This document shows, one piece after another, positions 1-64,000 of a DNA stretch of 64,000 nt. The notes beneath the pieces were generated by a model. It saw only the letters and a program-made list of their open reading frames with translations, was not told where the DNA came from and did no database searches. Source of the stretch: a virus; IMG/VR virus record IMGVR_UViG_3300021420_000016, positions 62,001 through 126,000 of that record, one strand, 5' to 3'. Position numbers and translations under genes: made by a program. Position 1 is the first letter of the stretch. Every line of letters starts with the position of its first letter.

Positions 1-219
1 CTCGATGGCTTCATTTTCGGCGGCTTTTGCGTCAGCAAGGGTGCCGTACCAAACGACGGTCTTTCGCGCAACCTCAGGCCACCAGGGCTTCTCTGCAGCG
101 TGCTGATCAAAACGCATCCGGGGGTGATAGGTGCGACCGACGGAGAGCAAGCCGTCGGCGGCATCCCAGAGCCGGTACAACGCCGTGGTGTCGTCGGTGA
201 ACTCCATCGGCTCCGTCAT
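1..219 (-). CDS. GIY-YIG nuclease-like protein, 5' part only
   Basis: The first 73 codons of a minus-strand gene run off the left edge. The N-terminus resembles the GIY-YIG nuclease domain found in many actinomycete regulators and mobile elements: a [12 protein letters not shown] strand, then [15 protein letters not shown], then [15 protein letters not shown] and an alanine-rich helix. The second motif tyrosine (usually YVG) reads SVG here, so catalysis is doubtful. The start is the ATG at 217-219; an in-frame ATG at 205-207 is an alternative. It diverges from parA across the tandem repeats, so it may share their control. Confidence 0.7.
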
Positions 220-226
220 GAGGCCC

Positions 227-307
227 CTATCTGCCCTAGCAAGGCTAGCTGTCCTGATGATACTGCTAGGCCTGCCTGTTCTGCTAGAACTATCATGGCT
301 GGATATA
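227..307. repeat. Nine tandem 9-bp repeats, candidate centromere (parS-like)
   Basis: Nine consecutive 9-mers each begin with CT; the clearest are CTGCTAGGC (263), CTGCTAGAA (281) and CTAGCTGTC (245). A further CTATGCTAG lies at 324-332. The block sits directly upstream of parA, where small-ParB systems keep their centromere and autoregulatory operator. Binding by the downstream ribbon-helix-helix-like protein is inferred. Confidence 0.6.
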
Positions 308-388
308 CGCCACACTGTCCAATCTATGCTAGATCTATCAGGTCTGCGGGCTTCCGCAGGTCTGATAGATCGTAGTACACTTCCTCGC

Positions 389-1051
389 ATGGTCCAAGCA
401 CGCCTCCGCGAACCGTATGTCGTGGCCGTCGCCTCCCAGAAGGGGGGAGTAGGCAAGACGACACTGGCCCTCGAACTCGCGGCCGCCGTCGCCGCGTCCT
501 CTGGCCGGGCGCTCCTAGTGGACATTGACCCCCAGCGGTCCGCCGAGGAGATCGTCGCCTCCTCGCGGAACGTGCCGTTCGACTTCGCCGCCGAAGACAA
601 TCCCGGCGTGCTCAAGCAACTGCGCACCATCCGCGACTACGACACGATCATTGTCGACACCCCGGGCAGTCTGGAACTCGCCGCCATCCTCGACGGCGTC
701 CTCGCCTCAGCCACGTTCGCGCTCATCCCGATGGTGCCCGAGCGCGCAGCCGTGCAGCCGACCATCCGCACCGCTCGCATGTGCAAGGATCGCGGCGTGC
801 CTCACCGGGTCGTCATCAACATGGCCGACCCGCTCCGCGGCCAGGGGCCCGTGGACGCGGCATGGCGGCTCCTGGATGAACTGGAGATCCCGCGGATGCG
901 ATCCAAGGTGCGCCGGTACGTGAGCCACAGCCAAGCGCAGCTCGACGGGCAGATGATTACCGAGTACCACGGGGACCGGTCCTGGCAGGCCGCCCTCAGT
1001 GACATCAGGGGGGTTCAGGCCGAAATGCTCCTGGAACTGGGGAGACGATGA
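389..1051 (+). CDS. parA: ParA-family partition ATPase
   Basis: Segregation ATPase of about 220 residues, short like plasmid ParA proteins that lack a DNA-binding N-terminus (type Ib). A deviant Walker A motif (QKGGVGKTT) lies near residue 18, followed by VDIDPQ and the Walker B-like IIVDTPG. The ATG at 389 is chosen because it lies just before the conserved first strand (YVVAVASQ); an in-frame ATG at 131 would translate through the tandem repeats into a sequence unlike ParA. The stop overlaps the next start (ATGATG), so parA and the small parB-like gene are co-translated. It probably pairs with that protein and the upstream repeats to segregate the replicon. Confidence 0.93.
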
Positions 1052-1383
1052 TGGCGCGCAGGGACCTAGCTGCCCTGGTGGGCACGCGCGACCCAGCGCC
1101 GGAGCCCGCCGCTACTCAGCCGCCGCCGGTGCCGTCAGTCATCTCTGCTAGACCTGCGAGGCCTGCCAGAACTGCTAGAGTACCCCGGCCGACTCCGCCG
1201 CCGGCGGATATGACGATGCGCAGTTGGTACATGCCGCGGCGAGCTGCGAGTCGCCTTGCGGAACTCGTGGACGACATCCACTACGGCACCAGGTTGCCCA
1301 AGCACCTGATCATGGCAGCCGCGGTGGACGTCCTGGACCGCCATCGTGAAGAAATCGAAACCGAGGCTAGGGGGCAAGCATGA
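1048..1383 (+). CDS. Small ParB-like centromere-binding protein
   Basis: A 111-residue protein directly overlapping parA. The N-terminal half is a Pro/Ala/Arg-rich linker. The C-terminal half ([20 protein letters not shown], then [14 protein letters not shown]) has the length and pattern of a ribbon-helix-helix DNA-binding domain. Its position after a short ParA is typical of plasmid centromere-binding adaptors. It encodes four more 9-bp repeats of the centromere type within its linker (1145-1180). No canonical ParB N-terminal domain is visible; the function is inferred from context and fold pattern. Confidence 0.7.
1145..1180. repeat. Second block of 9-bp partition-type repeats inside the parB-like gene
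   Basis: Four tandem 9-mers (CTGCTAGAC, CTGCGAGGC, CTGCCAGAA, CTGCTAGAG) match the consensus of the block upstream of parA. They encode the Ala-Arg-Pro repeats of the linker, so either the protein repeat or DNA binding could maintain them. Confidence 0.55.
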
Positions 1384-1730
1384 GCGCGCCGGCCGTGAGT
1401 AAGTGGTGGTACTTAGACCTCGCCGCCGAGTTCCCCGAACTAGAGATCTACATGGGCGGCTGGAAGTCCGGGCAGGAGAGGGACCTGCTTGAACTCGGAG
1501 ATCGAGTCATGATCGAGGAATCCGGCTGGCTAGCGACATGGGTCTACTCGAAACTGCGTGAACGGGTATGGGCGGGTGTCATCTACATGCTCCGCTCTGT
1601 GCAGGAGCGGGCGCGCGAGAGGGATCCAGACGCACTGGAACTGGATAACATTCCTTCAGACTGGCGCCCCGACCTCGAAGCATGGGAACGAGACCGCAGG
1701 TATCCACTGCTGGCCGGTGATGGCGAATGA
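1380..1730 (+). CDS. Hypothetical protein, 116 aa
   Basis: Soluble, acidic and tryptophan-rich (SKWWYLDLAAEFPELEIYMG near the N-terminus, SDWRPDLEAW near the C-terminus). The ATGA overlap with the parB-like gene places it in the same transcript. I recognise no family. Coding character is supported by overlaps at both ends and normal codon use. Confidence 0.7.
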   Translation: MSAPAVSKWWYLDLAAEFPELEIYMGGWKSGQERDLLELGDRVMIEESGWLATWVYSKLRERVWAGVIYMLRSVQERARERDPDALELDNIPSDWRPDLEAWERDRRYPLLAGDGE

Positions 1731-2074
1731 GCGGCCACCCGACGGTCACCGTCGTGCATCCGGCCGGCGGTGCCGCCGAAATCGATATTCTCATGGCGGG
1801 CCTGATCCGCGAATGCTGGCGGCTCGGCATCGGCACGTCGGAATGCTGTCAGGAAGCAGTGCCTGGCACGGCAGAGATCGGGTTCCTGACCCTTGGCGAC
1901 ATGGAACGCTTCTACGACCTGATCGCCGGCCCCTGCGGCGACAGCCTGTTTTACGCCTGGAGATGGGATCTGTGGGCAGACGCAGGCCTGCGCGGCGAGC
2001 TGCACTTCCCGGCCAGTCAGATCGAGTGGCTGACGGAACGCCTCGCAGCCCAGCAGGCGGTGAAACATGCCTAG
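1727..2074 (+). CDS. Hypothetical protein, 115 aa
   Basis: It overlaps the preceding stop by an ATGA. It contains a cysteine pair in CCQEA and a hydrophobic/aromatic middle (MERFYDLIAG). No membrane segment or known motif is visible. It is part of the tightly packed accessory run downstream of parA. Confidence 0.65.
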   Translation: MSGHPTVTVVHPAGGAAEIDILMAGLIRECWRLGIGTSECCQEAVPGTAEIGFLTLGDMERFYDLIAGPCGDSLFYAWRWDLWADAGLRGELHFPASQIEWLTERLAAQQAVKHA

Positions 2075-2336
2075 GTCTGGCAGGCCACCTGCGAGACGGC
2101 CGGAGTTGACCGCGCGCGGAGTCAAGATGATGCTGACCCGCGACAGGGTTGACTACTCCACGCTGAGGATCACTGATGACCCGGCAGTGTGGACCGACGT
2201 CGAGACCGGGGCCAGCCACACGTCGGTAGTGATCGAGGGACCGGAGGAAGCCCGATGGCAGGCCGCCTGCGTACTGTTCGGCAAGGGCCTGAGCAACGCG
2301 CCCTACTCCGATTACGACATGTGGTCACGGGCATGA
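2067..2336 (+). CDS. Hypothetical protein, 89 aa
   Basis: It starts at an ATG inside the end of the previous gene. The N-terminus is basic (PRSGRPPARRPELTARG); the rest alternates strands and loops. No recognised family. It overlaps the next gene by four bases. Confidence 0.55.
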   Translation: MPRSGRPPARRPELTARGVKMMLTRDRVDYSTLRITDDPAVWTDVETGASHTSVVIEGPEEARWQAACVLFGKGLSNAPYSDYDMWSRA

Positions 2337-2743
2337 GCGCGGCATCATGTGGTTGCCCCGAAGATGACGGCCTAGTCCGCCACCAGAGAGGGCTCTGTAC
2401 CGATCCGGCCGTGGCTAGGCTCGGCTGGTATTTCGAGCCGGCCGAGAGCGCCCCGCAGTGCCCGCCATGGTGCACGAAGGACCACGGGAAAGACTGCGGC
2501 GTGGCCTCCGGTGTGCACTTCACCCAGTTCTCGTGGCCTCGGGATTACGGCGGCCCCTCGGTATCCCTCCATCAAGCCCCTCAAGGCGCGCCGGCGCTCT
2601 ACTTCGCCGGCGTCCGCATCGACCCGCTCGACGCCGGGTTGCTGGCTAGTGCGATGCGGCGACTTGGCCACCCGGATGTCGCTGCGGCCATCGCCGAGAT
2701 GGCCGCCTTGGCCGATGGGTCAGATCGGGGGAGCGAGCAATGA
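2333..2743 (+). CDS. DUF6907-like cysteine-rich protein
   Basis: A 136-residue protein with CPPWCTKDHGKDC at the centre, the signature of the small actinomycete DUF6907-type proteins (CPxWC...H). A further CGCPEDDG lies near the N-terminus. The start is the ATG overlapping the previous stop; an earlier in-frame start would read through the previous gene. The function of the family is unknown; the Cys/His pattern suggests metal binding. Confidence 0.7.
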   Translation: MSAASCGCPEDDGLVRHQRGLCTDPAVARLGWYFEPAESAPQCPPWCTKDHGKDCGVASGVHFTQFSWPRDYGGPSVSLHQAPQGAPALYFAGVRIDPLDAGLLASAMRRLGHPDVAAAIAEMAALADGSDRGSEQ

Positions 2744-3252
2744 GCGCCGCCGAACTTCCTGACCTGCCGATAGAGCACGCGGTGCGCCCCCAGCCGCCGT
2801 GGCGCACCACAGCGCTGCTCACCGAATGCGGCCGCCCCGTCGACTCGGTCACCGTCATCACCCGGGACCAGCTCATCGCCAAGGTCAAGCGCCAAGGGCA
2901 GCAGCGAGCCGCGTTCACGACCTGCATGGTGTGCTGGCACAAGTGCCGCCACAACCACGCCTGGGACGTGGATCCCGTCGGCTGCCTGATGCGCGAGGCG
3001 GCCCGGTACGAGCACGCTTCCAGGCTCCGCATCTATTTCGGCGGCAACGAGCTACGCGACGCTGCCGAGAGCCAGCGGGCCGCTGATGCGAGTCGGTTCC
3101 GCGACGAACTGTTCGCTATCGCTGCCCTGATCGAGGCGCACCGGCCTGAGTTCGATGGATACTGCGAGGGACTGGCCGCAACAGGCAATCTCACTGAGAG
3201 GCGCACAGCCCGCCGGGCGGCGCAGTGGCGCGCGAAGGGAAGCCGGCAGTGA
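2740..3252 (+). CDS. Hypothetical protein with cysteine cluster, 170 aa
   Basis: ATGA overlap with the previous gene. The middle contains CMVCWHKCRHNHAW and a later CLMREAARYEHA, a possible zinc site followed by a long helical C-terminal half rich in Arg/Glu/Ala. No family recognised. Confidence 0.65.
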   Translation: MSAAELPDLPIEHAVRPQPPWRTTALLTECGRPVDSVTVITRDQLIAKVKRQGQQRAAFTTCMVCWHKCRHNHAWDVDPVGCLMREAARYEHASRLRIYFGGNELRDAAESQRAADASRFRDELFAIAALIEAHRPEFDGYCEGLAATGNLTERRTARRAAQWRAKGSRQ

Positions 3253-3593
3253 ATGTCTACTTGGCTGCGAGCTGGTCGCTGAAGAATGAAATGCGGCAGG
3301 TCCGCAAGCTCCTGAACCAAGCAGGGCATCGGGTCACCTCGCGCTGGCTGGATGAGCCTGCAGAGCAGGGCCTGGCCGCACATGATCTCGCGGATGATCA
3401 CGAGATCGGGGCTAGGCACGCGGCGCAGGTTCTGGAAGATATCGATGCGCGACCACTGCCGGGCTGGTACCGGGAGGGCTTCGAGGGCGGCCAGCTCCGG
3501 TGGATCACCGATGAGGTGCACGGACGGGCCGGCATCTGGTTCCGCGAGATCGCGGAGGTTCCCATCGCCGCACAGGAGACTGTCCGTGCCTGA
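3249..3593 (+). CDS. Nucleoside 2-deoxyribosyltransferase-like N-terminus, unmatched C-terminus
   Basis: The GTG start overlaps the previous stop. The first half (NVYLAASWSLKNEMRQVRKL, GHRVTSRWLDEP, HDLADDHEIGARHAAQVLEDID) resembles the small nucleoside 2-deoxyribosyltransferase-like proteins of actinophages and plasmids. These normally continue with an aspartate and a glycine-rich GGRHVEFG stretch. Here the chain changes to an unrelated sequence (RPLPGWYREGFEGGQLRW), so the catalytic half is missing or replaced. The other forward frames give no clean match, so a simple frameshift is not proven. Confidence 0.5.
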   Translation: MNVYLAASWSLKNEMRQVRKLLNQAGHRVTSRWLDEPAEQGLAAHDLADDHEIGARHAAQVLEDIDARPLPGWYREGFEGGQLRWITDEVHGRAGIWFREIAEVPIAAQETVRA

Positions 3594-3819
3594 CGATCAC
3601 CGGGAAACCGAGGAGTGGCAGCCGGGTGGCGAACTGCCTCGCCTTGAGGATGCGACGGAGGGCGATCTGCGTTTGGCTGCGGTCACGCTGGGGCCGCTGG
3701 CCATGTACGGCGGCTTCCTGCGGGCTGTGCTGGCCGGCATCTACGCCGAACGGGCGCATCAGGCGCTCCTGAAGGCAGACCAGGACGCCGTGGCCGACGA
3801 TGACGTGGTTGCACCGTGA
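3586..3819 (+). CDS. Hypothetical protein, 77 aa
   Basis: GTG start eight bases before the preceding stop codon ends. The N-terminus is acidic; a helix then runs through GDLRLAAVTLGPLAMYGGFLRAVLAGIYAERAHQ in sections, with an acidic tail. It is coupled to the next gene by a GTGA overlap. No family recognised. Confidence 0.6.
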   Translation: MPDDHRETEEWQPGGELPRLEDATEGDLRLAAVTLGPLAMYGGFLRAVLAGIYAERAHQALLKADQDAVADDDVVAP

Positions 3820-3944
3820 GCACACTCTTTTTCGCGTTCCTCGGCGGCCTTGCTGGCGTCGCCTGTTTCGCGATCGGCTGGTGGGCGCGGGGGTTTTGGG
3901 ATCAGCGCGGAGGATCCGGTGGGTGGGGACATTCGGGCTTTTAG
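3816..3944 (+). CDS. Small single-pass membrane peptide, 42 aa
   Basis: A GTG start overlaps the previous stop and encodes FFAFLGGLAGVACFAIGWW, one membrane span, then a positively charged GARGFWDQR-type flank and a glycine tail. Too short for most gene finders; supported by translational coupling and the clean membrane helix. Confidence 0.6.
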   Translation: MSTLFFAFLGGLAGVACFAIGWWARGFWDQRGGSGGWGHSGF

Positions 3945-3964
3945 CTTGCATGTAGGAAGGATGC

Positions 3965-4418
3965 ATGGTGGATCAACTGCCGGAGGTGTCCGAGGACGCC
4001 GTTCAGCGGGCAGCCGAGGTGATGCTGCGACAGTACGACCGCCGGTATTCCTCCGGGCATCTCACGTGGCGAGACTTCGCCGATGACGCCCGCGAGATCC
4101 TCACCGTCGCCCTGGCTCCGCCTCCCGGGGAATTGGAGCCGGCCGAGCGACCGGCGTTCGAGGGGGAGGTTCCCGGCGGCTGTGAACTGGTGGCTGTTCC
4201 GGACCCGAACTGGCGGCTGGTGAGCGGGAAGCGCTGCCGGCGCCAGGAGGCTTTCCATCGGGTGTGCGTTAACCCGGCCGTGGCTGAGTTCTGTCGTGCC
4301 CATGGTCATTCATTGGTGGGGGTACTGCCCGGCGCACATGTATGGCCGGTGGGTCGAGAACGGCCGGGTCATGCACTGGACGCTGCGCGAGAAAGGCCCC
4401 AGCCCTCGCGGGGGGTGA
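3965..4418 (+). pseudogene. Frameshifted conserved hypothetical gene
   Basis: The reading frame from ATG 3965 (strong GGAAGG upstream) encodes an acidic N-terminal half, then KRCRRQEAFHRVCVNPAV and RAHGHS. At about 4305-4312 the sensible frame moves by one base: the other frame reads HWWGYCPAHMYGRWVENGRV and MHWTLREKG and stops at 4416-4418. That C-terminus (WWxYCxxHxYGRWxExGxVxHW) recurs in actinomycete hypothetical proteins. Without the shift the frame runs into the TnpB leader to 4456. A true mutation or a single-base sequencing error are both possible. Confidence 0.65.
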
Positions 4419-4462
4419 GGGGCTATCCTGTCATACCTTACGGGCGAAGGAGGTGAGCGGTC

Positions 4463-5983
4463 ATGCCGACCGAGATGCGACTAGCCCAGCGGGCGTTCCG
4501 GTTCGCCCTCGACCCCACCCCCCGGCAAGCCCGCATGTTCGCCTCCCATGCTGGCGGCGCCCGGTTCGCCTACAACTGGGGTAACGCGCAGATCATCGCC
4601 GCACTGGACGCCCGGCAAGCCGAGAAAGATGCAGGTGCCGAGCCGACGGTGAAGACGCCGTCCCATTTTGACCTGTGCAAGGCGTGGACGGCGTGGAAGA
4701 ACGAGCACGCCGCCGATCCCGAGCCCGCCGACGGTGAGCGGCGCACGAACACCGCCTGGGTCGCGGAGAACTTCGTCGGCACCTACCAGGCCGCGCTCCG
4801 GGACGCCGCGAAGGCGTGGTCGGACTTCTTCGCCTCCCGCTCAGGGAAGCGAAAGGGGCGCCGTCTCGGCCGACCCCGGTTCAAGAAGAAGGGCAAGTCC
4901 CGGGACTCGTTCCAGGTGCACGGCGGGACGCTGCGCATGGAGGACGCCGTGCACGTGACGCTGCCGAAGATCGGCACGATCACGGTGATGTCGGACGATT
5001 CCCTGCACCCGGCGATGCGGCGCAGCCGCGCCCGCGCCACCCACCTCGCGCCGCGGCACATGGGCAACCGGCGGCGCGCCCGGACGCTGTGGCGGGCCCT
5101 CCGGCGCGGCGGGGGCGCCCGGCTGATCCGCGGGACCGTCACGCGCGGCGCCGATGGCCTGTGGTGGCTGTCGCTGACCGCCGAAATCCCCCTGCAGGTG
5201 CGCGCGTCCCCGTCCCGCGCCCAGCAGGAGGGGGGGATGATCGGCGCCGACTTTGGGGTGCGCGAGGTCGCCACGTTCTCCAACGGGGTGACGATCCGCA
5301 ACTCGCGCCACCTGGAAGCCGCCCTGGCCGAGCTGCGGGCCGCGCAGAAGGCCCTGTCCCGGTGTCAGAAGGACTCCATGCGCCGCGAAAAGGCCAAAGC
5401 TCGCATTGGCGTAATCCACGCCGACGTGGCCCGGCTCCGCGAAACCGCCCTGCACCGGGCGACGACCGTCCTGGTCCGCCAGCACGACGTGATCGCAATG
5501 GAAGGCTGGGACGTGCAGCAGGTCATGCGCGGCGGCTCCAAGGACGTCCCCCGGCGGATCCGCCGGGACCGGAACCGGGCCCTGGCTGACACCGGGGTCG
5601 GGATGGCCCGGCAGATGCTTTCGTACAAGGGCCCGCAGATGGGTGCCATCGTGATGGTGACCGATCCGCAGGCCAAGACTGGGCGGACGTGCTCAGTGTG
5701 CAGGACGCCAAGAACCACGGCCCTGCCACCGCATCATGAGATGTTCACCAGCGATCAGTGCGGTCACGTCCTAGACCGGCGCCTCAACACGGCGCAGGCC
5801 CTCGCGGGCTGGGCCGCACAGGAGCTATCCAAGCGCGGGCCGGCGCCTGCCGGCCCGTCACGGCCTCGTGGAGGGAACGTAAGGCCTGCCGCTGACCGCA
5901 AGGTTGGCGGTGGGCGGTCCCCGGTGAAGCGAGCAGCCAGCACCCGGCTTGGCCGGGGTGAGCCTGGCACTCCCGGCGGGTAA
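4463..5983 (+). CDS. tnpB: TnpB/OrfB-family RNA-guided nuclease (IS605/IS607 type), probably impaired
   Basis: A 506-residue TnpB with the usual N-terminal helix-turn-helix (FALDPTPRQARMFASHAGGA) and basic middle. RuvC I (IGADFGVREVATFSNG) keeps its Asp, RuvC II (IAMEGWD) its Glu, and RuvC III reads CGHVLDRRLNTAQAL. The zinc ribbon has CSVC, but the third Cys is Ser (FTSDQCGH), and the usual DRD of RuvC III is DRR. The C-terminal GNVRPAADRKVGGGRSP tail is typical of IS TnpB, where the guide RNA overlaps the 3' end. A strong GGAGGTGA ribosome site precedes the ATG. No tnpA or serine transposase is adjacent, so this copy cannot move alone. Confidence 0.9.
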   Translation: MPTEMRLAQRAFRFALDPTPRQARMFASHAGGARFAYNWGNAQIIAALDARQAEKDAGAEPTVKTPSHFDLCKAWTAWKNEHAADPEPADGERRTNTAWVAENFVGTYQAALRDAAKAWSDFFASRSGKRKGRRLGRPRFKKKGKSRDSFQVHGGTLRMEDAVHVTLPKIGTITVMSDDSLHPAMRRSRARATHLAPRHMGNRRRARTLWRALRRGGGARLIRGTVTRGADGLWWLSLTAEIPLQVRASPSRAQQEGGMIGADFGVREVATFSNGVTIRNSRHLEAALAELRAAQKALSRCQKDSMRREKAKARIGVIHADVARLRETALHRATTVLVRQHDVIAMEGWDVQQVMRGGSKDVPRRIRRDRNRALADTGVGMARQMLSYKGPQMGAIVMVTDPQAKTGRTCSVCRTPRTTALPPHHEMFTSDQCGHVLDRRLNTAQALAGWAAQELSKRGPAPAGPSRPRGGNVRPAADRKVGGGRSPVKRAASTRLGRGEPGTPGG

Positions 5984-6017
5984 CTGCTGGGCGTCCCCAC
6001 ACTGCCCGGATCGGGCT

Positions 6018-6064
6018 GCCTAACTCAATAGCGGAATCGCTTACAAACGTACAGGTCAAGAAGT
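6018..6064 (+). promoter_or_regulatory. Candidate CRISPR leader
   Basis: A stretch clearly richer in A/T than its surroundings (AACTCAATAG, TTACAAACGTACA) lies directly before the first repeat. The degenerate repeats are at the opposite end, which places the leader on this side and transcription on the + strand. Confidence 0.45.
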
Positions 6065-6520
6065 GTCCGGTCCGCGAGCGCGGGGGCGACGGGTCTTCAG
6101 CGGGAAGGTGCAGCTCTGCGAGCAGGTCCGGTCCGCGAGCGCGGGGGCGACGGGTGTGGGTACTCTGCGCGGGTTCAGCACAGGTTGTCCGGTTCGCGAG
6201 CGCGGGGGCGACGGGATTACGGTGCGATGGAAGCCGAAACCTTCAACGTCCGGTCCGCGAGCGCGGGGGCGACGGGTGCCCTCTCGCGACAGAGGTCCTC
6301 AGCACAGCGCGTCCGGTCCGCGAGCGCGGGGGCGACGGGGGAGTGCACCCGGAATGGCCCGCGCCAAGCGCGTCCGGTCCGCGAGCGCGGGGGCGACGGG
6401 GCGCCGAACTGCGAATTCGGTAGGGGCGTGTGGTCCGGTCCGCGAGCACGGGGGGGGCGACGGTGCCTCAGTCCAGCGCCGCCGCCGATGAAGCGGGCGG
6501 TCCGGTCCGCGGGCGCGGGG
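6065..6520 (+). CRISPR. Orphan type I-E-like CRISPR array, about seven repeats plus a degenerate terminal one
   Basis: The 29-bp repeat starts GTCCGGTCCGCGAGC and ends GGGGGCGACGGG. Repeats begin at 6065, 6126, 6187, 6248, 6311, 6372, 6433 and 6500. The period is 61 bp with 32-bp spacers, except spacers of 34 and about 36 bp. The repeat holds a CCGC-GAGC-GCGG hairpin in the register of type I-E repeats. Repeat 3 has one change, repeat 7 a G-run insertion, and repeat 8 is broken after GCGGGGG. No complete cas gene is in the window; only a cas1 fragment follows. Confidence 0.93.
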
Positions 6521-6571
6521 GATCCGGAACTTCTTGCCGATCCGGAACTTCATGTGGTTGGGTTGGTAGCC

Positions 6572-6901
6572 ATGCGCGGTGCGGAGCCGACCAAGCCGAT
6601 TGAATTAGCGCGGGTGGCCGACCAGCTCACCTTTCTCTACGTCGAGCACGCCCGGGTGGACCGCGACGTCAATGCCGTGACCGTTCAGCAGGTCTCCGGG
6701 ATCGCTCATGTTCCGGTGGCCACCCTCGCTGCGTTACTACTGGGCCCGGGAACCCGGATCACCCACGCCGCGATCACGCTGCTTGCCGGAAGCGGATGTA
6801 GCGTGCTGTGGGCCGGCGAACAAGGCGTGCGCCTTTATGCGGGTGCGGCTCGGCGTCGTCAAGGGCGGCGGGTCGGCGCTGATGGTGATCGCCGACCATG
6901 A
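6572..6901 (+). pseudogene. cas1: Truncated cas1 (type I-E), N-terminal fragment
   Basis: The first 91 codons match the N-terminal beta domain of type I-E Cas1: ADQLTFLYVEHARVDRDVNA, then HVPVATLAALLLGPGTRITH, then GEQGVRLYA. Identity ends at about 6844, after which the frame reads Arg-rich sequence to a stop at 6901. The catalytic alpha domain, with its Glu/His/Asp metal site, is absent. It lies 50 bp past the trailer end of the CRISPR array. It is a relic of a deleted adaptation module, and another sequence is fused at the breakpoint. Confidence 0.85.
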
Positions 6902-7043
6902 CCGTGAGCAGGGATTCACGGTACTAGCTGCAGGTGAGGACCGGTGGGTTCCCGTCGACTTCGAGGGACTGGCCCTGATGGTCCGGCCGGCCCGGAGCGG
7001 CGCTCCCCCGGCCGTTTCGGATGGCCCTATGCAAGTCCGATAA
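6837..7043 (+). CDS. Hypothetical protein or fragment, 68 aa
   Basis: This frame opens where the cas1 similarity ends and reads RLGVVKGGGSALMVIADHDR, then RWVPVDFEGLALMVRP. It has the texture of real protein but no upstream ribosome site, so it may be the remainder of a gene joined to the cas1 break. Not recognised. Confidence 0.35.
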   Translation: MRVRLGVVKGGGSALMVIADHDREQGFTVLAAGEDRWVPVDFEGLALMVRPARSGAPPAVSDGPMQVR

Positions 7044-7054
7044 TACATGTTATC
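7039..7054. promoter_or_regulatory. Imperfect AT-rich palindrome before the integrase operon
   Basis: GATAATACATGTTATC has matching 5-bp arms and lies 10 bp before the ATG of the small gene upstream of int. Its A/T content stands out. It could be an operator overlapping the promoter. Confidence 0.35.
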
Positions 7055-7063
7055 GTTGGTGTC

Positions 7064-7348
7064 ATGAGTAGCAGATCAGCAGGCCCCAGCGGCGCCTACA
7101 CATCTGGTGATGGCAAGCGGAAATCCTCCATGGGTCACGCCCGTCACGCCTGGACGTGCCCCTGTGGCAAGACCGTCCGGGGCAACGGCGGCCGGGCGTC
7201 TCACCGCCGCGCCTGCGACATCTGGGCTGAGGAAGAACTAGCCCGGCTGAAGCGAATGCTCGCCGATGTTCCAGCCGCACAGTATGAGGTGCGGCGTCAA
7301 TGGGAGGCCCGGCGAGACCACCTGAAGGAAAGGCTTGGCCATGACTGA
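7064..7348 (+). CDS. Small zinc-finger-like protein upstream of the integrase
   Basis: A 94-residue basic protein with WTCPCGKTVRGNGGRASHRR and CDIW, a C-x-C-(n)-H-C pattern like a C2H2-type finger, then a helical Glu/Arg tail (EEELARLKRMLADV). It overlaps the integrase start by 8 bases. The position suggests an accessory DNA-binding protein for integration or excision; this is inference. Confidence 0.65.
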   Translation: MSSRSAGPSGAYTSGDGKRKSSMGHARHAWTCPCGKTVRGNGGRASHRRACDIWAEEELARLKRMLADVPAAQYEVRRQWEARRDHLKERLGHD

Positions 7349-8516
7349 GATCGCCCTGCAGGGCCAAGTCGTCCCGGCCGTCACGCAGCCCGGGGATCCC
7401 CGCAGCGAACTCCTCGCCAGGCTCACCGCCGCCTGGCTGACCCGGCAGGAATCCCCTCACACCCGCGTAGCGTACGAGCGCGATCTCCGCGACTGGCTCG
7501 CCTGGTGCGCCAGCCGGGAGGTTCATCCGCTGACCGCACGCATGAGCGACGTGGACGACTGGATCGCCGCACAGCGGGAGACGCCGGGCCGGCGCGGAGG
7601 CTCGGCTCCCAAGTACCCCGACGAGGCCATAGCTGCCGCATACGTGCGCTGGAAGGCCGGTAAAGCCCCCGGCGGCGTGCCTGTCTCCAAGGCCGCGCTG
7701 GCCCGGGAAATTGGCATGTTCCCCAATGCGCTCGCCAGCAGGTTCAGGAAACTGGAGCGCGACCTCACCGCAGGGACTCCGCAGGGCGCGTCCAAGCGGA
7801 GCATCGCCCGGCGCGTTTACGCCGTCCGGTCCTGGTACAAGTACCTGATCCGGAACACCCGAAGCGACCCGGTGCCGCTCATCGCCTACAATCCGGCGGA
7901 CACCGACGCCACTCCCAAGGTGAAGAAAGGCGACTCCCCCACCCGTGCGCTCAGCCGGGCCGAGGCCGACCGGCTCATCGCGGTCGCCGACGCCGACAGT
8001 CCCCGGTCCTCGGCGATCATCCGCCTCATGCTCACCAACGCTGACCGCCGCAGTTCTGTCGTGGCCATCGACATCCCCGACCTCGGCTGGGACCAGGGTC
8101 ACCGGACCGTTACCAGGCGCATCAAGGAAGGCCGGACAGTCCGTGACCCCATCCCCCCGCCGACCGCTCGCGCCATTGACGCCTACCTTGACTGGCGGGG
8201 CAACCCGCAAGACGGTCCATTGTTCGTCGCCAGTACCGGGAATCGGCTTAGTGACCAGCATCTGTACGACCTCGTGCCCCGGCTGGCCCGGGAAGCAGAT
8301 ATCCCGGACCCGGAAGAGGTCACCCCACACGGTCTGCGCGCCACCGCCATCACCGAAACGATCGTCGCCACCGGCGACATGTCCCTAGCCCAGGATCTCG
8401 CCCACCATCAGCACATGGACACCACGATGATCTACAACAAAGTCCGGGGGGATCTCGACCGCCACGCAGCGTATGTCCTCGCCACGCGGTACGGCGCCAA
8501 AGACGCGAGCGGCTAA
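7341..8516 (+). CDS. int: Tyrosine recombinase / integrase
   Basis: A 391-residue site-specific recombinase. The N-terminal SAM-like domain (SPHTRVAYERDLRDWLAWCA) is interrupted by an insert of about 60 residues containing a helix-turn-helix-like VSKAALAREIGM. The catalytic domain has Arg in NADRRSSVVAID, Lys in RRIKEGRTVR, HGLRAT, the second His in HHQHMDTT and the nucleophile Tyr in MIYNK, so all active-site residues appear present. ATG 7341 is preferred over TTG 7335 because GAAGGAAAGG lies just upstream. It probably integrates the element; the attachment site is not identified. Confidence 0.92.
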   Translation: MTEIALQGQVVPAVTQPGDPRSELLARLTAAWLTRQESPHTRVAYERDLRDWLAWCASREVHPLTARMSDVDDWIAAQRETPGRRGGSAPKYPDEAIAAAYVRWKAGKAPGGVPVSKAALAREIGMFPNALASRFRKLERDLTAGTPQGASKRSIARRVYAVRSWYKYLIRNTRSDPVPLIAYNPADTDATPKVKKGDSPTRALSRAEADRLIAVADADSPRSSAIIRLMLTNADRRSSVVAIDIPDLGWDQGHRTVTRRIKEGRTVRDPIPPPTARAIDAYLDWRGNPQDGPLFVASTGNRLSDQHLYDLVPRLAREADIPDPEEVTPHGLRATAITETIVATGDMSLAQDLAHHQHMDTTMIYNKVRGDLDRHAAYVLATRYGAKDASG

Positions 8517-8573
8517 CGGGCACCCGGTACTGCCGGTTCTGCTCAGTGATCCTCGAAAAGGCGTAAAAGGGAA

Positions 8574-8612
8574 GGCGCGGCCGGGCACCCTCGGAGTGTG
8601 TCCGGCCGCGCC
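8574..8612. terminator. Hairpin between convergent int and Ro60 genes
   Basis: An 11-bp perfect stem GGCGCGGCCGG / CCGGCCGCGCC with a 17-nt loop lies between the two converging genes. It could end transcription in both directions. Confidence 0.6.
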
Positions 8613-8626
8613 CGTTTCCCGCGTTT

Positions 8627-10315
8627 TTACGCGGCCCGTTCGGCCGATGGCAACAGCCACGGCCAGGTCGCGTCGTGTGAGGCCTCCAGAATGGGGATCA
8701 GGCGGAAGGCGTTGTCGGTAAGCCCGCCCATGGTGTGCCGGTTCCCGCCACCCGAAGGCAGTCCCCCAGTCTTGTACCCGCCGAAGTTCCACAGGTACAC
8801 CGGCACGTGCCGCGGGATCAGGTCATCAATCCTGGTCGACGGCATGCCGCCCGCGAAGTGACAGTTCGACGGCAGGTACCCCGGGGAGGTCTGCTCGTCG
8901 GTGACGATCACCACCCGGTCGTGGTAACCGGCGCGGAAATGCTGCCGCACCGCCGTGGGGATGTCGGTCCCCCACTGCCCCGTGGTGAGCCGCTCCACCA
9001 GCTTGAGCACCGACTCGCCCTGGGTGAACCGCACGGCGGCGTTCACGCCGCGGCCGGTGTCCTGGCCCCAGAACTCCACCAGGTCGGCGTGGGCGGCGCG
9101 CAGGGCGATGGCTGCGGCGAACACGGCCGCCCCGTCGGCCCAGGACATGTCGGAGTGCTCGGACATGTTCTGGTGCCACATCGACGGCGACCGGTCCACC
9201 AGCACCAGCGTGCGGCCCGCCAGCGCGGGCACGTTCGCCAGCGAGTGGCCGAGGCCCTGCTCCAGCGGCCAGCCCCACCGCAGCGACGGGGCGTGCCGGT
9301 AGGCGGCGAGGAACCGGAACGGGAACAGCCGCGACCTGGCCACCCGGTCGGGGTCAGCCAGTTTCGCCGCGACCTCCGCCGCCACCGAGTCCGGGACGCC
9401 GGCCTGGTCGAAGTTCCGCAGGTTCTTCGCCAGCGCGCCCAGGCCCATCATCGGGATCGCCGCAGTCCACGCCTCGCGGGTCATCGGGCCCTGCAGCCAC
9501 CCGGCGAGGGCCTCCCACGTCATCCCCGCATCACGCAGATCCTGAGTTGCCTCCGGCCGGTTCAGCCACGCACGCCGTGCACCCTCCGGCATGGCCATCA
9601 GGGCGTGCCGGCGGCGGATCGTCGCCAGCACCTCCGGGACCGGGTTGCCCCGGTCGTGGCGCCGCTCGATCGCATACCGGTAAAGTGCTTCGCGCCACGT
9701 GCCGTACGCCCTGCGGTGATACCGCGGGTTGACGAGTTCGATAACGTCACCGAATCGCACTGCCGCCTCGTCGGTGTCGTACTTCAGCAGGGCGAACTCG
9801 TTGTAGAGGCGGTGGATCCCGTCGGCGAGGCCCCGCTTGAGCCCGATCGGCATCTTCCGGCCGTAGTTCGCCAGCCAGTAGGCGGTCAGCTCCCCCGGCT
9901 CGTCGGCGCGCTGCAGCACCGAGTCCACCACCGGCCGCGGGAACGTGGCGACGCCCACTTCCCGGCCCGTGCCGGCCTCGTCGCGGCGCGCCCAGGTGAA
10001 CTCCGCCGCGCCGATCACCGGCGCCAGGCGCAGGTTCCCGTCGCCGCGCAGCCACCCGAGCAGGCCGGCCGTCCATGCGGGGTCGGCGGCCGCCATCTCG
10101 CGGACGAGGTGACGGTAGCGCTTCACCCGGGCGTCGCGGCCCTCGTGGAACGCCCTCTCCCCCGGCAGGTTGCACGCCGCCAGGAGGAACAACTCGGACT
10201 GACCCTCGCGGGCATACCCGGGGGCACCCAAGGCGGTACGGCCGGACGGCCCCGGGCCGCTCACGACCGGGCTGGACGCGGCGGCACGGACAGGACCGCG
10301 GTTGAACTTGCTCAT
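8627..10315 (-). CDS. rsr: Ro60/Rsr ortholog (TROVE domain plus vWA domain)
   Basis: A 562-residue RNA-binding ring protein. The N-terminal two thirds is the helical TROVE domain (LFLLAACNLPGERAFHEGRD, WLANYGRKMPIGLKRGLADG). The C-terminal third is a von Willebrand A domain with an intact metal site: DRSPSM, the Thr of GTDIPT, and VTDEQTS. Bacterial Ro60 proteins bind Y RNAs and structured RNA, sometimes with an exoribonuclease, in RNA quality control and tRNA/rRNA maturation. The start MSKFNRG is chosen over an upstream ATG at 10384 that would enter the Y-RNA region; an AAAGGGGG lies upstream. It lies downstream of, and in the same direction as, the Y-RNA candidates and the tRNA array. Confidence 0.93.
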   Translation of the reverse strand: MSKFNRGPVRAAASSPVVSGPGPSGRTALGAPGYAREGQSELFLLAACNLPGERAFHEGRDARVKRYRHLVREMAAADPAWTAGLLGWLRGDGNLRLAPVIGAAEFTWARRDEAGTGREVGVATFPRPVVDSVLQRADEPGELTAYWLANYGRKMPIGLKRGLADGIHRLYNEFALLKYDTDEAAVRFGDVIELVNPRYHRRAYGTWREALYRYAIERRHDRGNPVPEVLATIRRRHALMAMPEGARRAWLNRPEATQDLRDAGMTWEALAGWLQGPMTREAWTAAIPMMGLGALAKNLRNFDQAGVPDSVAAEVAAKLADPDRVARSRLFPFRFLAAYRHAPSLRWGWPLEQGLGHSLANVPALAGRTLVLVDRSPSMWHQNMSEHSDMSWADGAAVFAAAIALRAAHADLVEFWGQDTGRGVNAAVRFTQGESVLKLVERLTTGQWGTDIPTAVRQHFRAGYHDRVVIVTDEQTSPGYLPSNCHFAGGMPSTRIDDLIPRHVPVYLWNFGGYKTGGLPSGGGNRHTMGGLTDNAFRLIPILEASHDATWPWLLPSAERAA

Positions 10316-10370
10316 CCTCGCACGCCCCCTTTCGCTGGGGCTCCAGGCGGGAGAGGTAACCTTCATGAAT

Positions 10371-10513
10371 GACATGCCCGACAACGAATCGGCCCACGGG
10401 ACATAAGCGCTCTGCCAGTTGAGCTACGCCCCCAAAGTGGAGGCGACAGGACTTGAACCTGTAACCACTCGATCCACAATCGAAGTACCGCGAACCTGCA
10501 CTTCGGGCATGCC
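10371..10513 (-). ncRNA. Y-RNA candidate 1 with permuted tRNA-His-like module
   Basis: The 5' arm GGCATGCCCGAAGTGCAGG pairs with the 3' arm ending GTCGGGCATGTC (11 bp, one G-U). A bulged second helix GG..CGCGGTAC / GTCCCGTG..CC follows. Inside the loop lies a cloverleaf in permuted order: anticodon arm with loop TTGTGGA (GTG), T arm (ACAGG-TTCAAGT-CCTGT), 3' acceptor strand CGCCTCC-A, a CTTT linker, 5' acceptor strand GGGGGCG, then a D arm. This is the architecture of bacterial Y RNAs, a Ro60-binding stem plus a tRNA-like module. It lies directly upstream of rsr. Confidence 0.75.
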
Positions 10514-10533
10514 TTCATGAAGTTGTACCCCCC

Positions 10534-10670
10534 CCCGACAACGAATCGGCGACGGTAACCGGGGCCGGATTCGAACCGGCGGCCTCCGCCCTTCCGGGCG
10601 GCGCTCTACCAACTGAGCTACCTCGCAAAATGGGTTGGCTGCGAGAAGTAACCGTTGCCTGCACTTCGGG
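10534..10670 (-). ncRNA. Y-RNA candidate 2 with tRNA-like module
   Basis: The same arms occur as in unit 1 (CCCGAAGTGCAGG; CCGATTCGTTGTCGGG), with CAACGG/CCGTCG continuing the stem. The insert has an acceptor-like hairpin (CTCGC/GCGAG closed by a 14-nt loop), a D arm, a stem CCGCCC-GGAA-GGGCGG in the anticodon position capped by a GNRA tetraloop, and a normal T arm (GCCGG-TTCGAAT-CCGGC). The acceptor strand is not matched after the T arm, so this is not an ordinary tRNA. The permutation point differs from unit 1. Confidence 0.72.
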
Positions 10671-10699
10671 GAGAAGTGCTTTATTTAGTTTATGTCCTT

Positions 10700-10804
10700 C
10701 CCGACAACGGATCGGCGGCGGCTGCGCGGGATTCGAACCCGCAACCTTCAGCTACTGTGACTGATTTCGATCCAATTCGAAGTAGCCGTCTCCTGCACTT
10801 CGGG
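10700..10804 (-). ncRNA. Y-RNA candidate 3, short form
   Basis: The same 5' arm CCCGAAGTGCAGG and 3' arm CCGATCCGTTGTCGGG flank a shorter insert. The stem continues CGGCT/AGCCG. Inside are a CTAC...GTAG arm enclosing TTCGA-ATTGGA-TCGAA, and a canonical T arm (GCGGG-TTCGAAT-CCCGC). No D or acceptor arm is visible. Confidence 0.65.
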
Positions 10805-10889
10805 AAAGTATTCCCAGAGCCTAGCGAACCGGCAATGCGTGGCGCATCCCGTTTTCGCGTGACCCTGATCACAGCGCGAGCACCCTTTG

Positions 10890-10961
10890 AGTCGGCGGCG
10901 GGAATTGAACCCGCGTGCGCAGCTTTGCAGGCTGCTACCTCTGCCACTCGGCCACGCCGAC
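10890..10961 (-). tRNA. tRNA-Cys(GCA)
   Basis: Acceptor GTCGGCG/CGCCGAC, discriminator T, anticodon arm GCAGC-CTGCAAA-GCTGC, T loop TTCAATT. First tRNA before the Y RNAs in transcription-distal order. Confidence 0.93.
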
Positions 10962-10965
10962 ACGG

Positions 10966-11039
10966 TGAGCGAGGCGGGATTCGAACCCGCAGCCTTCTTC
11001 TTAGGAGGAAGTTGCTCCATCCCGTTGAGCTACCCGCTC
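10966..11039 (-). tRNA. tRNA-Arg(CCT)
   Basis: Acceptor GAGCGGG/CTCGCTC, anticodon loop CTCCTAA, T arm GCGGG-TTCGAAT-CCCGC. The anticodon stem has an A-A mismatch at 27-43. Confidence 0.9.
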
Positions 11040-11110
11040 GCGGGAACGCCTGGCGACCGCTATGCGTGATCCTTTACCCCCACCGTTTGAAGCTGGGTCC
11101 AGGCGTTCGG

Positions 11111-11182
11111 CGTCCCCGGCGTGACTCGAACACGCGCGCACGGCTCCGGAGGCCACAGCTCTATCCACTGAGCTACGGGGAC
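11111..11182 (-). tRNA. tRNA-Arg(CCG)
   Basis: Acceptor GTCCCCG/CGGGGAC, anticodon arm GTGGC-CTCCGGA-GCCGT, T arm CGTG-TTCGAGT-CACG. Confidence 0.92.
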
Positions 11183-11186
11183 TTGG

Positions 11187-11268
11187 TGGCAGGTCCAGGG
11201 TTCGAACCTGGGTAGGCTGAGCCGGCGGTTTTACAGACCGCTCCCTTTGGCCGCTCGGGCAACCTGCC
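11187..11268 (-). tRNA. tRNA-Tyr(GTA)
   Basis: Class II tRNA with a long variable arm; acceptor GGCAGGT/ACCTGCC, anticodon arm GCGGT-CTGTAAA-ACCGC. Confidence 0.94.
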
Positions 11269-11271
11269 TTG

Positions 11272-11347
11272 GGGAGCCCGGCCGGATTTGAACCGGCGAC
11301 GACACGGACCACAACCGTGTGTTCTGCCTGGCTGAACTACAGGCTCC
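11272..11347 (-). tRNA. tRNA-His(GTG)
   Basis: Acceptor GGAGCCT/GGGCTCC, discriminator C as expected for His, anticodon arm CACGG-TTGTGGT-CCGTG. Confidence 0.93.
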
Positions 11348-11351
11348 ATGG

Positions 11352-11423
11352 TGGGTGATGATGGGATCGAACCATCGGCCTCTGTCGTGTGAAGGCAGCG
11401 CTCTGCCACTGAGCTAAACACCC
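11352..11423 (-). tRNA. tRNA-Val(CAC)
   Basis: Acceptor GGGTGTT/ATCACCC with one T-T mismatch; anticodon arm CTGCC-TTCACAC-GACAG with a C-A mismatch at 30-40; T loop TTCGATC. Confidence 0.85.
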
Positions 11424-11511
11424 CTGCCAGGTCTTGATTTAAGTTCCGGGAATGCTTATTGTTTCCTTGCTACTAAAACCCTTAGCAAGTAGCACGGAAA
11501 GGGACACCTCA

Positions 11512-11655
11512 ATGGGCAGGAACAAAATCGTTGCAACTTGCGCCGCAATCTTTTTCGCGGCCGGGATGGCCGCCCCGGTTATCGCCGCAGCCACACCCGC
11601 CGTGCACGCCGTGGCAGACGGCAGTGGCGGCCCCGACATGTACCACCACAGCTGA
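11512..11655 (+). CDS. Small secreted peptide, 47 aa
   Basis: Encoded opposite the tRNA array. GGAAAGGG lies 8 bases before the ATG. The N-terminus is a signal peptide (GRNK, then IVATCAAIFFAAGMAAPVIA) with Ala-x-Ala sites, leaving a mature peptide of about 14-20 residues ending DGSGGPDMYHHS. A strong hairpin follows at once, so it is a self-contained unit. Function unknown; size and export suggest a signalling or surface peptide. Confidence 0.65.
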   Translation: MGRNKIVATCAAIFFAAGMAAPVIAAATPAVHAVADGSGGPDMYHHS

Positions 11656-11669
11656 CCGTCCCCCAGGCC

Positions 11670-11704
11670 GTCTGCGGTCCCGAGCCCCCGGCGGGGCCGC
11701 AGAC
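11670..11704 (+). terminator. Terminator hairpin after the secreted peptide gene
   Basis: Stem GTCTGCGG / CCGCAGAC, GC-rich, 14 bp after the stop codon of the peptide gene. Confidence 0.65.
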
Positions 11705-11716
11705 CCCTAAAATAAG

Positions 11717-11789
11717 TGCGCTCGGAGGGACTCGAACCCCCAACAAACTGCTCCGTAGGCAGTTGCTCTATCCGTTGAGCTACGGGCGC
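11717..11789 (-). tRNA. tRNA-Arg(ACG)
   Basis: Anticodon arm ACTGC-CTACGGA-GCAGT; acceptor GCGCCCG/CGAGCGC with one C-A mismatch. Confidence 0.9.
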
Positions 11790-11800
11790 ATGGTATCGCG

Positions 11801-11873
11801 TGGGCGTACCTGGGATCGAACCAGGGATCCTCTGCCGTGTCGAGACAGCGCTCTGCCGCTGAGCTACACGCCC
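11801..11873 (-). tRNA. tRNA-Val(GAC)
   Basis: Acceptor GGGCGTG/TACGCCC, anticodon arm CTGTC-TCGACAC-GGCAG. Position 33 is C. The stop codon of the upstream LAGLIDADG-like gene lies inside its 5' end. Confidence 0.9.
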
Positions 11874-12382
11874 ACCGTTACTTCCAGGCCAATCTCGGCG
11901 GCCTGCCCAGCGATCTTCTCCGGCAGTTCCCAGCCGAGCCGGGCCAGCCGCTGCACTGCCTGCCGGGCACCATTCCCGGCCCGGCCCGCTAGGTTCACGT
12001 TCTCCAGTGCCTCGTTCATCATGTCCTCCATCCCCCGGTCGGTCACCATGAACGGAATCACGTTGAACAGCACGACCGCCGCCGCAGCGCCGGTGAGAGT
12101 CCACCGGCCGGTGGATGGCTGGACGCCGATCTCGCAATGGATATGCGCCTCGCCGCAATGCTCGGCGCAGCCCCGCTTGTCCCACTCCTTGCCCGGACGG
12201 GGAGGCCGCGGCTCCGCGTTGCTGTCGGTGAGCCGGCACAACTCCCTGATCACGCTCAGGTAAGAAGAGTCGACCCGCAGCACCAGTTGCGGCGTCGCCC
12301 GGGTGAGGTTGTCCTTCCGGTGGATGCGGCCCTGCATGTCCAAGATGGCCGCCATCCAGGCCAGCTTCTCGGCAGGGACCAT
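11864..12382 (-). CDS. LAGLIDADG-like homing endonuclease
   Basis: A 172-residue protein whose N-terminus LAWMAAILDMQGRI has the spacing of a LAGLIDADG helix (usually LAGILDGEGSI), followed by LVLRVDSSYLSVIRELCRL as in single-motif enzymes. The usual acidic residue of the motif is Asp in ILDMQG. A possible second helix is VLFNVIPFMV. It sits between tRNA-Asp and tRNA-Val, and its stop codon lies in the tRNA-Val 5' end. The start MVPAEKL is chosen because an upstream start would read through tRNA-Asp. Confidence 0.6.
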   Translation of the reverse strand: MVPAEKLAWMAAILDMQGRIHRKDNLTRATPQLVLRVDSSYLSVIRELCRLTDSNAEPRPPRPGKEWDKRGCAEHCGEAHIHCEIGVQPSTGRWTLTGAAAAVVLFNVIPFMVTDRGMEDMMNEALENVNLAGRAGNGARQAVQRLARLGWELPEKIAGQAAEIGLEVTVGV

Positions 12383-12408
12383 AAACCTCAGCCTAGCGCC
12401 GTGATACG

Positions 12409-12483
12409 CGGGACAGGCGGGATTCGAACCCGCGGCCTCCACCTTGACAGGGTGGCGAGCACTCCTGACTGCTCCACAGTCCC
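12409..12483 (-). tRNA. tRNA-Asp(GTC)
   Basis: Acceptor GGGACTG/CTGTCCC, discriminator G, anticodon arm CCACC-CTGTCAA-GGTGG. Confidence 0.92.
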
Positions 12484-12600
12484 ATGATTCCGGTCGCGGC
12501 CCCGCAGGCTATCGCGCCTCACCTGCGGTCAGCGGACGGCGAACCCGCCTATGTTTGCCCACCGGAACTGCACCAGCCAGATGCAGGTGTTGGAAAACGG

Positions 12601-12673
12601 CTCCCGAGGAAGGGCTCGAACCTTCAACCTGCCGGTTAACAGCCGGACGCTCTGCCGATTGAGCTACCCGGGA
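12601..12673 (-). tRNA. tRNA-Asn(GTT)
   Basis: Acceptor TCCCGGG/CTCGGGA, anticodon loop CTGTTAA, discriminator G. Confidence 0.93.
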
Positions 12674-12814
12674 ATGAGAAAGAAGCCCCGCCTACACGGA
12701 GCGCCCCGACGGCACTCCCGCCCTTATGCTGCCGTCGCAGCCCCATGGGCACTTGGTCCGCGGCCCGCGCGCCCTGCCTTCGGGTCAAGCCCGTACATCC
12801 TCAGCGGAACTTCG

Positions 12815-12888
12815 TAGCGGGGGGCGGATTTGAACCGCCGTCCTCTGGGTTATGAGCCCAGCGAGCTACCGAACTGCTCCACCCCGCG
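12815..12888 (-). tRNA. Initiator tRNA-fMet(CAT)
   Basis: Initiator features: an unpaired first base (C1 against U72), three G-C pairs at the base of the anticodon loop (CTGGG-CTCATAA-CCCAG) and a GGAGCAG D region. Confidence 0.93.
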
Positions 12889-12979
12889 TCGCATGTGAGA
12901 TTTCCCGGCCACCTGGCCAACTCAGGTACCCACAACGGCCTCTCTACGGCTGACACTGATCACGCTACCACATTCGTGG

Positions 12980-13052
12980 TGGCTCCAGTCAGATTCGAAC
13001 TGACGCCGTCTCCTTGAAAGGGAGGTGACCTGGGCCGCTAGTCGATGGAGTC
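12980..13052 (-). tRNA. tRNA-Glu(TTC)
   Basis: Anticodon stem CTCC-CTTTCAA-GGAG; acceptor GACTCCA/TGGAGCC with an A-C mismatch at the second pair. Confidence 0.9.
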
Positions 13053-13053
13053 G

Positions 13054-13126
13054 TATCCCGGGAGGGATTCGAACCCCCGCCGCCACCTTGAGAGAGTGGC
13101 ATCCTAGGCCGCTAGACGACCGGGAC
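13054..13126 (-). tRNA. tRNA-Glu(CTC)
   Basis: Anticodon arm CCACT-CTCTCAA-GGTGG; acceptor GTCCCGG/CCGGGAT. One base separates it from tRNA-Glu(TTC). Confidence 0.92.
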
Positions 13127-13138
13127 ATGTACTTTACG

Positions 13139-13211
13139 TGCGCCGCCGCGGACTCGAACCGCGAGCCGTCTCCTTAGAGGGGAGCCGCTCTATCCATTGA
13201 GCTAGCGGCGC
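13139..13211 (-). tRNA. tRNA-Arg(TCT)
   Basis: Acceptor GCGCCGC/GCGGCGC, anticodon loop CCTCTAA, T arm CGCGG-TTCGAGT-CCGCG. Confidence 0.92.
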
Positions 13212-13380
13212 TGGCCGCGTCTCCGATTTCCCGGCGGACGGCTTGCTTCTCGCGTGCACGCTGAGCGCGCCGGCCGATCTCCTTCATACCGGGCTTGTAA
13301 CCCGGGTCGTGACCGGGGCAGCACCAATTCTGGTCGTGGGCACTGCGGGCCCGGCCGAGCATCCTTGCCATGGGGCGCAT
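13174..13380 (-). CDS. Small basic protein reading into tRNA-Arg
   Basis: The 68-codon frame contains NWCCPGHDPGYKPGMKEIGR and a basic helix RAQRAREKQAVRREIG, a texture seen in small mobile-element proteins. It follows the HNH gene in the same direction. The last 13 codons and the stop lie within tRNA-Arg(TCT), so the original 3' end may have been lost. An ATG nine bases in (MARMLG) is an alternative start. Confidence 0.4.
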   Translation of the reverse strand: MRPMARMLGRARSAHDQNWCCPGHDPGYKPGMKEIGRRAQRAREKQAVRREIGDAASAASSMDRAAPL

Positions 13381-13394
13381 CCTCCGGTTAGGGG

Positions 13395-13895
13395 CTATGC
13401 CGCTTCGCGCAGAGTGCGCATTCCGCGAGTGCCAGGCGTCTCACCCCGGCGAACCCGGCCATCGTATTTGGCTTGGCGGCATAGACCGCAGCGGCATCCG
13501 CGACCGTATTCCGCTTGAGAACCGTGGCCCTTTCGCTGAAGTTGCGGCCACGGGCGTTCGACACGCTGCTCGGCTAGGTCAGTGACCGTTTTCCGGTGAT
13601 GATGCGCGCCACATAGAACTTGGCACCCTTCAAGCTCCTCAAGGAACTTCACTTCTGCGATCGACCATAGTCTCGCTAGGTCGATCTCTTTGGCGCGCCA
13701 ATCAATGTGGTCGATCTCCAGGTCGGCGGTGCCGCCGCACTCGGCACAGGCGCCGCCTAGCAGCGCGATGGCTCGATCCCGTCGTTCGTGGTAGCGCCGG
13801 AGCATGTAATCGCGCATGTAGCCGTTGTAGCAGTCGCGACATCTCTTGCCGTTGGCATACTCCCTGACGGGCCTGCCGCACTGGTTGCAACACAT
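13395..13895 (-). CDS. HNH endonuclease in the tRNA array
   Basis: A 166-residue protein. The N-terminal Cys pairs (CCNQCG, CRDC) form a zinc finger. The HNH core is CAECGGTADLEIDHIDWRAK with CGAHHHRK closing the metal site. The tail has further cysteines (GRGCRCGLC). This pattern is typical of free-standing homing HNH proteins of phages and plasmids. It occupies the gap between tRNA-Lys(TTT) and tRNA-Arg(TCT) and probably targets a tRNA or neighbouring sequence; the target is not known. Confidence 0.82.
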   Translation of the reverse strand: MCCNQCGRPVREYANGKRCRDCYNGYMRDYMLRRYHERRDRAIALLGGACAECGGTADLEIDHIDWRAKEIDLARLWSIAEVKFLEELEGCQVLCGAHHHRKTVTDLAEQRVERPWPQLQRKGHGSQAEYGRGCRCGLCRQAKYDGRVRRGETPGTRGMRTLREAA

Positions 13896-13912
13896 GTTCG
13901 AATTATATGCGG

Positions 13913-13986
13913 TGCCCCGCCTCGGATTCGAACCGAGAACCCGCGGATTAAAAGTCCGCTGCTCTAAGCCGTTGAGCTAGCAGGGC
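13913..13986 (-). tRNA. tRNA-Lys(TTT)
   Basis: Acceptor GCCCTGC/GCGGGGC, anticodon arm GCGGA-CTTTTAA-TCCGC. Confidence 0.94.
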
Positions 13987-14045
13987 GTGGGGCTGGGTAT
14001 TCGTACGACCTGTTTCTCGCGCATCGTTTCCTCCTTTCCGGGGGG

Positions 14046-14120
14046 TAGGCCGGGCGGGGGTCGAACCCGCACATCTTCCGCTTATAAGGCGGCTGCCGTC
14101 ACCCTGTTGGCCACCGGCCT
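14046..14120 (-). tRNA. tRNA-Ile(TAT)
   Basis: Acceptor AGGCCGG/CCGGCCT, anticodon stem CCGC-CTTATAA-GCGG, T arm GCGGG-TTCGACC-CCCGC. UAU reads AUA, which most bacteria decode with a lysidine-modified CAU tRNA. Confidence 0.88.
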
Positions 14121-14126
14121 CCTGAG

Positions 14127-14198
14127 TAGCGAGAGGGGATTCTGCCACCCCGGCCTCTCCGTTATGGGCGGAGCGCTCTCCTTCTGAGCTATCCCGCT
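14127..14198 (-). tRNA. tRNA-Met/Ile2-like (CAT) with abnormal T arm
   Basis: Acceptor AGCGGGA/TCTCGCT, D arm GCTC/GAGC, anticodon arm CTCCG-CCCATAA-CGGAG with C33. The T loop reads TGGCAGAAT instead of TTCRANY, leaving only a 4-bp T stem, so it may not fold or be modified normally. Confidence 0.7.
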
Positions 14199-14216
14199 GG
14201 GTCCCCGTGGGGGTGG

Positions 14217-14289
14217 TGGGCCTAGGTGCTTTTGGGACACCGACCTCCCGGTTATCAGCCGGACGCTCTTACCTCTGAGCTACAGGCCC
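14217..14289 (-). tRNA. tRNA-Ile(GAT) with abnormal T loop
   Basis: Acceptor GGGCCTG/TAGGCCC, anticodon loop CTGATAA. The T stem GGTGT/GCACC is kept but the loop is CCCAAAA rather than the TTCRANY consensus. Confidence 0.75.
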
Positions 14290-14293
14290 TTGG

Positions 14294-14382
14294 AGGAGGG
14301 TGCGAGATTCGAACTCGCGAGACGAGTCCCCCCGTCTAGCCGTTTTCGAGACGGTGCCGTAGGCCACTCCGGTCAACCCTCC
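14294..14382 (-). tRNA. tRNA-Ser(CGA)
   Basis: Class II with a long variable arm; acceptor GGAGGGT/ACCCTCC, anticodon loop CTCGAAA. A CCA is encoded just past the discriminator. Confidence 0.9.
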
Positions 14383-14387
14383 ACAAG

Positions 14388-14476
14388 CGGAGTGACAAGG
14401 ATTCGAACCTTGGAGGGGCTTGCGCCCCAACGGCGTTAGCAGCGCCGCGCCATAGGCCAGACTAGGCGACCACCCC
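14388..14476 (-). tRNA. tRNA-Ser(GCT)
   Basis: Class II with variable arm GGGGC-GCAA-GCCCC; anticodon stem GGCG-CTGCTAA-CGCC, discriminator G. Confidence 0.92.
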
Positions 14477-14554
14477 ATTGTGCGGTGGGCGGGGACAGGC
14501 GGACCCGCTGGTACGCGCAGACCAGCATGGCCGTGATCTCCCCGCCTCACTGCG

Positions 14555-14630
14555 TAGCGCTCGTCGGATTCGAACCGACACTGTCGCGGACCTGAACCGC
14601 GCGCCTCCTACCATGTTGGGCTAGAGCGCC
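14555..14630 (-). tRNA. tRNA-Leu(CAG), short variable loop
   Basis: Acceptor GGCGCTC/GAGCGCT, anticodon arm CGCGG-TTCAGGT-CCGCG, T arm GTCGG-TTCGAAT-CCGAC. The variable loop is only about 5 nt, whereas bacterial tRNA-Leu normally has a long arm. Confidence 0.8.
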
Positions 14631-14735
14631 TGGCCAGGGATCAGGCCGGTGCCGTCTGGCTCACGCTGCCTTCCCGGCACCGCCGGCTCCGCAGTCAGCG
14701 TGATGGGGATAACCGTGTGGCGCCTGATCCCTTAG

Positions 14736-14808
14736 AGCGGACGGCCGGGATCGAACCGGCGACTTCAACCTTGGCAAGGTTGCGCTCTGCCAACTGAGCC
14801 ACGCCCGC
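14736..14808 (-). tRNA. tRNA-Gly(GCC)
   Basis: Acceptor GCGGGCG/CGTCCGC, anticodon arm CAACC-TTGCCAA-GGTTG, discriminator T. Confidence 0.94.
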
Positions 14809-14818
14809 ATGTATTTCG

Positions 14819-14890
14819 AGCGGAAGACGGGGATCGAACCCGCAACCCCGACCTTGGGAAGGTCGTGCTCTGCCATTGAGCCACTTCCGC
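14819..14890 (-). tRNA. tRNA-Gly(CCC)
   Basis: Acceptor GCGGAAG/CTTCCGC, anticodon arm CGACC-TTCCCAA-GGTCG. Confidence 0.94.
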
Positions 14891-14894
14891 ATGG

Positions 14895-14967
14895 AGCCCG
14901 ACCGGGGAATTGAACCCCGCCTACGGCCTTACCAAGGCCGGGTGCTTACCGCTATCACTAGCCGGGC
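14895..14967 (-). tRNA. tRNA-Thr(GGT)
   Basis: Acceptor GCCCGGC/GTCGGGC, anticodon arm CGGCC-TTGGTAA-GGCCG. Confidence 0.94.
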
Positions 14968-14971
14968 GAAG

Positions 14972-15042
14972 CTGGGGGAGCTGGGGTCGAACCAACGTTC
15001 CAGGGACCAAAGCCCCGTGTCCTGCCTTTAGACGATCCCCCA
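14972..15042 (-). tRNA. tRNA-Gln(TTG)
   Basis: Acceptor TGGGGGA/TCCCCCA, a tRNA-Gln hallmark; anticodon loop CTTTGGT, discriminator G. Confidence 0.92.
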
Positions 15043-15046
15043 TTGG

Positions 15047-15121
15047 AGCCGGCCATCGGGCTTGAACCGATCACCTGCCGCTTACAGGGCGGCTGCTCTG
15101 CCTGCGATGAGCTAGGCCGGC
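15047..15121 (-). tRNA. tRNA-Thr(TGT)
   Basis: Acceptor GCCGGCC/GGCCGGC, anticodon arm GCCGC-CCTGTAA-GCGGC with C33; a CCA is encoded after the discriminator. Confidence 0.9.
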
Positions 15122-15187
15122 GTGATCCTGGCAGGCACCGCAGGCGACCTTTGGCGCCGCAGTGAGGCCTGCCCTGCCAAGGAATCG

Positions 15188-15262
15188 TGTGCTCGGAGGG
15201 ACTTGAACCCTCAACATCCGGCACCTCGGGCCGACCTCTCTGCCACATTGGAGTACGAGCAC
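15188..15262 (-). tRNA. tRNA-Leu(GAG), short variable loop
   Basis: Acceptor GTGCTCG/CGAGCAC, anticodon arm TCGGC-CCGAGGT-GCCGG with C33, T arm GAGGG-TTCAAGT-CCCTC. It lacks the long variable arm expected for Leu. Confidence 0.8.
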
Positions 15263-15335
15263 TCAGTCAGTTCTTAGGCCAGCCGTATGGTGGGTATGAC
15301 TCATCCCAACGATACCGATCGCAGGGAGCGCCCCC

Positions 15336-15572
15336 GTGGATGAGCCCAATCTCACTCTCCCCGAAGCCCAGGAGCAACTACCGGCGATCTGCCAGCGGTT
15401 CGCTGCCGACCCAGGAACCCGGGATGCCGTTGTAGTGACAGACGCCGATGGCCCAGTGGCCGTGATCATCCCCTGGCGGAGGTACCGGGCCTGGGCCGGC
15501 CTCGGGGGGGAGACCCTGATGCCCGTTCACCAAAACGGCCGCCTGATAGCGGTTGTCCGGGACTGCGGCTGA
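15336..15572 (+). CDS. Phd/YefM-like antitoxin
   Basis: A 78-residue protein on the strand opposite the tRNAs. Helix LPEAQEQLPAICQRF is followed by DAVVVTDADGPVAVIIPWRR, the pattern of Phd/YefM antitoxins (helix, then VVIT..G.PVAVLV). GTG start with AGGGAG eight bases upstream. No toxin gene is adjacent; the C-terminal tail HQNGRLIAVVRDCG is short. It could be an orphan antitoxin or an anti-addiction gene. Confidence 0.6.
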   Translation: MDEPNLTLPEAQEQLPAICQRFAADPGTRDAVVVTDADGPVAVIIPWRRYRAWAGLGGETLMPVHQNGRLIAVVRDCG

Positions 15573-15577
15573 CTGGG

Positions 15578-15650
15578 AGCCCGATGCCGGGGTCGAACCG
15601 GCGACCTCCGCGGTACGAAGGCGGCGCTCTACCGACTGAGCTAACCGGGC
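15578..15650 (-). tRNA. tRNA-Thr(CGT)
   Basis: Acceptor GCCCGGT/ATCGGGC; anticodon loop TTCGTAC, with a C-C mismatch at 31-39; T arm GCCGG-TTCGACC-CCGGC. Confidence 0.87.
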
Positions 15651-15802
15651 GTGGCTGCCCCGCGTACGCCGGTTCGGCGGGGCGCACCAGGGCGGGAGAA
15701 TCCGGGGCCGTGCGATCAGCCGCCCAAGATCGCCTCGATCTTCCATGTTCCCGGTGATCAACTCCGGGTGGGCCCCTGCGCCAGTGCCGGCCAGTTACCT
15801 TC

Positions 15803-16477
15803 TTAGGGATTCCTGGCCGCTGATGCAACCGGCGCTGCTCCCGGAGCTGGGGTCGAACCAACTACGGGACTTACCGCTTCCGGGGCTGGACTCGAACCAG
15901 CGAGGACAGGGGCCAGAACCCTGCTGGGGACGCCGCCGCCCCACCCGGAATCAAGTCGGCCCGAACGGATAGCCGTACGGATCCGATGACAATTAGCGCA
16001 AACTATGTCACACTTCGCGATCTCAGCAAGGATTCTGCTCCATGACCAGCGGGTAAGCACGGCACTTATGTTGCCCAGCTTGTCATCCCCATCCCTGTGG
16101 TCGTAATCCATAACACAAGGGGGGAACCGGCCACCGCAATCAGCGCACGGGACGTCTTTCAATGCGTCGAGTCGCTGCCGGTTCGCCTCGTATCGTTGCC
16201 GGTTGCGGTCCAGATATACCTGCTTGTTGTCGTTGTACCACCGTTGCTTCGCCGCCCGCTGTGCTTCTTTGTTACGGCCGGCACCGGTCCCTTTCTTCCA
16301 CCGGACCCCGAGAAAATGTGAAGTATCCAGGCCCAGCTCTGCGGCTACCGCCCTGATTCTGTGGTATGAACTACCTCCGTCAGCCTTAAGTCCAAGCGCT
16401 CGGGCTACCTGGCCCCAAGTCGTGGATTGAGTGATGGCATCAGCTAGATCGCCGTCGGACCATGACCTGGTTCTCAT
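15803..16477 (-). CDS. HNH endonuclease inserted in a tRNA-Gln gene
   Basis: The N-terminal part is a helix-turn-helix domain (LADAITQSTTWGQVARALGL). The middle has CADCGGRFPPCVMDYDHRDG and CDIVCANCHRIRT, the HNH metal site. After NCHRIRT the frame no longer looks like protein and reads through the intact tRNA-Gln(CTG) to a stop at 15803, so the authentic end is probably near 15960. It lies between the 5' and 3' halves of another tRNA-Gln(CTG), the arrangement expected of a homing cassette that cut that gene. Confidence 0.8.
   Translation of the reverse strand: MRTRSWSDGDLADAITQSTTWGQVARALGLKADGGSSYHRIRAVAAELGLDTSHFLGVRWKKGTGAGRNKEAQRAAKQRWYNDNKQVYLDRNRQRYEANRQRLDALKDVPCADCGGRFPPCVMDYDHRDGDDKLGNISAVLTRWSWSRILAEIAKCDIVCANCHRIRTAIRSGRLDSGWGGGVPSRVLAPVLAGSSPAPEAVSPVVGSTPAPGAAPVASAARNP
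15838..15868 (-). pseudogene. 3' half of a split tRNA-Gln(CTG)
   Basis: It contains a T arm (GTTGG-TTCGACC-CCAGC) and the 3' acceptor strand TCCGGGA with discriminator G. No anticodon or D arm precedes it. The acceptor strand is the exact complement of the 5' half at 16555-16561. Confidence 0.75.
15877..15950 (-). tRNA. tRNA-Gln(CTG), intact copy
   Basis: Acceptor TTCCGGG/CCCGGAA, anticodon arm CAGGG-TTCTGGC-CCCTG, T arm GCTGG-TTCGAGT-CCAGC, discriminator G. It lies inside the insertion that splits the other tRNA-Gln(CTG), so it can supply the lost function. Confidence 0.9.
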
Positions 16478-16520
16478 GCCTGCCAGTATACGGCAAGGTG
16501 TAGGGCTCTAGTCGCTTCGT

Positions 16521-16561
16521 CTGATCCAGAGTCAGGTGTCCTGCCATTGGACGATCCGGGA
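16521..16561 (-). pseudogene. 5' half of a split tRNA-Gln(CTG)
   Basis: Acceptor strand TCCCGGA, D arm GTCC/GGAC and anticodon arm CTGA-CTCTGGA-TCAG are present. The sequence then leaves tRNA-like structure. The matching 3' half lies about 650 bp downstream at 15838-15868. Confidence 0.78.
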
Positions 16562-16565
16562 TTAG

Positions 16566-16647
16566 TGCGGGACGAGGGATTTGAACCCTCACGCCCTCTC
16601 GGGCACACGGACTTGAGCCGTGCGTGTCTGCGTTTCACCAGCCCCGC
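16566..16647 (-). tRNA. tRNA-Leu(CAA)
   Basis: Class II with variable arm TGCCC-GAGA-GGGCG; acceptor GCGGGGC/GTCCCGC, anticodon loop CTCAAGT. Confidence 0.94.
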
Positions 16648-16653
16648 TGGCCT

Positions 16654-17442
16654 TCAAAACGCCTTCCGCATTTCCTCGATCAGGGCCAGCGATTGCGGCG
16701 CGTTCAGGGCTATGCTTTGCAGCCAATCCGCTTGCGCGCGGAACCGGTCCAGGTCTGCGGTGTGGTCCTGGTACCTGTCTTCTCTCTCGGAGAAGACCAT
16801 CGGGGGCAGTTCGCCGGCGAAATCCAGGATCGTGAAGTTCGGCGCCGGGGAGGAGATCAGCGCCGCGCGGAACGGGACTACCCGCACGATGGCGCCTTCG
16901 CCGGCAAGGTTCAGGATGTGCCCGAGCTGGTCGGCCATGATGTCGGCGCCGGGGTGGCGCTGCAGGACCGCCTCATCCAGGAGGAACGTTGTGGGGATCT
17001 TCCCCACCAGTACCTGCCGGGCTTCACGCACCTGCGGGTACGGCCGGCCGGCGGCCTGGTCGTAGTTTGCGGTGCGCAGCAGCGCGGGGATTACGTCGCG
17101 GGCGAGGCAGACGAGGGACTCGGCGTTTTGCTCCAGGCTGAGGTACAGGACCGACCGGTCGTTGCTGATCGGCTCTATCCTCCACGGGTCTTTCTCCCGG
17201 CCGCGTCTCACGGCGGCAAGGAGCTCCGCCGCGGTGGCCTGGTCGGCGCCGTAGACGAGGCACATGGAGCGGACTGTGCGCCCGTCGGCGAGCCGGTCGC
17301 CGGTTTCGGTGCGGCTGACCGTGGCCATGGAGCACAGCAGTTCGGCTGCGGCCTGCTCGATCGTCATGCCCGCTGCGGTGCGCAGTTCGCGCAGGCGGGC
17401 GGCGAGTTTCATCTGGGCTACGGCGGGGCTGTCACTTGCCAT
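16654..17442 (-). CDS. XRE-family regulator with DUF5753-like C-terminus
   Basis: About 262 residues. N-terminal helix-turn-helix (LRELRTAAGMTIEQAAAELL, SMATVSRTETGDR). The C-terminal domain has the actinomycete DUF5753 pattern (IPALLRTANYDQAAGR, HILNLAGEGAIVRVVPFRA, VFSEREDRYQ). The start MASDSP is chosen from three close in-frame ATGs. It is embedded between tRNA-Leu(CAA) and tRNA-Lys(CTT). These regulators usually partner with a small DUF397-type protein, which is not seen here. Confidence 0.88.
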   Translation of the reverse strand: MASDSPAVAQMKLAARLRELRTAAGMTIEQAAAELLCSMATVSRTETGDRLADGRTVRSMCLVYGADQATAAELLAAVRRGREKDPWRIEPISNDRSVLYLSLEQNAESLVCLARDVIPALLRTANYDQAAGRPYPQVREARQVLVGKIPTTFLLDEAVLQRHPGADIMADQLGHILNLAGEGAIVRVVPFRAALISSPAPNFTILDFAGELPPMVFSEREDRYQDHTADLDRFRAQADWLQSIALNAPQSLALIEEMRKAF

Positions 17443-17487
17443 GTGGCACATATACCCTGCACCGGGCATTTTGCACGTAACCTATCG

Positions 17488-17559
17488 TGCGCCGCCAGGG
17501 GATCGAACCCCGGACCCGCCGATTAAGAGTCGGCTGCTCTACCACTGAGCTAGCAGCGC
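17488..17559 (-). tRNA. tRNA-Lys(CTT)
   Basis: Acceptor GCGCTGC/GCGGCGC, anticodon arm GCCGA-CTCTTAA-TCGGC. Confidence 0.94.
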
Positions 17560-17563
17560 CTGG

Positions 17564-17634
17564 AGCGGGTGAAGGGGATCGAACCCTCATGACCAGCTTG
17601 GAGGGCTGGGGCTCTGCCATTGAGCTACGCCCGC
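17564..17634 (-). tRNA. tRNA-Gly(TCC)
   Basis: Acceptor GCGGGCG/CACCCGC with one C-A mismatch; anticodon arm CCAGC-CCTCCAA-GCTGG with C33; CCA encoded. Confidence 0.9.
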
Positions 17635-17646
17635 ATTGACTTTTGG

Positions 17647-17720
17647 TGGCCACTCTCCGAGTCGAACGGAGGCCCTCTCACTTTTCAGGCGAGCGCTCAT
17701 ACCAACTGAGCTAAGCGGCC
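17647..17720 (-). tRNA. tRNA-Phe(GAA)
   Basis: Acceptor GGCCGCT/AGTGGCC, anticodon arm CTCGC-CTGAAAA-GTGAG. Confidence 0.93.
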
Positions 17721-17724
17721 ATAG

Positions 17725-17796
17725 TCGGGATGGTCCGAACCGAACGGACGCCCTTCTGCTCCCAAAGCAGACGCTCTTCCACTGAGCTACACCCCG
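17725..17796 (-). tRNA. tRNA-Pro(TGG)
   Basis: Acceptor CGGGGTG/CATCCCG, anticodon arm TCTGC-TTTGGGA-GCAGA. Confidence 0.93.
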
Positions 17797-17801
17797 AATC
17801 G

Positions 17802-17876
17802 TCGGGACAGACCGATTTGAACGGCCGGCCTCCGGCTCCCCGAGCCGGCGCTCTAACCAAGCTGAGCTATGCCCCG
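17802..17876 (-). tRNA. tRNA-Pro(GGG)
   Basis: Acceptor CGGGGCA/TGTCCCG, anticodon arm CCGGC-TCGGGGA-GCCGG with C33. Confidence 0.91.
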
Positions 17877-17878
17877 GT

Positions 17879-18062
17879 TACGCCACGTGTTTCCAGGTGC
17901 GCCCACACCGAATATCGCTGATCGTGGCCTTGTGAACTCCCAGCAGTTTGGCAAGGGCAATCCCCCGACGCATGAGCCGTTCGCGGCCAGCCACTTGGCT
18001 CTCCTGGCAGCGACCCACTCCCGCATGTACTTTCGCTGCCGCTCAGGATCGGCATAAGGCAT
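17879..18062 (-). pseudogene. HNH homing endonuclease remnant with internal deletion
   Basis: The frame opens MPYADPERQRKYMREWVAAR and RAKWLAANGSC, the usual start of small HNH proteins. The cysteine/HNH core is missing. In a second frame the sequence resumes with the C-terminal DNA-binding module RRGIALAKLLGVHKATISDI and RCGRTWKHVA, then TAA next to tRNA-Pro(GGG). A deletion with a frame change joins the two ends. Confidence 0.6.
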
Positions 18063-18107
18063 GCGAACGGTATATCGCAGTTAGCCCTTTGACCTGTACT
18101 CTTGTGG

Positions 18108-18182
18108 TCGGGATGGGGTGATTCGAACACCCGGCCTCCTCGTCCCGAACGAGGCGCGCTGACCAAGCTGCGCCACATCCCG
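18108..18182 (-). tRNA. tRNA-Pro(CGG)
   Basis: Acceptor CGGGATG/CATCCCG, anticodon arm CCTCG-TTCGGGA-CGAGG. Confidence 0.94.
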
Positions 18183-18414
18183 TTTGCCGGTTCCCTCCCA
18201 GGGCGTGCCGCCAGTGCAGGCAGAGAACGTTCCGTCCCCTTGCCGGAAAGAGGGACCCAGGCCCCTCGCGCGTCCGGGCGGGGAGACTTCCCCGGGGGCG
18301 GACTGTGATGCGCATTGCACGGCGGTCCCTGGTTGCCGGATCAGCCCTCCGCAGTTTGCTGTGTGGTACGTCACTTCTGCGAGCGATATCCGGCCCGGCT
18401 AGCGGGGACCGTAG

Positions 18415-18487
18415 TGGAGTTACAGGGACTCGAACCCTGGGCCTCCGCGTTGCGGGCGCGGCGCTCTCCCGGCTGAGCTATAACCCC
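18415..18487 (-). tRNA. tRNA-Ala(CGC)
   Basis: Acceptor GGGGTTA/TAACTCC, anticodon arm CCGCG-CCCGCAA-CGCGG with C33. The 230 bp between this and tRNA-Pro(CGG) shows no convincing gene. Confidence 0.91.
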
Positions 18488-18585
18488 TCAAGCGTGGTGG
18501 CCTCCGGTTGTTTGTCCCTTATTTAGCAGGGAGAGCCACGTATTCCCCGGAGGTTGCCCCCGGCGCCAGTCCGGGACCCCCCTTG

Positions 18586-18658
18586 TGGAGCTACGCGGAT
18601 TCGAACCGCGGACCCTCTCGATGCCATCGAGATGCTCTGCCAACTGAGCTATAACCCC
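18586..18658 (-). tRNA. tRNA-Ala(GGC)
   Basis: Acceptor GGGGTTA/TAGCTCC, anticodon arm TCTCG-ATGGCAT-CGAGA. Confidence 0.93.
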
Positions 18659-18845
18659 ATCTGGGCGGTTAGAACTGCCGCTCCCCCACTGGCCCAGAGT
18701 GGGCCGGCGGGATCATCGACGGGCAGAGACCACCCACGCGGGACTTATGGCCGCCCGCCTTTTCGTTTGGTGCTCACGCTATGCAAGTTTCAACCACCGG
18801 GCGGGTTCACCAGCCTTACCTCTCGGTCGCGCTGGTGCCGCTTCG

Positions 18846-18918
18846 CCCGGACGGAGGGACTCGAACCCTCAACCAACGGTTTTGGAGACCGTCACTCTTC
18901 CAATTGAGCTACGTCCGA
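18846..18918 (-). tRNA. tRNA-Trp(CCA)
   Basis: Acceptor TCGGACG/CGTCCGG, anticodon arm ACGGT-CTCCAAA-ACCGT, discriminator G. First tRNA of the array in the direction of transcription. Confidence 0.94.
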
Positions 18919-18938
18919 CTGCTTGGCTTGTACCTACG

Positions 18939-18976
18939 AAAAAAACCGCCCCTTTCCGGCTTCCCGGGGGGCGGTT
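18939..18976 (-). terminator. Intrinsic terminator ahead of the tRNA array
   Basis: On the minus strand a stem AACCGCCCC / GGGGCGGTT is followed by a run of seven T. It separates the ParB-like operon from the tRNA array, so the array should have its own promoter. Confidence 0.75.
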
Positions 18977-18993
18977 CCTGGTTCGCTTGCCTG

Positions 18994-19203
18994 CTATCCA
19001 GAAACCTCCCTGCCGGGGGTGCGCCCGTTGCCGTCGCTCAGGGCAGCCGCCGGCTGCGAGAACGGGTACGCGGATGCGTGCCGTTCGTCGCGCTCGATGA
19101 CTTGCCAGAGTTTCACGGGTACTGCCTTCCGGTTGGTGCTGCTGGTATCAAGGGTACGGGGTGCAGTGGGCTGTGCGCAACGGGTATTGCCGGACGTGAT
19201 CAC
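18994..19203 (-). CDS. Possible small protein, 69 aa
   Basis: The GTG-initiated frame includes VKLWQVIERDERHASAYPFS, which has a protein-like texture. The N-terminal third does not, so translation may begin at the internal GTG of VKLWQV. It lies between two hairpins. Weak support. Confidence 0.3.
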   Translation of the reverse strand: MITSGNTRCAQPTAPRTLDTSSTNRKAVPVKLWQVIERDERHASAYPFSQPAAALSDGNGRTPGREVSG

Positions 19204-19209
19204 AAAGAA

Positions 19210-19246
19210 GCCGGGCCTCCCGCACGCCCAGTGCGGGAAGCCCGGC
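19210..19246 (-). terminator. Terminator after the ParB-like gene
   Basis: Stem GCCGGGC..CCCGCAC / GTGCGGG..GCCCGGC, 14 bp with a small offset, followed on the minus strand by TTCTTT. It lies 15 bp past the stop of the ParB-like gene. Confidence 0.7.
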
Positions 19247-19261
19247 CGCCTTAGCGGGGAC

Positions 19262-20098
19262 TTACCGCCACCTGGGCAGCTTCCTGCTGCGGCGCCCCTG
19301 GTTGTACGCGTCGGTGACGAGTTCGGCGACGCTGTTGGCGACGGAGCCGCCACGGACGCGCTTGAGGCCGCTGGACTTGTACAGCAGTTCCTGGGGGCCG
19401 CCTTCGAGGTCCATGAGCTGCTGCACCATGTGGTCGGTGTCGATGGCCAAGCCGTGCCGGACGAACAGTGCGCCGATGCCGCCGATGATCGCCGAGTCGC
19501 CGGCTTTGAGGTCGTGCTGCCACGCCTGCACGATCGTCTGGAGGGTGCTTGCGAGGACGAACTGCGGGTCGTCCGGATGGTGGCGCTCGTCGTCCTTCCA
19601 CAGTCTCTCCAGCGTCGAGACCGCCGTGATCACGCCCGGCCCGGGGACGACGTCGACCTTCCAGCCTGCCAGTTCGGCGGTCTTAAGGATCGCGCAGGCG
19701 ACCGGGTCGCCTTGGGTTACCCGTGCCTTGAACCGGTGGCCCGGGGTGACTGCCCGGCCGGAGTTCAGCAGGACGAACAGGCCGGCTTCCTGGGCGAGGT
19801 CGAGGCCGGTGTAGATTTCGCAGAGAATGCCGGGCCCATAGTCGCAGGCCTGGCAGAGGGCGATCCGGTTCTGGCCGTCCACGACGACGAAGGTCCCGTC
19901 GGCGCGCTGCGACACTGCGGGGATGCCCAGGGCGTCTGGGCGGAACCTTTTGACGCGGGCCTGTACCCAGTTCGGGTCCACGTCGCGCGTGTTGACGCGC
20001 TGGTCCCGGGTGATTTTATCGATCGGGACAAGCGCGACCCGGTCGGGGGCGGGCAGTCCGGTGCTGTTAGTGGTTGCTGGTGCCGTCGCCGTAGCCAT
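19262..20098 (-). CDS. ParB/Srx-fold protein (DUF6551-like)
   Basis: About 278 residues. The N-terminal domain has the ParB/sulfiredoxin pattern: ALVPIDKITRDQRVNTRDVD, FRPDALGIPAVSQRADGTFV, VVDGQNRIAL (the usual GxxR is GQNR). The rest is helical with HRFKARVTQGDPVACAI and VITAVSTLERLW. Such proteins are common in actinophages and plasmids with unknown targets; some ParB-fold proteins are CTPases or nucleases. The start MATATAP is chosen over a longer frame that overlaps the upstream ParB-like gene by 110 bases. Confidence 0.78.
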   Translation of the reverse strand: MATATAPATTNSTGLPAPDRVALVPIDKITRDQRVNTRDVDPNWVQARVKRFRPDALGIPAVSQRADGTFVVVDGQNRIALCQACDYGPGILCEIYTGLDLAQEAGLFVLLNSGRAVTPGHRFKARVTQGDPVACAILKTAELAGWKVDVVPGPGVITAVSTLERLWKDDERHHPDDPQFVLASTLQTIVQAWQHDLKAGDSAIIGGIGALFVRHGLAIDTDHMVQQLMDLEGGPQELLYKSSGLKRVRGGSVANSVAELVTDAYNQGRRSRKLPRWR

Positions 20099-20903
20099 AG
20101 CGCCTGAGTTCCTTTCTGAACCGTTGAAGTACTCCGAGTGTCTCGTCGGCTCTGTGTCCCCACCGCTTGATGACATCGCTGGGGATCCCTGTGTCCAGGG
20201 GCATGGCCGTGGACAGGCCGGCGATGATTCCCCCGAGGGCGGCGAGGGCCGCGCTGACCGAATCTTCCTGGCTGCGGCTGGGCAGCCTGCGGGGGCCGTG
20301 GGATGGTGCCGGTGGCCACTCGCTGGCCCCGGTCCGGTACAGCCGCTGCGCAGCCTTCAGGTCACTTGGCCGCCTGATGAGGGCGAGGGCCTCGCGAGCC
20401 CGCGCCTGCTCTTCTGCGGGAATGCGCTGCTGGCCGCCGCCCCGGAGCGGGCGGTAACCGCGGGCGGCGAGCACCAGTTCCCGCGCGGCGCCGTATTGGC
20501 TGCCGTTTAGCCCGAGTGCCCTCGCCATCTCTTCCCGCCGCAGGTCGCGGCGGCCGGCCGTGGCCGTGGATCCGTCCCTGGGCCACCATTGCAGTTCCCG
20601 GAGCGCGAGATCTATGCCGATCGCCTCGGCAACAGTGAGTGGGTGCACGCATTGCACGTTCTGCGCGTCGCGGCGGATCCGGTCTAGTGCCTCTTGCACG
20701 GTGGTGATGGTTTCGGCGGGGATGCGCCGCCAGCCGAGCCGGCGGCAGGCTTCCAGTCGCCGGCGGCCAAGAATAAGCCGGCCGGTGGGGCCGGCGGTGA
20801 TGGGATAGTGGAGCCCTTCGGCGGCGATGGAGGCCATCAGGGGGCCCAGGTCTCCCAGGTTCCGCCCGGCGCGTTCACCTAGGTCGATCGAGCCGATGTC
20901 CAT
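20067..20903 (-). CDS. ParB-like nuclease-domain protein
   Basis: 278 residues. N-terminal ParB domain: LGDLGPLMASIAAEGLHYPI, RLILGRRRLEACRRLGWRRI. The centre has a helix-turn-helix region (RREEMARALGLNGSQYGAAR). It overlaps the next ParB-fold gene by 32 bases. It is not next to parA, so it is more likely a regulator or accessory replication protein than the partition adaptor. ATG 20903 fits the ParB N-terminus. Confidence 0.78.
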   Translation of the reverse strand: MDIGSIDLGERAGRNLGDLGPLMASIAAEGLHYPITAGPTGRLILGRRRLEACRRLGWRRIPAETITTVQEALDRIRRDAQNVQCVHPLTVAEAIGIDLALRELQWWPRDGSTATAGRRDLRREEMARALGLNGSQYGAARELVLAARGYRPLRGGGQQRIPAEEQARAREALALIRRPSDLKAAQRLYRTGASEWPPAPSHGPRRLPSRSQEDSVSAALAALGGIIAGLSTAMPLDTGIPSDVIKRWGHRADETLGVLQRFRKELRRYGYGDGTSNH

Positions 20904-20998
20904 CTCATCCTCCCCGGGGAGGAGAGTGGCGTGCCCGGGGGCGGGAGACGGTGGTGCTCTCAATGGTTTTCCCTCCTTCGTGCGGGGACTGTACTGGT

Positions 20999-21673
20999 TT
21001 ATGCGGCGGCCTGTTCCTGCTCCTGCCAGAACTCCGTGACACCGGGCAGGGAGTGCTTCGGGCATGGTCCCGCAAGAGGGGCGGTGGGCCCGCATTCCGG
21101 GCACCAGCAGGTGACCTGAATGCCCGCGTGCATCATTTTTACGGCGCAATCCAGCGCCGCGGCGTTCTTGCGGCCAGGCTGGAGCAGTACCACTCCGCGG
21201 TGGGACAGTGGGGACGCGGCCACGAGTGCCGAGTTGCGGATCATTTCCGCGGCCGGGCAGTATGTGCCGGTGCCTGTTTCGCTGGTCTTGCGGTGCCCTG
21301 GGCTGGCGCCGAGGGGATAGCAGCCGTGGCACCACGCGTCCGGGTCTGCGGCGAATATCTTTGGTGGCAGCCAGCCGAGGCGGCGTGCCGCAGCGGTTAG
21401 CATCTGGTCGCCGCCGGTAAGGCTACCGCCGGTCCGTAGCTGGACGTCCTTCCTGCCGCCAGCCGCGTGGATAAGCGCGGCCATGGCCAGGGTGTGGCCT
21501 TGGGCCGCAGAACCGGACTGGCCAAGGGCGGGCGGGCCCGCGCCGGAGACGATAACCGGAGAGTCGAGTATCCGTACCCCGCTGTTCCCGTAATAGGCGG
21601 CCAGAATCTGGATCGCCCGCTTATTGACCGTCCCGGTCGCTGCGGTCGACGTGGCCGCGAGGATGGTGGCCAT
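20999..21673 (-). CDS. SLOG-like hypothetical protein A
   Basis: 224 residues. The C-terminal part (NSALVAASPLSHRGVVLLQP, then LDCAVKMMHAGIQVTCWCP) is clearly paralogous to the protein at 22124-22741. That protein begins like DUF2493/YspA SLOG proteins. The N-terminus here (IVSGAGPPALGQSGSAAQGH) could bind a nucleotide. It follows lsr2 by 7 bases. Confidence 0.65.
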   Translation of the reverse strand: MATILAATSTAATGTVNKRAIQILAAYYGNSGVRILDSPVIVSGAGPPALGQSGSAAQGHTLAMAALIHAAGGRKDVQLRTGGSLTGGDQMLTAAARRLGWLPPKIFAADPDAWCHGCYPLGASPGHRKTSETGTGTYCPAAEMIRNSALVAASPLSHRGVVLLQPGRKNAAALDCAVKMMHAGIQVTCWCPECGPTAPLAGPCPKHSLPGVTEFWQEQEQAAA

Positions 21674-21680
21674 GCCGGGC

Positions 21681-22013
21681 TCAGTGGGCCGATTCGTATT
21701 CGGCTATGACCGCCGCCGGTATGCGGCCGCGCTCGCTGACCTGATGGCCGTTCTGCTTCGCCCAGGCCCGGACGTCGGTGTTGTGGTCCCGGCTGGCGGC
21801 TGTGCGGCGGGGGCGCGCCTGGGACCGGCCCATAGTGGTGCGCCGGGCGTGCGGGATGATGTCATCGAACCGCTTGCGCAAATCCTTGGCGTGCGTGGCG
21901 CATGCGTCGATCTCATAGGAGGTGCCGTCGAAGGCGAAGCTGAGGGTCTCGTCCCCTGTGGTGCCATCGTCGTGCAGGTCGCATTCGTACGTCACTATGG
22001 TTTTCTGTGCCAT
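21681..22013 (-). CDS. lsr2: Lsr2 nucleoid-associated protein
   Basis: 110 residues. The N-terminal dimerisation domain (KTIVTYECDLHDDGTTGDET, then FDGTSYEIDACATHAKDLRK) and the C-terminal AT-hook-like domain (DVRAWAKQNGHQVSERGRIP, then AAVIAEY) match Lsr2. Lsr2 binds AT-rich DNA and silences acquired genes in actinobacteria. A plasmid copy may silence the element's own genes or act as a stealth factor. Confidence 0.93.
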   Translation of the reverse strand: MAQKTIVTYECDLHDDGTTGDETLSFAFDGTSYEIDACATHAKDLRKRFDDIIPHARRTTMGRSQARPRRTAASRDHNTDVRAWAKQNGHQVSERGRIPAAVIAEYESAH

Positions 22014-22123
22014 CCTCTTCCGCTTTCTCCGAGTGGTGGTCCCCCGCGAGGGATGTCATACGCCACGATACCGCCGGCTGCCGGCACTGTGGGGCATTCA
22101 GCGCTTTTGATAGTCACTTAGGA

Positions 22124-22741
22124 CTATGCGCCGCTGAATATAGGCAGCACCCCCGTTTCCTTGTCCCAGCCGTCGAGTACCACGCGGGCCGAATGACGGC
22201 GGCACGGGCCGTCGAGGGACCTGAGCCCGCACGCATCGCAAAAGCACCGTAGGGGGACATTCGCATGGAACATTTTCACCGAGCAGTCGAGAGTACCGGA
22301 GTTGCGCAGCCCGGCAGTGAAGAACGCCAGCCCCCGGCGGGCCGGCGGGTCCTTGGCCACCATGGCACTGTTGCGCCGGAACCCGGCATCAGGGCACCGC
22401 TGCGGGCCGTGGCGGCGCCGCCGGTCATGGGATGGCAACCCGGCGGCGCGGGTGGTCCCGTCGGTGCACTGCGGGCACCAGGACTTCCAGTCGGCGGGCA
22501 TCGGGTCGGGCAGCACCTCGATGGCCGTGTACCCGGCGGCGTAAAGGGGCGCTTGCGCCCGGGCCCAGGCGTGCGCCTGCCGGTCGCCGCCGCGGGCCGC
22601 GCCGTGGGTCACCAGCATCCGCGCCGCGCCGGCAGCTACGGCTTCGCCGCAGGCCATATCCAGGGCCCAGGGCACCAGGCCGTCTTCGGGGAACGACCGG
22701 CCGGCGGTGACCTGCACCCGCCGCAGCCCAGTGTCACTCAT
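22124..22741 (-). CDS. SLOG (DUF2493/YspA-like) protein B
   Basis: 205 residues. RRVQVTAGRSFPEDGLVPWA and MLVTHGAARGGDRQAHAWAR match the DUF2493 nucleotide-binding Rossmann-like SLOG fold. The C-terminus shares RRNSAMVAKDPPARRGLAFF with protein A and ends with a cysteine pair region CFCDACG. These proteins may bind a nucleotide signal; the role in plasmids is unknown. It overlaps the upstream gene by 8 bases. Confidence 0.75.
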   Translation of the reverse strand: MSDTGLRRVQVTAGRSFPEDGLVPWALDMACGEAVAAGAARMLVTHGAARGGDRQAHAWARAQAPLYAAGYTAIEVLPDPMPADWKSWCPQCTDGTTRAAGLPSHDRRRRHGPQRCPDAGFRRNSAMVAKDPPARRGLAFFTAGLRNSGTLDCSVKMFHANVPLRCFCDACGLRSLDGPCRRHSARVVLDGWDKETGVLPIFSGA

Positions 22742-23144
22742 CCAGTTCCCCCGGCGGTATTTGGTAGTGACCGGTCCGCACCTGCTCCAGCTCCCCGTAG
22801 CGGGCCAGTGTCCCCAGGCCCTGGGCTGCGGCCTTTCGCGGGTCAGGCGCGGGGGTTACCCAGCCACGGGCGAGCATCCATTCCGCCGCCGGGCCAGCGG
22901 TGATGTCGTCGGCGGTGCCCTTCTCGCCCAGGTGCTGGATGTAGGCGCGCAGCAGCACGTAGGTGCCCCGGGGGCGGGCATGGGAATGCCGCCTGGGTGG
23001 CTGCCGGGCCAGAGCGCGCAGGGCCGCCTCAACGGAGCTTCGTTCCACGTTGAGCTGGCGCCTGTAAGCCCGCAGGGCGGCGGCGGCCTCGGCGCCTAGC
23101 CGGGCGAGAAGGCCGGGGTCCAGCTCATCCGGGTGGCTGGTCAT
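22734..23144 (-). CDS. Hypothetical protein, 136 aa
   Basis: Helical, basic protein (LARLGAEAAAALRAYRRQLN) with a C-terminal winged-helix-like part (AAEWMLARGWVTPAPDPRKA, then TGHYQIPPGELDE). It overlaps both neighbours by 4-8 bases in the - operon. No family recognised; DNA binding is possible. Confidence 0.65.
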   Translation of the reverse strand: MTSHPDELDPGLLARLGAEAAAALRAYRRQLNVERSSVEAALRALARQPPRRHSHARPRGTYVLLRAYIQHLGEKGTADDITAGPAAEWMLARGWVTPAPDPRKAAAQGLGTLARYGELEQVRTGHYQIPPGELDE

Positions 23145-23767
23145 GGCTGCACCTGTACCCTCTGCGGGGGGACCCGGCTGAGGGCTTTGATGAATGCGGC
23201 TGAAACGACAGCCCACGTCTGGCCGGTGTCTCCGGTGAGGTGCTGGATCGCGAGCAGGCCCGACCAGGCAACCTCGCCCAGCGCGGCGAGCAGCTCGCCC
23301 TCGGTGCCGCAGGCGCCTTTGCGGTAGTTCTCCCCCGTCTGCCTGCTCAGGGCGGCCCATACGCGGCCCGCCTTTCCGCAGGGCGCGGTCACCCGGGCCC
23401 AGGTGTGGGCGGCGGGCGTGGCACCGACGGCGCCGAGCAGGCCCGCAATCGTCAGCGGGCCCCCATGGGGGCCGGGCACGGCAGCGGAAATAACAGCCCA
23501 TGTCGCGCTGGTGTCCTTGGTGAGATGCTGGATCGCGCACAGGGCCGCGGAGATGACGTCTCCTGCTTCTCCGAGCGCCTCGTCAAGGGTGCCTTGATAC
23601 CACGCGTCCCATAGTTCGCCGGCTTCCTCGCAGCACTTGGTCACCCGGGCCCACCTGAGGGCGAGCGGCTGGCCGCGGTACCCCGGGCCGGCGCTGGCGT
23701 CGATGTGGGCGTCAATGACTTCGACGGCGCCGAGGAGTTCCGCGAGGGTCAGGTGCTCAGCCTTCAC
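23141..23767 (-). CDS. Tandem MazG-like protein, second domain degenerate
   Basis: 208 residues with an internal duplication. The first half WARVTKCCEEAGELWDAWYQ ... EALGEAGDVISAALCAIQHL keeps the EExxE and ExxD metal ligands of MazG-like NTP pyrophosphohydrolases. The second half WARVTAPCGKAGRVWAALSR ... ALGEVAWSGLLAIQHL repeats the fold but has lost most ligands. The first half may hydrolyse non-canonical NTPs; the second may be structural. Confidence 0.75.
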   Translation of the reverse strand: MKAEHLTLAELLGAVEVIDAHIDASAGPGYRGQPLALRWARVTKCCEEAGELWDAWYQGTLDEALGEAGDVISAALCAIQHLTKDTSATWAVISAAVPGPHGGPLTIAGLLGAVGATPAAHTWARVTAPCGKAGRVWAALSRQTGENYRKGACGTEGELLAALGEVAWSGLLAIQHLTGDTGQTWAVVSAAFIKALSRVPPQRVQVQP

Positions 23768-24011
23768 GCCGCCACCGGGCCCGGGCGTCTTCGAGGAGTT
23801 CCCCGATCGCGGCTGCGGCTGCGTCCGCGGTGGCTTTACCCCCGGCGGCGAGCCCTTCGGTGTAAATGAGAGGCGCCGCGGCGTTCAGGATGATGCGGGC
23901 CACTTCCCGGTCGGCGTCATGCGGCCCGTCGCCGCAACGGCAAATGGACTGGTGCCGGGCAGCCGCGCCGGCTTCCACGGCTTCGGGGAACTTCATGCTT
24001 GCGCCGGCCAT
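23757..24011 (-). CDS. Hypothetical protein, 84 aa
   Basis: It starts at MAGASMKFPEAV (an alternative is five codons later). It has QSICRCGDGPHDADREVARI, a Cys-x-Cys site, then an Ala-rich helical tail (ADAAAAAIGELLEDAR). No known family. It overlaps the MazG-like gene. Confidence 0.6.
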   Translation of the reverse strand: MAGASMKFPEAVEAGAAARHQSICRCGDGPHDADREVARIILNAAAPLIYTEGLAAGGKATADAAAAAIGELLEDARARWRREG

Positions 24012-24043
24012 CGCCGGGTCGTCTCCTGGATTCGCTGGGTCTC

Positions 24044-24430
24044 TCACCGGGCCTGTCCGCCTTCCCGGAACCGGACGGCCCGCCACACCGTCCGCTCGTA
24101 GTAGTCTCGCCGCTCCAGTTGCAGGCACACCATTCCGCAGCGCCGGGCGGCTTTCACGGCGTCCCGCCAGACCTGCCGTTCGTCGCGGTGCTTGTGGTAG
24201 CGGATCACTTCAACGTCGAGATACTGGCAGAAACCTTCCGCCCAGCCGATGTGCACGGCGTTGCCGGGGATCACCACGGAAAACCGGACGTCGAAGTTGC
24301 CAGGATGATTGGCGAGCCCGTCGTGGTATTCCCTGACCGTTTCGCCGTGGTGCACCCGGACGGTGCTGCCGTGCGGCAGGCAGGCGATGACGACCTCGTC
24401 CGCTCCGGGCCACGCCTCCACGACGGTCAC
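24044..24430 (-). CDS. Hypothetical protein, 128 aa
   Basis: A mixed alpha/beta protein: DEVVIACLPHGSTVRVHHGE, DVRFSVVIPGNAVHIGWAEG, then a basic C-terminal helix RQVWRDAVKAARRCGM. No known motif. Part of the - strand operon. Confidence 0.65.
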   Translation of the reverse strand: MTVVEAWPGADEVVIACLPHGSTVRVHHGETVREYHDGLANHPGNFDVRFSVVIPGNAVHIGWAEGFCQYLDVEVIRYHKHRDERQVWRDAVKAARRCGMVCLQLERRDYYERTVWRAVRFREGGQAR

Positions 24431-24462
24431 GACGGCAGGTCCAGGATCTTGTACGACACCGC

Positions 24463-24921
24463 TCAGCCCCCCAGTTCGGCGCCCGTTAGCGATGCACCTT
24501 CAGCTACCTCCAGCGCGGCGGAAACGCGGGCGGACTGCTCGTCGTGACCGTGCTGGTCACGGAACTCAAGGAACAGGCCGATCGACTGGTCGGCGAGGTC
24601 GAACGCTTCACCCCGGGTGGGCCGGTGCTCGCGCAGCCTGCGGAGTTCGCGTACCACTGCGAGCACATTGACGTCCCCGTCTGGCGGGTTCCACATGGTG
24701 GACTTGTCCCAGTGATCAAGCGCGTCGGCCCGGGTCACCCCCGCCGCCTCGTACCGGTTCCTGTATGGACTGGCCGCGTCGCTGGTGCACGTCATCTTCA
24801 TGCCCCGCGAGTCCACGACGTGAAGCGGGGCGCCGCATACGCGACACACCCGGGGCTGCGCGTAGCGGAACTCAAGCGCCGCCAGGAGATCGTCCGTAAC
24901 GTCTGGGAGTTCGCCGGTCAT
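24463..24921 (-). CDS. Zinc-ribbon-like hypothetical protein, 152 aa
   Basis: RVCRVCGAPLHVVDSRGMKM with a later TCTSDAASPYRN forms a possible zinc ribbon (CxxC...C). The remainder is helical (VNVLAVVRELRRLREHRP). This type recurs in actinophages and plasmids as a small DNA-metabolism accessory; function unknown. Confidence 0.65.
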   Translation of the reverse strand: MTGELPDVTDDLLAALEFRYAQPRVCRVCGAPLHVVDSRGMKMTCTSDAASPYRNRYEAAGVTRADALDHWDKSTMWNPPDGDVNVLAVVRELRRLREHRPTRGEAFDLADQSIGLFLEFRDQHGHDEQSARVSAALEVAEGASLTGAELGG

Positions 24922-24924
24922 CGG

Positions 24925-25137
24925 TCAGCCCTCACGTCCGGGGTTCGCAGGTCGGGGCGCGAGCCTCCCGGCGCCGGCGCAGCTAGTCCCGTCGCCCCTT
25001 CCCGCTTCCCCTGCGGTCCCTCTGGTGCGCACTTGGGAGGCGTCAGGGGCGCCCGCCTCCCCACGGGACGTGAACGGCCGGGCCTCGAACCCGGTCTGGC
25101 TGCCTGCCGTTCTCACTGCGGATCCCTTCCTGCTCAT
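24925..25137 (-). CDS. Possible first gene of the - operon, 70 aa
   Basis: Low-complexity basic protein (SRKGSAVRTAGSQTGFEARP). A GGAGG lies about 9 bases before the ATG, and the start codon overlaps a palindromic operator-like site, which supports translation. No domain visible. Confidence 0.35.
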   Translation of the reverse strand: MSRKGSAVRTAGSQTGFEARPFTSRGEAGAPDASQVRTRGTAGEAGRGDGTSCAGAGRLAPRPANPGREG

Positions 25138-25151
25138 GGTGGCTTACCACC
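25138..25151. promoter_or_regulatory. Operator-like palindrome 1
   Basis: GGTGGCTTACCACC, a 14-bp near-perfect palindrome directly upstream of the - strand start codon. It matches the second copy 48 bp to the right. Confidence 0.55.
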
Positions 25152-25185
25152 TCCGGTTTCCGCTATCGTAACGCAGGAGTGGACA

Positions 25186-25199
25186 GGTGGCAAGCCACC
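25186..25199. promoter_or_regulatory. Operator-like palindrome 2
   Basis: GGTGGCAAGCCACC, a 14-bp near-perfect palindrome upstream of the + strand gene, the same arms as copy 1. The two copies flank a 34-bp divergent promoter region. Confidence 0.55.
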
Positions 25200-25216
25200 A
25201 TGCGAGGATTCATGCC

Positions 25217-25405
25217 ATGCCGAGCCAGCACCGTTATCCGGCGATCACCTCGCGCGGGCCCGAGGACGTGAGGGAGCGCGCCCAGGCGGCCGCCGCTGCG
25301 GTCGGGTCGAATCTCAGCGCACACATCCTCGCGTTCGTGCGGTGGCTCGCCCACGACACCGACGAGCTTCCCGAGCGGCCCGAGCAGCCACCGCCCGGCA
25401 CCTAA
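25217..25405 (+). CDS. Small helical DNA-binding-like protein, 62 aa
   Basis: PSQHRYPAITSRGPEDVRER, then AAAAVGSNLSAHILAFVRWL: a beta strand and two helices in the pattern of ribbon-helix-helix repressors. It is divergent from the - operon across the two palindromes, so it may be the repressor that binds them. An in-frame ATG lies 10 codons upstream. Confidence 0.55.
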   Translation: MPSQHRYPAITSRGPEDVRERAQAAAAAVGSNLSAHILAFVRWLAHDTDELPERPEQPPPGT

Positions 25406-25410
25406 CCCCT

Positions 25411-25614
25411 TCACCCTCTTCGGCATCCCCGCCGCACCTTTTCAGCGTCCTCCCGTGCTTGGTGAGCTCGCGCACAGCAAGGGCAGTACGTGCCATTACA
25501 CAGTCCAGCGGGATGCTCGACGCTCCCTTCGATCTCCGCCGCGAGCCGCTCGGCGAGCGCCATGTCGTTCCAGCGCATGAGCCACCCCTTGGTGCCGGGG
25601 AACAGGGTGATCAT
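25411..25614 (-). CDS. Small cysteine protein, 67 aa
   Basis: It contains LAERLAAEIEGSVEHPAG, then CNGTYCPCCARAHQARED, a possible zinc site. It lies 18 bases after the preceding - strand gene. No family recognised. Confidence 0.5.
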   Translation of the reverse strand: MITLFPGTKGWLMRWNDMALAERLAAEIEGSVEHPAGLCNGTYCPCCARAHQAREDAEKVRRGCRRG

Positions 25615-25632
25615 CGCCGGCCTCCCCGCCGT

Positions 25633-25992
25633 TCACGCAGCAGCATCGGCGCGCTCCCCCCTCGTGATCAGCCGGTCATACCTGCGGGCGGTGGCCACGG
25701 TTACCCGCAGCCGCAGTGCCGCCTGCGGCGGCGTGTACCCCGCAGCGAGCAGGCGCTCGTATTCGGCGACCCGGGCAGCGTGCGCCTGGCGGCGGACCCG
25801 ATTGGACCGGGCGGCCCGCTCAGCCTGAGGCATCGGCGGCGGCGGCCCGCTCTCCGGCCGGCCTGCCCGGTACCAGCGTTTCGTGCAAGCGTCACACCAC
25901 TGGTGTGCACCGGTGTAGTTACCCGGGGAGTCGGTGCGCTCGCGCCGTGGGTGGCCGCAGCGCGGCGCGATCTCAGGGGGCAAGGCAGCCAT
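25633..25992 (-). CDS. Zinc-finger/HTH hypothetical protein, 119 aa
   Basis: The N-terminus PRCGHPRRERTDSPGNYTGA, then HQWCDACTKRWYRAGRPE forms a Cys-His zinc site. The C-terminus AAGYTPPQAALRLRVTVATA RRY is a helix-turn-helix. A small DNA-binding protein of plasmid/phage type; target unknown. It overlaps the end of the upstream gene's frame by nearly 300 bases. Confidence 0.65.
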   Translation of the reverse strand: MAALPPEIAPRCGHPRRERTDSPGNYTGAHQWCDACTKRWYRAGRPESGPPPPMPQAERAARSNRVRRQAHAARVAEYERLLAAGYTPPQAALRLRVTVATARRYDRLITRGERADAAA

Positions 25993-26219
25993 AAGAACCA
26001 CCCGAAGGCGCTGCCGTCAGGCGCCATCACCTCGAACGTGACCTTGGTGCATCCCGGCGACATCCGGTCCAGGGTCCTGCGCGCCAGTATTGCGCGGGCC
26101 GCGGACGGCACGCGGATCACCGTCTCGCCCGGCGCCGTGACCGCGGCCCGGATCTGCGCCGCGAGATCAGACAACTCGCGGTCAACAAAGTCGCCGCCGG
26201 CGGTGGGCTCGTTAGTCAT
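25701..26219 (-). CDS. Hypothetical protein, authentic part about 80 aa
   Basis: The first 80 codons (DFVDRELSDLAAQIRAAVTA, then VIRVPSAARAILARRTLDRM and VTFEVMAPDGSAFGWFLW) look like protein. The remaining 90 codons are Arg/Ser/Pro-rich and overlap the next gene in another frame. The true stop was probably lost by a frameshift near 25980, or the overlap is genuine. Confidence 0.5.
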   Translation of the reverse strand: MTNEPTAGGDFVDRELSDLAAQIRAAVTAPGETVIRVPSAARAILARRTLDRMSPGCTKVTFEVMAPDGSAFGWFLWLPCPLRSRRAAATHGASAPTPRVTTPVHTSGVTLARNAGTGQAGRRAGRRRRCLRLSGPPGPIGSAARRTLPGSPNTSACSLRGTRRRRRHCGCG

Positions 26220-26242
26220 GGCCGGACTCCTTCCCGGGGTGA

Positions 26243-26692
26243 TCAGAACGGCGGGTCCTCGGGGGCACCACTGGCCCACGGGTCTTCGGTGGGCGGTGCG
26301 GACGCGGCACCGGGCGCGGCCTGCTCGCGGGTACTGCGCTTCACGGTCGCTGACGCGCTGCGCAGCGACGGCCCGACTTCGTCGACCTCGATCTCGTAGA
26401 CGGTGCGCTTCTCGCCTTCCCTGGTCTCATACGAACGCTGGCGCAGCCGCCCGTTGACGATGACGCGCATCCCCCGCTGCAGGCTCTCGGCGACGTTCTC
26501 CGCCGCCTGGCGCCAGACGTTGCAACTCAGGAAGAGGCTGTCGCCGTCCTTCCACTCGCCTGTGGTGTTGTCGCGGAAGCGCGGCGTGGAGGCCACCCGG
26601 AAGGTGGCGACCGCCTGGCCCGTGGGGGTGTAACGCAAGCCTGGATCTTCAACCAGGTTCCCGACGATCGTTATCGGGGTATCGCCAGCCAT
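26243..26692 (-). CDS. ssb: Single-stranded DNA-binding protein
   Basis: 149 residues. OB fold: [54 protein letters not shown] and [16 protein letters not shown]. The acidic tail ends EDPPF, the site that recruits partner enzymes. The start MAGDTP is preceded by GGGGAAGG-type sequence. It serves replication of the element along with DnaB. Confidence 0.95.
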
Positions 26693-27387
26693 CAGGCCGC
26701 CTTCCTTACCGGGGAGGGGCGCCGGCCCGGGCGGCCATGCACCTTGATCGGGCCGCCGACGTGTTTCCAAATGCGCCCGTTGACTATGTTGCTGACCGTG
26801 CTATCCGACAGGCCGTACTCGCGAGCGAGGTTCGTCTCGAACTCGCCCGCTGCGAACCGCTCCCGTATAGCGAGAACCTGCGGCTCGGTGACCTTAGCCA
26901 TCGGGTGCGCGCTGCCGTGCGATGAGCGCCCGCGCGCCCACATGTCATCCACGTTCTCCTGGCGGGTGCCATAGTAGACGTGCGCCGGATTGCAGCACGG
27001 TGGATTATCACAGCGATGGCAGCCCTCTCTGCCGGCCGGGCACGGGATGCCGGTGGCGAGTTCGCGGGCGAAGGTGTGCGCGGGCACCTTGCCCCGCTCG
27101 GGTGAGACGAAAAACTCACCGTGTCCACTCTTATAGGCGGAGGCCTTCCAGGGCCAGCAGTCGTCGGGCCCGAGGCGCGTGACCTTCTCGTGGAACCGCT
27201 CGGCGACCGTCTTGCGCTTCAGATTCAGCGCGGGTGGCCGTTCGGTGCCCTTGGTGGCGCGATACCAAATGTAGTAGTGCCGATGGCAGCGGCCCCGGGC
27301 GCGGATCTTCTTGCCGCAGTTGCCGATGATGCAGCCCGTTAGTCCTTGCGCGCTTACGACTGCGGGCACGTCTTGGCTAGCATCCAT
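26692..27387 (-). CDS. HNH homing endonuclease upstream of ssb
   Basis: About 231 residues. [21 protein letters not shown] zinc site, an HNH-type core ([47 protein letters not shown]) and a C-terminal helix-turn-helix ([20 protein letters not shown]). This domain order is that of free-standing homing nucleases. Its stop overlaps the ssb start, a common place for such genes to insert without disrupting neighbours. Confidence 0.85.
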
Positions 27388-27542
27388 GGCTAGCCCCCTC
27401 TCGCGACGACCGAGACGGCGGGTAAGGGGCCGCCGGGTGATGACACACCGGGCGGTCCCGTTAATTATCCCACGGCATTCGTTCACGTGTTCGGCCATTC
27501 GCGATCAGAGGTAGTCCGTGTCGAACGGTTGAACGTTTCTTG

Positions 27543-28001
27543 TTACGCCACCTTCCGCAGCGGCCGCTCCCCGAGCATGGCCTTCTCGCCCGTGGCGGCC
27601 TGTTCGTGGCCGGCGGCGATTATCTCGCGCTCCCACTCCTCCAGCTTGCGCCCGTTCCAGTGCGTCGGTGCCCCTTGCCTGGGCGCCGCCGCCGCGGGCT
27701 TCGGGCTTTGCACCGTCCGCATCTGCTCCGTGCCGGCCTGCAAATCCACGTCGATCGTTCCTCCGTTTGCGCGATGATCCGCCAGGTAATGACGGAGCGT
27801 TGCCCTTGCCACGCCCACCCGGGCGCACACCTCATCCGGATCCACACCCGCTGCGGTCAGCCGTACCGCTTCCGCGATGCGCCGCTGCCTGGCCGCGCGG
27901 GCTTGCGCCCGGTCCTCCCGCAGTTCCCCCGGCGGTCCGGGGGCCATCCGCGGGGCGGCCACGGGCGTCCCAAAGCTGATGGCATGTCGCACAGTAGCCA
28001 T
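27543..28001 (-). CDS. HTH protein, 152 aa
   Basis: The centre ARQRRIAEAVRLTAAGVDPD EVCARVGVARATLRHYLADH is a helix-turn-helix. The C-terminus HWNGRKLEEWEREIIAAGHE is helical. The first 20 codons overlap the next upstream gene and may be untranslated; the later in-frame start MAPGPPGEL is possible. Resembles actinophage DNA-binding proteins without assigned function. Confidence 0.6.
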   Translation of the reverse strand: MATVRHAISFGTPVAAPRMAPGPPGELREDRAQARAARQRRIAEAVRLTAAGVDPDEVCARVGVARATLRHYLADHRANGGTIDVDLQAGTEQMRTVQSPKPAAAAPRQGAPTHWNGRKLEEWEREIIAAGHEQAATGEKAMLGERPLRKVA

Positions 28002-28068
28002 CCTCGCGCTTGTCCCGCAGGCGCAACTCCCGGCCGCACAAGCTGTTGATGCAGCGGAGTGCGGTCAT
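27832..28068 (-). CDS. Zinc-ribbon small protein, 78 aa
   Basis: ALRCINSLCGRELRLRDKRE, then DGYCATCHQLWDARGRP makes a four-cysteine ribbon. The last 35 codons are low-complexity and overlap the downstream gene in another frame, so the C-terminus may be spurious. It overlaps the upstream gene by 4 bases. Confidence 0.55.
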   Translation of the reverse strand: MTALRCINSLCGRELRLRDKREDGYCATCHQLWDARGRPADGPRTAGGTAGGPGASPRGQAAAHRGSGTADRSGCGSG

Positions 28069-28631
28069 GCCGGGATCTCCCACAGAACGCCCTGCGAGGC
28101 GGGCGGCGACTTGACTGGTACTGGCGTGGCCCGTACCAGCTCGGCGGCCGGCATAGGCGTGCTGCGACGGCTGATTTTTCGGCCGGGCAACTGCTGATAC
28201 ACCCACAGGCCACCCTTAGTGAACCCCACATGCGACCACCCGGCGCGCAGGTAGCACCAGCCTGGAATCTCCTTAGGCTTGGTCTTGCGCGGGTCAATGA
28301 AACTGACGATGCCCAGCTCGGGTACATCGGGCCACTCGGCACGCGTGTGGGCGACCGCCCAACGGATGAGGTCCGATGCAAGGTGCGGGGAATCCTCTCG
28401 GCGGAACAAGCTATTCACCCACGCCCCCCCCCCCCATGCGTGCTTGACGTACTGCGCGTACGGCCAGGAGGTGACCCACACCGCCGAACGGTCTTCGGTG
28501 AGCAGCACGAAGCAGCTACCCGGCGGGACGAACTGCGGCGAGCCCGGCTTCTGCCGGTTGTAATGCCGGTCGGCGAGTGGCAGCGCGGCGGGGTCTGCTC
28601 GATGGGAGCGCAGCCAGGGGGAGCCGGTCAC
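28065..28631 (-). CDS. Conserved hypothetical protein (actinophage/plasmid type), 188 aa
   Basis: It begins GSPWLRSHRADPAALPLADR and continues HYNRQKPGSPQFVPPGSCFV, VTSWPYAQYVKHAWGGG and FRREDSPHLASDLIRWAVAH. This sequence type recurs in Streptomyces phages and plasmids next to DNA methyltransferases. It ends with a basic region GRKISRRSTPMPA. The fold looks GNAT-like, but that is only a guess. Confidence 0.7.
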   Translation of the reverse strand: MTGSPWLRSHRADPAALPLADRHYNRQKPGSPQFVPPGSCFVLLTEDRSAVWVTSWPYAQYVKHAWGGGAWVNSLFRREDSPHLASDLIRWAVAHTRAEWPDVPELGIVSFIDPRKTKPKEIPGWCYLRAGWSHVGFTKGGLWVYQQLPGRKISRRSTPMPAAELVRATPVPVKSPPASQGVLWEIPA

Positions 28632-29137
28632 AGCAGCACCTCCTGCGCTAGCACGGTGGCCATGACGCCAGTACCGGGGAACAGGTCATCAAGCGTGTCC
28701 TCGCTGCCGATGTAGCCGAGCAGGTCGAGCACCCATCGGCAGAAGGGGGGGGGGGGCTTAGCGCCAGTCAGCCCGCGCTTGAGCGTGATGACCTGGCTGA
28801 GGTGATCCCGGCCGACTGGTGCACCGGCCTTGGAGCTATCCCGCCCGGGCCGGAAAAGGACGGGCTCCCAGGTGTAGGCGATGCGGACGTTCCGCTTGAA
28901 TGCCGCGAACGGCTTGACCCAGGCCGCGACGCGGACACCGGCGGGCGCGAGGGGCAGCAACTCTTGCAGTGAGGTAGACGAGCAACTGTAGGCCCAGCCG
29001 TCGTATTCACGGTCGAGGCGCAGCATTAGCGCTTCGTGCTCGTCTGTCTCATCCCAGCAGCCCCACGGCTCCTGGTGCCGGTGCTCGTACCGGCGGCAGC
29101 ACCCAAGGTAGGGCGGGTCGGCGTAGGCGAACTTCAT
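28628..29137 (-). CDS. Adenine-N6 DNA methyltransferase (DPPY type)
   Basis: 169 residues starting KFAYADPPYLG, the DPPY catalytic motif IV close to the N-terminus. A C-terminal motif I-like LDDLFPGTGVM follows, so the motif order is that of the small phage/plasmid enzymes (beta class-like). A Pro run (PPPPF) comes from a 12-base G tract at 28747. No cognate restriction enzyme is adjacent; it may protect the element on entry or act as a regulator. Confidence 0.82.
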   Translation of the reverse strand: MKFAYADPPYLGCCRRYEHRHQEPWGCWDETDEHEALMLRLDREYDGWAYSCSSTSLQELLPLAPAGVRVAAWVKPFAAFKRNVRIAYTWEPVLFRPGRDSSKAGAPVGRDHLSQVITLKRGLTGAKPPPPFCRWVLDLLGYIGSEDTLDDLFPGTGVMATVLAQEVLL

Positions 29138-30009
29138 GCTGCCACTTCCTGCTTCCGGGTGGTGGCATGGGCCGCCCGGGCCAGGGCCGTGTTGAGCGTG
29201 TCCCGTCTCAACCCGAGGCGTTCCGCGATCTGCCGGCGCACCAGTTCCGGCGCCACTGCGCGGAGCGGGTGCGAGGCCTCCAGTTCGGCGTAGTCGGCGG
29301 CGAGCTCGGCGGAGGGAGTGGATTTCTTGCGCCGCCACCCGACTGGGGCCGGGGTGTCCGGGTTGTCGATCTCGTCGTCGTCCCAGGCCATCGGGACCGG
29401 CCAGTTGTTCCGTTCGGCGCGCCTGCGGGCCATGGTGGCGGCTCTGCGCTGTCCCGGCGTGGCCGTAGGGGGAGGCTGATCCCACAACTGGTCGTAGGCG
29501 GCGCACATGCCCCGTGCGACGCGGGCGGTGACCATGGTTACCCGGCCGGAGACGATCGCTTCCAGGTGGTCGTGGCACATGGGCACTAGCGGGGCGATGC
29601 CTGTCCCGGTGTGCCCGCGGGCGATCAGCGCCTGGGCGCGCCGGCGGGTACCCGTGGCGTCTGTCGCGGCCCCGGCGGCGAGGGCGGCGGCCGGGTCGGC
29701 GAGAACCGTTCCGGCGGCGCGGGTGATCTGCGCGGCGTTGTGTGCGGTGACTGCGGGCTGCCCGCAGTACATCAGCCGGCTCAGTGTCGAGTAGGGGACG
29801 CCGGACAGTTCGGCGAACCTTCGCAGGCCGATTCCCGCGTCCATGCACCGGCGGACGAGGGCGCGGGCTGGAGTGGCGTCAGTAGTGGTGTAGGGGGGCT
29901 TGGCTAGGGTGGCGTTCACGGCCGGGTTCCTTCTTAGGGTAGGGACTGGGCTGAGGGCCGGCGGCACGTGTACAGCGTGCGGCCGGCCCGTGGTCATGGT
30001 GGCGGTCAT
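29134..30009 (-). CDS. HTH DNA-binding protein, 291 aa
   Basis: The N-terminal third has a helix-turn-helix RRFAELSGVPYSTLSRLMYC. The middle is Ala-rich and helical with HTGTGIAPLVPMCHDHLEAI. The C-terminal part RRQIAERLGLRRDTLNTALA is a second HTH. Similar two-HTH proteins are found next to methyltransferase genes in actinophages. It overlaps both neighbours by 4 bases. Confidence 0.65.
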   Translation of the reverse strand: MTATMTTGRPHAVHVPPALSPVPTLRRNPAVNATLAKPPYTTTDATPARALVRRCMDAGIGLRRFAELSGVPYSTLSRLMYCGQPAVTAHNAAQITRAAGTVLADPAAALAAGAATDATGTRRRAQALIARGHTGTGIAPLVPMCHDHLEAIVSGRVTMVTARVARGMCAAYDQLWDQPPPTATPGQRRAATMARRRAERNNWPVPMAWDDDEIDNPDTPAPVGWRRKKSTPSAELAADYAELEASHPLRAVAPELVRRQIAERLGLRRDTLNTALARAAHATTRKQEVAA

Positions 30010-31403
30010 TTGGGACTCGCCGGAACGTGCTTGCCGCTGGCCGTCCAGTTGTCACTGGCCATGTCAACAAAGCGGCTGTAGTGTCCCTGGAATGCGACGG
30101 TCACTGTCGCCATCGGGCCGTTCCGGTGCTTGGCGATAATAAGGTCCGCTTCCCCGGTCCGGGGTGAGTCCGTTTCGTGCATATCCTCGCGGTAAAGGAG
30201 GATTACGACGTCCGGGTCTTGTTCCAAACTGCCCGATTCGCGTAGATCTGAGAGCAATGGGCGTTTATCACTGCGCATTTCCGGGCCCCGATTGAGCTGG
30301 GAGATAGCGACCACCGGCACGTGAAGCTCCTTGGCCAGCAGCTTCAGCGACCGGGAGATGTCCGACACCTCCTGCTGCCGGTTCTCCACCCGCCGGCCGG
30401 GGGTGCTCATCAACTGCAGGTAGTCCACGATCACCAGCCGCAGGTCGTGGCGCATCTTCAGCCGCCGGCACTTCGCCCGGATCTCCATCAGGGACATGTT
30501 CGGCGAGTCGTCGATGAACAGCGGCGCGCCGGCGATCTCCTCCATGCACTGGGCGAGCCGGGCCCAGTCCTTTTCGGTCAACTGGCCGGTCCGCATTGCG
30601 TGCAATGGCACCCGCGCCTCCGCCGACAGTAGCCGCATGGTGATCTCGTTGCGGGTCATCTCCAGGCTGAAGATCGCCGTCGCGAGACCGTGCTTGATCG
30701 CCGCCGACCTGGCAAAATCTCCACCTAGCGTCGACTTGCCTGCGCCGGGCCTTGCGGCCACGACCACCATCTGCCCTGGGTGCAGTCCGTGTGTCAGGGA
30801 GTCCAGGTCGAGGAATCCGGTCGGCACGCCGGTGAGTGCGCCGCCGTTAGCGCCGATCGCCTCGACCTCGTCCATGGCGCCGGGGAGGATTTCGGCCAGT
30901 GACAGGTAGTCCTCCCCCGCCCGCCGGTCGGCGACCGCGTACAGTGCCGTTTCGGCCCGGTCGAGCATGTCGTCGGCGTCGGCGGTGGCGTCGTAGCCGA
31001 ACTGGGCGATGCGGGTGCCCGCTTCGGCGAGGCGGCGCAGGATCGCCTTCTCCCGGACGATCCGCGCGTAGTACCCGGCATTGGCGGCGGTGGGTACTGA
31101 CGCGAACAGGGTGTGCAGGTACCCGGCGCCGCCCGCCCTTAGGAGGGTGCCCTCTTTGCCCATCAGGTCGGCGACCGTGACCGCGTCGGCGGGCTCGCCG
31201 CGGGAGTACAGGTCCAGGATTGCCTCGTGCACCATCTGGTGCGCCGGGCGGTAGTGGTCGAGCGGCCCGATGATCTCGATGACATCCGCGATGGCGTCTT
31301 TCGACATGAGCATGCCGCCGAGGACGCACTGTTCCGCGGCGAGGTCATGCGGCGGGATGCGCTCGAACCCGGGTGGCGGCGCGACGTCTGCCAGGGCGCT
31401 CAT
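30006..31403 (-). CDS. dnaB: Replicative DNA helicase DnaB
   Basis: 465 residues. The N-terminal domain begins PHDLAAEQCVLGGMLMSKDA. The RecA-like ATPase has Walker A ARPGAGKST, Walker B LVIVDYLQLM, an arginine finger region FSLEMTRNEITMRLLSAEAR and the DnaB signature SQLNRGPEMRSDKRPLLSDL and RESGSLEQDPD. No intein interrupts the P-loop. It unwinds the element's DNA, with the upstream DnaD-like protein as probable loader. An element-encoded helicase suggests partly independent replication. Confidence 0.95.
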   Translation of the reverse strand: MSALADVAPPPGFERIPPHDLAAEQCVLGGMLMSKDAIADVIEIIGPLDHYRPAHQMVHEAILDLYSRGEPADAVTVADLMGKEGTLLRAGGAGYLHTLFASVPTAANAGYYARIVREKAILRRLAEAGTRIAQFGYDATADADDMLDRAETALYAVADRRAGEDYLSLAEILPGAMDEVEAIGANGGALTGVPTGFLDLDSLTHGLHPGQMVVVAARPGAGKSTLGGDFARSAAIKHGLATAIFSLEMTRNEITMRLLSAEARVPLHAMRTGQLTEKDWARLAQCMEEIAGAPLFIDDSPNMSLMEIRAKCRRLKMRHDLRLVIVDYLQLMSTPGRRVENRQQEVSDISRSLKLLAKELHVPVVAISQLNRGPEMRSDKRPLLSDLRESGSLEQDPDVVILLYREDMHETDSPRTGEADLIIAKHRNGPMATVTVAFQGHYSRFVDMASDNWTASGKHVPASPK

Positions 31404-32479
31404 GACACGGCTGCTTTCCTGTCAGCGGCGCAGGATGGGCATTCGGATCCGGCCGCATGGCTGACGTGATGGTCCGGGCAGGTCACCTTCGGCCTGGGCG
31501 GCGGCGCGGTCCGGTCGCGGGCAGCCGCCCACCAGTAACCGTCGGCGTGCAGGCCGCCGGGAGAGTGTGATCTTTCATCGGCAGCGCGGATCAGCGCGGC
31601 AGCGCGGATCAGCGGCCAAGGGCGATCGAGGGTGTCGCGGTGGCACAGGGACTCGCGGATTGACCGTTCCGACCAGTCCGGGCGGATGGTGCGGATGGTG
31701 CCGACCAGTGCGCTGACCTCGCCGTCTGAGGGGGTTTCCTGGACTAGGCCCCCCTCCCCCGTTTGGGCGCCGGGAAGGCCGAACGGGACCATGGGCGACT
31801 GGGCCCAGCTTGCGCCGGGGGCGGGGGGATTGGGGCCAGGGGCGAGGGGCTTTCTTAGGGATCCACCGTTATTTCTCCCCTTCCCCCTGGCCCCCTGGGC
31901 ACCGGGTAGGACACGGAGGTCGGCAGGGGCATCAGCCGGGCGCTCCGCACGGTGGTCAGCAACCCCCTCCGCATGGCCCTGCGGAGGGGGGTCGGCAGGG
32001 CCCTGTGGGAGGGCATGGGCAAGGCGGGCGGGAAGGGCGTCCAGCAGGGCGATTACAGGTTCACGGGTCTTGTTGGTCAGTTCCTTCAAGGGAAGCCGGC
32101 CCAGTTCGCGGAAGATCACGGCGCGCAGCGTCGCCGATTCCACGCGCGCCGCGTCGGCGATGGCGATGGCTAGCACCTTCGGCTGCTTCCAGACCTCGTC
32201 GTTGCGGATCAAGGTGCGGATCAGCAACTCCCCGGTGTCCTCGTCCGCGATCGTGAACCGGGCTGCGCAGGTGTACTTCAGTGCGGCCGCGAGCGTCTCC
32301 TGGTCCCAGCCGATCCGGCGGGCCCACAGCCGCAGGTTGATCGTGATGACGCCGCAGTGGCGTAGCTCCGGCTGGGCCAGCAGCATCTGGTAGAGGTTTT
32401 TCCCGTCCGGGTGCAGAGCGCGCCAGTCGTCGTCGTCGGTCCACATGGACGCCTTGAGGCGCGCCTCGGTCCGCGGCAT
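31400..32479 (-). CDS. Replication initiation/helicase-loader-like protein
   Basis: 359 residues. The N-terminal winged-helix-like half (KASMWTDDDDWRALHPDGKN, LYQMLLAQPELRHCGVITIN, ALKYTCAARFTIADEDTGEL) matches DnaD-like phage replication proteins. A Pro/Gly-rich linker follows, then a C-terminal zinc-like CPDHHVSHAAGSECPSC. It is first in the dnaB operon and overlaps dnaB by 4 bases, consistent with a loader role. Confidence 0.72.
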   Translation of the reverse strand: MPRTEARLKASMWTDDDDWRALHPDGKNLYQMLLAQPELRHCGVITINLRLWARRIGWDQETLAAALKYTCAARFTIADEDTGELLIRTLIRNDEVWKQPKVLAIAIADAARVESATLRAVIFRELGRLPLKELTNKTREPVIALLDALPARLAHALPQGPADPPPQGHAEGVADHRAERPADAPADLRVLPGAQGARGKGRNNGGSLRKPLAPGPNPPAPGASWAQSPMVPFGLPGAQTGEGGLVQETPSDGEVSALVGTIRTIRPDWSERSIRESLCHRDTLDRPWPLIRAAALIRAADERSHSPGGLHADGYWWAAARDRTAPPPRPKVTCPDHHVSHAAGSECPSCAADRKAAVS

Positions 32480-32570
32480 CAGACCTCGCCGCCTTCGGTG
32501 ATGCGCTGGGGGATGGCCACGTTGCGGGCCACCTTTCCGGGGTCTCGTTGTGCAGTTAACTCACTACGCA

Positions 32571-32616
32571 CCGGCAAGGGCGCTCTGTCCGGACTCTAGT
32601 CCGACAATAATACGGT
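32571..32616. promoter_or_regulatory. Divergent promoter with CGGACT/AGTCCG palindrome
   Basis: An inverted repeat CGGACT-CT-AGTCCG lies beside an AT-rich TATTATTG (minus strand) that could be a -10 element for the replication operon. Confidence 0.4.
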
Positions 32617-32673
32617 TGCAAGTCTGTACTGGGGACTACTTTCAGGTATGACACAGTGGTACGATTGCCCCAA

Positions 32674-32694
32674 GTCATGACCGGACGTCATGAC
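32674..32694. promoter_or_regulatory. Paired GTCATGAC palindromes
   Basis: Two copies of the self-complementary 8-mer GTCATGAC are separated by 5 bp (CGGAC), an arrangement typical of a two-dimer repressor site, 25 bp before the + strand gene. Confidence 0.45.
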
Positions 32695-32718
32695 CCATGG
32701 CCCTGAACTCCGAGGAGC

Positions 32719-32997
32719 GTGGACGAGTTGACCGACCCGCTGAACGACTTGCTGGCCGAGCTTGCCCGCGATGCCGCCGAGGTCGAGGAGTACGACCCGA
32801 AGGCGGAGGCAGCCCGGCAGCGCATCCGGGACAAGCTCCCCCAAGCCCGCGCGCTTGGCGCCGGCCCAGCGGAACTGGAGCGCGCGATCCGCGGCATCTA
32901 CACCGCGAAGTCCATCAGCCGCTGGACCGACGAGTCCGCACCCGGGGACCAGCGCCGCGGCCGCCGCAAGCGCAACGGCGCACCCGTCGCCGCCTGA
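32719..32997 (+). CDS. Small acidic/basic HTH-like protein, 92 aa
   Basis: GTG start after GAGGAG. It begins DELTDPLNDLLAELARDAAE, has a helical middle (AEAARQRIRDKLPQARALGA, then GPAELERAIRGIYTAKSISR) and an RRGRRKRN tail. Such proteins occur divergent to replication operons of actinomycete elements; it may bind the palindromes upstream. Confidence 0.6.
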   Translation: MDELTDPLNDLLAELARDAAEVEEYDPKAEAARQRIRDKLPQARALGAGPAELERAIRGIYTAKSISRWTDESAPGDQRRGRRKRNGAPVAA

Positions 32998-33020
32998 TCT
33001 CGCACTCCCCCAGCCCGCCA

Positions 33021-34340
33021 TCACGCTGCCGTCTCCTGTAGCTGAGCCGGCGTCGCCTGCCGCTGGATGCCTGCCGCCATGGTGATCACGTGCTGGGCTA
33101 GCAGGGGCGGCATTGCGTTGCCGACCTGCTGGAACTGCTTGGTTTGGCTCCCCCGCCATGGATAGTCCGGCGGGAACGACTGGAGGACCGCAGCCTCCTG
33201 GACGGTGATCCGCACCGGCTCGGCCCGCAGCTCACCCGGGCCAGGTTCATGTACCCACGCCGCCCAGTTGGACCGGCCACCGAAGAACAGCGTCCCTGCG
33301 GGCTCGTCCAGTGACCGCGTGCAAGCGTTGTTGTTGTTGTTGTTGTTGCGGAAGACCCACTGGCCAGCTCTCTGCGCGGCCGCGAGTGCGTCGCGGTCCC
33401 GGTGCCCGAACGGTTCAGCACCACCGGTGGCGGTCCCGCCGGCGGTGACCGTCGGCGCCGGCCGGCCGGTCGCCCCCCAGCCAAGGACTTTCTCCATGGA
33501 CACCCACGGGGTGCCCCACAGTTGCTCGCCGCCGCGCGGATCGTAATGCACTGGCGGCGGGCAGGACACGGGACGCGAGCGTGAGGCGATCAGGATGGCG
33601 CGTTGCCGGGTCTGCGGCACGCCATAGTCGGCGGCGTTGAGCTTCCCGCACCAGGTGCTGTAGCCGGCCTTCTGCAGTTCGTCTGCATACACCTGCCACA
33701 GGGGCAGCACGGCCGGCACCTGCTCCAGCGCCACCCATTCGGGCTGGCCGGCGTAGATGAACCGGGCCGGCTCAAGGACCAGGGAAGCCGACCGGACAGC
33801 GTCCCAGATCTTCGCCGATCGCTGAGCGCGGGTCAGGTGCGAGCCAGGCGGCGCGCTCGCCATGTCGCGCAGGCGCTTGTGGGGGGAGTTCCTTCGGGCC
33901 AGCAGTTTCCGCTTCCATGCCTGCTGGCGCTTGCGCCGCCATGCCTCGGCGGTCATCTGCGGGGTAGGTGATCCACCTAGCCACCCGGCCAGCCGCAGGG
34001 TGGTGACCATCTCTCGCCGCCGCCGTGCCCGGGTCGCCTGGCCAGCGAACTGGTCCCGTATCCCGTCGGCGAGAATGGCGATCACCCCGAGCCCGGCGCC
34101 CAGGCCGGCCATGCTGAACACGATGCACGGCGGGCTGTGACATTGACCCCAAGTCTTCCTGGCTAGTCCTTCGACCGGGAAGGCGCTCATATCGGCGTGA
34201 ATGGTCAGGTGGCCTGCAGCGGCGCGGGTGGCGCAGGCGGTGGCGTCCCGTTCAATGCCGATCGAGCGCAGGCCGAGCATGCGGAGCGCCTCGTCCCAGC
34301 CGCCGGGACCACCGAATCCGTCCAACACAAGGTCGCTCAC
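33021..34340 (-). CDS. Cytosine-C5 DNA methyltransferase
   Basis: 439 residues. Motif I LVLDGFGGPGGWDEALR, motif IV PPCIVFSMAG with the catalytic Cys, a motif VI counterpart in VLEPARFI (normally ENV), motif VIII QTRQRAILIASR, and motif X QVGNAMPPLLAQHV. An internal tract of seven Asn in the target-recognition part is encoded by an AAC/GTT microsatellite (33329-33349). GTG 34340 is chosen because it precedes motif I directly. It may protect the incoming element from restriction. Confidence 0.9.
   Translation of the reverse strand: MSDLVLDGFGGPGGWDEALRMLGLRSIGIERDATACATRAAAGHLTIHADMSAFPVEGLARKTWGQCHSPPCIVFSMAGLGAGLGVIAILADGIRDQFAGQATRARRRREMVTTLRLAGWLGGSPTPQMTAEAWRRKRQQAWKRKLLARRNSPHKRLRDMASAPPGSHLTRAQRSAKIWDAVRSASLVLEPARFIYAGQPEWVALEQVPAVLPLWQVYADELQKAGYSTWCGKLNAADYGVPQTRQRAILIASRSRPVSCPPPVHYDPRGGEQLWGTPWVSMEKVLGWGATGRPAPTVTAGGTATGGAEPFGHRDRDALAAAQRAGQWVFRNNNNNNNACTRSLDEPAGTLFFGGRSNWAAWVHEPGPGELRAEPVRITVQEAAVLQSFPPDYPWRGSQTKQFQQVGNAMPPLLAQHVITMAAGIQRQATPAQLQETAA
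33328..33350. repeat. GTT/AAC trinucleotide microsatellite in the methyltransferase gene
   Basis: About seven tandem GTT units on the + strand (AAC on the coding strand) encode a run of Asn. It is in frame, so slippage would change the Asn number rather than break the gene. Confidence 0.85.
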
Positions 34341-34981
34341 AACGTCACCTCGGTGATGTGCAGGGTCACCTGGCCGCGGGGGCAAGTGCCGGGCAGTAGT
34401 TCGTAGGTGACCCGCCGGACGTGCTTGCGGCTGTCACCACCGCCGAATACCCCCGTGTCCGCGATGCCATCGATCAGATGCTTACCGGTGGGCGCGAGGT
34501 TCTCACTGTCCTCAATCCGCGCCGCGGCGAAGGGGTGACGGTCTTTGCGCCGCCTCGGTGGCGGCAGGTAGGTGACATGGATGTCGGCGCGGTGGATCAG
34601 TGGCAGGCGGCTGCTCCTCGCCGCAATCCCTCCGTGTTGCCGGAGCGTCTTGATGATCTCCGCTTTCGGGTGGAGGGACAGCCGGTTGTTGGCGGTGAGC
34701 AGTTCCATGCCGGCCGGGAACTGGATCGTCCACGTCCTGGGGTCACCGGCCGGCGCGCTTCCACCAGACACGCCGGCCGGCGACGTTTTCAGAGCCCCGC
34801 GGGGGCCAGCGGCAGGCCGGCCTGCCCGCGGGGCCTGCTCTCCTCGCGGGGATCGCCTGGGGGGCGCGGAGGAGAGCGCTGCGCCAGCCCCGATCGGGGA
34901 GCCGGGGGGCGCAGCAGGCACCACCAGCCGCGCGGCGGGCGCGGCCCTGGTGGTGCGTCTTGGGGTCCGGGTGGTGGTCAC
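34337..34981 (-). CDS. RusA-like Holliday junction resolvase
   Basis: 214 residues. The first 80 are low-complexity Pro/Ala/Arg. The catalytic part TIQFPAGMELLTANNRLSLH is followed by IHVTYLPPPRRRKDRHPFAA and ENLAPTGKHLIDGIADTGVF, the pattern of actinophage RusA proteins (DN.AP..K...DGL.D.G). The usual Asp pair reads DSENLAP. It could resolve recombination or replication intermediates. It overlaps the methyltransferase by 4 bases. Confidence 0.7.
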   Translation of the reverse strand: MTTTRTPRRTTRAAPAARLVVPAAPPGSPIGAGAALSSAPPRRSPRGEQAPRAGRPAAGPRGALKTSPAGVSGGSAPAGDPRTWTIQFPAGMELLTANNRLSLHPKAEIIKTLRQHGGIAARSSRLPLIHRADIHVTYLPPPRRRKDRHPFAAARIEDSENLAPTGKHLIDGIADTGVFGGGDSRKHVRRVTYELLPGTCPRGQVTLHITEVTL

Positions 34982-35604
34982 GCCGCAATCTCCCGCCGTG
35001 CCACCAGGGCAATCACCCGGGAAACGAGTTCGGCCCGCAGATCCATCAGTGCCGTGAACTCGCCGACGTAGCGCTCCATGTCGCCGCGCTGCTGCTCGAA
35101 CACTTCTGCCAGTTCGGCACTGCCCATGCCTTCCTCGCGCAGCCCCTGGGCTCCGTCGAGCAGGTGAACGATCTTTGGCAGGCATTTATCGAGACCGCGG
35201 ACGAACCGGGCTTCGGGCAGTTCCTGCTCCTCGTAGAGGCGGACCATGAACGGCACCCATGGCAGCCGGCCGTGGAACTCCGCACTGATGCGCTCGATGG
35301 CTTCGTGCTCGCGGGCGGCTTTAGCTTTGCGCCCGGCGGCGTCGATGCGCAGCGTGGAGGTGTCCCCGGCGTAGACCTCGGGCATGTCGTGGATCAGCGC
35401 GAACTGGGCGATCAGGCCGATGTCGAGCCGGCCGTTGTACAAGGCCTGGGCGAGGGCTGGGGCGATCCACCCGAGCATGACCGTGTGGTCGGCGTCGGAT
35501 TCCCGGGTCGCCCCGTCGGGGTGGTAGCAAGCGGTCCGGTCGATCTGGCCGAACGCCATCGCGAGCCGCCCAAGGTCAATCACGGCGTCCGCGAGCCCGC
35601 TCAT
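34978..35604 (-). CDS. HD-domain nucleotide hydrolase (YfbR-like)
   Basis: 208 residues. Metal ligands: H in ESDADHTVMLGW, HD in FALIHDMPEVYAGDT, and a distal Asp in FVRGLDKCLPKIVHLL. The arrangement is that of phage/plasmid 5'-nucleotidase or dNTP-hydrolysing HD proteins. The start MSGLADAV is chosen from two in-frame ATGs because an earlier start overlaps the upstream gene by 37 bases. Confidence 0.85.
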   Translation of the reverse strand: MSGLADAVIDLGRLAMAFGQIDRTACYHPDGATRESDADHTVMLGWIAPALAQALYNGRLDIGLIAQFALIHDMPEVYAGDTSTLRIDAAGRKAKAAREHEAIERISAEFHGRLPWVPFMVRLYEEQELPEARFVRGLDKCLPKIVHLLDGAQGLREEGMGSAELAEVFEQQRGDMERYVGEFTALMDLRAELVSRVIALVARREIAA

Positions 35605-35864
35605 GACACACGCGCCGGGAGGTCTTCGCTGCTCCATAGTGCCCCTTGGTCGGGGTGTGGCGTCTTGTCCAGTTCAGCCTCGCGTGCGGCCTTCTCGCGC
35701 AGTTCGTCCCGGAGGGACAGCATGCCCTGCCCTTCTGGGCACAACCCGGCGGGGCGGCGCTTGCGCGCGGCGGGTTCGCACTGATGGCAGCCTCTGCGGT
35801 GGTGCTGCCATGTCTCGTCGGCGTCGCGGGCGCTGGCCCGGGCCATGGTCGTCTCGTAGCTCAT
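35601..35864 (-). CDS. Small hypothetical protein, 87 aa
   Basis: Helical and charged with HRRGCHQCEPAARKRRPAGL, then CPEGQGMLSLRDELREKAAR: a possible three-Cys metal site and a coiled-coil-like helix. It overlaps both neighbours by 4 bases in the - operon. Confidence 0.65.
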   Translation of the reverse strand: MSYETTMARASARDADETWQHHRRGCHQCEPAARKRRPAGLCPEGQGMLSLRDELREKAAREAELDKTPHPDQGALWSSEDLPARVS

Positions 35865-36907
35865 GGTGGTGTCCCTTCGCCTGTCCGGTCCAGGTCGGCC
35901 CGTGCTGCTGCCTGCGCCATGTCGGCGCACAGCATCCGGAGCTGATCGCGGAACCGGTCCTTGCTGTCCTGCGGGATGTCCCGCAGGGTGAATTCCATCT
36001 CGGCGGCGTACTCGTCCAGTTCGCGCGATCCGCGGGCCCACCGCCACGCCTGCCTGCCACCCTCGATGGCGGCGTGCAGCAGCAGGCAGACGGCGAGCAT
36101 CACTGCCAGGGCCAGCAGGAGGCCCAGGGCGGCTGGGAGGCAGATGAACGTCGGCAGGGTGGCGAGCACCCGCCAGGCGGGCCGCCGTTTTTGGCGGCGG
36201 AATTCTCCCTGCGCGTAAGACATCGTTAACGCCGCCCCCTCCCCCGGCGCCGCGGCCGCGTACCTGCCGCCGGGGGTGAGCCATGCGATCGTTCCCCCGC
36301 CGTGGCCGTGGAGCGTGACCGGGTAGCCGCCGGGCTGCTCCTGGCCGTTGCGTCTGCGCCAGAAACCCTTCTCGAACATGTGCGGGTCACGATTCTCGCA
36401 CAAGCCGTGACAGCCTGTGGCGGAAGTGCCGCAGAGCAGGCAGCCATTCGCCGCCGACCGGTACAGCCGCCCCGCCGACCCGCCGGCGCCCCGGGCGTAG
36501 ATGTGCTGGATCTGGCCGCCGTGTTCACCGAGCCACACCCCGCATGCTTCGCAGCGGGCGTTCTGCGGGTCGCCGTTCCCCGCGCGGGTGCGGATGAGCA
36601 GCCTCACCGCGGCGGGGAACCCGGTGTCCCGGGGCGCTTTGCGGCCTGCGGGCCGCACAGTGCCGGGCGGGGCGCTCGCCGTGAGCGCAGCCTTGCCCGG
36701 TGAGCGGCCGGCCGGCGCGGGGTACAGGTGCCAGCCGCCGCATGCCGCATGGTAGCGGGCCTGCCTGGCCGGGCCGTTCTCGTGGCGGGACGAGTCGGCC
36801 CGGCCAGGGCCTGCGAGCGCCAGCCCGGCGGCTATCGCGTCGTCGTAGCGGTACCGGCCGCACCCCGGGTGCAGGCCCTGGCGACGCTTCAGGGCGGCCT
36901 GTTTCAC
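35861..36907 (-). CDS. HNH endonuclease-like protein with C-terminal membrane segment
   Basis: 348 residues from a GTG. N-terminal YHAACGGWHLYPAP-type motif, then an HNH core CEACGVWLGEHGGQIQHIYA, CLLCGTSATGCHGLCE, FWRRRNGQEQPG. After residue 225 the sequence changes to a hydrophobic LPTFICLPAALGLLLALAVM and LAVCLLLH, then an acidic helical tail. The internal MSYAQGEF at about 36222 could start a separate membrane protein, so this may be two coupled genes rather than a fusion. Confidence 0.65.
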   Translation of the reverse strand: MKQAALKRRQGLHPGCGRYRYDDAIAAGLALAGPGRADSSRHENGPARQARYHAACGGWHLYPAPAGRSPGKAALTASAPPGTVRPAGRKAPRDTGFPAAVRLLIRTRAGNGDPQNARCEACGVWLGEHGGQIQHIYARGAGGSAGRLYRSAANGCLLCGTSATGCHGLCENRDPHMFEKGFWRRRNGQEQPGGYPVTLHGHGGGTIAWLTPGGRYAAAAPGEGAALTMSYAQGEFRRQKRRPAWRVLATLPTFICLPAALGLLLALAVMLAVCLLLHAAIEGGRQAWRWARGSRELDEYAAEMEFTLRDIPQDSKDRFRDQLRMLCADMAQAAARADLDRTGEGTPP

Positions 36908-38309
36908 GGCGTGCCGCCTTGCCCGGCGAGGGACACGAGGGCTTTCTCCCGGCTGGCCATGGTGCGGCCGATGTCGATGCGCGCGTGCAGCGCCTTGAGG
37001 GATTCGCGCTGCCGGCGCACCGCGGCGACGGCCTTGCCCCAGGTGCGCCACTGCGCGTCGGTGCCGGCGATGGCCCGCTGCTTGCGGTCCTCCAGCGTCC
37101 CGGCCGCTTCGGCGTATGCGGCAGCGAACGCCTTGCGGAAGTCGCCTTCGGTGTCGACGGCGAGTTCTTCCAGTTCGGCGAGCAGCGTGATCTCGGTTTC
37201 CAGGTCGCGGCCGAGCGCGCCAAGATGCCGGATGACCGCATCCCCGTCGAAGACGTGCGCGTCACCCAGCGGGCCGGCAGGATTAATGGGCAATTCTTGC
37301 CCCCCGCTGCGGGCAGGGCCTTCCACCGGTCGCGCAGGAAGGTGGCGAGTTCCTCGAACACCTTCTCTTCGGCGTCGCCGCTGGTGCAGACGTGGTCCTC
37401 GTCGATGCGCAGTTCCACGGCCTCACTGGCGAGGCTGGCGACCTCTTCGCGGGTGGTGGCCTGCCAGGCATCGGCGACGATCCGCTGCCAGGCTTCGTCC
37501 AGATCAACGGGCGGATCCGCCGGTACCGGGGCGGGCGGGCGGGGCGCAGGGAGGGCGCGGCGCTGCTGACCGGGGGCGGGCGGCAACTGGGCGGCCAGCC
37601 CCTCCCCCAGGGCGCCGGTGACGAGCTCGCGGGGAGTGTTGAGCAGTTCGAACACCGGCACCGGGTACCGGCGGGTCTTCCCGTCGGTGACGCGGCTTTG
37701 GTGGTCGATCCAGAACCGGGCGGGCAGGAAGATCCCGGCAGCGCGGGCCGCTTCCATGATCCGCAGCTTGTAGGCCAGGCCGATAGTGCCGTAGTAGGAC
37801 TTGGTGCTGAACAGCCACGTGCCCGCGTCGGGCAAATCCTGCAGCACGGCGTTGACCCGGGCGACCAGCGCACACGCCTTCGGGGTTTTCAGGGCAGCGA
37901 GGCGGGCGCGTTCCTTCCCCCGGTCCGCTTCGGGGAATCCGGCGAGCAGTGGCGCGCACAGGCACGGCCCACCGGATTTTTGCTCGGTGTCGGAGTCGCA
38001 CCGGCGCGAGCACCCGGCGGCGGTCCACATCTCATACCACATGGTGATGGCGCCGATGTCGGGGGGGATGGTCAGCAGCAGCGCGTCAGCTTTGGTGATC
38101 ACTTCCCACTGGGCGTGGCCGCGGTTGTCCCACGGGCGGGCGGTGCCGCCGTACAGGTCCGCGGCCGCTTCGATGGCGGCACGGGAGGCGGAGGTGAACC
38201 GGAACGTGCTGATGCTCATCGGTTCGCCGCGTTCATTGCGGATGCCGTTGCGGATGACGCCGACCTGGTAGCCGAGCCGCTGCCGTTTGAGGAGGTCATG
38301 GACTGGCAT
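36525..38309 (-). CDS. phiC31 gp3-like recombination directionality factor
   Basis: The first 330-340 residues match the serine-integrase RDF family (phiC31 gp3 type): TFRFTSASRAAIEAAADLYG, HAQWEVITKADALLLTIPPD, WYEMWTAAGCSRRCDSDTEQ with PCLCAPL, WLFSTKSYYGTIGLAYKLRI and GIFLPARFWIDHQS. After WKALPAAGGKN (about 37290) the frame runs on through two other genes to a stop at 36525 and no longer looks like protein, so the true end is near 37290 or a stop was lost. RDFs convert serine integrases to excision; no serine integrase is in the window. Confidence 0.8.
   Translation of the reverse strand: MPVHDLLKRQRLGYQVGVIRNGIRNERGEPMSISTFRFTSASRAAIEAAADLYGGTARPWDNRGHAQWEVITKADALLLTIPPDIGAITMWYEMWTAAGCSRRCDSDTEQKSGGPCLCAPLLAGFPEADRGKERARLAALKTPKACALVARVNAVLQDLPDAGTWLFSTKSYYGTIGLAYKLRIMEAARAAGIFLPARFWIDHQSRVTDGKTRRYPVPVFELLNTPRELVTGALGEGLAAQLPPAPGQQRRALPAPRPPAPVPADPPVDLDEAWQRIVADAWQATTREEVASLASEAVELRIDEDHVCTSGDAEEKVFEELATFLRDRWKALPAAGGKNCPLILPARWVTRTSSTGMRSSGILARSAATWKPRSRCSPNWKNSPSTPKATSARRSLPHTPKRPGRWRTASSGPSPAPTRSGAPGARPSPRCAGSANPSRRCTRASTSAAPWPAGRKPSCPSPGKAARRETGRPEASPGPAPGVRPVPLRRRDSRRAGARRPWPGRLVPPRERPGQAGPLPCGMRRLAPVPRAGRPLTGQGCAHGERPARHCAARRPQSAPGHRVPRRGEAAHPHPRGERRPAERPLRSMRGVAR
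36904..37281 (-). CDS. Coiled-coil hypothetical protein
   Basis: VFDGDAVIRHLGALGRDLET, ITLLAELEELAVDTEGDFRK and RRQRESLKALHARIDIGRTM form long helices. Translation may begin at a TTG (MPINPAGPLG) after GGGGGGCAAGAA; an in-frame ATG lies 15 codons upstream. It overlaps in another frame the run-on end of the RDF-like gene. Confidence 0.6.
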   Translation of the reverse strand, partial: PAGPLGDAHVFDGDAVIRHLGALGRDLETEITLLAELEELAVDTEGDFRKAFAAAYAEAAGTLEDRKQRAIAGTDAQWRTWGKAVAAVRRQRESLKALHARIDIGRTMASREKALVSLAGQGGTP

Positions 38310-39472
38310 CAGGCCGCCTCCGCCAGGCAGGCTGCGGCGGCGGCGCACGCCGCGCACCCGGGGATGGGGGCTTCGCCGTCGAGGTGCAGATCGTGGCCGG
38401 CGAGGAGACCGCGGATCACCGGCAGGGACTTGGGCCCGATCCCGGGCAGTTTGAGGCAGTCGGCGGCGGACAGGCAGGCGAGTTCCGCCAGGGTGTCGAC
38501 GCCAGCTTCGGCGAGACGAGCCGGGACCCGGCCGTGCAGGTCGGCGACCCACGGGGGGCGGAGGGTGCCGTCGGGCAGCAGCGGGCAGGCCACCTCCCCC
38601 AGCCTGGCCGCGACCGCGCGGCGGCCGTCGTACAGTTCGACGGCCCGGCGGAGCCGGTTCCACGCGGCGGCGGCGTCGGCGGGTGAGATGAGGATCAGCC
38701 GGTACCCGTTTTTGAACCCGGGCCGCAGGTGCAGCACCGCGGTGGCGTCGACGGCCGGCATGGCTGCGATCTCCCCCAGGGGGAGCAGCGCTTCGGTGCT
38801 GTGCGCGTACCCGGCGAGCTGCTCGGGGACGGTGACATCCAGGTTCTTGCCGGTTTTGACGTCCACCAGGATCGTCACCGACTGGCCCGGGGCGGCCACG
38901 AGGCGGCCGTCGCGGGCGATCACGACCCCGTGCAGGGTGATGATCATGTCGAGGGTGCCGGCGACGCCGAGGGCAAGGTTGAAGACGATCATTTCGGCGG
39001 CGTCGAACCGGGGGGCGAAGTCGGCGGCGAAGGCGGTGAACCCGTCGATCATCCACGCGACCACGTCGGCCAGCGGCTGGTCGTCATACGTTGCGTTCGC
39101 AAGATGCTCAGGCAGGTCCGGGATGGTGACGTTCGCGCCGTGGCCGGGTTCGGCGGCCCACAGGATCAGCGCTTCCACGACGGCGTGCACGTAGGTGCCG
39201 GCGTCCGCCTTCCGCTGGCGGATGATCTCCGCTTGGTCCTTGGCCAGCTTGACCCCGGCGGCGGGGCCTTCGGTGCGGATGACCCGGGCGATCTGCCGCC
39301 AGTTGGTGACGCAGTATTCGGCGATGACCTTCGCCGACCATGGCACCAGCCACGGCTTGCCGCAGGTGGCGTCCAGTATGCCGGTGTAAGAGGGCAGGCG
39401 GCGGCCGGTGGGCGGGTGAATGTACCAGTGCCCGGTGGCGTCGTGGTCGCGGACCTGCCCGGCGGTGATCAT
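38309..39472 (-). CDS. PD-(D/E)XK nuclease with helix-hairpin-helix tail
   Basis: 387 residues. RecB/Cas4-like nuclease core: a His/Glu region TYVHAVVEALILWA, Asp in LGVAGTLDMIITL, DxK in ILVDVKTGKN and Q/Y in VPEQLAGYAHS. C-terminal helix-hairpin-helix LACLSAADCLKLPGIGPKSL, then a four-cysteine GCAACAAAAACL-type end. The fusion suggests a structured-DNA or recombination exonuclease. It overlaps the RDF-like gene by one base. Confidence 0.8.
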   Translation of the reverse strand: MITAGQVRDHDATGHWYIHPPTGRRLPSYTGILDATCGKPWLVPWSAKVIAEYCVTNWRQIARVIRTEGPAAGVKLAKDQAEIIRQRKADAGTYVHAVVEALILWAAEPGHGANVTIPDLPEHLANATYDDQPLADVVAWMIDGFTAFAADFAPRFDAAEMIVFNLALGVAGTLDMIITLHGVVIARDGRLVAAPGQSVTILVDVKTGKNLDVTVPEQLAGYAHSTEALLPLGEIAAMPAVDATAVLHLRPGFKNGYRLILISPADAAAAWNRLRRAVELYDGRRAVAARLGEVACPLLPDGTLRPPWVADLHGRVPARLAEAGVDTLAELACLSAADCLKLPGIGPKSLPVIRGLLAGHDLHLDGEAPIPGCAACAAAAACLAEAA

Positions 39473-39876
39473 GCCGCGTGGCCTGTGTCCGCAGGCGCCG
39501 CGAGGCCGGCTTGGCGGCCCCGCGTGCCGGTGCCGTGCAGCAGCAGGTCTTCCAGTGCGGCGACACGCTGGGCGGCGTTGTCCAGCCGGGTTTCGTAGGG
39601 CAGTTCGTCGTCGATACCGAGGGGCCCATCGGCCCATGCCTCGTGGTTGAGCCCGTCGAGGTGCGCGAGGTCGGTGAGGTAGTCCGCCCACGAGCAGCCC
39701 AGGCAGATGCCGCAGGTGCAGTCCAGCGGGAACGGGTCGTCGTTCATGGACGCGTGCACGGTGCTGGCCAGCATGATTTCCCGGACGGCGGGGCCGAATT
39801 TCTCCCAGTCCCGGGCCAGCCACCGCAACGTGGTGCGCCGGTCTTCCACGGTGGGGGTGCGCGCGGTGACGGTCAT
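39469..39876 (-). CDS. Hypothetical protein, 135 aa
   Basis: TLRWLARDWEKFGPAVREIM, then LDCTCGICLGCSWADYLTDL, a four-cysteine cluster, then a helical tail. ATGA overlaps at both ends. No family recognised. Confidence 0.65.
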   Translation of the reverse strand: MTVTARTPTVEDRRTTLRWLARDWEKFGPAVREIMLASTVHASMNDDPFPLDCTCGICLGCSWADYLTDLAHLDGLNHEAWADGPLGIDDELPYETRLDNAAQRVAALEDLLLHGTGTRGRQAGLAAPADTGHAA

Positions 39877-40502
39877 GCCGGCACCGCCACGGGCAGTTCA
39901 CCGGCGTCGATCGCGCGCAGGATCCCCGAGTCGGTGAGCCAGTCCCGCTGCTCGTCGTATTCGACATCGGGGCCGAACAGGTGGGCGAAGTCGAGCCTGT
40001 TCTGCAGTTCCTGGGCGTGCTCTTGCAGCCGGGCAACCTCGGCCCGCAGCCGGGCGGCTTCCCGGTGTTCGTTCGCCGCGACCCGCTGCGCCATGGCGGC
40101 GAAGGTGGCGGCGACGCCGAACGCGGGTGCCAGCATGGGCGGCAGGACCCGGCCGTAGGCGCGGGCCCGGCCCATCCGCCAGACCTTGGCGGGGACGCGC
40201 CGCGGGGACACCGGGGCATCCGCGATCGGCACGGTCATGAAGTCATCGAGCGGGGCGGTTGCCGCGACCGGCGGCGCGGCGGGCAGGTATTCCTCGTGTG
40301 CTGCGCCACGCTGCTCGCCGGCCAGTCGCTGCATCCAGGCGATGGTGTCCTCGTCGGCGGGCTGCTGCAGTGGTTCCGCTGTGCGGTGCTGCCCCGCGTA
40401 GTCGTAGTCGCGGCTGCCATCCCATCTGTCCGAGCGGACCAGCAGGATGAGGGTGACAATCACCGCGACGATGGCGGCGGCGCAGACGATGAGCAGGATC
40501 AC
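39873..40502 (-). CDS. Membrane-anchored coiled-coil protein, 209 aa
   Basis: GTG start, then one N-terminal span ILLIVCAAAIVAVIVTLILL, a cytoplasmic linker, a second weakly hydrophobic GRVLPPMLAPAFGVAATFAA, and a coiled coil REAARLRAEVARLQEHAQEL. No known family. Confidence 0.65.
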   Translation of the reverse strand: MILLIVCAAAIVAVIVTLILLVRSDRWDGSRDYDYAGQHRTAEPLQQPADEDTIAWMQRLAGEQRGAAHEEYLPAAPPVAATAPLDDFMTVPIADAPVSPRRVPAKVWRMGRARAYGRVLPPMLAPAFGVAATFAAMAQRVAANEHREAARLRAEVARLQEHAQELQNRLDFAHLFGPDVEYDEQRDWLTDSGILRAIDAGELPVAVPA

Positions 40503-40693
40503 GCTACGTCCTCCAGGGCTTTGCGCTCCAGCTCGGCGATCTTCTTGTCCAGTTCCTCGGGCGTGTCGGCGTCCTCGGTGGTGCCGCAGCCCGCCGGGTC
40601 GAAACTGTGCGCCGCGGCGGCCCACACGTGGCCGCTGCGGGTCTGGTAGGCGTGCCAGCCGGGGTGATGCTGGCTGATCTCGGTGAGGGTCAT
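40499..40693 (-). CDS. Small hypothetical protein, 64 aa
   Basis: HPGWHAYQTRSGHVWAAAAH, then an acidic helix TPEELDKKIAELERKALED. It overlaps the membrane protein gene by 4 bases. ATG 40693 is preferred over the adjacent ATG at 40696. Confidence 0.65.
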   Translation of the reverse strand: MTLTEISQHHPGWHAYQTRSGHVWAAAAHSFDPAGCGTTEDADTPEELDKKIAELERKALEDVA

Positions 40694-40721
40694 CACCGGG
40701 CCTTCTTTCCGTGCAGAGAGG

Positions 40722-40994
40722 CTAGGCGGCGTCGGGCGTCGCGTCTTCGGCCAGTTCCAGGTCCGGGACCGGCATGAGGTAGATGTCGGCCCACCGCAGG
40801 TTCAGGGCGATGAGGTAGGCGTCCAGCAAGGTCTTGCTGACCGGCCGGCCGGCGCGCTCCAGGTTGCTGATGGTGCCGCTGCCGCGTACAGGGACGCCAC
40901 ATTCGGCCATCCGGCGCTTCACGTCTTCCTGGGACAGGCCCATGCACTTGCGGAGGGTTCCGAGCGAGACACAGGGAAGGCTGCGTGATGACAT
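40722..40994 (-). CDS. XRE-type HTH regulator, 90 aa
   Basis: LGTLRKCMGLSQEDVKRRMA, then GSGTISNLERAGRPVSKTLL, a standard XRE helix-turn-helix, followed by an acidic tail. It is divergent from another XRE regulator at 41089; the 94 bp between them should hold both promoters. Confidence 0.82.
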   Translation of the reverse strand: MSSRSLPCVSLGTLRKCMGLSQEDVKRRMAECGVPVRGSGTISNLERAGRPVSKTLLDAYLIALNLRWADIYLMPVPDLELAEDATPDAA

Positions 40995-41088
40995 AGTGAA
41001 AGGATAGGGAAAGAACCGGAAAGTGCGCAAGAGATTCTGGGGATGTCTTCGTGGAAAGTTGGCGTCATACGCGCTACCCTGCCTGGAG

Positions 41089-41724
41089 ATGGCAGAGCCG
41101 CCGCATCCCCCGACGACGAAGGCCGCAGGATCCACGGGCATGACAGTTTTTGCTGCAGACGACGAGCTGGCTGGGTACCGGAAGGGCCTCGGCCGGCACG
41201 CTCGCCGCCGCCGCCGGTTCCTGAATCTCACCATGAGGGATGTCGCGGCCCGCGGTGGCCCGTCGGTGGTGACGCTGCGGCAACTGGAAAAAGGCGACGA
41301 CGTCGCCTGGCACCCCACTACGCTGCGCAAACTCGACAGGGCGCTGGACTGGGTGCCCGGCTCCGCCTCGGCCACCCTGGAAGGCGGCAGGCCGTCGGAA
41401 CTGACGCTGTCGGTGCCGCCGGACCGCAGCCGGCCGAAGGGCGTTAGCCCAGGGCTGCGGCTCATGGCCGATATCGCCAGGGTGCTGTACGCCGCCGGCC
41501 GCAGCACCGACGAGGTCACCGGCCTGTTCGCCGAACTGGGCCTGCCCCGGCACAGTGACCTGGAAATCCACGAGTGGATGCTCGTGGCGCAAATGCTTGG
41601 CGTCACCCTCGGCACAGTGCTCACGGAGTTCAACGTGGTCACCGCCGACGATCTGGCACTGGAGTTCGCCCCGTCCCCCCTGCCGCCGGTGCCTGGTCTG
41701 CGTGAGGAGCGCCGCCGGGCCTGA
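41089..41724 (+). CDS. XRE-family HTH protein, 211 aa
   Basis: The N-terminal half has FLNLTMRDVAARGGPSVVTL RQLEKGDD, an HTH with the second helix SVVTLRQLEKG. The C-terminal half (SPGLRLMADIARVLYAAGRS, EVTGLFAELGLPRHSDLEIH) is helical and may sense a ligand or partner. Alternative ATG 51 bases downstream (MTVFAADD). Confidence 0.72.
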   Translation: MAEPPHPPTTKAAGSTGMTVFAADDELAGYRKGLGRHARRRRRFLNLTMRDVAARGGPSVVTLRQLEKGDDVAWHPTTLRKLDRALDWVPGSASATLEGGRPSELTLSVPPDRSRPKGVSPGLRLMADIARVLYAAGRSTDEVTGLFAELGLPRHSDLEIHEWMLVAQMLGVTLGTVLTEFNVVTADDLALEFAPSPLPPVPGLREERRRA

Positions 41725-41744
41725 CATCAGAGGGGGGAACCACT

Positions 41745-42698
41745 GTGCCGTGGTGGCGCCGTGACCGCGCCTTGCGCCGTCGTGACCGTGACCGTATCCA
41801 GATCGCGACCCTGACCGAGATTGCCCAGCTCCGCGAGATGCTGTCTCGCGCGCAGGACCGGAACGCCGGCCCGGTGCACCCGCTGCTACTCCAGGCGGTC
41901 GCCGCCCCGGGCCGCGACGGGGACCTGCTGCGCCTGCAGGCCCGCGGCGTGGAATTCCTGGCCATTGTCGCCCCGGGCACCGATTCTGCCGAGAGCATCT
42001 GGGAACGCGCCGCCGGGCTGGCTGTCGCCGTGGGCGCTGCGGGGCGCCCGGTCGCCGGGCCGCATGAGGTGGTCCAGGTCGCCTACCGCGTGTTCCCCGA
42101 CGGCTTGCACGCCATCGGGGTCGCCGGGCGACGGCAGGGGGAACTGCTCGCTTTCGTGTCCACGTCGCTGCATCCCGCTGACCAGCGGGCAGCGGTGCGC
42201 CGCCTGGACCGCGCGGCGCCCGGCCGGCACAGCATCATGCCCCTGGCGGCGCCTGCGCCGTTCGCCTTACTGTTCCGCCACCACCCCGTCGCTGCCGCGA
42301 TCGGCACAGCAGCCGCCGGGACCGCAACGGCCGCCACGATCGTGGCTCTGCAAGCGCCCCCCGCCGCCCCGTTCTTGCGCCCGCAGCCCAGGGCACTGCC
42401 GACGCCTGCGGTGCACACGGCGCGGGCCGCTCCTGCTGCCCCCGCCCAGATCGGCCACCGGCGGCACCACCGCCGTGGCCTGCGGGACAACTCCCGCGCG
42501 GGGCAGTTGCAGCGGATCCACGCGGTGCACGCGAGTACCCCGTTCACGGCGCCGATGATCCCCGCGGCATCTCCGTCCCCCACCGGGCTGCTCCCGCCGT
42601 TCCCGGCGCCGGTACAGACACCCGGGCGGGCCTGCGTGGAAATCGTGCACGTCAAGGTGTGCGCGCAAGTGACGCCGCCACCCGTGCTGCGGTTCTAG
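41745..42698 (+). CDS. Hypothetical membrane-associated protein, 317 aa
   Basis: The basic N-terminus is followed by an alpha/beta domain (AIVAPGTDSAESIWERAAGL, HEVVQVAYRVFPDGLHAIGV). A hydrophobic AAAIGTAAAGTATAATIVAL span follows, then a Pro/Ala/His-rich exterior ending with a Cys pair (CVEIVHVKVCAQV). Probably a single-pass protein with an extracellular tail. Function unknown. Confidence 0.62.
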   Translation: MPWWRRDRALRRRDRDRIQIATLTEIAQLREMLSRAQDRNAGPVHPLLLQAVAAPGRDGDLLRLQARGVEFLAIVAPGTDSAESIWERAAGLAVAVGAAGRPVAGPHEVVQVAYRVFPDGLHAIGVAGRRQGELLAFVSTSLHPADQRAAVRRLDRAAPGRHSIMPLAAPAPFALLFRHHPVAAAIGTAAAGTATAATIVALQAPPAAPFLRPQPRALPTPAVHTARAAPAAPAQIGHRRHHRRGLRDNSRAGQLQRIHAVHASTPFTAPMIPAASPSPTGLLPPFPAPVQTPGRACVEIVHVKVCAQVTPPPVLRF

Positions 42699-42708
42699 GC
42701 AGGAAGGG

Positions 42709-43092
42709 CTAGCGGGCCCCTGCCGCGCCCCGCAGCGAGGTCACCGAAGCGCCGCGATCCCGGTCGGCCATCGCCTGGTACATGGTGTCTGCGCCGAGCT
42801 GAAACACCTCGACGGTCCGGCCGAAAACGGCGACGAGCCACAGGGCTGTCGTGACGAAGCCCAGGGTGGCTGCGGCGGCCATCGCTACGGCCACTGACCC
42901 GGCAGATGCTCCCGTCAGCCACACGTAAAGGCCCCAGCCCCAGAACGCGGCGCTGGCCCCAGTGCCAGCGATGGCAAGCCTTTTCACGCGGCCCCTCCCC
43001 TGTCTCGGCCGTACCTGCTCATACCAGGCGGCACAGTAGCCGCGTGCCCGGTTTACCACTGGAAGCTTACTGAGTGCAACCACTGTGTTCAC
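42709..43092 (-). CDS. Small two-span membrane protein, 127 aa
   Basis: GTG start, a basic N-terminus (VRPRQGRGRVKR), then spans AFWGWGLYVWLTGASAGSVA and AAAATLGFVTTALWLVAVFG, and a helical tail. No family recognised; it lies near the transfer region. Confidence 0.62.
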   Translation of the reverse strand: MNTVVALSKLPVVNRARGYCAAWYEQVRPRQGRGRVKRLAIAGTGASAAFWGWGLYVWLTGASAGSVAVAMAAAATLGFVTTALWLVAVFGRTVEVFQLGADTMYQAMADRDRGASVTSLRGAAGAR

Positions 43093-43184
43093 GTTTCGGC
43101 CTCCCAGTTGTGACTTGCCGTTACCGGGGCACATATGACCAGTCCGTCTTCGGTGCCGTTGCCGGATCGGATGGCATCGGCGGG

Positions 43185-43928
43185 CTAAGCAGCCCTGCGG
43201 GCGAACTGGGGGCCGAGATCGGTGCGCGATGCCTGGCGGATGGCCCGCTCGATCCGCGCTTGGCCCGCTGGGTCCTGGAGAACCTTCCAGTAGGCGTACG
43301 TCCCCGGCTCCATCCGCCATCCGTGCCCGCTGATCCGCCGGGTGACGACGGCACAGCCGGAGTCAAGGGAGGCATTGGTTGCCGCCCAGAACACCGACCC
43401 GGAGGTGCGGCCAACGACGGGGGCGAGGTCGGCGACCCAGCCGGCCCGGTAGTGATCCCAGAACCCCGAGCCGGCGAAGTCCTGCCGGGTGAATGGTGGC
43501 CATTGCGGCTCCGGGAGATCCGCGCGGGGCATCCCCGACCATGCGGGCAGATTGTCCCAGTCTTCGTCGGCATAGAACGGGAAGATGGCGGTGATGCCGC
43601 CGCCGTCGCGCCAGCCGAACAGGGAGCCGTCCCGCGGGATGGGCACCGCCGAGGCGACTAGGCGCGCGGCGTCGCCAGGGATGCCCCCGCCGAGGCTTTC
43701 GACCCCGCCAGCGGAATCTGCGATCACGCTATCCCGGGCGTTTTTCCAGGGCGACAGGGTGATGAACGGGCGCGGGATGCCACTGAGGACGCGCTGCAGA
43801 ATGTGGAACGCACGGCCGGGGCTGCCCAGGACCATCCGGTCCTGGGTGCCGTCGGCAGTGACGGGCTCGACCGCGAGCGGGTAGGTGTCGAACAGTGCAC
43901 TAAATTCCTCGTACAGGGTGCCAGGCAT
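43185..43928 (-). CDS. Hypothetical protein, 247 aa
   Basis: Soluble mixed fold: GTLYEEFSALFDTYPLAVEP, ILQRVLSGIPRPFITLSPWK, FGWRDGGGITAIFPFYADED, WDHYRAGWVADLAPVVGR. No motif recognised. ATG 43928 is chosen over one six codons upstream. AT-rich sequence upstream may be its promoter. Confidence 0.65.
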   Translation of the reverse strand: MPGTLYEEFSALFDTYPLAVEPVTADGTQDRMVLGSPGRAFHILQRVLSGIPRPFITLSPWKNARDSVIADSAGGVESLGGGIPGDAARLVASAVPIPRDGSLFGWRDGGGITAIFPFYADEDWDNLPAWSGMPRADLPEPQWPPFTRQDFAGSGFWDHYRAGWVADLAPVVGRTSGSVFWAATNASLDSGCAVVTRRISGHGWRMEPGTYAYWKVLQDPAGQARIERAIRQASRTDLGPQFARRAA

Positions 43929-44030
43929 CTGATGTGGCTCCTTCAATTCATTTCGGTTCTGGCCGGCCCGTAATTTTGGCAGCCGGTTTTGCGCCGCGCG
44001 TAAGGCCCCTTCTCTTTCGCCTTCCTTTTG

Positions 44031-45230
44031 TCAGCCCACGCGGCCTACCGGTTGCGGCCCCAGCAGTACTTCATCGATTCGGTTCCTTCCCCAAGTGCGG
44101 CTGCGGCCGGGGAACATTCCCGCCAGCCGGCGGTCCGTTAGGGGTTTGCCTCTTACGACCGAGCGCCGGTAGGCCTCGCGCGCTTCGCGGGCCTGCGCCT
44201 CGCGGTCGAGCGGAACGGCGGCCGCTGCGGGTGGCCCGCTGGCCCCTGGCGCGCCGGTGGCTTCTGGCGTAGGCTCCTGGCCCGGCGAGCCGGTGGCTCC
44301 CAGGGTGGCTCCCGCCACCGGCCCCCCGGTAGAAGCCGGTGGCTCTCCGGTGGCCTTTCCGATGGCTTCTGCGGGTGGCATGTCCGTGGCACGCCCGCCG
44401 GTGGCACGCCGGGTGGCTTCCCTGGCTCCTGGCTCGTGCCGTTTGTGGCCGATCGCCACGGAGGGCCGATCCTGGAGAACAGCATCGGCGACGGCAGTGG
44501 CGACCGCCGACTCCCATCCGCCAGTGAGTCCCTCCCCCACCGCCGCAGTGACAGCCGCAGTGACAGCGTCGCCCAGGCGCCCCTTGCGGATGTTCGACCG
44601 CAGCAGCGCTGGCGCGTGCGCGAAGTACCGCCACCGGCCGCCGTACTGGGCCCGGGCCAGGTCCCGCATGTGCTTGCGGGCGTCTTCGAGGGCGCAGGCC
44701 AGCCGGTAGGACTGGATGTTCTGCAGCACCATGCGCCGCTTCAGCTTCACCGTCCCCCACGGGTCGAGCACCCACCTTGCCAGCGGCACCGGGTCGGCGT
44801 GTTCCACCTGCCGGATGTCGGCAAGCTGCCGCCACCGGGTGAGCTCCAGGAACACGATCCACAGCGCGGGCATGATCGCGTGCAGGGTGCGGCCCAGCCA
44901 GTCGTGCGGCGGGCTGCCGTGGATGTTGACGTAGATGGTGCCCAGCGACAGCGCCCACGCCAGCGCCCGGGGCACCAGGTCGCTGCGCTTGCGCCGGCGC
45001 AGCTTGGCGGCCTCGTTCATCAGCGCCAGAATGCCGACGTCGATGCCGATGGGGTACAGCGCCGGCCAGCCGGGCAGCCCGTGCGCGGCGGCCTGGCGGG
45101 AAACCGTCTGGAACGACACCGCGAACCCGATCCCGGCGACGCCGAGCAGCAGCGGGTTGTCGGCCAGCGGGCTCGCGGTGACCGCGGCCCAGCCACTTTT
45201 CAGCCCAGATTTGGCCTGAATCCTTGACAT
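44031..45230 (-). CDS. DUF2637 membrane protein (Spd-like, plasmid spread)
   Basis: 399 residues. Four membrane spans in the first 130: LLLGVAGIGFAVSFQTVSRQ, ALYPIGIDVGILALMNEAAK, ALAWALSLGTIYVNIHGS and AIMPALWIVFLELTRWRQLA. This is the DUF2637 arrangement of Streptomyces Spd-type proteins that help intramycelial plasmid spread. The C-terminal half carries an Ala/Thr/Gly-rich spacer (TGGRATDMPPAEAIGKATGE) and a basic end with RRLAGMFPGRSRTWGRNRID, HTH-like. Confidence 0.82.
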   Translation of the reverse strand: MSRIQAKSGLKSGWAAVTASPLADNPLLLGVAGIGFAVSFQTVSRQAAAHGLPGWPALYPIGIDVGILALMNEAAKLRRRKRSDLVPRALAWALSLGTIYVNIHGSPPHDWLGRTLHAIMPALWIVFLELTRWRQLADIRQVEHADPVPLARWVLDPWGTVKLKRRMVLQNIQSYRLACALEDARKHMRDLARAQYGGRWRYFAHAPALLRSNIRKGRLGDAVTAAVTAAVGEGLTGGWESAVATAVADAVLQDRPSVAIGHKRHEPGAREATRRATGGRATDMPPAEAIGKATGEPPASTGGPVAGATLGATGSPGQEPTPEATGAPGASGPPAAAAVPLDREAQAREAREAYRRSVVRGKPLTDRRLAGMFPGRSRTWGRNRIDEVLLGPQPVGRVG

Positions 45231-45294
45231 GGTGGCTCCCTTATGGTCTAATCGCGCGCGTGCACGCGTATACGCCTATACCTGTGTACGCATA

Positions 45295-45331
45295 GGGCGC
45301 CTGAACAGGCGCCCCTCCCCCGGGGGAGGGG
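45295..45331. terminator. Double hairpin after the 45.3-46.3 kb genes
   Basis: GGCGCCTG-AA-CAGGCGCC is followed at once by CCTCCCCC-GGGGGAGG, between the end of the gene at 45346 and the Spd-like start at 45230. Confidence 0.55.
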
Positions 45332-45345
45332 AGGGGCTGCGGCCG

Positions 45346-45921
45346 TCACGGCGCACCCCAGGCCGGGAACGGCCTGCCGTAGCCGGGGCAGTCCGGCGCC
45401 CCGTCCCAGTCGAATGGGTCAAAGATGGCCCTGGTGAGGCGAGGTAGCGGGCCGGTGCTGTAATAGGCCGCGCACCGCTGGGCCAGTTCCGCAGCCTCAT
45501 CGAGACTGGAGCGCCCAGTGGAACCTAGGCCGGCGGCGAGGGTGTCCCAGCCTGTGTACACCCACACTCCCCCGCCCGCGGCGGCGGCGGCCGCCCGCTG
45601 CTGCCATGCGCAGCCGATGACGTAGCCGTCAGCGTCTGCGGGGCCGCCGTAGGCGGCGTAGAAGCAGATCACGATTGCGGCGCTGGGGACGCCGGGCCGC
45701 AGCCAGCGGACGGCAAACGCCTGGCCGCCGGCGCACCCGTCATCCTGGGCGACAGCGGCATCCCACGTCCGGTACGGCTCCCCGGCGGGGATCCACCGCT
45801 CGCGACCGGGGGCCGGCGCGGGTGCCGCCGGGTGCCGCCAGCGCCTCAGCACGGTGGCACCCCATTCCAGGACAGGCACGCCGGGAGGCCACCAGGGAAG
45901 CCACCCCACGTGCCACCGCAA
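45346..45921 (-). CDS. Hypothetical protein, 191 aa
   Basis: YRTWDAAVAQDDGCAGGQAF, SAAIVICFYAAYGGPADADG, YVIGCAWQQRAAAA, VWVYTGWDTLAAGL. Similar in texture to the preceding gene product at 45846-46268 (both have a Cys-rich AxDxxCxxG opening and a YG.AC/YVIGC strand), so the two may be paralogs. Function unknown. Confidence 0.62.
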   Translation of the reverse strand: MRWHVGWLPWWPPGVPVLEWGATVLRRWRHPAAPAPAPGRERWIPAGEPYRTWDAAVAQDDGCAGGQAFAVRWLRPGVPSAAIVICFYAAYGGPADADGYVIGCAWQQRAAAAAAGGGVWVYTGWDTLAAGLGSTGRSSLDEAAELAQRCAAYYSTGPLPRLTRAIFDPFDWDGAPDCPGYGRPFPAWGAP

Positions 45922-46268
45922 GCCAATGCCACGACGGCATCAAGAGCCGCGTCGATGGCACTTTCTGGCTTGGCGAACCACAGCCGGGCGTGGTCCGTGC
46001 CGTAGGCCTGCCACGGGCCGCATGCCAGCCGGTACCGGCACGCGACCCCGTACGAGGGCCACCCGGGCTCCTGCCCGGTGGCGTACAGCCAGACGGTCAC
46101 CTGAGCACTGGGCTGGCCGGGCCGGGTGAACCGGGCCCCGTACGCGACGTCACTGACGCAATAGCGGTCAGACGCAAGCGCGGAATCGCAGGCCTGCGGT
46201 TCGCCGCCGTCCGGCAGCCATTTCAGTTCGGCCTGCGCGGGCACTAATGCGGGCGCGGGAATTGTCAT
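45846..46268 (-). CDS. Hypothetical protein, 140 aa, probable paralog of its neighbour
   Basis: ACDSALASDRYCVSDVAYGA, VTVWLYATGQEPGWPSYGVA CRYRLACGPWQAYG, SAIDAALDAVVALACGG. Overlaps the next gene by 76 bases. The shared organisation with 45346-45921 suggests duplication. Confidence 0.6.
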   Translation of the reverse strand: MTIPAPALVPAQAELKWLPDGGEPQACDSALASDRYCVSDVAYGARFTRPGQPSAQVTVWLYATGQEPGWPSYGVACRYRLACGPWQAYGTDHARLWFAKPESAIDAALDAVVALACGGTWGGFPGGLPACLSWNGVPPC

Positions 46269-46280
46269 GACAGGCCTCCT

Positions 46281-46667
46281 TTATTCCGGCCTTCGCCTAG
46301 TGTTGATGACGATGGCGACTATGGCGCCGGCAACGATGGCGACGGCGGCCACGAGCGGCCAGCCCGACAGCAGTGAATGTGCCGGGGAATGCGCGGCCTG
46401 GTGGATGATGATCGTCCGCCGCGGAGCGGCCGCCGGCGGCGTGGCGTGGCCGGCCCGGGCGGCGAAGCACGCCAGCCCGGCTGCGGCCAGCAGCGCGGCG
46501 ATCCAGCCGCCGGAATGTGAACACGACGCTGGCAGTGCTGGCGCGGGCCGCATGAGCCACCAGAGAACGGCGATGATCGCGGCAATGATCGCGGTGGCGA
46601 GAACATGGTGGCCGGCCCAGTGGGCGATCACGCCCAGCACGTGGGGGGCGGTGGCTGTGTTACGCAT
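46281..46667 (-). CDS. Three-span membrane protein, 128 aa
   Basis: Spans [37 protein letters not shown] and [20 protein letters not shown]. It overlaps the FtsK-like gene by 8 bases, so it probably belongs to the DNA-transfer machinery. Confidence 0.68.
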
Positions 46668-48681
46668 TGGCGGGCCTGCTTTCGGTTGTGCCGCGCAGTT
46701 CTGCGAGGAGCCCCGGCAGCTCGTCCGGAAGCACCAGCACGTCCCTGGCCTTGGAGCCCTCGCTCGGCCCGACGATCCCCCGGCTCTCCAGCAGATCCAT
46801 GAGCCGGCCGGCCTTGGCGAAGCCGGCCCGCATTTTGCGCTGCAGCATCGAGGTGGAGCCGAACTGGGTGCTGACCACGAGCTCCGCCGCCCGGACGAGG
46901 TCTTCGAGGTCGTCGCCGATGTCGAGGTCACCCCGGACCGGGCCTTCGGCCTCGGGGGCCACCTCTACCAGCTCAGGGGGGGCGAATGCAGCCTTGGCCA
47001 TCTTCACGTAGTCGTGGATCTCCGCCTCGGTGACGAACGCGTTCTGCACCCGCAGCGGCTTGCTCACGCCCATCGGCAGGAACAGCGAGTCGCCCTGGCC
47101 GAGGAGTTTCTCCGCGCCGCCCTGGTCCAGGATGACCCGGCTGTCGGTGGCGCTCGCAGCGGCGAACGCCAGCCGGGACGGCACGTTCGCCTTGATCAGC
47201 CCGGTCACCACGTCCACCGACGGCCGCTGGGTGGCGAGCACCAGGTGGATGCCGGCCGCCCGGGCGAGCTGGGTGATCCGGACCACGGCGTCTTCCACGT
47301 CGCGTGGCGCGATCATCATCAGGTCGGCCAGTTCGTCGACGATCACCAGCAGGTACGGGTACGGCAGGAACACCCGGTCACTGCCCGGAGGGGTCTTCAC
47401 CTTCCCGGCGCGGACCGCTTTGTTGAAGTCGTCAACGTGGCGGAACCCGGCGGCCTGCAGGTCGTCGTAGCGCCGGTCCATCTCCCCGACGACCCAGCCG
47501 AGCGCCTCGGCGGCCTTCTTCGGGCTGGTGATGATCGGCGTGATCAGGTGCGGGATGCCCTGGTAGATCGCCAGCTCGACACGCTTGGGGTCGATGAGGA
47601 TCATCCGCACCTCATCCGGGGTGGCCCGGGCCAGGATCGACGTGATCAGCCCATTCACGCAGGTACTTTTGCCCGATCCCGTACTTCCGGCAATGATGAT
47701 GTGAGGCATCTTCGCGAGGTTGGCGACGACCGCGGCACCTTCGACGTCCTTGCCTAGGCCGACCGTCAGGGGATGGTGGTCGGCCATGGCGATCGGCGAG
47801 CGCAGAACGTCGCCTAGGCGCACGATCTCCCGGTCGGCATTGGGGACCTGGATTCCGACGGCCGACTCCCCTTCGACGGGGGACTGGATCCAGATGTTCG
47901 CGCTCTTCACTGCGTACGCGATGTTTCTGGTGAGCTGGGTGACCCGCTCCACCTTGACGCGGGGCCCGAGGGTGACCTTGTAGAGGGTGACGGTCGGCCC
48001 GCGACTGAACCCGGTCACTTGGGCGTCCACGTCGAATTGCCCGAAAACTTCGTCGATAGCCCGTATGACGGTGTCGTTGGCTTCGGTGCGCGGCGCGCTC
48101 GCATACCCGGTGACCAGAGAGCCGGGACCGAGGGGCTGCTGGGCGGCTCGCGGCGCAGTGTGCGGCACCGGCTCGTAGCGTTCGGCGAGGATTTCCGCGT
48201 GCACCGGGGTGTCCGGCGCGGAATCTTCCGGCGGCGCCGCGGCGCCGTTTCCCTGGCCGAGCGGGCGCAGCTCGCCGCGCAGGGTGCGGTGGGCGGGGGT
48301 GGCGTGCTCGATGCGCCGGTCCCACAGCAGCGGGAAGCACAAGGCCGTGCCGCCGGCCCACAGCAGCCCTTGCAGGATCCAGCCGGCCAGCCCGTGGAAC
48401 GGGCCGTGGACGGAGGCGACCGGCAGCCAGATGGCCCCGCCGGCCCACAGCCGCAGCGCCACCATTTCCATGGCCGGGTGGCTGCGCACCGCGTGAATGG
48501 CCCATCCGGTGGCACCGGCGATGGCCACGACGGGGATCCCGAGGGCGAGCAGGCCGGCGGCCCAGTGCCCGAAGACGGCCACGGCGTCCGCGGCGGCCAT
48601 CCAGGCGAAGGGCACCAGGACGGGCCGGTGGGCGTGCACCACCGCACCGGTCTCTGTCGCTGCCCGCTCGCCGTCACGCAT
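46660..48681 (-). CDS. FtsK/SpoIIIE-family DNA translocase (conjugation)
   Basis: 673 residues. N-terminal membrane spans ([40 protein letters not shown]). Motor domain with Walker [14 protein letters not shown], Walker [16 protein letters not shown] and the [20 protein letters not shown] helicase motif. The C-terminal gamma winged helix [20 protein letters not shown], then [10 protein letters not shown] recognises 8-bp DNA sites in FtsK/TraB. Actinomycete plasmids move double-stranded DNA with a single translocase of this type. Its size and gamma domain fit a Tra protein; a chromosomal FtsK copy is less likely given the neighbours. Confidence 0.9.
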
Positions 48682-48687
48682 GGCTGA

Positions 48688-49401
48688 TTAACGCCTCCCC
48701 GCCGGCGTCGGGTCGCCGCCCGGGCCGGGGCCGCCACCGCCGAGCGCGGGCCGGGTTTGCGGGCGGCCGAAGCTGCCCCGCGTCGCCTTACCCTTGCGGC
48801 GGCCCCACAGGCTGCTGGCGAACCGGCCGACACCCAGGCCCTGGGCCATGATCGGCTGCGCGACGGGCAGCGCGCCTTCGCGCTGCTCGCGGCGCTTGTG
48901 CAGCCCGCGGACAAGGAGGAACAGCACGGCGACGCCGATCACGAACGCCACCAGGTACACCTCCTGCTGGTGGGCGGCCTGCCCGTGCGCCGCAGGCGCG
49001 GCGTGGATGTGGGTGATCGCCTTGCCGATCTCCTTGCCGGTGCGGGGCAGCAGCGCCGCACTGCGGTGGGCGACCTGCGGCCAGTCGGCGACGGTGACCG
49101 CCATGGTGAACCCGAAGATGCCGCAGATGAACGGGGTGATCACCGGGTGGTACTTGTGCGCCAGGAGGGCCTCGAACAGGAACCCGACTGCGGCGATGGC
49201 GTCCACCGCCAGCAGGGCGGTCATGCCGTTGTCGCTGTTGGCCTGCCCCGCTGCGGCGTACAGCAGCGGGGGCAGCCCGAACGCGAGGAAGAACCCCAGA
49301 GGGCCGGCGAACCAGGCGATCAGCCGGGGCGCCTTCCGGTAACGCCAGCACAGGCCGATCACGACCGCACAGGCAAGGGCGAGAACCAGTGGCGGGCTCA
49401 T
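48688..49401 (-). CDS. Polytopic membrane protein, 237 aa
   Basis: Spans PLVLALACAVVIGLCW, RLIAWFAGPLGFFLAFGLPP, AVDAIAAVGFLFEALLAHKY, ITPFICGIFGFTMAVTVADW and EVYLVAFVIGVAVLFLLVRG, then a Gly/Arg-rich cytoplasmic tail. Lies directly upstream of the translocase gene; probably part of the transfer channel or spread system. Confidence 0.68.
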   Translation of the reverse strand: MSPPLVLALACAVVIGLCWRYRKAPRLIAWFAGPLGFFLAFGLPPLLYAAAGQANSDNGMTALLAVDAIAAVGFLFEALLAHKYHPVITPFICGIFGFTMAVTVADWPQVAHRSAALLPRTGKEIGKAITHIHAAPAAHGQAAHQQEVYLVAFVIGVAVLFLLVRGLHKRREQREGALPVAQPIMAQGLGVGRFASSLWGRRKGKATRGSFGRPQTRPALGGGGPGPGGDPTPAGRR

Positions 49402-49426
49402 CGTGTATTGCCCTCCTTCAAGGGGG

Positions 49427-50017
49427 TTAGAGGATGCCGAGCCAGATCAGGGCCGCGATGACCGCGGCGAGGGTAAGAGCGAACAAGGCCAGGGCGACGA
49501 TCTGCCGGAACGGCCTGACGACCAGCCACAGCCAGATGATCGCGGGGATCATCGCTGGGATCGCCCACCACGTGTGGTAGCGGGCGCCCCACTGCTCCGA
49601 CCAGCCGCCGTAGTGGCCTTCGGGCACCCATGCCCGGCCGTCGCGGTACTGGATCTGGCCGGGGATGTGCACGGTTGCGCCGCACGCGGTGCAGCGGACG
49701 CCGGCTCCGCCGATCGAGGGGGGCAGCCAGTGTTCGATGCCGTTGATGAAGCCGCCTTCGTTCCTGCGGGCCATCCGCCACGTCAGCCGCGCCGCGATGA
49801 CCGCCTGGCGCAGCGCGCTGAGCGCCTGCTGCCGCGCGGTCACTGCGGCAACCTCGGCTGCCGGGGCAGGCGGCGCGGCCGGGAAAGCGGCAGGCTCAGG
49901 CTGCGGCGGCTCCGCGGGCACTTCAGGGCTAGGACCCGGGGCGGCCCCGGCGTTCCACCCGGGGCCGTCATCGCCGTCCCCGAACACGGCATCAAGGAAG
50001 TCGGTGTCATGACTCAT
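49427..50017 (-). CDS. Membrane protein with zinc-like domain, 196 aa
   Basis: Acidic N-terminus (DFLDAVFGDGDDGPG), Pro/Ala linker, then VRCTACGATVHIPGQ (CxxC) and two C-terminal spans WWAIPAMIPAIIWLWLVVRP and ALALFALTLAAVIAALIWLG. The CxxC and a preceding H could bind metal. Part of the transfer cluster. Confidence 0.65.
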   Translation of the reverse strand: MSHDTDFLDAVFGDGDDGPGWNAGAAPGPSPEVPAEPPQPEPAAFPAAPPAPAAEVAAVTARQQALSALRQAVIAARLTWRMARRNEGGFINGIEHWLPPSIGGAGVRCTACGATVHIPGQIQYRDGRAWVPEGHYGGWSEQWGARYHTWWAIPAMIPAIIWLWLVVRPFRQIVALALFALTLAAVIAALIWLGIL

Positions 50018-50372
50018 TACTTGCCCCGCTCCCGCCGGCGGCGCGCCTCAGGCCACCAGTCAGGGCCGCGTGGAACGCGGCCCACAGGTCCCGGCCGGTG
50101 GGGATGCCACCCTGGTAGGTCGGCGGCCGCTTCACCCTCGCCGGCCGGACGCTCGCCGCTGCCGCCTGGATGACGCCGGCGACTTCGGCGTGCAGCAGCA
50201 TCCACTCGGCGGTGGGCCGGTCCTTGCGCGTCTTGGCCAGTTCGGACAGCAGGGCGGCGATGGCGGTGTGCACCGCCTCCGCGCAGTTGCCGTCGTTCAG
50301 TTCGTCGGCGATGGCCGCCGGGGCGACGTCCACGGCGCGGCGGGGCTTGTCGTCTTGCGGACCGGTGGCCAT
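50007..50372 (-). CDS. Hypothetical protein, 121 aa
   Basis: Helical protein: AIADELNDGNCAEAVHTAIA, LLSELAKTRKDRPTAEWMLL, HAEVAGVIQAAAASVRPARV. It overlaps the membrane protein gene by 11 bases. No family recognised. Confidence 0.62.
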   Translation of the reverse strand: MATGPQDDKPRRAVDVAPAAIADELNDGNCAEAVHTAIAALLSELAKTRKDRPTAEWMLLHAEVAGVIQAAAASVRPARVKRPPTYQGGIPTGRDLWAAFHAALTGGLRRAAGGSGASNES

Positions 50373-50404
50373 CTCAGCGTTCCTCTCGTGGGTTCAGGTG
50401 CGGG

Positions 50405-51331
50405 TTAGGAGAACCGGGCCGGTGCGCCGGTGCGGCGCAGGGTGCCGATACGCTGCTCGAACCGGTAGTACCGCTCGTTGCCGAGTTCAGTTCCGGCGTA
50501 GCTGCCGAACGGGCCACCCGGACCGATCTCGCAGTGCATTCCGGTGCCGCCGTAGCGGGGGCCGTAGCGCTTGCGCGCCAGCCGTTCCTGCTCGGCCAGT
50601 TGCTGCCACCTGGCGCGGGACCAGTGGCAGTTCTTCGCGGACGCAACCGGCGGCGCCGCTGGGGGCCCGGCGCGGCAGGTGCCGAGCCGGCCCGGTGCCT
50701 GGTCGCCGTGGCAGATGGGCGCCTGCGGGTCCGGCGCCCAGTAGCTGACCGTTCCTGAGCCTTCACAGAACGCGCGCCGCGGCGGCGGGACGCCCACGGA
50801 AAACTCGAACGTAGTCGTGGCCGCCGAACCGAACGTGGTGCTTACGTGCACGTTGTGCCCAGGCGGGGTGCCCTCGCGCGCGGTGCCGCTGGTGCGGCCG
50901 TAGGCGGTGACGGTGGACATGAACCCGTACCGGCCGCGTTCGGCCCCGAGGGGGACGTGGACGGTGAACGTCGAGGTTGCCGACGAGTGGGCGGCCACCC
51001 AGCCGCGGGTGCCCGGGACGGTGAAGGAGATCCAGGACCGCGGCGTGGAGTACTGGGGGGTGTCCAGGTCCGGCAGGTTCTCGACGCCCATGTCGAGCCG
51101 CTCGTAGCCGCCGTGCTTGCCGCGGGTGGGGTTGACCACCGACACCGCGACGGATGCGGACTGCCCGGGTTGCAGGGTGCGGGTGACGCACGCCGGGCCG
51201 GCCTGCATGCCCGCAGACACTGAGCCGGTGGCCACGGCGCCGGGCGGGCCGCCAGTGGCCATTGCGGCGGCGGCGGCACCGATGCCGATCACCTTGGCCA
51301 CGGCGTGGACGAAGCTGTGGAACCAGCCCAT
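50405..51331 (-). CDS. Secreted/surface protein, 308 aa
   Basis: An N-terminal hydrophobic AKVIGIGAAAAAMATGGP acts as a signal or anchor. An immunoglobulin-like beta domain follows (CVTRTLQPGQSASVAVSVVN, WISFTVPGTRGWVAAHSSAT STFTVHVPLG), then a Cys-containing C-terminal region. Probably exported and involved in cell-surface contact during transfer; inferred only. Confidence 0.62.
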   Translation of the reverse strand: MGWFHSFVHAVAKVIGIGAAAAAMATGGPPGAVATGSVSAGMQAGPACVTRTLQPGQSASVAVSVVNPTRGKHGGYERLDMGVENLPDLDTPQYSTPRSWISFTVPGTRGWVAAHSSATSTFTVHVPLGAERGRYGFMSTVTAYGRTSGTAREGTPPGHNVHVSTTFGSAATTTFEFSVGVPPPRRAFCEGSGTVSYWAPDPQAPICHGDQAPGRLGTCRAGPPAAPPVASAKNCHWSRARWQQLAEQERLARKRYGPRYGGTGMHCEIGPGGPFGSYAGTELGNERYYRFEQRIGTLRRTGAPARFS

Positions 51332-51337
51332 GGCTGA

Positions 51338-51577
51338 TCAGCCCCGGCCCTGCATGCCGTACCGCTGCGCCAGCCGCCGCTCGCGGCGGCTGTTACGGGT
51401 GGCGAACCGCACGATGCCGTACAGGACAAGAAGGAAGAGTGCGGCGGCGATATAGCCGCCCTCCTTCGGCGTGACCGCCCCTTGGGTGACATGTGTCGCG
51501 AGGTGCTGCGCCGGGCGCAGGAGAGTGTGGTGATGCCGGGCCATCAAGGTGACGACCAGGTGGACGAGGGGATGCAT
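51338..51577 (-). CDS. Single-span membrane protein, 79 aa
   Basis: Helical N-terminus, then span GYIAAALFLLVLYGIVRFAT with a basic tail NSRRERRLAQRYGMQGRG. It lies 6 bases from the surface protein gene. Confidence 0.62.
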   Translation of the reverse strand: MHPLVHLVVTLMARHHHTLLRPAQHLATHVTQGAVTPKEGGYIAAALFLLVLYGIVRFATRNSRRERRLAQRYGMQGRG

Positions 51578-51605
51578 CGGAGGGGTTTCCTTTCAGGAGC
51601 TGGGG

Positions 51606-52151
51606 TTAACAGGTGGCAGTCAGGGCGTAGTGGTAATGGCTGGCCGCCCACGGGGAGTCCTCGATCGCGTTGGCGACCGCCTGGGCGTTGTTTCCGGCGC
51701 GCAAGGCGGCGAGGATGCCGCCGTAGCTGCGCACCGTCTGGACGGTGTAGCGGAGGCCGATCCGGGCAGTGGGGAACGCCCACGCGCCGGTCGCGTTGTA
51801 ACCGGGCCATCCGGCACCGGGGCCGGGGTTCAGGTTGAGCGGGTTGTTCTCGGCCTGGTTGCCGAACCCGCCACCTTCGGCGGTTTCCCAGGCGATCACC
51901 GCGTTGCGGTCGCACCGGGTGAGCGGTTCGGGGATGTCTTGCAGGAACGCCCGGGCCCACGAGGCGCGGGTCGACAGGTTCCCCGGGTTCCCCGCGGAGG
52001 CTTGTACGGAGGTGAGCATGCCGTTCTGGACATGGTGGCCGTGGTGGTGGCCGTGGGTTTGGCTCAGGCCAGCGAGGCTGAGGCCTACGGTCACCGCAGC
52101 GGCGGCCCAAGCCCCCGTGTGACTCTTCTGGACGTAACGGCGGCGGCTCAT
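51606..52151 (-). CDS. Secreted lytic-enzyme-like protein
   Basis: 181 residues. Basic N-terminus and hydrophobic AWAAAAVTVGLSLAGLSQTH, then a mature part WARAFLQDIPEPLTRCDRNA VIAWETAEGG, NNPLNLNPGPGAGWPG, YNATGAWAFPTARIGLRYTV and SPWAASHYHYAL. This matches the lysozyme-like domain of secreted phage/conjugative wall hydrolases, with Glu of WETAEGG as the likely catalytic acid. Local opening of peptidoglycan for DNA transfer is the probable role. Confidence 0.72.
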   Translation of the reverse strand: MSRRRYVQKSHTGAWAAAAVTVGLSLAGLSQTHGHHHGHHVQNGMLTSVQASAGNPGNLSTRASWARAFLQDIPEPLTRCDRNAVIAWETAEGGGFGNQAENNPLNLNPGPGAGWPGYNATGAWAFPTARIGLRYTVQTVRSYGGILAALRAGNNAQAVANAIEDSPWAASHYHYALTATC

Positions 52152-52153
52152 GA

Positions 52154-52309
52154 TCACAGCCCGTTCACGAACGTCTGGATCGAACCGCCAGCCTGCTCCA
52201 GCAGGCCCAGAAGACTGTGGACTGCATGACTGGCGGCGGCGGGCTGGGTGAACAGGTACCACGCCAGAAACACGACGATCGCCCAGCCCAGGACGCTCCG
52301 GATTCTCAT
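52154..52309 (-). CDS. Small membrane peptide, 51 aa
   Basis: An ATG frame overlapping the lipoprotein stop encodes RSVLGWAIVVFLAWYLFTQP then an amphipathic helix SHAVHSLLGLLEQAGGSIQT. Spacing within the - operon supports translation. Confidence 0.6.
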   Translation of the reverse strand: MRIRSVLGWAIVVFLAWYLFTQPAAASHAVHSLLGLLEQAGGSIQTFVNGL

Positions 52310-53121
52310 TGCGCACCTACCGGGTTTTCTGCCGCCTTGATGAGTGCGGCGACGCCTGCTTCCCAGTTGCCCCAGGGAGGCTGGCTGATGATCGAGACGC
52401 CGGCGGCCTTGGTCACCTGGCCGCTGGCGGGGACGTACAGTTCGTCGCCGGGGTCCGGTGCGACGTCACCCCAGCGCTGCGCGGGGATCGAAGTGCACGC
52501 CGCGTACTTGGCGACATGGCCGCACGACACACGGAGGGCCCCGGCGGCGGTGGCCAGCGTGACCGACCAGGCCTCACAGCCACCACCCATGGCCACCTGT
52601 GAGCCGCGGCGCGGTGAGGGGCAGTCCCCCCACTGGATGGCTGACCGCGTGATGATCCCCGCGATCATGCCCGGACGGGCGGGCGGCGGGTCCGCCCGCA
52701 GCCACGCCTGGGCAGCGGGCAGGACGCTCGGCGGCCCGGAGAGGCCGTCGAGGCCGGTGAACGTACAGGTAAGCCGCACGGGGACGATGGCCAGCGCCGG
52801 CGGGAAATGGTCCAGTGCCACCTGGGCGCCGGCGTAATCCAGTTCCCCAGCGAGCTCGCGGCTCGCGGCATCCCCCAGTGCGCGGGCCTTATCGCGGAGG
52901 TGATCGACCCGGCCAAGCCATGCGCCGGTCGCGGGATCGCCTGCCGAAGCGGGCGCGTTGCGGATCACGGCCCGCACTCCGGCCAGGCAGCCGGACGCGT
53001 CGCGCACTGGGGGGACGCTTCTGCCGTCAGGGGGCTCCTCGGCCTGGCCGGCGACGCCGCAGCCGGCCACCGCGACGGCGGCGAACGCGGTCCCGGCGGC
53101 GAGCGCGACGCGGGCCCTCAT
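52306..53121 (-). CDS. Lipoprotein, 271 aa
   Basis: Signal peptide RARVALAAGTAFAAVAVAGC ends in a lipobox (VAGC). The mature part has Cys residues in SGCLAGVRAVIRNAP, RLTCTF, WGDCPSPRRG, GGCEAW, RVSCGHVAKYAACTS and is probably disulfide-bonded. The start overlaps the previous stop (ATGA). Extracellular component of the transfer cluster; no family recognised. Confidence 0.72.
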   Translation of the reverse strand: MRARVALAAGTAFAAVAVAGCGVAGQAEEPPDGRSVPPVRDASGCLAGVRAVIRNAPASAGDPATGAWLGRVDHLRDKARALGDAASRELAGELDYAGAQVALDHFPPALAIVPVRLTCTFTGLDGLSGPPSVLPAAQAWLRADPPPARPGMIAGIITRSAIQWGDCPSPRRGSQVAMGGGCEAWSVTLATAAGALRVSCGHVAKYAACTSIPAQRWGDVAPDPGDELYVPASGQVTKAAGVSIISQPPWGNWEAGVAALIKAAENPVGAQ

Positions 53122-53255
53122 GGCCGCCGCCTCCGCAGGAAGGGAAGCCACAGCACGCAGATGACGCCGACACCGGCAACCATCGTCACGGTCGAGCCGT
53201 AGACCACTTCACGGGCGGCTATCGCCAGCACCGCGAGCCAAAGGATCTTCCACAT
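53118..53255 (-). CDS. Small membrane peptide, 45 aa
   Basis: ATG 53255 encodes WKILWLAVLAIAAREVVYGS and TMVAGVGVICVLWLPF, two short spans with a basic RRRRP end, then ATGA overlap into the lipoprotein gene. It is the first gene of the - strand transfer operon. Confidence 0.6.
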   Translation of the reverse strand: MWKILWLAVLAIAAREVVYGSTVTMVAGVGVICVLWLPFLRRRRP

Positions 53256-53295
53256 GACGGCTGAGCGCTCCTTCGAAGTCTGCTGTTCTTTGCCG

Positions 53296-53331
53296 GCCCG
53301 GCCCCCCAGAGGCCAGTCTGGGGGGCCGGGC
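53296..53331. terminator. 15-bp perfect hairpin in the leader of the transfer operon
   Basis: GCCCGGCCCCCCAGA and its exact complement flank a 6-nt loop. It lies 41 bp upstream of the first - strand gene. With no converging gene on either side it may attenuate readthrough or sit in the operon's 5' leader. Confidence 0.6.
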
Positions 53332-53362
53332 TGACACCATGACGGATCAGAGTGCTGTTCTT

Positions 53363-53369
53363 CTGGATC
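53363..53369. promoter_or_regulatory. Isolated CTGGATC copy
   Basis: CTGGATC matches the phased cluster 80 bp to the right and lies on the transfer-operon side, so one regulator could control both directions. Confidence 0.35.
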
Positions 53370-53440
53370 GAACTGACACTATCATGGAGTACATTGACAC
53401 AGACGTCAAGCCCAAGGCAGACTTGAGTAGGCACTAGAGA

Positions 53441-53478
53441 CTGGAGCATGCTGGAATGGACCTGGATCAAACTGGATC
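53441..53478. promoter_or_regulatory. Four phased CTGGA repeats
   Basis: CTGGA begins at 53441, 53451, 53462 and 53472 (the last two CTGGATC), a spacing of 10-11 bp that places each copy on the same face of the helix. The cluster ends just before the ribosome site of the + strand trio. Confidence 0.55.
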
Positions 53479-53493
53479 AACAGGAGGCCAGCC

Positions 53494-53847
53494 ATGCTTC
53501 AGCCGACCCTTCAGCGCACCCGTCATCTCAGCGGCTGCAACGGGGGCCCATGCCCCCACGTGCACGAGACGACCATCCCCGGCATCTGGGCCATCCAGGG
53601 GGAGCGCCCCGAGATGAGCACCCGCACCGGCTGGATCACCGTCCCCGGCCTGGAGCCCACCGCAGCAGAACTCGCCGCGATGGCCACGGTCGCGCAGATC
53701 CCCGGCCACGAGAACGTGGTCCTCGTGCTGCAGGAGACCCTCGACGGCTACGCCCGCACCGGGCGTGTGCGCGAGGCGCACGACTTCGAGACCACGGTCC
53801 TGGTGCCGGCGCACATCCTCGACCAGGCCCTGGGGGCGCTGGTATGA
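53494..53847 (+). CDS. Small hypothetical protein of the regulatory trio, 117 aa
   Basis: CNGGPCPHVHETTIPGIWAI near the N-terminus resembles actinomycete proteins beginning R.C....CP.V......VVQG that are encoded with XRE-DUF5753 regulators. The middle GWITVPGLEPTAAELAAMAT and a C-terminal strand/helix follow. AGGAGG precedes the ATG; it is coupled to the next gene by an ATGA overlap. Confidence 0.7.
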   Translation: MLQPTLQRTRHLSGCNGGPCPHVHETTIPGIWAIQGERPEMSTRTGWITVPGLEPTAAELAAMATVAQIPGHENVVLVLQETLDGYARTGRVREAHDFETTVLVPAHILDQALGALV

Positions 53848-54416
53848 CTCCCGCAGACTTCGACGCCGCCTTCAATGGCGACTGGGAAACCGTCGCCCGG
53901 CTGGAGACCCATCAGGTGTACATGGTGCCCGGCGAGGAAGCCGCCCTGGAGGCGTTCCGTGCGGGCCAGCCAAGGCCGGTCTGGTCGGTGCGCACCGATC
54001 CGTGGCTCGCCCGGATCGCGCTCACCTCCGCACCGGAGGAACTGACCGGCAAGCCGCCCAAGCGGTGGCTGCGGTGCCGCATCGTGCAGCATCCGCGGAA
54101 CCTCTACACCGATCATGAGATCGAGGGCTACCGCGAATCGCAGGCCGCCGGCGAGCAGATCTTCATCGCCCCCCTCGAAGCCGACCCGGCCCTTACTGGC
54201 CTGCGCCAGGACTTCTGGGGCTTCGGCCTCGGTACCACCGGCGCGTTCGTGATCATCATGGACTACGATGCCGGCGGTCACTGGCTCGGCGCCGAGCGCA
54301 CCACTGACCCGGTCATCCTGGACCGCTGCCTGAAGCAGTGGAACCTGGCCCGGTCGCATTCGGTGCCGCTCAACGAATACCTCGCACCCGGCAAGGAGGC
54401 GCGAAAGGCTGCATGA
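53844..54416 (+). CDS. DUF6879-like protein
   Basis: 190 residues: FDAAFNGDWETVARLETHQV YMVPGEEAALEAF, WLRCRIVQHPRNLYTDHEIE, EQIFIAPLEADPALTGLRQD FWGFGLGTTGAFVIIMDYDA. This is the DUF6879 family that accompanies XRE/DUF5753 regulators in actinomycetes. ATG start overlaps the previous stop. Function of the pair unknown; regulatory partner is inferred from conserved linkage. Confidence 0.78.
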   Translation: MTPADFDAAFNGDWETVARLETHQVYMVPGEEAALEAFRAGQPRPVWSVRTDPWLARIALTSAPEELTGKPPKRWLRCRIVQHPRNLYTDHEIEGYRESQAAGEQIFIAPLEADPALTGLRQDFWGFGLGTTGAFVIIMDYDAGGHWLGAERTTDPVILDRCLKQWNLARSHSVPLNEYLAPGKEARKAA

Positions 54417-55285
54417 CCGATGCGCAGGAGCAGCAGCGACAGCACCGGGCGGCGCTCGGTGCTGAGTTGCGGCGCCTGCGCGAACGGGCCGGCCTGAGCC
54501 GCGACCGGCTCGCCCGCGACCTTGGCCCGGGGTACAGCAAATCGACACTCCTGCGCATCGAAGCCGGCGGAACCAAAGGCGGTGGGCCGCCCTCCTGGGC
54601 GGACGTCAAGGTCTGGGCTGAGGCTTGCGCCGCCGCCGGCCCCGACATGGCGTATCTGCGCACTCTCGCCGACTTCGTCCTCGGCACCCAGGCGGCCTAC
54701 CAGGACCGGGGCGGCCTCCCCGCCGTCCAGGAGCAGGTCGGCAAGCAAGAAGCCGCCGCCATGACGATGCGGAACTTCAGCAACTGGGGGATCCCCGGCC
54801 TGCTGCAAACCCCCGGCTACGCCCGCGAGGTGCTGCGCCTCGCCGACATGTGGGGCAGCGAGGACGTCGACACCGCCGCCGCGAAGCGCCAGGGCCGCCA
54901 GGTGATCCTGTCCGACCCCCGCCGCAAGCTGGAGTTCCTCGTCACCGAACGGGCCCTGCGCTGGCCCCCGGTCCCCCCGGCCGAACTGAAGGCCCAGCTC
55001 GACTACGTGGCTGCGGTGATGGCGTGGCCCACCATCACCGTCCACGTGATCCCCGACAACGCCACGCCCCGCGCTCTGGGCATGTGCCCGTTCGTCTTGT
55101 ACGAGGATCTGGCCAACGGCGGCTCCCCCTACGCCGAGGTGGAAATGTCCCACCGGGCCGACAGGGTGGGCACCCCCGAAGACGTGGCCCTTTACCGCAA
55201 ACTGTTCGGCCTGCTCGATGAGACGGCGTTGCGTGACGGCGAGGCGGCCGAATTCGTGCGCCGGGTAGCCGCCTCGCTGTCGTGA
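54413..55285 (+). CDS. XRE-family regulator with DUF5753-like C-terminus
   Basis: 290 residues. HTH LGAELRRLRERAGLSRDRLA ... YSKSTLLRIEAGG. C-terminal DUF5753: FSNWGIPGLLQTPGYAREVL, KLEFLVTERALRWPPVPPAE, ITVHVIPDNATPRALGMCPF and VEMSHRADRVG. ATGA overlap with the DUF6879-like gene. Such regulators act in development or plasmid control in actinomycetes; the phased repeats upstream may be its operator. Confidence 0.88.
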   Translation: MTDAQEQQRQHRAALGAELRRLRERAGLSRDRLARDLGPGYSKSTLLRIEAGGTKGGGPPSWADVKVWAEACAAAGPDMAYLRTLADFVLGTQAAYQDRGGLPAVQEQVGKQEAAAMTMRNFSNWGIPGLLQTPGYAREVLRLADMWGSEDVDTAAAKRQGRQVILSDPRRKLEFLVTERALRWPPVPPAELKAQLDYVAAVMAWPTITVHVIPDNATPRALGMCPFVLYEDLANGGSPYAEVEMSHRADRVGTPEDVALYRKLFGLLDETALRDGEAAEFVRRVAASLS

Positions 55286-55324
55286 TCTCTTGTCGCGCGG
55301 CGCCTGCTGGTGCACGCTTAATCC

Positions 55325-55546
55325 GTGACACTGACTCCCGGGGCCGCTACCGTAGCGACGGTGGTTGCACTGTGGCTGGGCTGGTATCTGCGGGGCTGGC
55401 GGGGCGCCGAATCGGACAAGGCCGCCGCGAACAACCGGATCCGGGCGGCGGGCCGGGCAGCATGGCGGGCCCGCCGGGCGGCGATGGTAGTGGTTCTGGT
55501 GGCGGCCGCAGCGGCCGACGTGTGGATTCGCGGGAAGGGGCGCTGA
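55325..55546 (+). CDS. Small membrane protein, 73 aa
   Basis: GTG start; spans ATVATVVALWLGWYLRGW and MVVVLVAAAAADVWI separated by a basic Arg-rich helix. No family recognised. Confidence 0.6.
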   Translation: MTLTPGAATVATVVALWLGWYLRGWRGAESDKAAANNRIRAAGRAAWRARRAAMVVVLVAAAAADVWIRGKGR

Positions 55547-55552
55547 AAGGCG

Positions 55553-56062
55553 ATGCCCGACCCGTTCGCCCGTCACGCTCGCACCAAGGAAGATGACTGG
55601 GGAGCGTTCCCCTCCCGGTCCGCCTTGGTCCGTGAAGCTGCTGCCGCCGACCCGGAGCCGGTCAGGCGCCCCCCGGGGCGAAAGGATACGCGCCGCTGGT
55701 GCAGGGGGAAGGCCGGCGCCGAACACGTCCTGGTCTTGGAGATGACACCGTTCCCGTCGTGGCGCACGGCGAGGGTGTGCGGGTGGCTTTCCCGGTGGGA
55801 TATCCCCGCCCAGGATTATCGGGTCGGCTGGGGCTGCGGTCACCGGGAAGTGTGCGCGAACTGCAGGAAGGTGTTCCGTGAACCGTGGGAGCTGCCGCCC
55901 GAGATGTGCCCCGCCTACCCCGGCGGCCCGGCGCAGCGCGCCGCGGCCGAGGCGGATCTGGTGAAGGACCGGGAGCGCCGCGCGGCGCACGCGGAGCGGT
56001 ACGGCCGCCGCGGGCCGGTCATCACCGGCCCGCAGGGCTACCGGCGGAAGCGGCCGGTGTGA
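55553..56062 (+). CDS. Hypothetical protein with Cys/His cluster, 169 aa
   Basis: N-terminal acidic region, then RRWCRGKAGAEHVLVLEMTP, CGWLSRWDIPAQDYRVGWGC and GHREVCANCRKVFREPW, a likely zinc site, then a basic tail. Texture of small phage/plasmid proteins. Confidence 0.6.
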   Translation: MPDPFARHARTKEDDWGAFPSRSALVREAAAADPEPVRRPPGRKDTRRWCRGKAGAEHVLVLEMTPFPSWRTARVCGWLSRWDIPAQDYRVGWGCGHREVCANCRKVFREPWELPPEMCPAYPGGPAQRAAAEADLVKDRERRAAHAERYGRRGPVITGPQGYRRKRPV

Positions 56063-56247
56063 ACTGGGGCAGCGGCCCGAACGCCGGCTCGTTCCCGTGC
56101 ATCATCTGCGGGGAGCCTCTGGAGCGCGCCTTCGGCCTTGAGCAGCAGCCTAGCGGCGGGATCATGTGCGAGAACGCAGGCAATTACGGGTCGGCCGTGT
56201 TCGACAGCATGGACGGGGAACGTCTCGCGTTCAACATCTGCGATTAG
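56059..56247 (+). CDS. Zinc-ribbon small protein, 62 aa
   Basis: GTG start overlapping the previous stop. FPCIICGEPLERAFGLEQQP, then IMCENAGNYGSAVFDSM and FNICD: four cysteines in a ribbon spacing. The next gene begins 3 bases after the stop. Confidence 0.55.
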   Translation: MNWGSGPNAGSFPCIICGEPLERAFGLEQQPSGGIMCENAGNYGSAVFDSMDGERLAFNICD

Positions 56248-56250
56248 TGC

Positions 56251-56517
56251 ATGATCCGAGCCGGCACCCAGGGCCGGGTGATGACCTACCGCAAGTACCG
56301 CCCGGTGCTCGTGGAAGGCGTGGTTGTTGGCCGGGAGATGCCGAAGAACCGGCCGTACGTTCAGTGGAATGTGGATCTGGCGCGCGACGATGAGCCCGTG
56401 CATCTGGAGCCCGGTGAACTGACCGGCCTGCCCGCGAGTTTCCAGTTCGATATACCCGTGCCCGAGATTCGCGACCTGGCGCAGGTGCGCCGCGCCCGGC
56501 GGGGTGGCAATCCGTGA
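56251..56517 (+). CDS. Hypothetical protein, 88 aa
   Basis: Beta-rich sequence RVMTYRKYRPVLVEGVVVGR, then VDLARDDEPVHLEPGELTGL and a basic C-terminus. Overlaps the next gene by 4 bases. No family recognised. Confidence 0.55.
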   Translation: MIRAGTQGRVMTYRKYRPVLVEGVVVGREMPKNRPYVQWNVDLARDDEPVHLEPGELTGLPASFQFDIPVPEIRDLAQVRRARRGGNP

Positions 56518-56807
56518 GCGACCTTACGTACCCTCCATGGACCGGGGAGCAGGTCGCCAACCTGAACTCGTTTCAGCGGTCCGGCCAGTTCCACCCGTTC
56601 ACATGCTCCGGCGGCGGCGGCCCGCACGGCGACCGGCCAGACCGGCCGGCGGTACTGATCCCCGAGCGCGACGGATGGCGGTGCCCGGTCCCGGAGTGCA
56701 CGCACCGGCAGGCGTGGGCGTACGCGACCATGGCCGGCCATTACTGGGAGCCGGTCTCCCTGGAGATGTTGTTCGGCGAGGCGCGAAGGCGGCGGCAGGA
56801 GCCGTGA
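56514..56807 (+). CDS. Conserved small zinc-site protein, 97 aa
   Basis: VANLNSFQRSGQFHPFTCSG, then GWRCPVPECTHRQAWAYATM. The pattern (HPFTC..C, GW.C...C....QAWA..M) is common in actinophage and plasmid small proteins. GTG start overlaps the previous stop. Confidence 0.65.
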   Translation: MSDLTYPPWTGEQVANLNSFQRSGQFHPFTCSGGGGPHGDRPDRPAVLIPERDGWRCPVPECTHRQAWAYATMAGHYWEPVSLEMLFGEARRRRQEP

Positions 56808-57178
56808 AGATCGGCCTGGATTACTGGCATGTCTGCAGCGACCATCCGGGATACTTCGCCGCGCTATCCCGGGCTCACCTGTGGGCAGGCGACGAGGTGC
56901 ACGTCATCTCCGCCATCGGCCGCAGCCGGTCCGGCACGATCCTCGCCGAAGTGCATTCGCTGGCAATCCCATACACTGCGGTGCACGAGGTCGTGTTCAT
57001 GCACCCCCGGGAGTCGCCGCGATTGAAGCTGGCTAAATGCCTGGAGCTGGGTATCACCGTCTACTACGACGACCGCGATGATGTGTGCCGGCTGCTCGCC
57101 GGGCGTGGGATCTTGGCGCTGCGGGTCACCCGGGAAGAGGCTGCCGGTGACGTGGCGGCGGAGCGCGATGGCGATTAG
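56804..57178 (+). CDS. HAD-like small protein, 124 aa
   Basis: KIGLDYWHVCSDHPGYFAAL begins like HAD-family phosphatases (Asp in the first strand), with GDEVHVISAIGRSRSGTILA, KLAKCLELGITVYYDDRDDV and AGRGILALRVTRE completing the fold. The second catalytic Asp is not clear, so the activity is uncertain. Phage relatives are annotated as deoxyribonucleotidase-like. GTG start overlaps the previous stop. Confidence 0.6.
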   Translation: MKIGLDYWHVCSDHPGYFAALSRAHLWAGDEVHVISAIGRSRSGTILAEVHSLAIPYTAVHEVVFMHPRESPRLKLAKCLELGITVYYDDRDDVCRLLAGRGILALRVTREEAAGDVAAERDGD

Positions 57179-57180
57179 CC

Positions 57181-57636
57181 GTGGCGAAGATGCTGGGCCG
57201 CATTGCCGCGCTTACCCGCAACGGCTCGGCCTGCCGCTGCGGGGATTGCGATACACGGGGTGCCAGGCGTGCCCGTAAGCGCGCAGAGGCACGGGAGGTG
57301 ACCGCCGAGGTGAACGACGAACTCCGGCACCGGGACGAAGAATTGGGCCGGCTCGTGCAGGAGCGGCTGGACGAGCGCGCCACCCATGGCCCGTGCGCCC
57401 ATTGTGGCCGCAAGCCGGCGGCGGGGTATGCGATGTCCGGCGGGGCGCAACTGTGCCACCCCTGCGATCCGGCGCTCCCCGATTGTTATGTGCGGGTGGA
57501 AATTTGGCGCGAGCCCCTTGGCGTGCTCCGGGACCGTGATCCTAAACCGGCCGGCCTGGACGGTGTCAGCGGTGAGGTTGACGCATTCCTGCGGATGGTG
57601 ACGCTGACCGAGGAACTCGGGCCTAGTGATGGCTGA
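57181..57636 (+). CDS. Zinc-finger hypothetical protein, 151 aa
   Basis: N-terminal CRCGDCDTRGARRARKRA, a long charged helix (TAEVNDELRHRDEELGRLVQ), then CAHCGRKPAAGYAMSGGAQL and HPCDPALPDCYVR, two possible zinc sites. GTG start three bases after the previous stop. Overlaps the phosphoesterase start by 11 bases. Confidence 0.62.
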   Translation: MAKMLGRIAALTRNGSACRCGDCDTRGARRARKRAEAREVTAEVNDELRHRDEELGRLVQERLDERATHGPCAHCGRKPAAGYAMSGGAQLCHPCDPALPDCYVRVEIWREPLGVLRDRDPKPAGLDGVSGEVDAFLRMVTLTEELGPSDG

Positions 57637-58411
57637 CCCACAGCGAATTGTTGTCGCCGGGGACTGGCACGGCAACATTGGCTGGGCGCAGCACGTCATC
57701 GGCTGGGCCGGCGTGGCGCTCGCCGGGGAGGACTCTCCGCTGATCCTGCACCTAGGGGATTTCGGTATCTGGCCGGGGGCCGGTGGCGTCCTTTACCTGA
57801 ACGCGGTGATCGGCGCCTTGTCTGCAGCCGGGACCAAGCTGTGGTTCATTGACGGAAATCATGAGGACTTTCCTCAGCTCGCACGCTGGGGGCCGGATGG
57901 CCGGCGACCTGGCGCCGACGACCATCCCGAGTGGGCGCGGATTCGCTGGCTTCTCCGCGGGCACCGCTGGACGTGGCATGGCCGCACGTGGCTTGCCTGC
58001 GGCGGCGGGGTGAGCCTCGACAAGGCGGCTCGCGCCGAAGGCCGGGATTGGTGGCCCGAGGAGGAGATTACCGCTGAGCAGGAGGCGGCGGTCATCGCCG
58101 GCGGCCACGCCGATGTGCTCGTATCCCATGATTGGCCTTCTGGGGTGGTCCATGCTTATCCGCCAGCGCCGTCATGGTGGGACCGTGCAGATCTCCACCG
58201 CAGCGACTGGCATCAGAAGCGATTGCAGCGGATCGTGGGCGCTGTTCGGCCGCGGCACATCATGCACGGTCATCTTCATAGGAGTTACCAGCGCACCTGC
58301 GATTTCGGTTATGGGCCAGTGGAGGTGACCGGCCTGGATTGCGACGGCGGCAAGGGGGCCAATTGGGCGGTCTTGAATGTGGAAACGATGACTTGGGAAA
58401 CCTCGGGGTGA
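57626..58411 (+). CDS. Metallophosphoesterase
   Basis: 261 residues with the five metal-binding blocks: VVAGDWHGN (Asp, His), ILHLGDFG, WFIDGNHED, a His in VLVSHDWPSG and IMHGHLH. No signal peptide, so intracellular; relatives act on phosphodiester or nucleotide substrates. Start GTG 57626; an ATG follows at 57629. A short hairpin lies just after the stop. Confidence 0.9.
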   Translation: MMADPQRIVVAGDWHGNIGWAQHVIGWAGVALAGEDSPLILHLGDFGIWPGAGGVLYLNAVIGALSAAGTKLWFIDGNHEDFPQLARWGPDGRRPGADDHPEWARIRWLLRGHRWTWHGRTWLACGGGVSLDKAARAEGRDWWPEEEITAEQEAAVIAGGHADVLVSHDWPSGVVHAYPPAPSWWDRADLHRSDWHQKRLQRIVGAVRPRHIMHGHLHRSYQRTCDFGYGPVEVTGLDCDGGKGANWAVLNVETMTWETSG

Positions 58412-58435
58412 GCGCCGCCTGTTTGCAGGCGCGGT
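58411..58435 (+). terminator. Hairpin after the phosphoesterase gene
   Basis: GCCGCCTG-TTTG-CAGGCGCGG, with one bulge, immediately past the stop codon; no T run follows. Confidence 0.45.
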
Positions 58436-58506
58436 GGTATCGGGAGCGTCCCGTTAGGGCCATGGGGCGGTAAAGAATCCTTGCCGGGTGCCTACGCACC
58501 GGTAAC

Positions 58507-58818
58507 GTGCATTACGTGGTGGAGGAGGGGGGGCCTCGGGACGGCGGTCACTGGACCGCGACCTGGATAGGTCACCTCGGCGGGAACTGGCAACTGCTGC
58601 TCACGGACTCCGCCGGCGCCGTCAAGCTGGACGAGCCGACGCAAATCTCCAGCGCCTACCCGCGTCCCGGCCCCGGAGTCCTGGAAGCGCTGGATGTGGA
58701 AGTTATCCCGGGCACCACGTGGACGCAGTCGGGGACCGCGAGCGTGTGGTTTTCCCGGCCGGTCAAACCGTGGAAGCGGGCTCCAGGGGAGCCAGCACCC
58801 TCCTTAGCCGCTTCGTAG
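58507..58818 (+). CDS. Hypothetical protein, 103 aa
   Basis: GTG start; HYVVEEGGPRDGGHWTATWI, WQLLLTDSAGAVKLDEPTQI, then a proline-rich stretch. No family recognised. Confidence 0.5.
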   Translation: MHYVVEEGGPRDGGHWTATWIGHLGGNWQLLLTDSAGAVKLDEPTQISSAYPRPGPGVLEALDVEVIPGTTWTQSGTASVWFSRPVKPWKRAPGEPAPSLAAS

Positions 58819-58947
58819 CGGGCCCCTTACCCTCCGGATACATCAGGCTTCTCACCTGCCTCACCTTCACCCGTATTTGTGAATCACGTTTTAGGATGTA
58901 CGAGTACGGCGCACAGGGACGTGCGCCCGGGCGGGAGGGAGCCCGGC

Positions 58948-59211
58948 ATGGGGGGGACTGGCGCGCTGCGAATCTCTGCGCCATGGGAGATCACCACGGC
59001 CCACGCACCACCGGCGCTCGCGGAGGAAACCCCGGACTGGTGGGCTTACGCCGCCCAGTACCCGCGCTGGCACGTCTGGCGCGGCGTCGCCGGCCTGCTG
59101 TACGCGCGCAGGCCGCGGACCAGCCCGCCGTGGATCGTCCGCGCCACCGACCCCGACGAACTCGCGCAGAAGGTGGCCCTCCGCGAACGCGGCCAGCGGC
59201 CCTGCTGGTGA
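58948..59211 (+). CDS. Hypothetical protein, 87 aa
   Basis: ATG preceded by GGGAGGGAG. Aromatic-rich: DWWAYAAQYPRWHVWRGVAG, WIVRATDPDELAQKVALRER. Overlaps the next gene by 4 bases. Resembles small actinomycete plasmid proteins; function unknown. Confidence 0.62.
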   Translation: MGGTGALRISAPWEITTAHAPPALAEETPDWWAYAAQYPRWHVWRGVAGLLYARRPRTSPPWIVRATDPDELAQKVALRERGQRPCW

Positions 59212-59447
59212 CCCTCTTCGAGCTCGCCCGGCTTCCCCGCGTCGCCCTCATGGGGGAGTACCTGCGCACCCTCGACCGCAGCGACCGCATGGAACTTGCG
59301 CGCGTGGCGAACATGACCCGCGAAGCGCTCGTTGCGGCCATCATGGGCGACCCGGACGGCGGCCGGCGGCTGCGGGCCATGGCCGCGGCCGAGCGCCACC
59401 TCCAGGTGGCCCTGGGTAAGCTGCGTGACCAGCGTCACGCCGCGTGA
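59208..59447 (+). CDS. Small helical protein, 79 aa
   Basis: GTG start overlapping the previous stop. LFELARLPRVALMGEYLRTL, RMELARVANMTREALVAAIM, then basic Ala-rich helix. No known family. Confidence 0.55.
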   Translation: MTLFELARLPRVALMGEYLRTLDRSDRMELARVANMTREALVAAIMGDPDGGRRLRAMAAAERHLQVALGKLRDQRHAA

Positions 59448-59565
59448 TACCTGTGACCCGGTTGGCGGAACTACACGGGTGGGACTAATACTGGTTCTGA
59501 AGTAGTCCCCCCCCCCTGTGTGCAGCCCCTTCCTCCCGCCGCCCGCCACGCGAGGTGATGCCGTC

Positions 59566-60429
59566 TTGCCTTCGTCCGGCCGCAAGTCCTGGGAACACTC
59601 GTTCGACACCCGGGAAGAGAACGCGCGATGGCGAGCGAACAGCGGCCACCGCAGAACGGCCGGGCCCCGGGAAACCCCGTGCCCTGGCGGGTGCAATGCG
59701 GCCTGGCGGCGGCAGCAGCGGCTCCTGGACGCCTACCAGCGGTCCATGGAGGCCTGGCAGGACGATCCCTCCGGTAGCCCGCCGGCTGAGCCCGAGACGC
59801 GCGCCTTGTCGCCGTATCCGGGGAACCCGTTCTGCAGCAACGACCAGGCGGTCTACCGGCGGCTGCTCGGCGAAGTGGACGACCTGGCCGCCATCGCCAT
59901 CCGGCACAACGACGGGCACCGCAAAGACCCCGACGCCGAGCGCGTGTCCGGTAGCCGCGGCACCCGGTCCCCGTCGGCGACGATCGAGGAACTCGACCAC
60001 GTCGCCTCGGCGTTGCGGGACTGGGAGGCCACGGCGCGGGATCTGATTCGCAAGCAAGCCGGCCGGCTCCCCAGCGACGAAGGCACCCCGCCACGGCGCG
60101 GGTACCTGGCCAGCGAGATCACGACCAGTGTGAGCTGGCTGGTGGCGCACTTCGAGGTGCTGATCACCGACGCCGACGCGGCCGTCCCGTTCGCTGCGGA
60201 GATCAGCGAGTGGCATGAGCGGCTGAAGAAGCGGGAGAAGGCCGGCACGGGCCGCAAGCACATGAAGCGCCCCTGCCCGCGGTGCGACAGGTACAGCTTG
60301 TACCAGGAAGACGACGCTGACTACGTAGCGTGTGCGCGCCCTGACTGTGGGCGGCTTATGGCCTGGGGGGAATGGCTCACCTACGCCGACACCTTCGCCC
60401 AGCCCACGGCGTCCGCCGGTGCGGCCTGA
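59566..60429 (+). CDS. Zinc-finger hypothetical protein, 287 aa
   Basis: The core CPGGCNAAWRRQQRLLDAYQ near the N-terminus, a helical middle (ATIEELDHVASALRDWEATA, YLASEITTSVSWLVAHFEVL) and a C-terminal zinc ribbon PCPRCDRYSLYQEDDADYVA, CARPDCGRLM. TTG 59566 with GAGGTGA upstream is proposed as start; the ATG at 59628 is in another frame (MASEQRPPQNG) that would need a +1 shift to join. Recurs in actinophages and plasmids, function unknown. Confidence 0.65.
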   Translation: MPSSGRKSWEHSFDTREENARWRANSGHRRTAGPRETPCPGGCNAAWRRQQRLLDAYQRSMEAWQDDPSGSPPAEPETRALSPYPGNPFCSNDQAVYRRLLGEVDDLAAIAIRHNDGHRKDPDAERVSGSRGTRSPSATIEELDHVASALRDWEATARDLIRKQAGRLPSDEGTPPRRGYLASEITTSVSWLVAHFEVLITDADAAVPFAAEISEWHERLKKREKAGTGRKHMKRPCPRCDRYSLYQEDDADYVACARPDCGRLMAWGEWLTYADTFAQPTASAGAA

Positions 60430-60438
60430 GACGAGTGC

Positions 60439-60477
60439 GGCGGCCTCCCCTTTTAGCCATCCAGGGGGAGGCCGCCT
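60439..60477 (+). terminator. Strong hairpin after the zinc-finger gene
   Basis: GGCGGCCTCCCC / GGGGGAGGCCGCC, about 12 bp, 10 bases past the stop codon. Confidence 0.65.
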
Positions 60478-60620
60478 TGGCGCCGCCGGAAAGGAACCCA
60501 GCGCCCCCATGATGCCCCGCCGCGCCCCGGCGGAAACAGGTGCGCGTCTTGCATGACATCAGGCCGCGGACCCCTGTAAACTCTCGTGCGACCAAGACTG
60601 TTGTGCCCTCTTCCGGGAAC

Positions 60621-60642
60621 GCCCCCTGGCTGGGGGCCTTTT
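60621..60642 (+). terminator. Attenuator-like hairpin before the HTH gene
   Basis: GCCCCC-TGGCT-GGGGGC followed by CTTTT lies 30 bp upstream of the HTH gene start, in a 130-bp leader. It could terminate the upstream transcript or attenuate this one. Confidence 0.5.
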
Positions 60643-60671
60643 CGCTGTCCGGCGGGGGTGAGCTGCCCCCC

Positions 60672-60929
60672 ATGGAACTCCCGGCCCCCGCCGCCGACGG
60701 CCTCACGTACGTCACCACGGCGACCGCAGCCCGCCTGCTGCGGATCGCGCCGTGCACCGTGACGAGCTGGAAAGTAAAGGGTTACCTGCGGCCGATTCCG
60801 GGCAGTCCCCTCCATAAGCCCGTCTATCTATGGGATGACGTACTGGACGCCGAGCACACCGCCCGCAGCAACGCCCTGCGTACCTCCGGAACCGATGTCC
60901 AGGTCCGCCGCGACCGGGAGGCGTCGTGA
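60672..60929 (+). CDS. Excisionase/MerR-like HTH protein, 85 aa
   Basis: LTYVTTATAARLLRIAPCTV TSWKVKGYLRPIPGSPLHKP VYLWDDVLDAE has the winged-helix pattern of MerR/excisionase-like proteins. It could be an accessory factor for integrase or a small regulator. Overlaps the next gene by 4 bases. Confidence 0.7.
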   Translation: MELPAPAADGLTYVTTATAARLLRIAPCTVTSWKVKGYLRPIPGSPLHKPVYLWDDVLDAEHTARSNALRTSGTDVQVRRDREAS

Positions 60930-61318
60930 CCAGCACGATCCGGGTGCGCGTCGTGGATCTCGGCGGCCTGCGCGCCTGGCGGGCGTCGGTGCCGCGGTCA
61001 CCTGGCGGCAACCCGTGCACCGAAGACAAGAATCACATCGCCGCCACCGCGGAGACGGTGCTTCGCTGGCAGGAACCCCAGGCTGCCGGTCCCGGCAAGG
61101 GCTTGATCCGTTTCACCTGGGTATGCCCGGGCTGCGGCGGCACAGTCCTCGGCCATCTCGGTGACCAGCCCTCGGGGGGCTGGGATGCGCCGAGATGGGT
61201 GAACGTGGGGAGCTGGGAGAAGCCCACGCTCACCCCGTCTCTGGCCTGCCCATTGTGGCGTTCCCGTCGCTGCCAGGGCCATTGGCATCTCCGCGAGGGA
61301 ATTCTTCACCCGGCATAG
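60926..61318 (+). CDS. DUF6527-like protein
   Basis: VCPGCGGTVLGHLGDQPSGG with WVNVGSWEKPTLTPSLACPL and RCQGHWHLREGILHPA matches the small DUF6527-type pattern (PTLTPS, C....H....G). GTG start overlapping the previous stop. It converges on the gene at 61230-61778, overlapping it by 89 bases tail to tail. Confidence 0.7.
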   Translation: MTSTIRVRVVDLGGLRAWRASVPRSPGGNPCTEDKNHIAATAETVLRWQEPQAAGPGKGLIRFTWVCPGCGGTVLGHLGDQPSGGWDAPRWVNVGSWEKPTLTPSLACPLWRSRRCQGHWHLREGILHPA

Positions 61319-61778
61319 AGACGACCCTCAGGCCCACGGCCGCCCACCCTTCCGCGGTGGAGTCGTGGCCGGCCTCCCACCATCGGCTGACCGCATCGTG
61401 CAGCGCATGGTCGGCGGCCGGCCCGAGGATTCGCAGCTTCGCCAGGAGGGCCCGTTCGCCTATCTCCCACTTGGTACCGTAGCTGGCCTGCCCAGTGGCG
61501 AAGGAGAAGGCGTCCTCAGCCTCGGCCCATGTCAGAGGCAGGTTCACCATCATCCCGGGACTGAGCAGCGTGCCGTTGAGGATATCGGCGATGCAGTTGA
61601 TCTCGCCGAGGGTGAACCGGAGCCGGCGCAGCTCAGTAGTGAGGGCCATACGCCACAGTTCGATCTCGGTACGGGCCTGCACGTGCGGGCTCATGGCATG
61701 CATGCGGTGGGCGCGGTCCGTCAGCCAGTCCAGGGTCCCGTCGTCCAGCCTGAACTGGGTCAGTTCGGTCTTAGCCAT
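61230..61778 (-). CDS. Hypothetical protein, 182 aa
   Basis: It begins AKTELTQFRLDDGTLDWLTD, then helical TEIELWRMALTTELRRLRFT, LGEINCIADILNGTLLSPGM and WEIGERALLAKLRILGPAAD. The last 30 codons overlap the + strand gene. ATG 61778 is chosen over one seven codons upstream. No family recognised. Confidence 0.62.
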   Translation of the reverse strand: MAKTELTQFRLDDGTLDWLTDRAHRMHAMSPHVQARTEIELWRMALTTELRRLRFTLGEINCIADILNGTLLSPGMMVNLPLTWAEAEDAFSFATGQASYGTKWEIGERALLAKLRILGPAADHALHDAVSRWWEAGHDSTAEGWAAVGLRVVSMPGEEFPRGDANGPGSDGNATMGRPETG

Positions 61779-61795
61779 GACCGTGGTGCCGCCCT

Positions 61796-62113
61796 TCACA
61801 GGTAGGACAGGTCGCTGGGATCCAGTTGGGTGATGCGTTTCTCGATCTCGTCATGAAGATCGCGGATCTCGCCCTCTAGGTCTTCCGCCTCGTCTTGGAG
61901 ATTGGCGGCGTGACGTTCCCAGTCGTAGCTGCTGAGGTTTCCGGTGCGCCGCCGGACCTTATCCCGCAGCCTGCGGATGTCTCGATGATCGCGGTCCAGT
62001 AGCGCCTCTTTGCGGGCCACCTCATGCTGGAGCGCGAGGATCCGCTGCAGTGCGGCTTCCATCGCCGGATCGGGATGTGGCCGCCGCTGGGGCCCTCTGT
62101 GGCGCCGGAACAT
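61796..62113 (-). CDS. Coiled-coil protein, 105 aa
   Basis: Basic N-terminus RRHRGPQRRPHPDP, then heptad-like helices ILALQHEVARKEALLDRDHR, LQDEAEDLEGEIRDLHDEIE. Likely structural or a small phage-type accessory protein. Confidence 0.6.
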   Translation of the reverse strand: MFRRHRGPQRRPHPDPAMEAALQRILALQHEVARKEALLDRDHRDIRRLRDKVRRRTGNLSSYDWERHAANLQDEAEDLEGEIRDLHDEIEKRITQLDPSDLSYL

Positions 62114-62117
62114 GAGG

Positions 62118-62828
62118 TCAGTCTCCGTAGGGGCCGCGGCGGCTGCTGCGGCCCATCTGGTAGGCGTTCTGGGTGACGAACCGCACCGGGTAGGGCGGGC
62201 ACAGGTTCCCGTGCTGCGGGTGGGACAGTACACGGCGGCCGGCATCCCAGACGTGACTCTCGGGCAGTTCACCCTTGCCGTCATGCGGCCGGGTGGTTTC
62301 GATCGCGTACACGTCGCCCTGGCGCTCCGCGCGGCGGCCGGCATCCAGCGCCTGAATGACCTCTGCCGGGGTGATCCAGGCGAGCGCGCTTCGGACGGTT
62401 TCGATGGTGCCGGGCACCCGGACGGCCCACGGTTGCCCGTCTTCGGTGCCGCACAGGTAGGACAGGCTGGCGCGCCGGTGGCCGAAGGCCCGCGAGTATG
62501 CCCGCCATCCTTCGGCGTGCAGCAGGACGAGGCCGACGTTCTTGCCCCAGGTGGGCCGGTCGGCGACGGTGAGCGGCACGAATCTGTCGCGGGAGTCGAT
62601 GGTGGTCTCCCCGCCGCGGCGGCTGATTTCTTTTGCGTAGCGGCCGGCGACCCGCGCGTTGGCCCTGGCCCGTACGCCGGGGTGGTACCGGGGCTCGATG
62701 GGCCGCTGCTTGGCGCGCTCGCGGCGCAGCCGGGTGATGGCGGTCTTGGACCGCTGGCCGGGCAGTCCTTGCTCGCGCAGAGCTGCGGCGAGCAGGGCCG
62801 GGTTGCGGGTGGGCAGTGCGGCAGCCAT
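62118..62828 (-). CDS. Hypothetical protein, 236 aa
   Basis: ALLAAALREQGLPGQRSKTA, ANARVAGRYAKEISRRGGET, GLVLLHAEGWRAYSRAFGHR, IETVRSALAWITPAEVIQAL. Soluble, basic. ATG 62828 is preceded by GGGAGAT. No family recognised. First gene of a three-gene - block within + strand genes. Confidence 0.62.
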   Translation of the reverse strand: MAAALPTRNPALLAAALREQGLPGQRSKTAITRLRRERAKQRPIEPRYHPGVRARANARVAGRYAKEISRRGGETTIDSRDRFVPLTVADRPTWGKNVGLVLLHAEGWRAYSRAFGHRRASLSYLCGTEDGQPWAVRVPGTIETVRSALAWITPAEVIQALDAGRRAERQGDVYAIETTRPHDGKGELPESHVWDAGRRVLSHPQHGNLCPPYPVRFVTQNAYQMGRSSRRGPYGD

Positions 62829-62911
62829 TGGAAGATCTCCCTTCGCCCTTTGTATCTCAACCGTATACGGACAACCTACTCCTGTCAATCAAATCTTTGG
62901 GGGGATGAGCC

Positions 62912-63268
62912 GTGACCGACGAGACCGAGGCCCTGCGTGCCGAGGTGGCCGAACTCCGTGCTGAGATCGAGCGCCTGCAGGCATGGCAGGCCACGCATGT
63001 ATGCCAGCCGCAAGCGGGTAACTGGCCGTCGCAGTGCACCTGCGGGACGAGCACCCGCTCCCCGGTGCATGCCCCGCCGCCCTGGCAGGGGACCTGGACG
63101 AGTGTCGCCGCAGGCGCTGCGGGCGGGGGGTCCACCCACATGTGGACCGCCAACACCGCCAACACTGCCGCAACGCCGATGGTGACGATCGTCCCGCTGA
63201 CCACGATGGGCGCGGCCCCGCAGCCGCAGATCTTCACCTACTACGACGTCGGCGGCGAATGCGCATGA
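62912..63268 (+). CDS. Hypothetical protein with coiled-coil N-terminus, 118 aa
   Basis: EALRAEVAELRAEIERLQAW is a leucine-zipper-like helix; a CQPQ...CTC Cys set and an Ala/Thr/Pro-rich tail follow. GTG start after GGGGGGATGAG. ATGA-coupled to the next gene. Confidence 0.58.
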   Translation: MTDETEALRAEVAELRAEIERLQAWQATHVCQPQAGNWPSQCTCGTSTRSPVHAPPPWQGTWTSVAAGAAGGGSTHMWTANTANTAATPMVTIVPLTTMGAAPQPQIFTYYDVGGECA

Positions 63269-63444
63269 TCGGAATCCTTGCGATCCTGTTCTTCGCCGCC
63301 GCGGTCATCGTGCACGGCGGCGCGGTCACCGTGCACACGCACTGGCTTGACTGGGAAGGGCTCGCCCTCGCCGGTTTGCTGTGCCTGTCCCTGACGGGCT
63401 TCTCCCCGCCCGCAGCGCTCACCCGGTGGCGCAGGCACGACTGA
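63265..63444 (+). CDS. Small membrane protein, 59 aa
   Basis: IGILAILFFAAAVIVHGGAV and GLALAGLLCLSLTGFSPPAA are two spans joined by a His/Trp loop; basic RWRRH end. The start overlaps the previous stop (ATGA). Confidence 0.62.
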   Translation: MIGILAILFFAAAVIVHGGAVTVHTHWLDWEGLALAGLLCLSLTGFSPPAALTRWRRHD

Positions 63445-63466
63445 CCTGCGCGCCTGCGTAAACGCC

Positions 63467-63496
63467 GCCCCTCGCCGTCTCGCGCAGGGGCTTTTT
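63467..63496 (+). terminator. Intrinsic terminator
   Basis: GCCCCT / AGGGGC stem followed by TTTTT, 22 bp after the small membrane protein gene. Confidence 0.65.
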
Positions 63497-63526
63497 CATG
63501 TCCCCCCACGGAAGGAAGGCCGCCAC

Positions 63527-63961
63527 TTGAGCAGTGAGATCACGCCCGGGGAAGTCGTCACCTATTTCTGGCGGTGGTTCTGGGTGGGCGTACTCGCCCT
63601 CGCCGTCATCGCTGCCCTGATCGCAGGCAGCCAGACCGGGTGGTTCTGGCTGGACACCCGCGCGGTGCAGCACCAGTCGCAGGTGATCCGGCTGAATTAC
63701 GCCACCCAGGAAGCGTATGTGCAGCAGATGCAGGGTTACATCGCCCAGATCCTCACCGACCAGGAGCAAGAACTTGGCCTATCCGGCGCCCAGCTCGCGG
63801 ATATGCGTGCTGCGGCTTTGGGCCTGGGCCAGCAGGCGTGCGCGAAAGCCGCCGACGTGTCTATTTCCCTGGGGCCGTCCGGGTCCTGGGTGCGGGCGAA
63901 CTGCAAGTACGGCGCAGTGAACCCGGCGTCACCTCTTCAGAAAGGATCTTCTTCGCCGTGA
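63527..63961 (+). CDS. Single-span membrane protein, 144 aa
   Basis: TTG start after GGAAGGAAGG. Span FWVGVLALAVIAALIAGSQT, then an external helical region QHQSQVIRLNYATQEAYVQQ, GAQLADMRAAALGLGQQACA and a Cys pair. It is a possible surface component; GTGA-coupled to the next gene. Confidence 0.65.
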   Translation: MSSEITPGEVVTYFWRWFWVGVLALAVIAALIAGSQTGWFWLDTRAVQHQSQVIRLNYATQEAYVQQMQGYIAQILTDQEQELGLSGAQLADMRAAALGLGQQACAKAADVSISLGPSGSWVRANCKYGAVNPASPLQKGSSSP

Positions 63962-64000
63962 ACATCCGCAAAATCCCCCTTGCGGTTGTGCTCGCCGCCC
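63958..64000 (+). CDS. Start of a secreted or membrane protein, truncated by the window
   Basis: GTG start overlapping the previous stop (GTGA) encodes NIRKIPLAVVLAA, the beginning of a signal peptide. The rest lies outside the window. Confidence 0.5.
   Translation, partial: MNIRKIPLAVVLAA

Follow-up and report, generated by a model that had tools for sequence, protein, structure and literature searches.

Three tandem units directly upstream of a Ro60 gene are, in our judgment, probably Y RNAs that partner the adjacent Ro60 protein. Two of them carry a full, circularly permuted tRNA cloverleaf inside the Y RNA stem. They lie on the minus strand of the window (the whole 64,000-nt stretch analyzed here, taken from a 154-kb record that IMG/VR classes as viral) in the order unit 3 (10696-10808), unit 2 (10527-10677), and unit 1 (10371-10513). 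They are flanked by an upstream array of 37 tRNA genes (10889-18918, minus strand) and by the Ro60 gene (8627-10315, minus strand), whose ATG follows the end of unit 1 by 55 nt. It is this synteny, together with the resemblance to known Y RNAs, that points to Ro60 binding.

The protein encoded next to the units matches the Pfam TROVE family PF05731 (E = 7e-9; 35.7 bits, above the curated cutoff of 23), phrog_850 (RNA-binding protein; E = 2e-36), and the TROVE chains 9l5y/9kop in the PDB (E = 7.5e-23). By tblastn it hits a phage "Ro-like RNA binding protein" (E = 9e-117), and it is 36 to 45% identical to the proteins of that name in Streptomyces, Gordonia, and Arthrobacter phages. The initial annotation of this DNA had placed tandem Y RNA candidates beside a Ro60 gene; the TROVE gene is confirmed, and the same arrays occur upstream of Ro60 in most relatives. 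The units may be carried on a plasmid or a fragment, since no phrog_2 terminase was found in the window and genes for ParA, DnaB, FtsK, and an integrase are present in it.

Exact copies of a 5' arm (CCCGAAGTGCAGG) and a 3' arm (CCGATYCGTTGTCGGG) are found in all three units on the minus strand. As initially described, the arms pair through CCCGA/TCGGG, but the outer helix is longer than was then stated (11 bp in unit 1, 12 bp in unit 2, and 9 bp in unit 3). In each unit, this outer helix (H1) is separated from an inner helix (H2) by an internal loop that is asymmetric and conserved; the motif UACUUC and the module then follow. The minimum-energy folds of units 1 and 2 contain the proposed helices, with fold z-scores of -3.59 for unit 1 (0 of 200 shuffles as good), -1.93 for unit 2, and -2.02 for unit 3. 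Folding of the individual units had been suggested as a check, and units 1 and 2 do fold as proposed. The long basal stem joining the 5' and 3' ends and the conserved internal loop are those of a Y RNA; the free acceptor ends with CCA of a functional tRNA are absent from units 1 and 2, where the acceptor is a closed hairpin.

When the whole window was scanned for such stems, the three units were the top three matches (scores of 39.5, 38.5, and 34.0), and no score reached 34 in five shuffled 64-kb sequences. Because the 3' motif list of the scan was partly taken from the window, covariance models provide the cleaner test. At the module entry, UACUUC is nearly invariant across all module types (e.g., window positions 10482-10487), with the qualification that the scan that found the units used a loose form of this motif. 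Its UUC begins the first helix of whichever arm leads the module.

To place the units in a family, loci around Ro60 relatives were drawn from viral contigs, phages, plasmids, and actinomycete genomes, and two pattern scans of viral contigs supplied extra loci. A search of the relatives with the exact arms failed because the arms diverge among them. The stem-based scan detected up to eight tandem units with the shared anatomy in most relative loci. We collected 350 distinct units, 208 of which made up a nonredundant, reliable set. A Ro60 gene was present in 130 of the 145 fetched loci with units, and in 121 same-strand loci the median distance from the end of the nearest unit to the Ro60 match downstream of it was 122 nt; as the loci were partly found via Ro60 or the arms, both figures describe the set and are no test of it. 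Y RNAs of this family upstream of Ro60 are widespread in actinomycetes, their phages, and plasmids.

The covariance models were built from the full-module units of 53 relatives (R1) and from 31 short units (R2). Neither includes the window sequence, and the training rows L068, L066, and L071 have window-like arms. R1 matched unit 1 over its full length (109.2 bits; E = 4.8e-24). It aligned both arms of unit 2 (34.1 bits; E = 2.7e-6) and of unit 3 (32.2 bits) and skipped the module in each, and R2 scored unit 3 at 37.8 bits (E = 6.1e-6). The covariance-model search called for earlier thus recovers all three units with models made from relatives only. R1 also gives 33 to 37 bits to some adjacent tRNA pairs without Y arms (the T arm of one plus the D arm of the next), including one pair at 14774-14861 that, at 37 bits, outscores units 2 and 3; for this reason, only matches including the Y arms were counted. 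R1 matches were present in 11 of 60 actinomycete genomes.

Helices H1 and H2 and the T, acceptor, and D helices all covary, and 0 of 500 shuffles were as good in paired cells and covariation score. In the alignments behind the two models, 88.9% and 90.8% of cells were paired, compared with 42 to 50% when the partner was slid by one column, and two-sided changes occurred in 13 of 17 and 30 of 37 pairs. The pairing of H1 in these figures is inflated because H1 was used in finding the units (H2 was used weakly), and that of the T, acceptor, and D helices is inflated in alignment A1 because its 53 rows were chosen by ARAGORN call. Covariation also bears on whether the units might be decayed genes of the tRNA array that lie by chance between repeats. 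They do stand at the end of the array and have recognizable tRNA arms. However, distant relatives show covariation in both arms and modules, with compensatory changes in the helices, and many relatives have units beside Ro60 and no tRNA array, so we give this reading almost no credence.

Unit 1, identified by R1, folding, and ARAGORN, holds a cloverleaf cut between the D and anticodon arms, an arrangement that we call type 1. On the minus strand, the module runs from the anticodon arm (UUCGA-UUGUGGA-UCGAG; 10468-10484) through the T arm (10446-10462, also placed by R1 model positions) and a closed 7-bp acceptor hairpin without CCA (10427-10445) to the D arm (10409-10424). The cut and the intact His anticodon loop (UUGUGGA) had been recognized initially; the acceptor loop, then given as CTTT, is really the 5-nt ACUUU. 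When the module ends are joined, ARAGORN calls a tRNA-His(gtg). We extended this end-joining test to the family by doubling each module, running ARAGORN, and requiring the call to span the junction. A full cloverleaf was called in 99 of 146 long units, a count that includes type-2 units such as unit 2 (see below), and in 0 of 146 dinucleotide-shuffled modules; 90 of the 99 had a three-base anticodon. The majority of long units contain a whole cloverleaf with its anticodon arm, in circularly permuted form.

The anticodon loops were characterized in the 65 units that have a stem of at least 4 bp and a 7-nt loop starting at UACUUC. These loops are tRNA-like, with a pyrimidine at position 32 in 62, U33 in 50, A or G at position 37 in 53, and A38 in 53 of the 65. 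A34 is rare (3/65). In an unselected test of the type-1 anticodon stem, the three inner pairs formed in 34 of 122 units (re-dealt mean, 8.2; maximum, 17), which amounts to a subset only. Type-1 anticodons comprise about 40 different triplets. An isotype link between anticodon and tRNA body was tried and rejected across the family, the mean percentile for same-anticodon tRNAs being 0.539. Such variable, unlinked anticodons fit selection for tRNA shape rather than for decoding.

The initial annotation had suggested that modules were recently shuffled from neighboring tRNAs. This is not supported, as the modules are not specially similar to the 37 tRNAs of the window. With the anticodon masked, the best match of unit 1 among 239 tRNAs was a tRNA-His (34.0 versus 30.5), a weak preference. 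Two different permutation points do exist, as had been noticed, but they are not private to this element, since both classes recur in many elements.

The second permutation point is that of unit 2, which was identified by its R1-aligned arms, its fold, and alignment with covariation. The break in its cloverleaf falls between T arm and acceptor 3' strand, which makes it type 2, a rare variant in the family. The fold bears out the arrangement initially read from the sequence, with the acceptor hairpin ahead of the D arm, a GGAA loop at the anticodon position, and then the T arm. The acceptor hairpin (UCUCGCA-GCCA-ACCCAUUU-UGCGAGG; 10621-10646) has an encoded GCCA inside its loop (10636-10639) and is followed on the minus strand by the D arm (10603-10618), the anticodon-position stem with its tetraloop (10586-10601), and the T arm (10564-10580); the last three are placed by the type-2 alignment, covariation, and the fold.

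Eight members, unit 2 among them and all on viral contigs, share the order acceptor hairpin, D arm, anticodon arm, and T arm. In their alignment, 95.5% of cells are paired (0 of 500 shuffles as good), and two-sided changes are seen in all helices but the invariant D stem, including all five pairs of the anticodon stem. RNAalifold independently gives the same structure. The anticodon loop is degenerate in this class, at 4 to 12 nt. A third model (R3) scored seven type-2 relatives above 120 bits and all other units in the fetched loci at 67 bits or less. A strict type-2 pattern had 0 matches in 395 actinomycete genomes.

N-CCA directly follows the acceptor 3' strand in 7 of 7 type-2 members (the window, L106, L173, L202, L203, L206, and L207, all found without CCA in the search; L198 was left out because CCA was part of its search pattern), compared with 4 of 79 type-1 units. 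Shared descent may lie behind part of this constancy. Among the ordinary tRNA genes of the window, 10 of 37 encode CCA. Further Y-RNA-like matches lie near the type-2 unit in four type-2 contigs (L198:3975-4288, L202, L206, and L207), and in L202 and L207 the type-2 unit is downstream, not upstream, of Ro60.

An encoded CCA and complete cloverleaves raise the question of whether the modules are permuted tRNA genes, from which working tRNAs would be made by cleaving the acceptor hairpin and removing the Y stem like an intron. The cloverleaves are indeed complete after end joining, in type 2 a leader-like stretch comes after the encoded N-CCA, and, as in circularly permuted tRNA genes, the 3' part precedes the 5' part. 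Yet type-1 acceptor loops are short (mostly 3 to 10 nt) and seldom followed by CCA, type-2 anticodon loops are eroded, anticodons are unlinked to tRNA bodies, and ordinary tRNA genes, 37 of them, are already present on the element. Furthermore, the permuted tRNA here is embedded in a Ro60-type stem and is unlikely to be released, and the known permuted tRNA genes have been described in archaea and algae (PMC3218864, PMC3978253). We regard the production of working tRNAs as very unlikely. A more limited processing of type-2 RNAs such as unit 2 is conceivable, though still a long shot: RNase P could cut at the acceptor loop and 3' trimming could proceed to the encoded CCA, so that Ro60 would hold a Y RNA in two pieces whose CCA end is free and possibly aminoacylated. 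If so, the processed RNA would be a tRNA- or tmRNA-like adapter on the Ro60 ring.

Unit 3, identified by R2, R1, and folding, is a Y RNA with a partial module. It had been described as keeping only the T arm (10726-10742, minus strand), but the fold adds two hairpins, one of them anticodon-like (UUCGA-AUUGGA-UCGAA). Partial and missing modules are common in the family. Among the 208 nonredundant units, 97 read as complete permuted tRNAs, 26 possess a T arm but give no full call, and the units with no T arm comprise 60 short and 25 long ones; some short relatives (21/65) keep a 7-nt anticodon-like hairpin. Since some units have no tRNA module, tRNA mimicry cannot be the sole function.

The closest known RNA is YrlA (RF02553), which is likewise adjacent to Ro60 and combines a stem with a permuted T arm, acceptor hairpin, and D arm. 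The core of unit 1 aligns to positions 24 to 84 of the RF02553 model and follows this order; unit 2 is arranged differently, and unit 3 has just the T arm of these three. The Rfam model has no anticodon arm, whereas unit 1 has one, and in a relative that hairpin aligns as an 11-nt insertion. Crystallized YrlA reportedly has no free CCA end, and a stem is said to replace its anticodon arm. Against Rfam YrlA, unit 1 scored 35.6 bits, below the gathering threshold of 69 bits; units 2 and 3 had no listed match, and 0 of 42 relatives searched reached the threshold. Structure and synteny, the subthreshold score, and the anticodon arm led us to file the units as Y RNAs that are a variant of YrlA as defined by Rfam and not members of it. 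Relative to Rfam and the open papers, what is new is the full permuted cloverleaf with an anticodon arm and the type-2 class with encoded CCA.

Two other RNAs invite comparison. YrlB and other short Y RNAs also stand in tandem with a tRNA-like Y RNA beside rsr, as in the operon rsr-yrlBA-rtcBA (PMC7790460), but they lack a tRNA-like domain, whereas unit 3 keeps a T arm. Permuted two-piece tmRNA (RF04321) has a tRNA-like end in which a loop closes the acceptor, and type 2 adds an encoded CCA to this likeness; no tmRNA body was recognized in the units, however, and unit 1 scored 23.1 bits against a threshold of 47.

How the units might work is suggested by characterized Y RNAs, in which the stem tethers Rsr/Ro60 and is joined to a tRNA-like domain. 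In Deinococcus radiodurans the other end of the Y RNA binds PNPase, and the tRNA-like domain of YrlA is modified by DusA and TruB (PMC8394870). By analogy, the stem and internal loop of the units, if expressed, would dock on the Ro60 ring, and the module, resembling a tRNA, would attract or divert enzymes that bind tRNA, with PNPase, anticodon nucleases, and tRNA-modifying enzymes as candidates. One Ro60 protein would then be served by several adapters from the tandem array, unit 1 providing a full permuted tRNA, unit 2 another that includes an encoded CCA, and unit 3 a partial one.

As a special case of this explanation, the units could be decoys for anticodon nucleases or other tRNA-cleaving defense effectors, with Ro60 as their carrier. 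Their anticodon loops are varied and tRNA-like, and units are frequent on mobile elements with tRNA arrays. YrlA has already been proposed as a competitive inhibitor of an anticodon nuclease (PMC7790460), and phage TROVE proteins have been linked to RNA repair (PMC7824862). On the other hand, the same units occur in actinomycete genomes (11/60), the type-2 loops are eroded, and the nuclease tested left Salmonella YrlA uncleaved (PMC7790460). We consider a dedicated decoy role unlikely and favor the broader reading as Y RNA adapters of Ro60. A class with a full cloverleaf and free choice of anticodon, next to one that keeps CCA and loses the anticodon loop, separates the tRNA parts that matter in each. 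The family thus supplies natural variants (anticodon arm, CCA, and T/D core) for probing the binding partners of the tRNA-like half of bacterial Y RNAs.

Existing annotations are probably affected as well. Deposited "tRNA" genes beside Ro60 in phages Alone3 (Ser; L016:4774-4847), Frankenweenie (Pro; L019:4664-4754), and VanLee (Arg; L021:4617-4688) overlap full-length R1 matches and are probably parts of Y RNAs; more generally, some of the tRNAs annotated next to Ro60 in deposited phage genomes are probably Y RNA modules. BLAST searches with single units returned mostly tRNAs and were uninformative.

We also made several minor observations. One 106-kb viral contig has eight tandem units with differing modules upstream of a single Ro60 (L008:3969-4971). 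An ACAACTT linker just upstream of unit 1 (10520-10526, minus strand) is conserved 5' of many relatives' units; 60 of 256 units have it in the 40 nt that precede them, compared with 1 of 256 in a control stretch, and it is possibly a processing or promoter signal. Elsewhere in the window, a TnpB-family RNA-guided nuclease gene (4463-5983; nearest type, IS607) precedes a CRISPR-like array (6060-6537) of eight copies of about 29 nt (GTCCGGTCCGCGAGCGCGGGGGCGACGGG), spaced mostly at 61 nt, and this array is followed by a truncated type I-E Cas1 at about 6600-6860.
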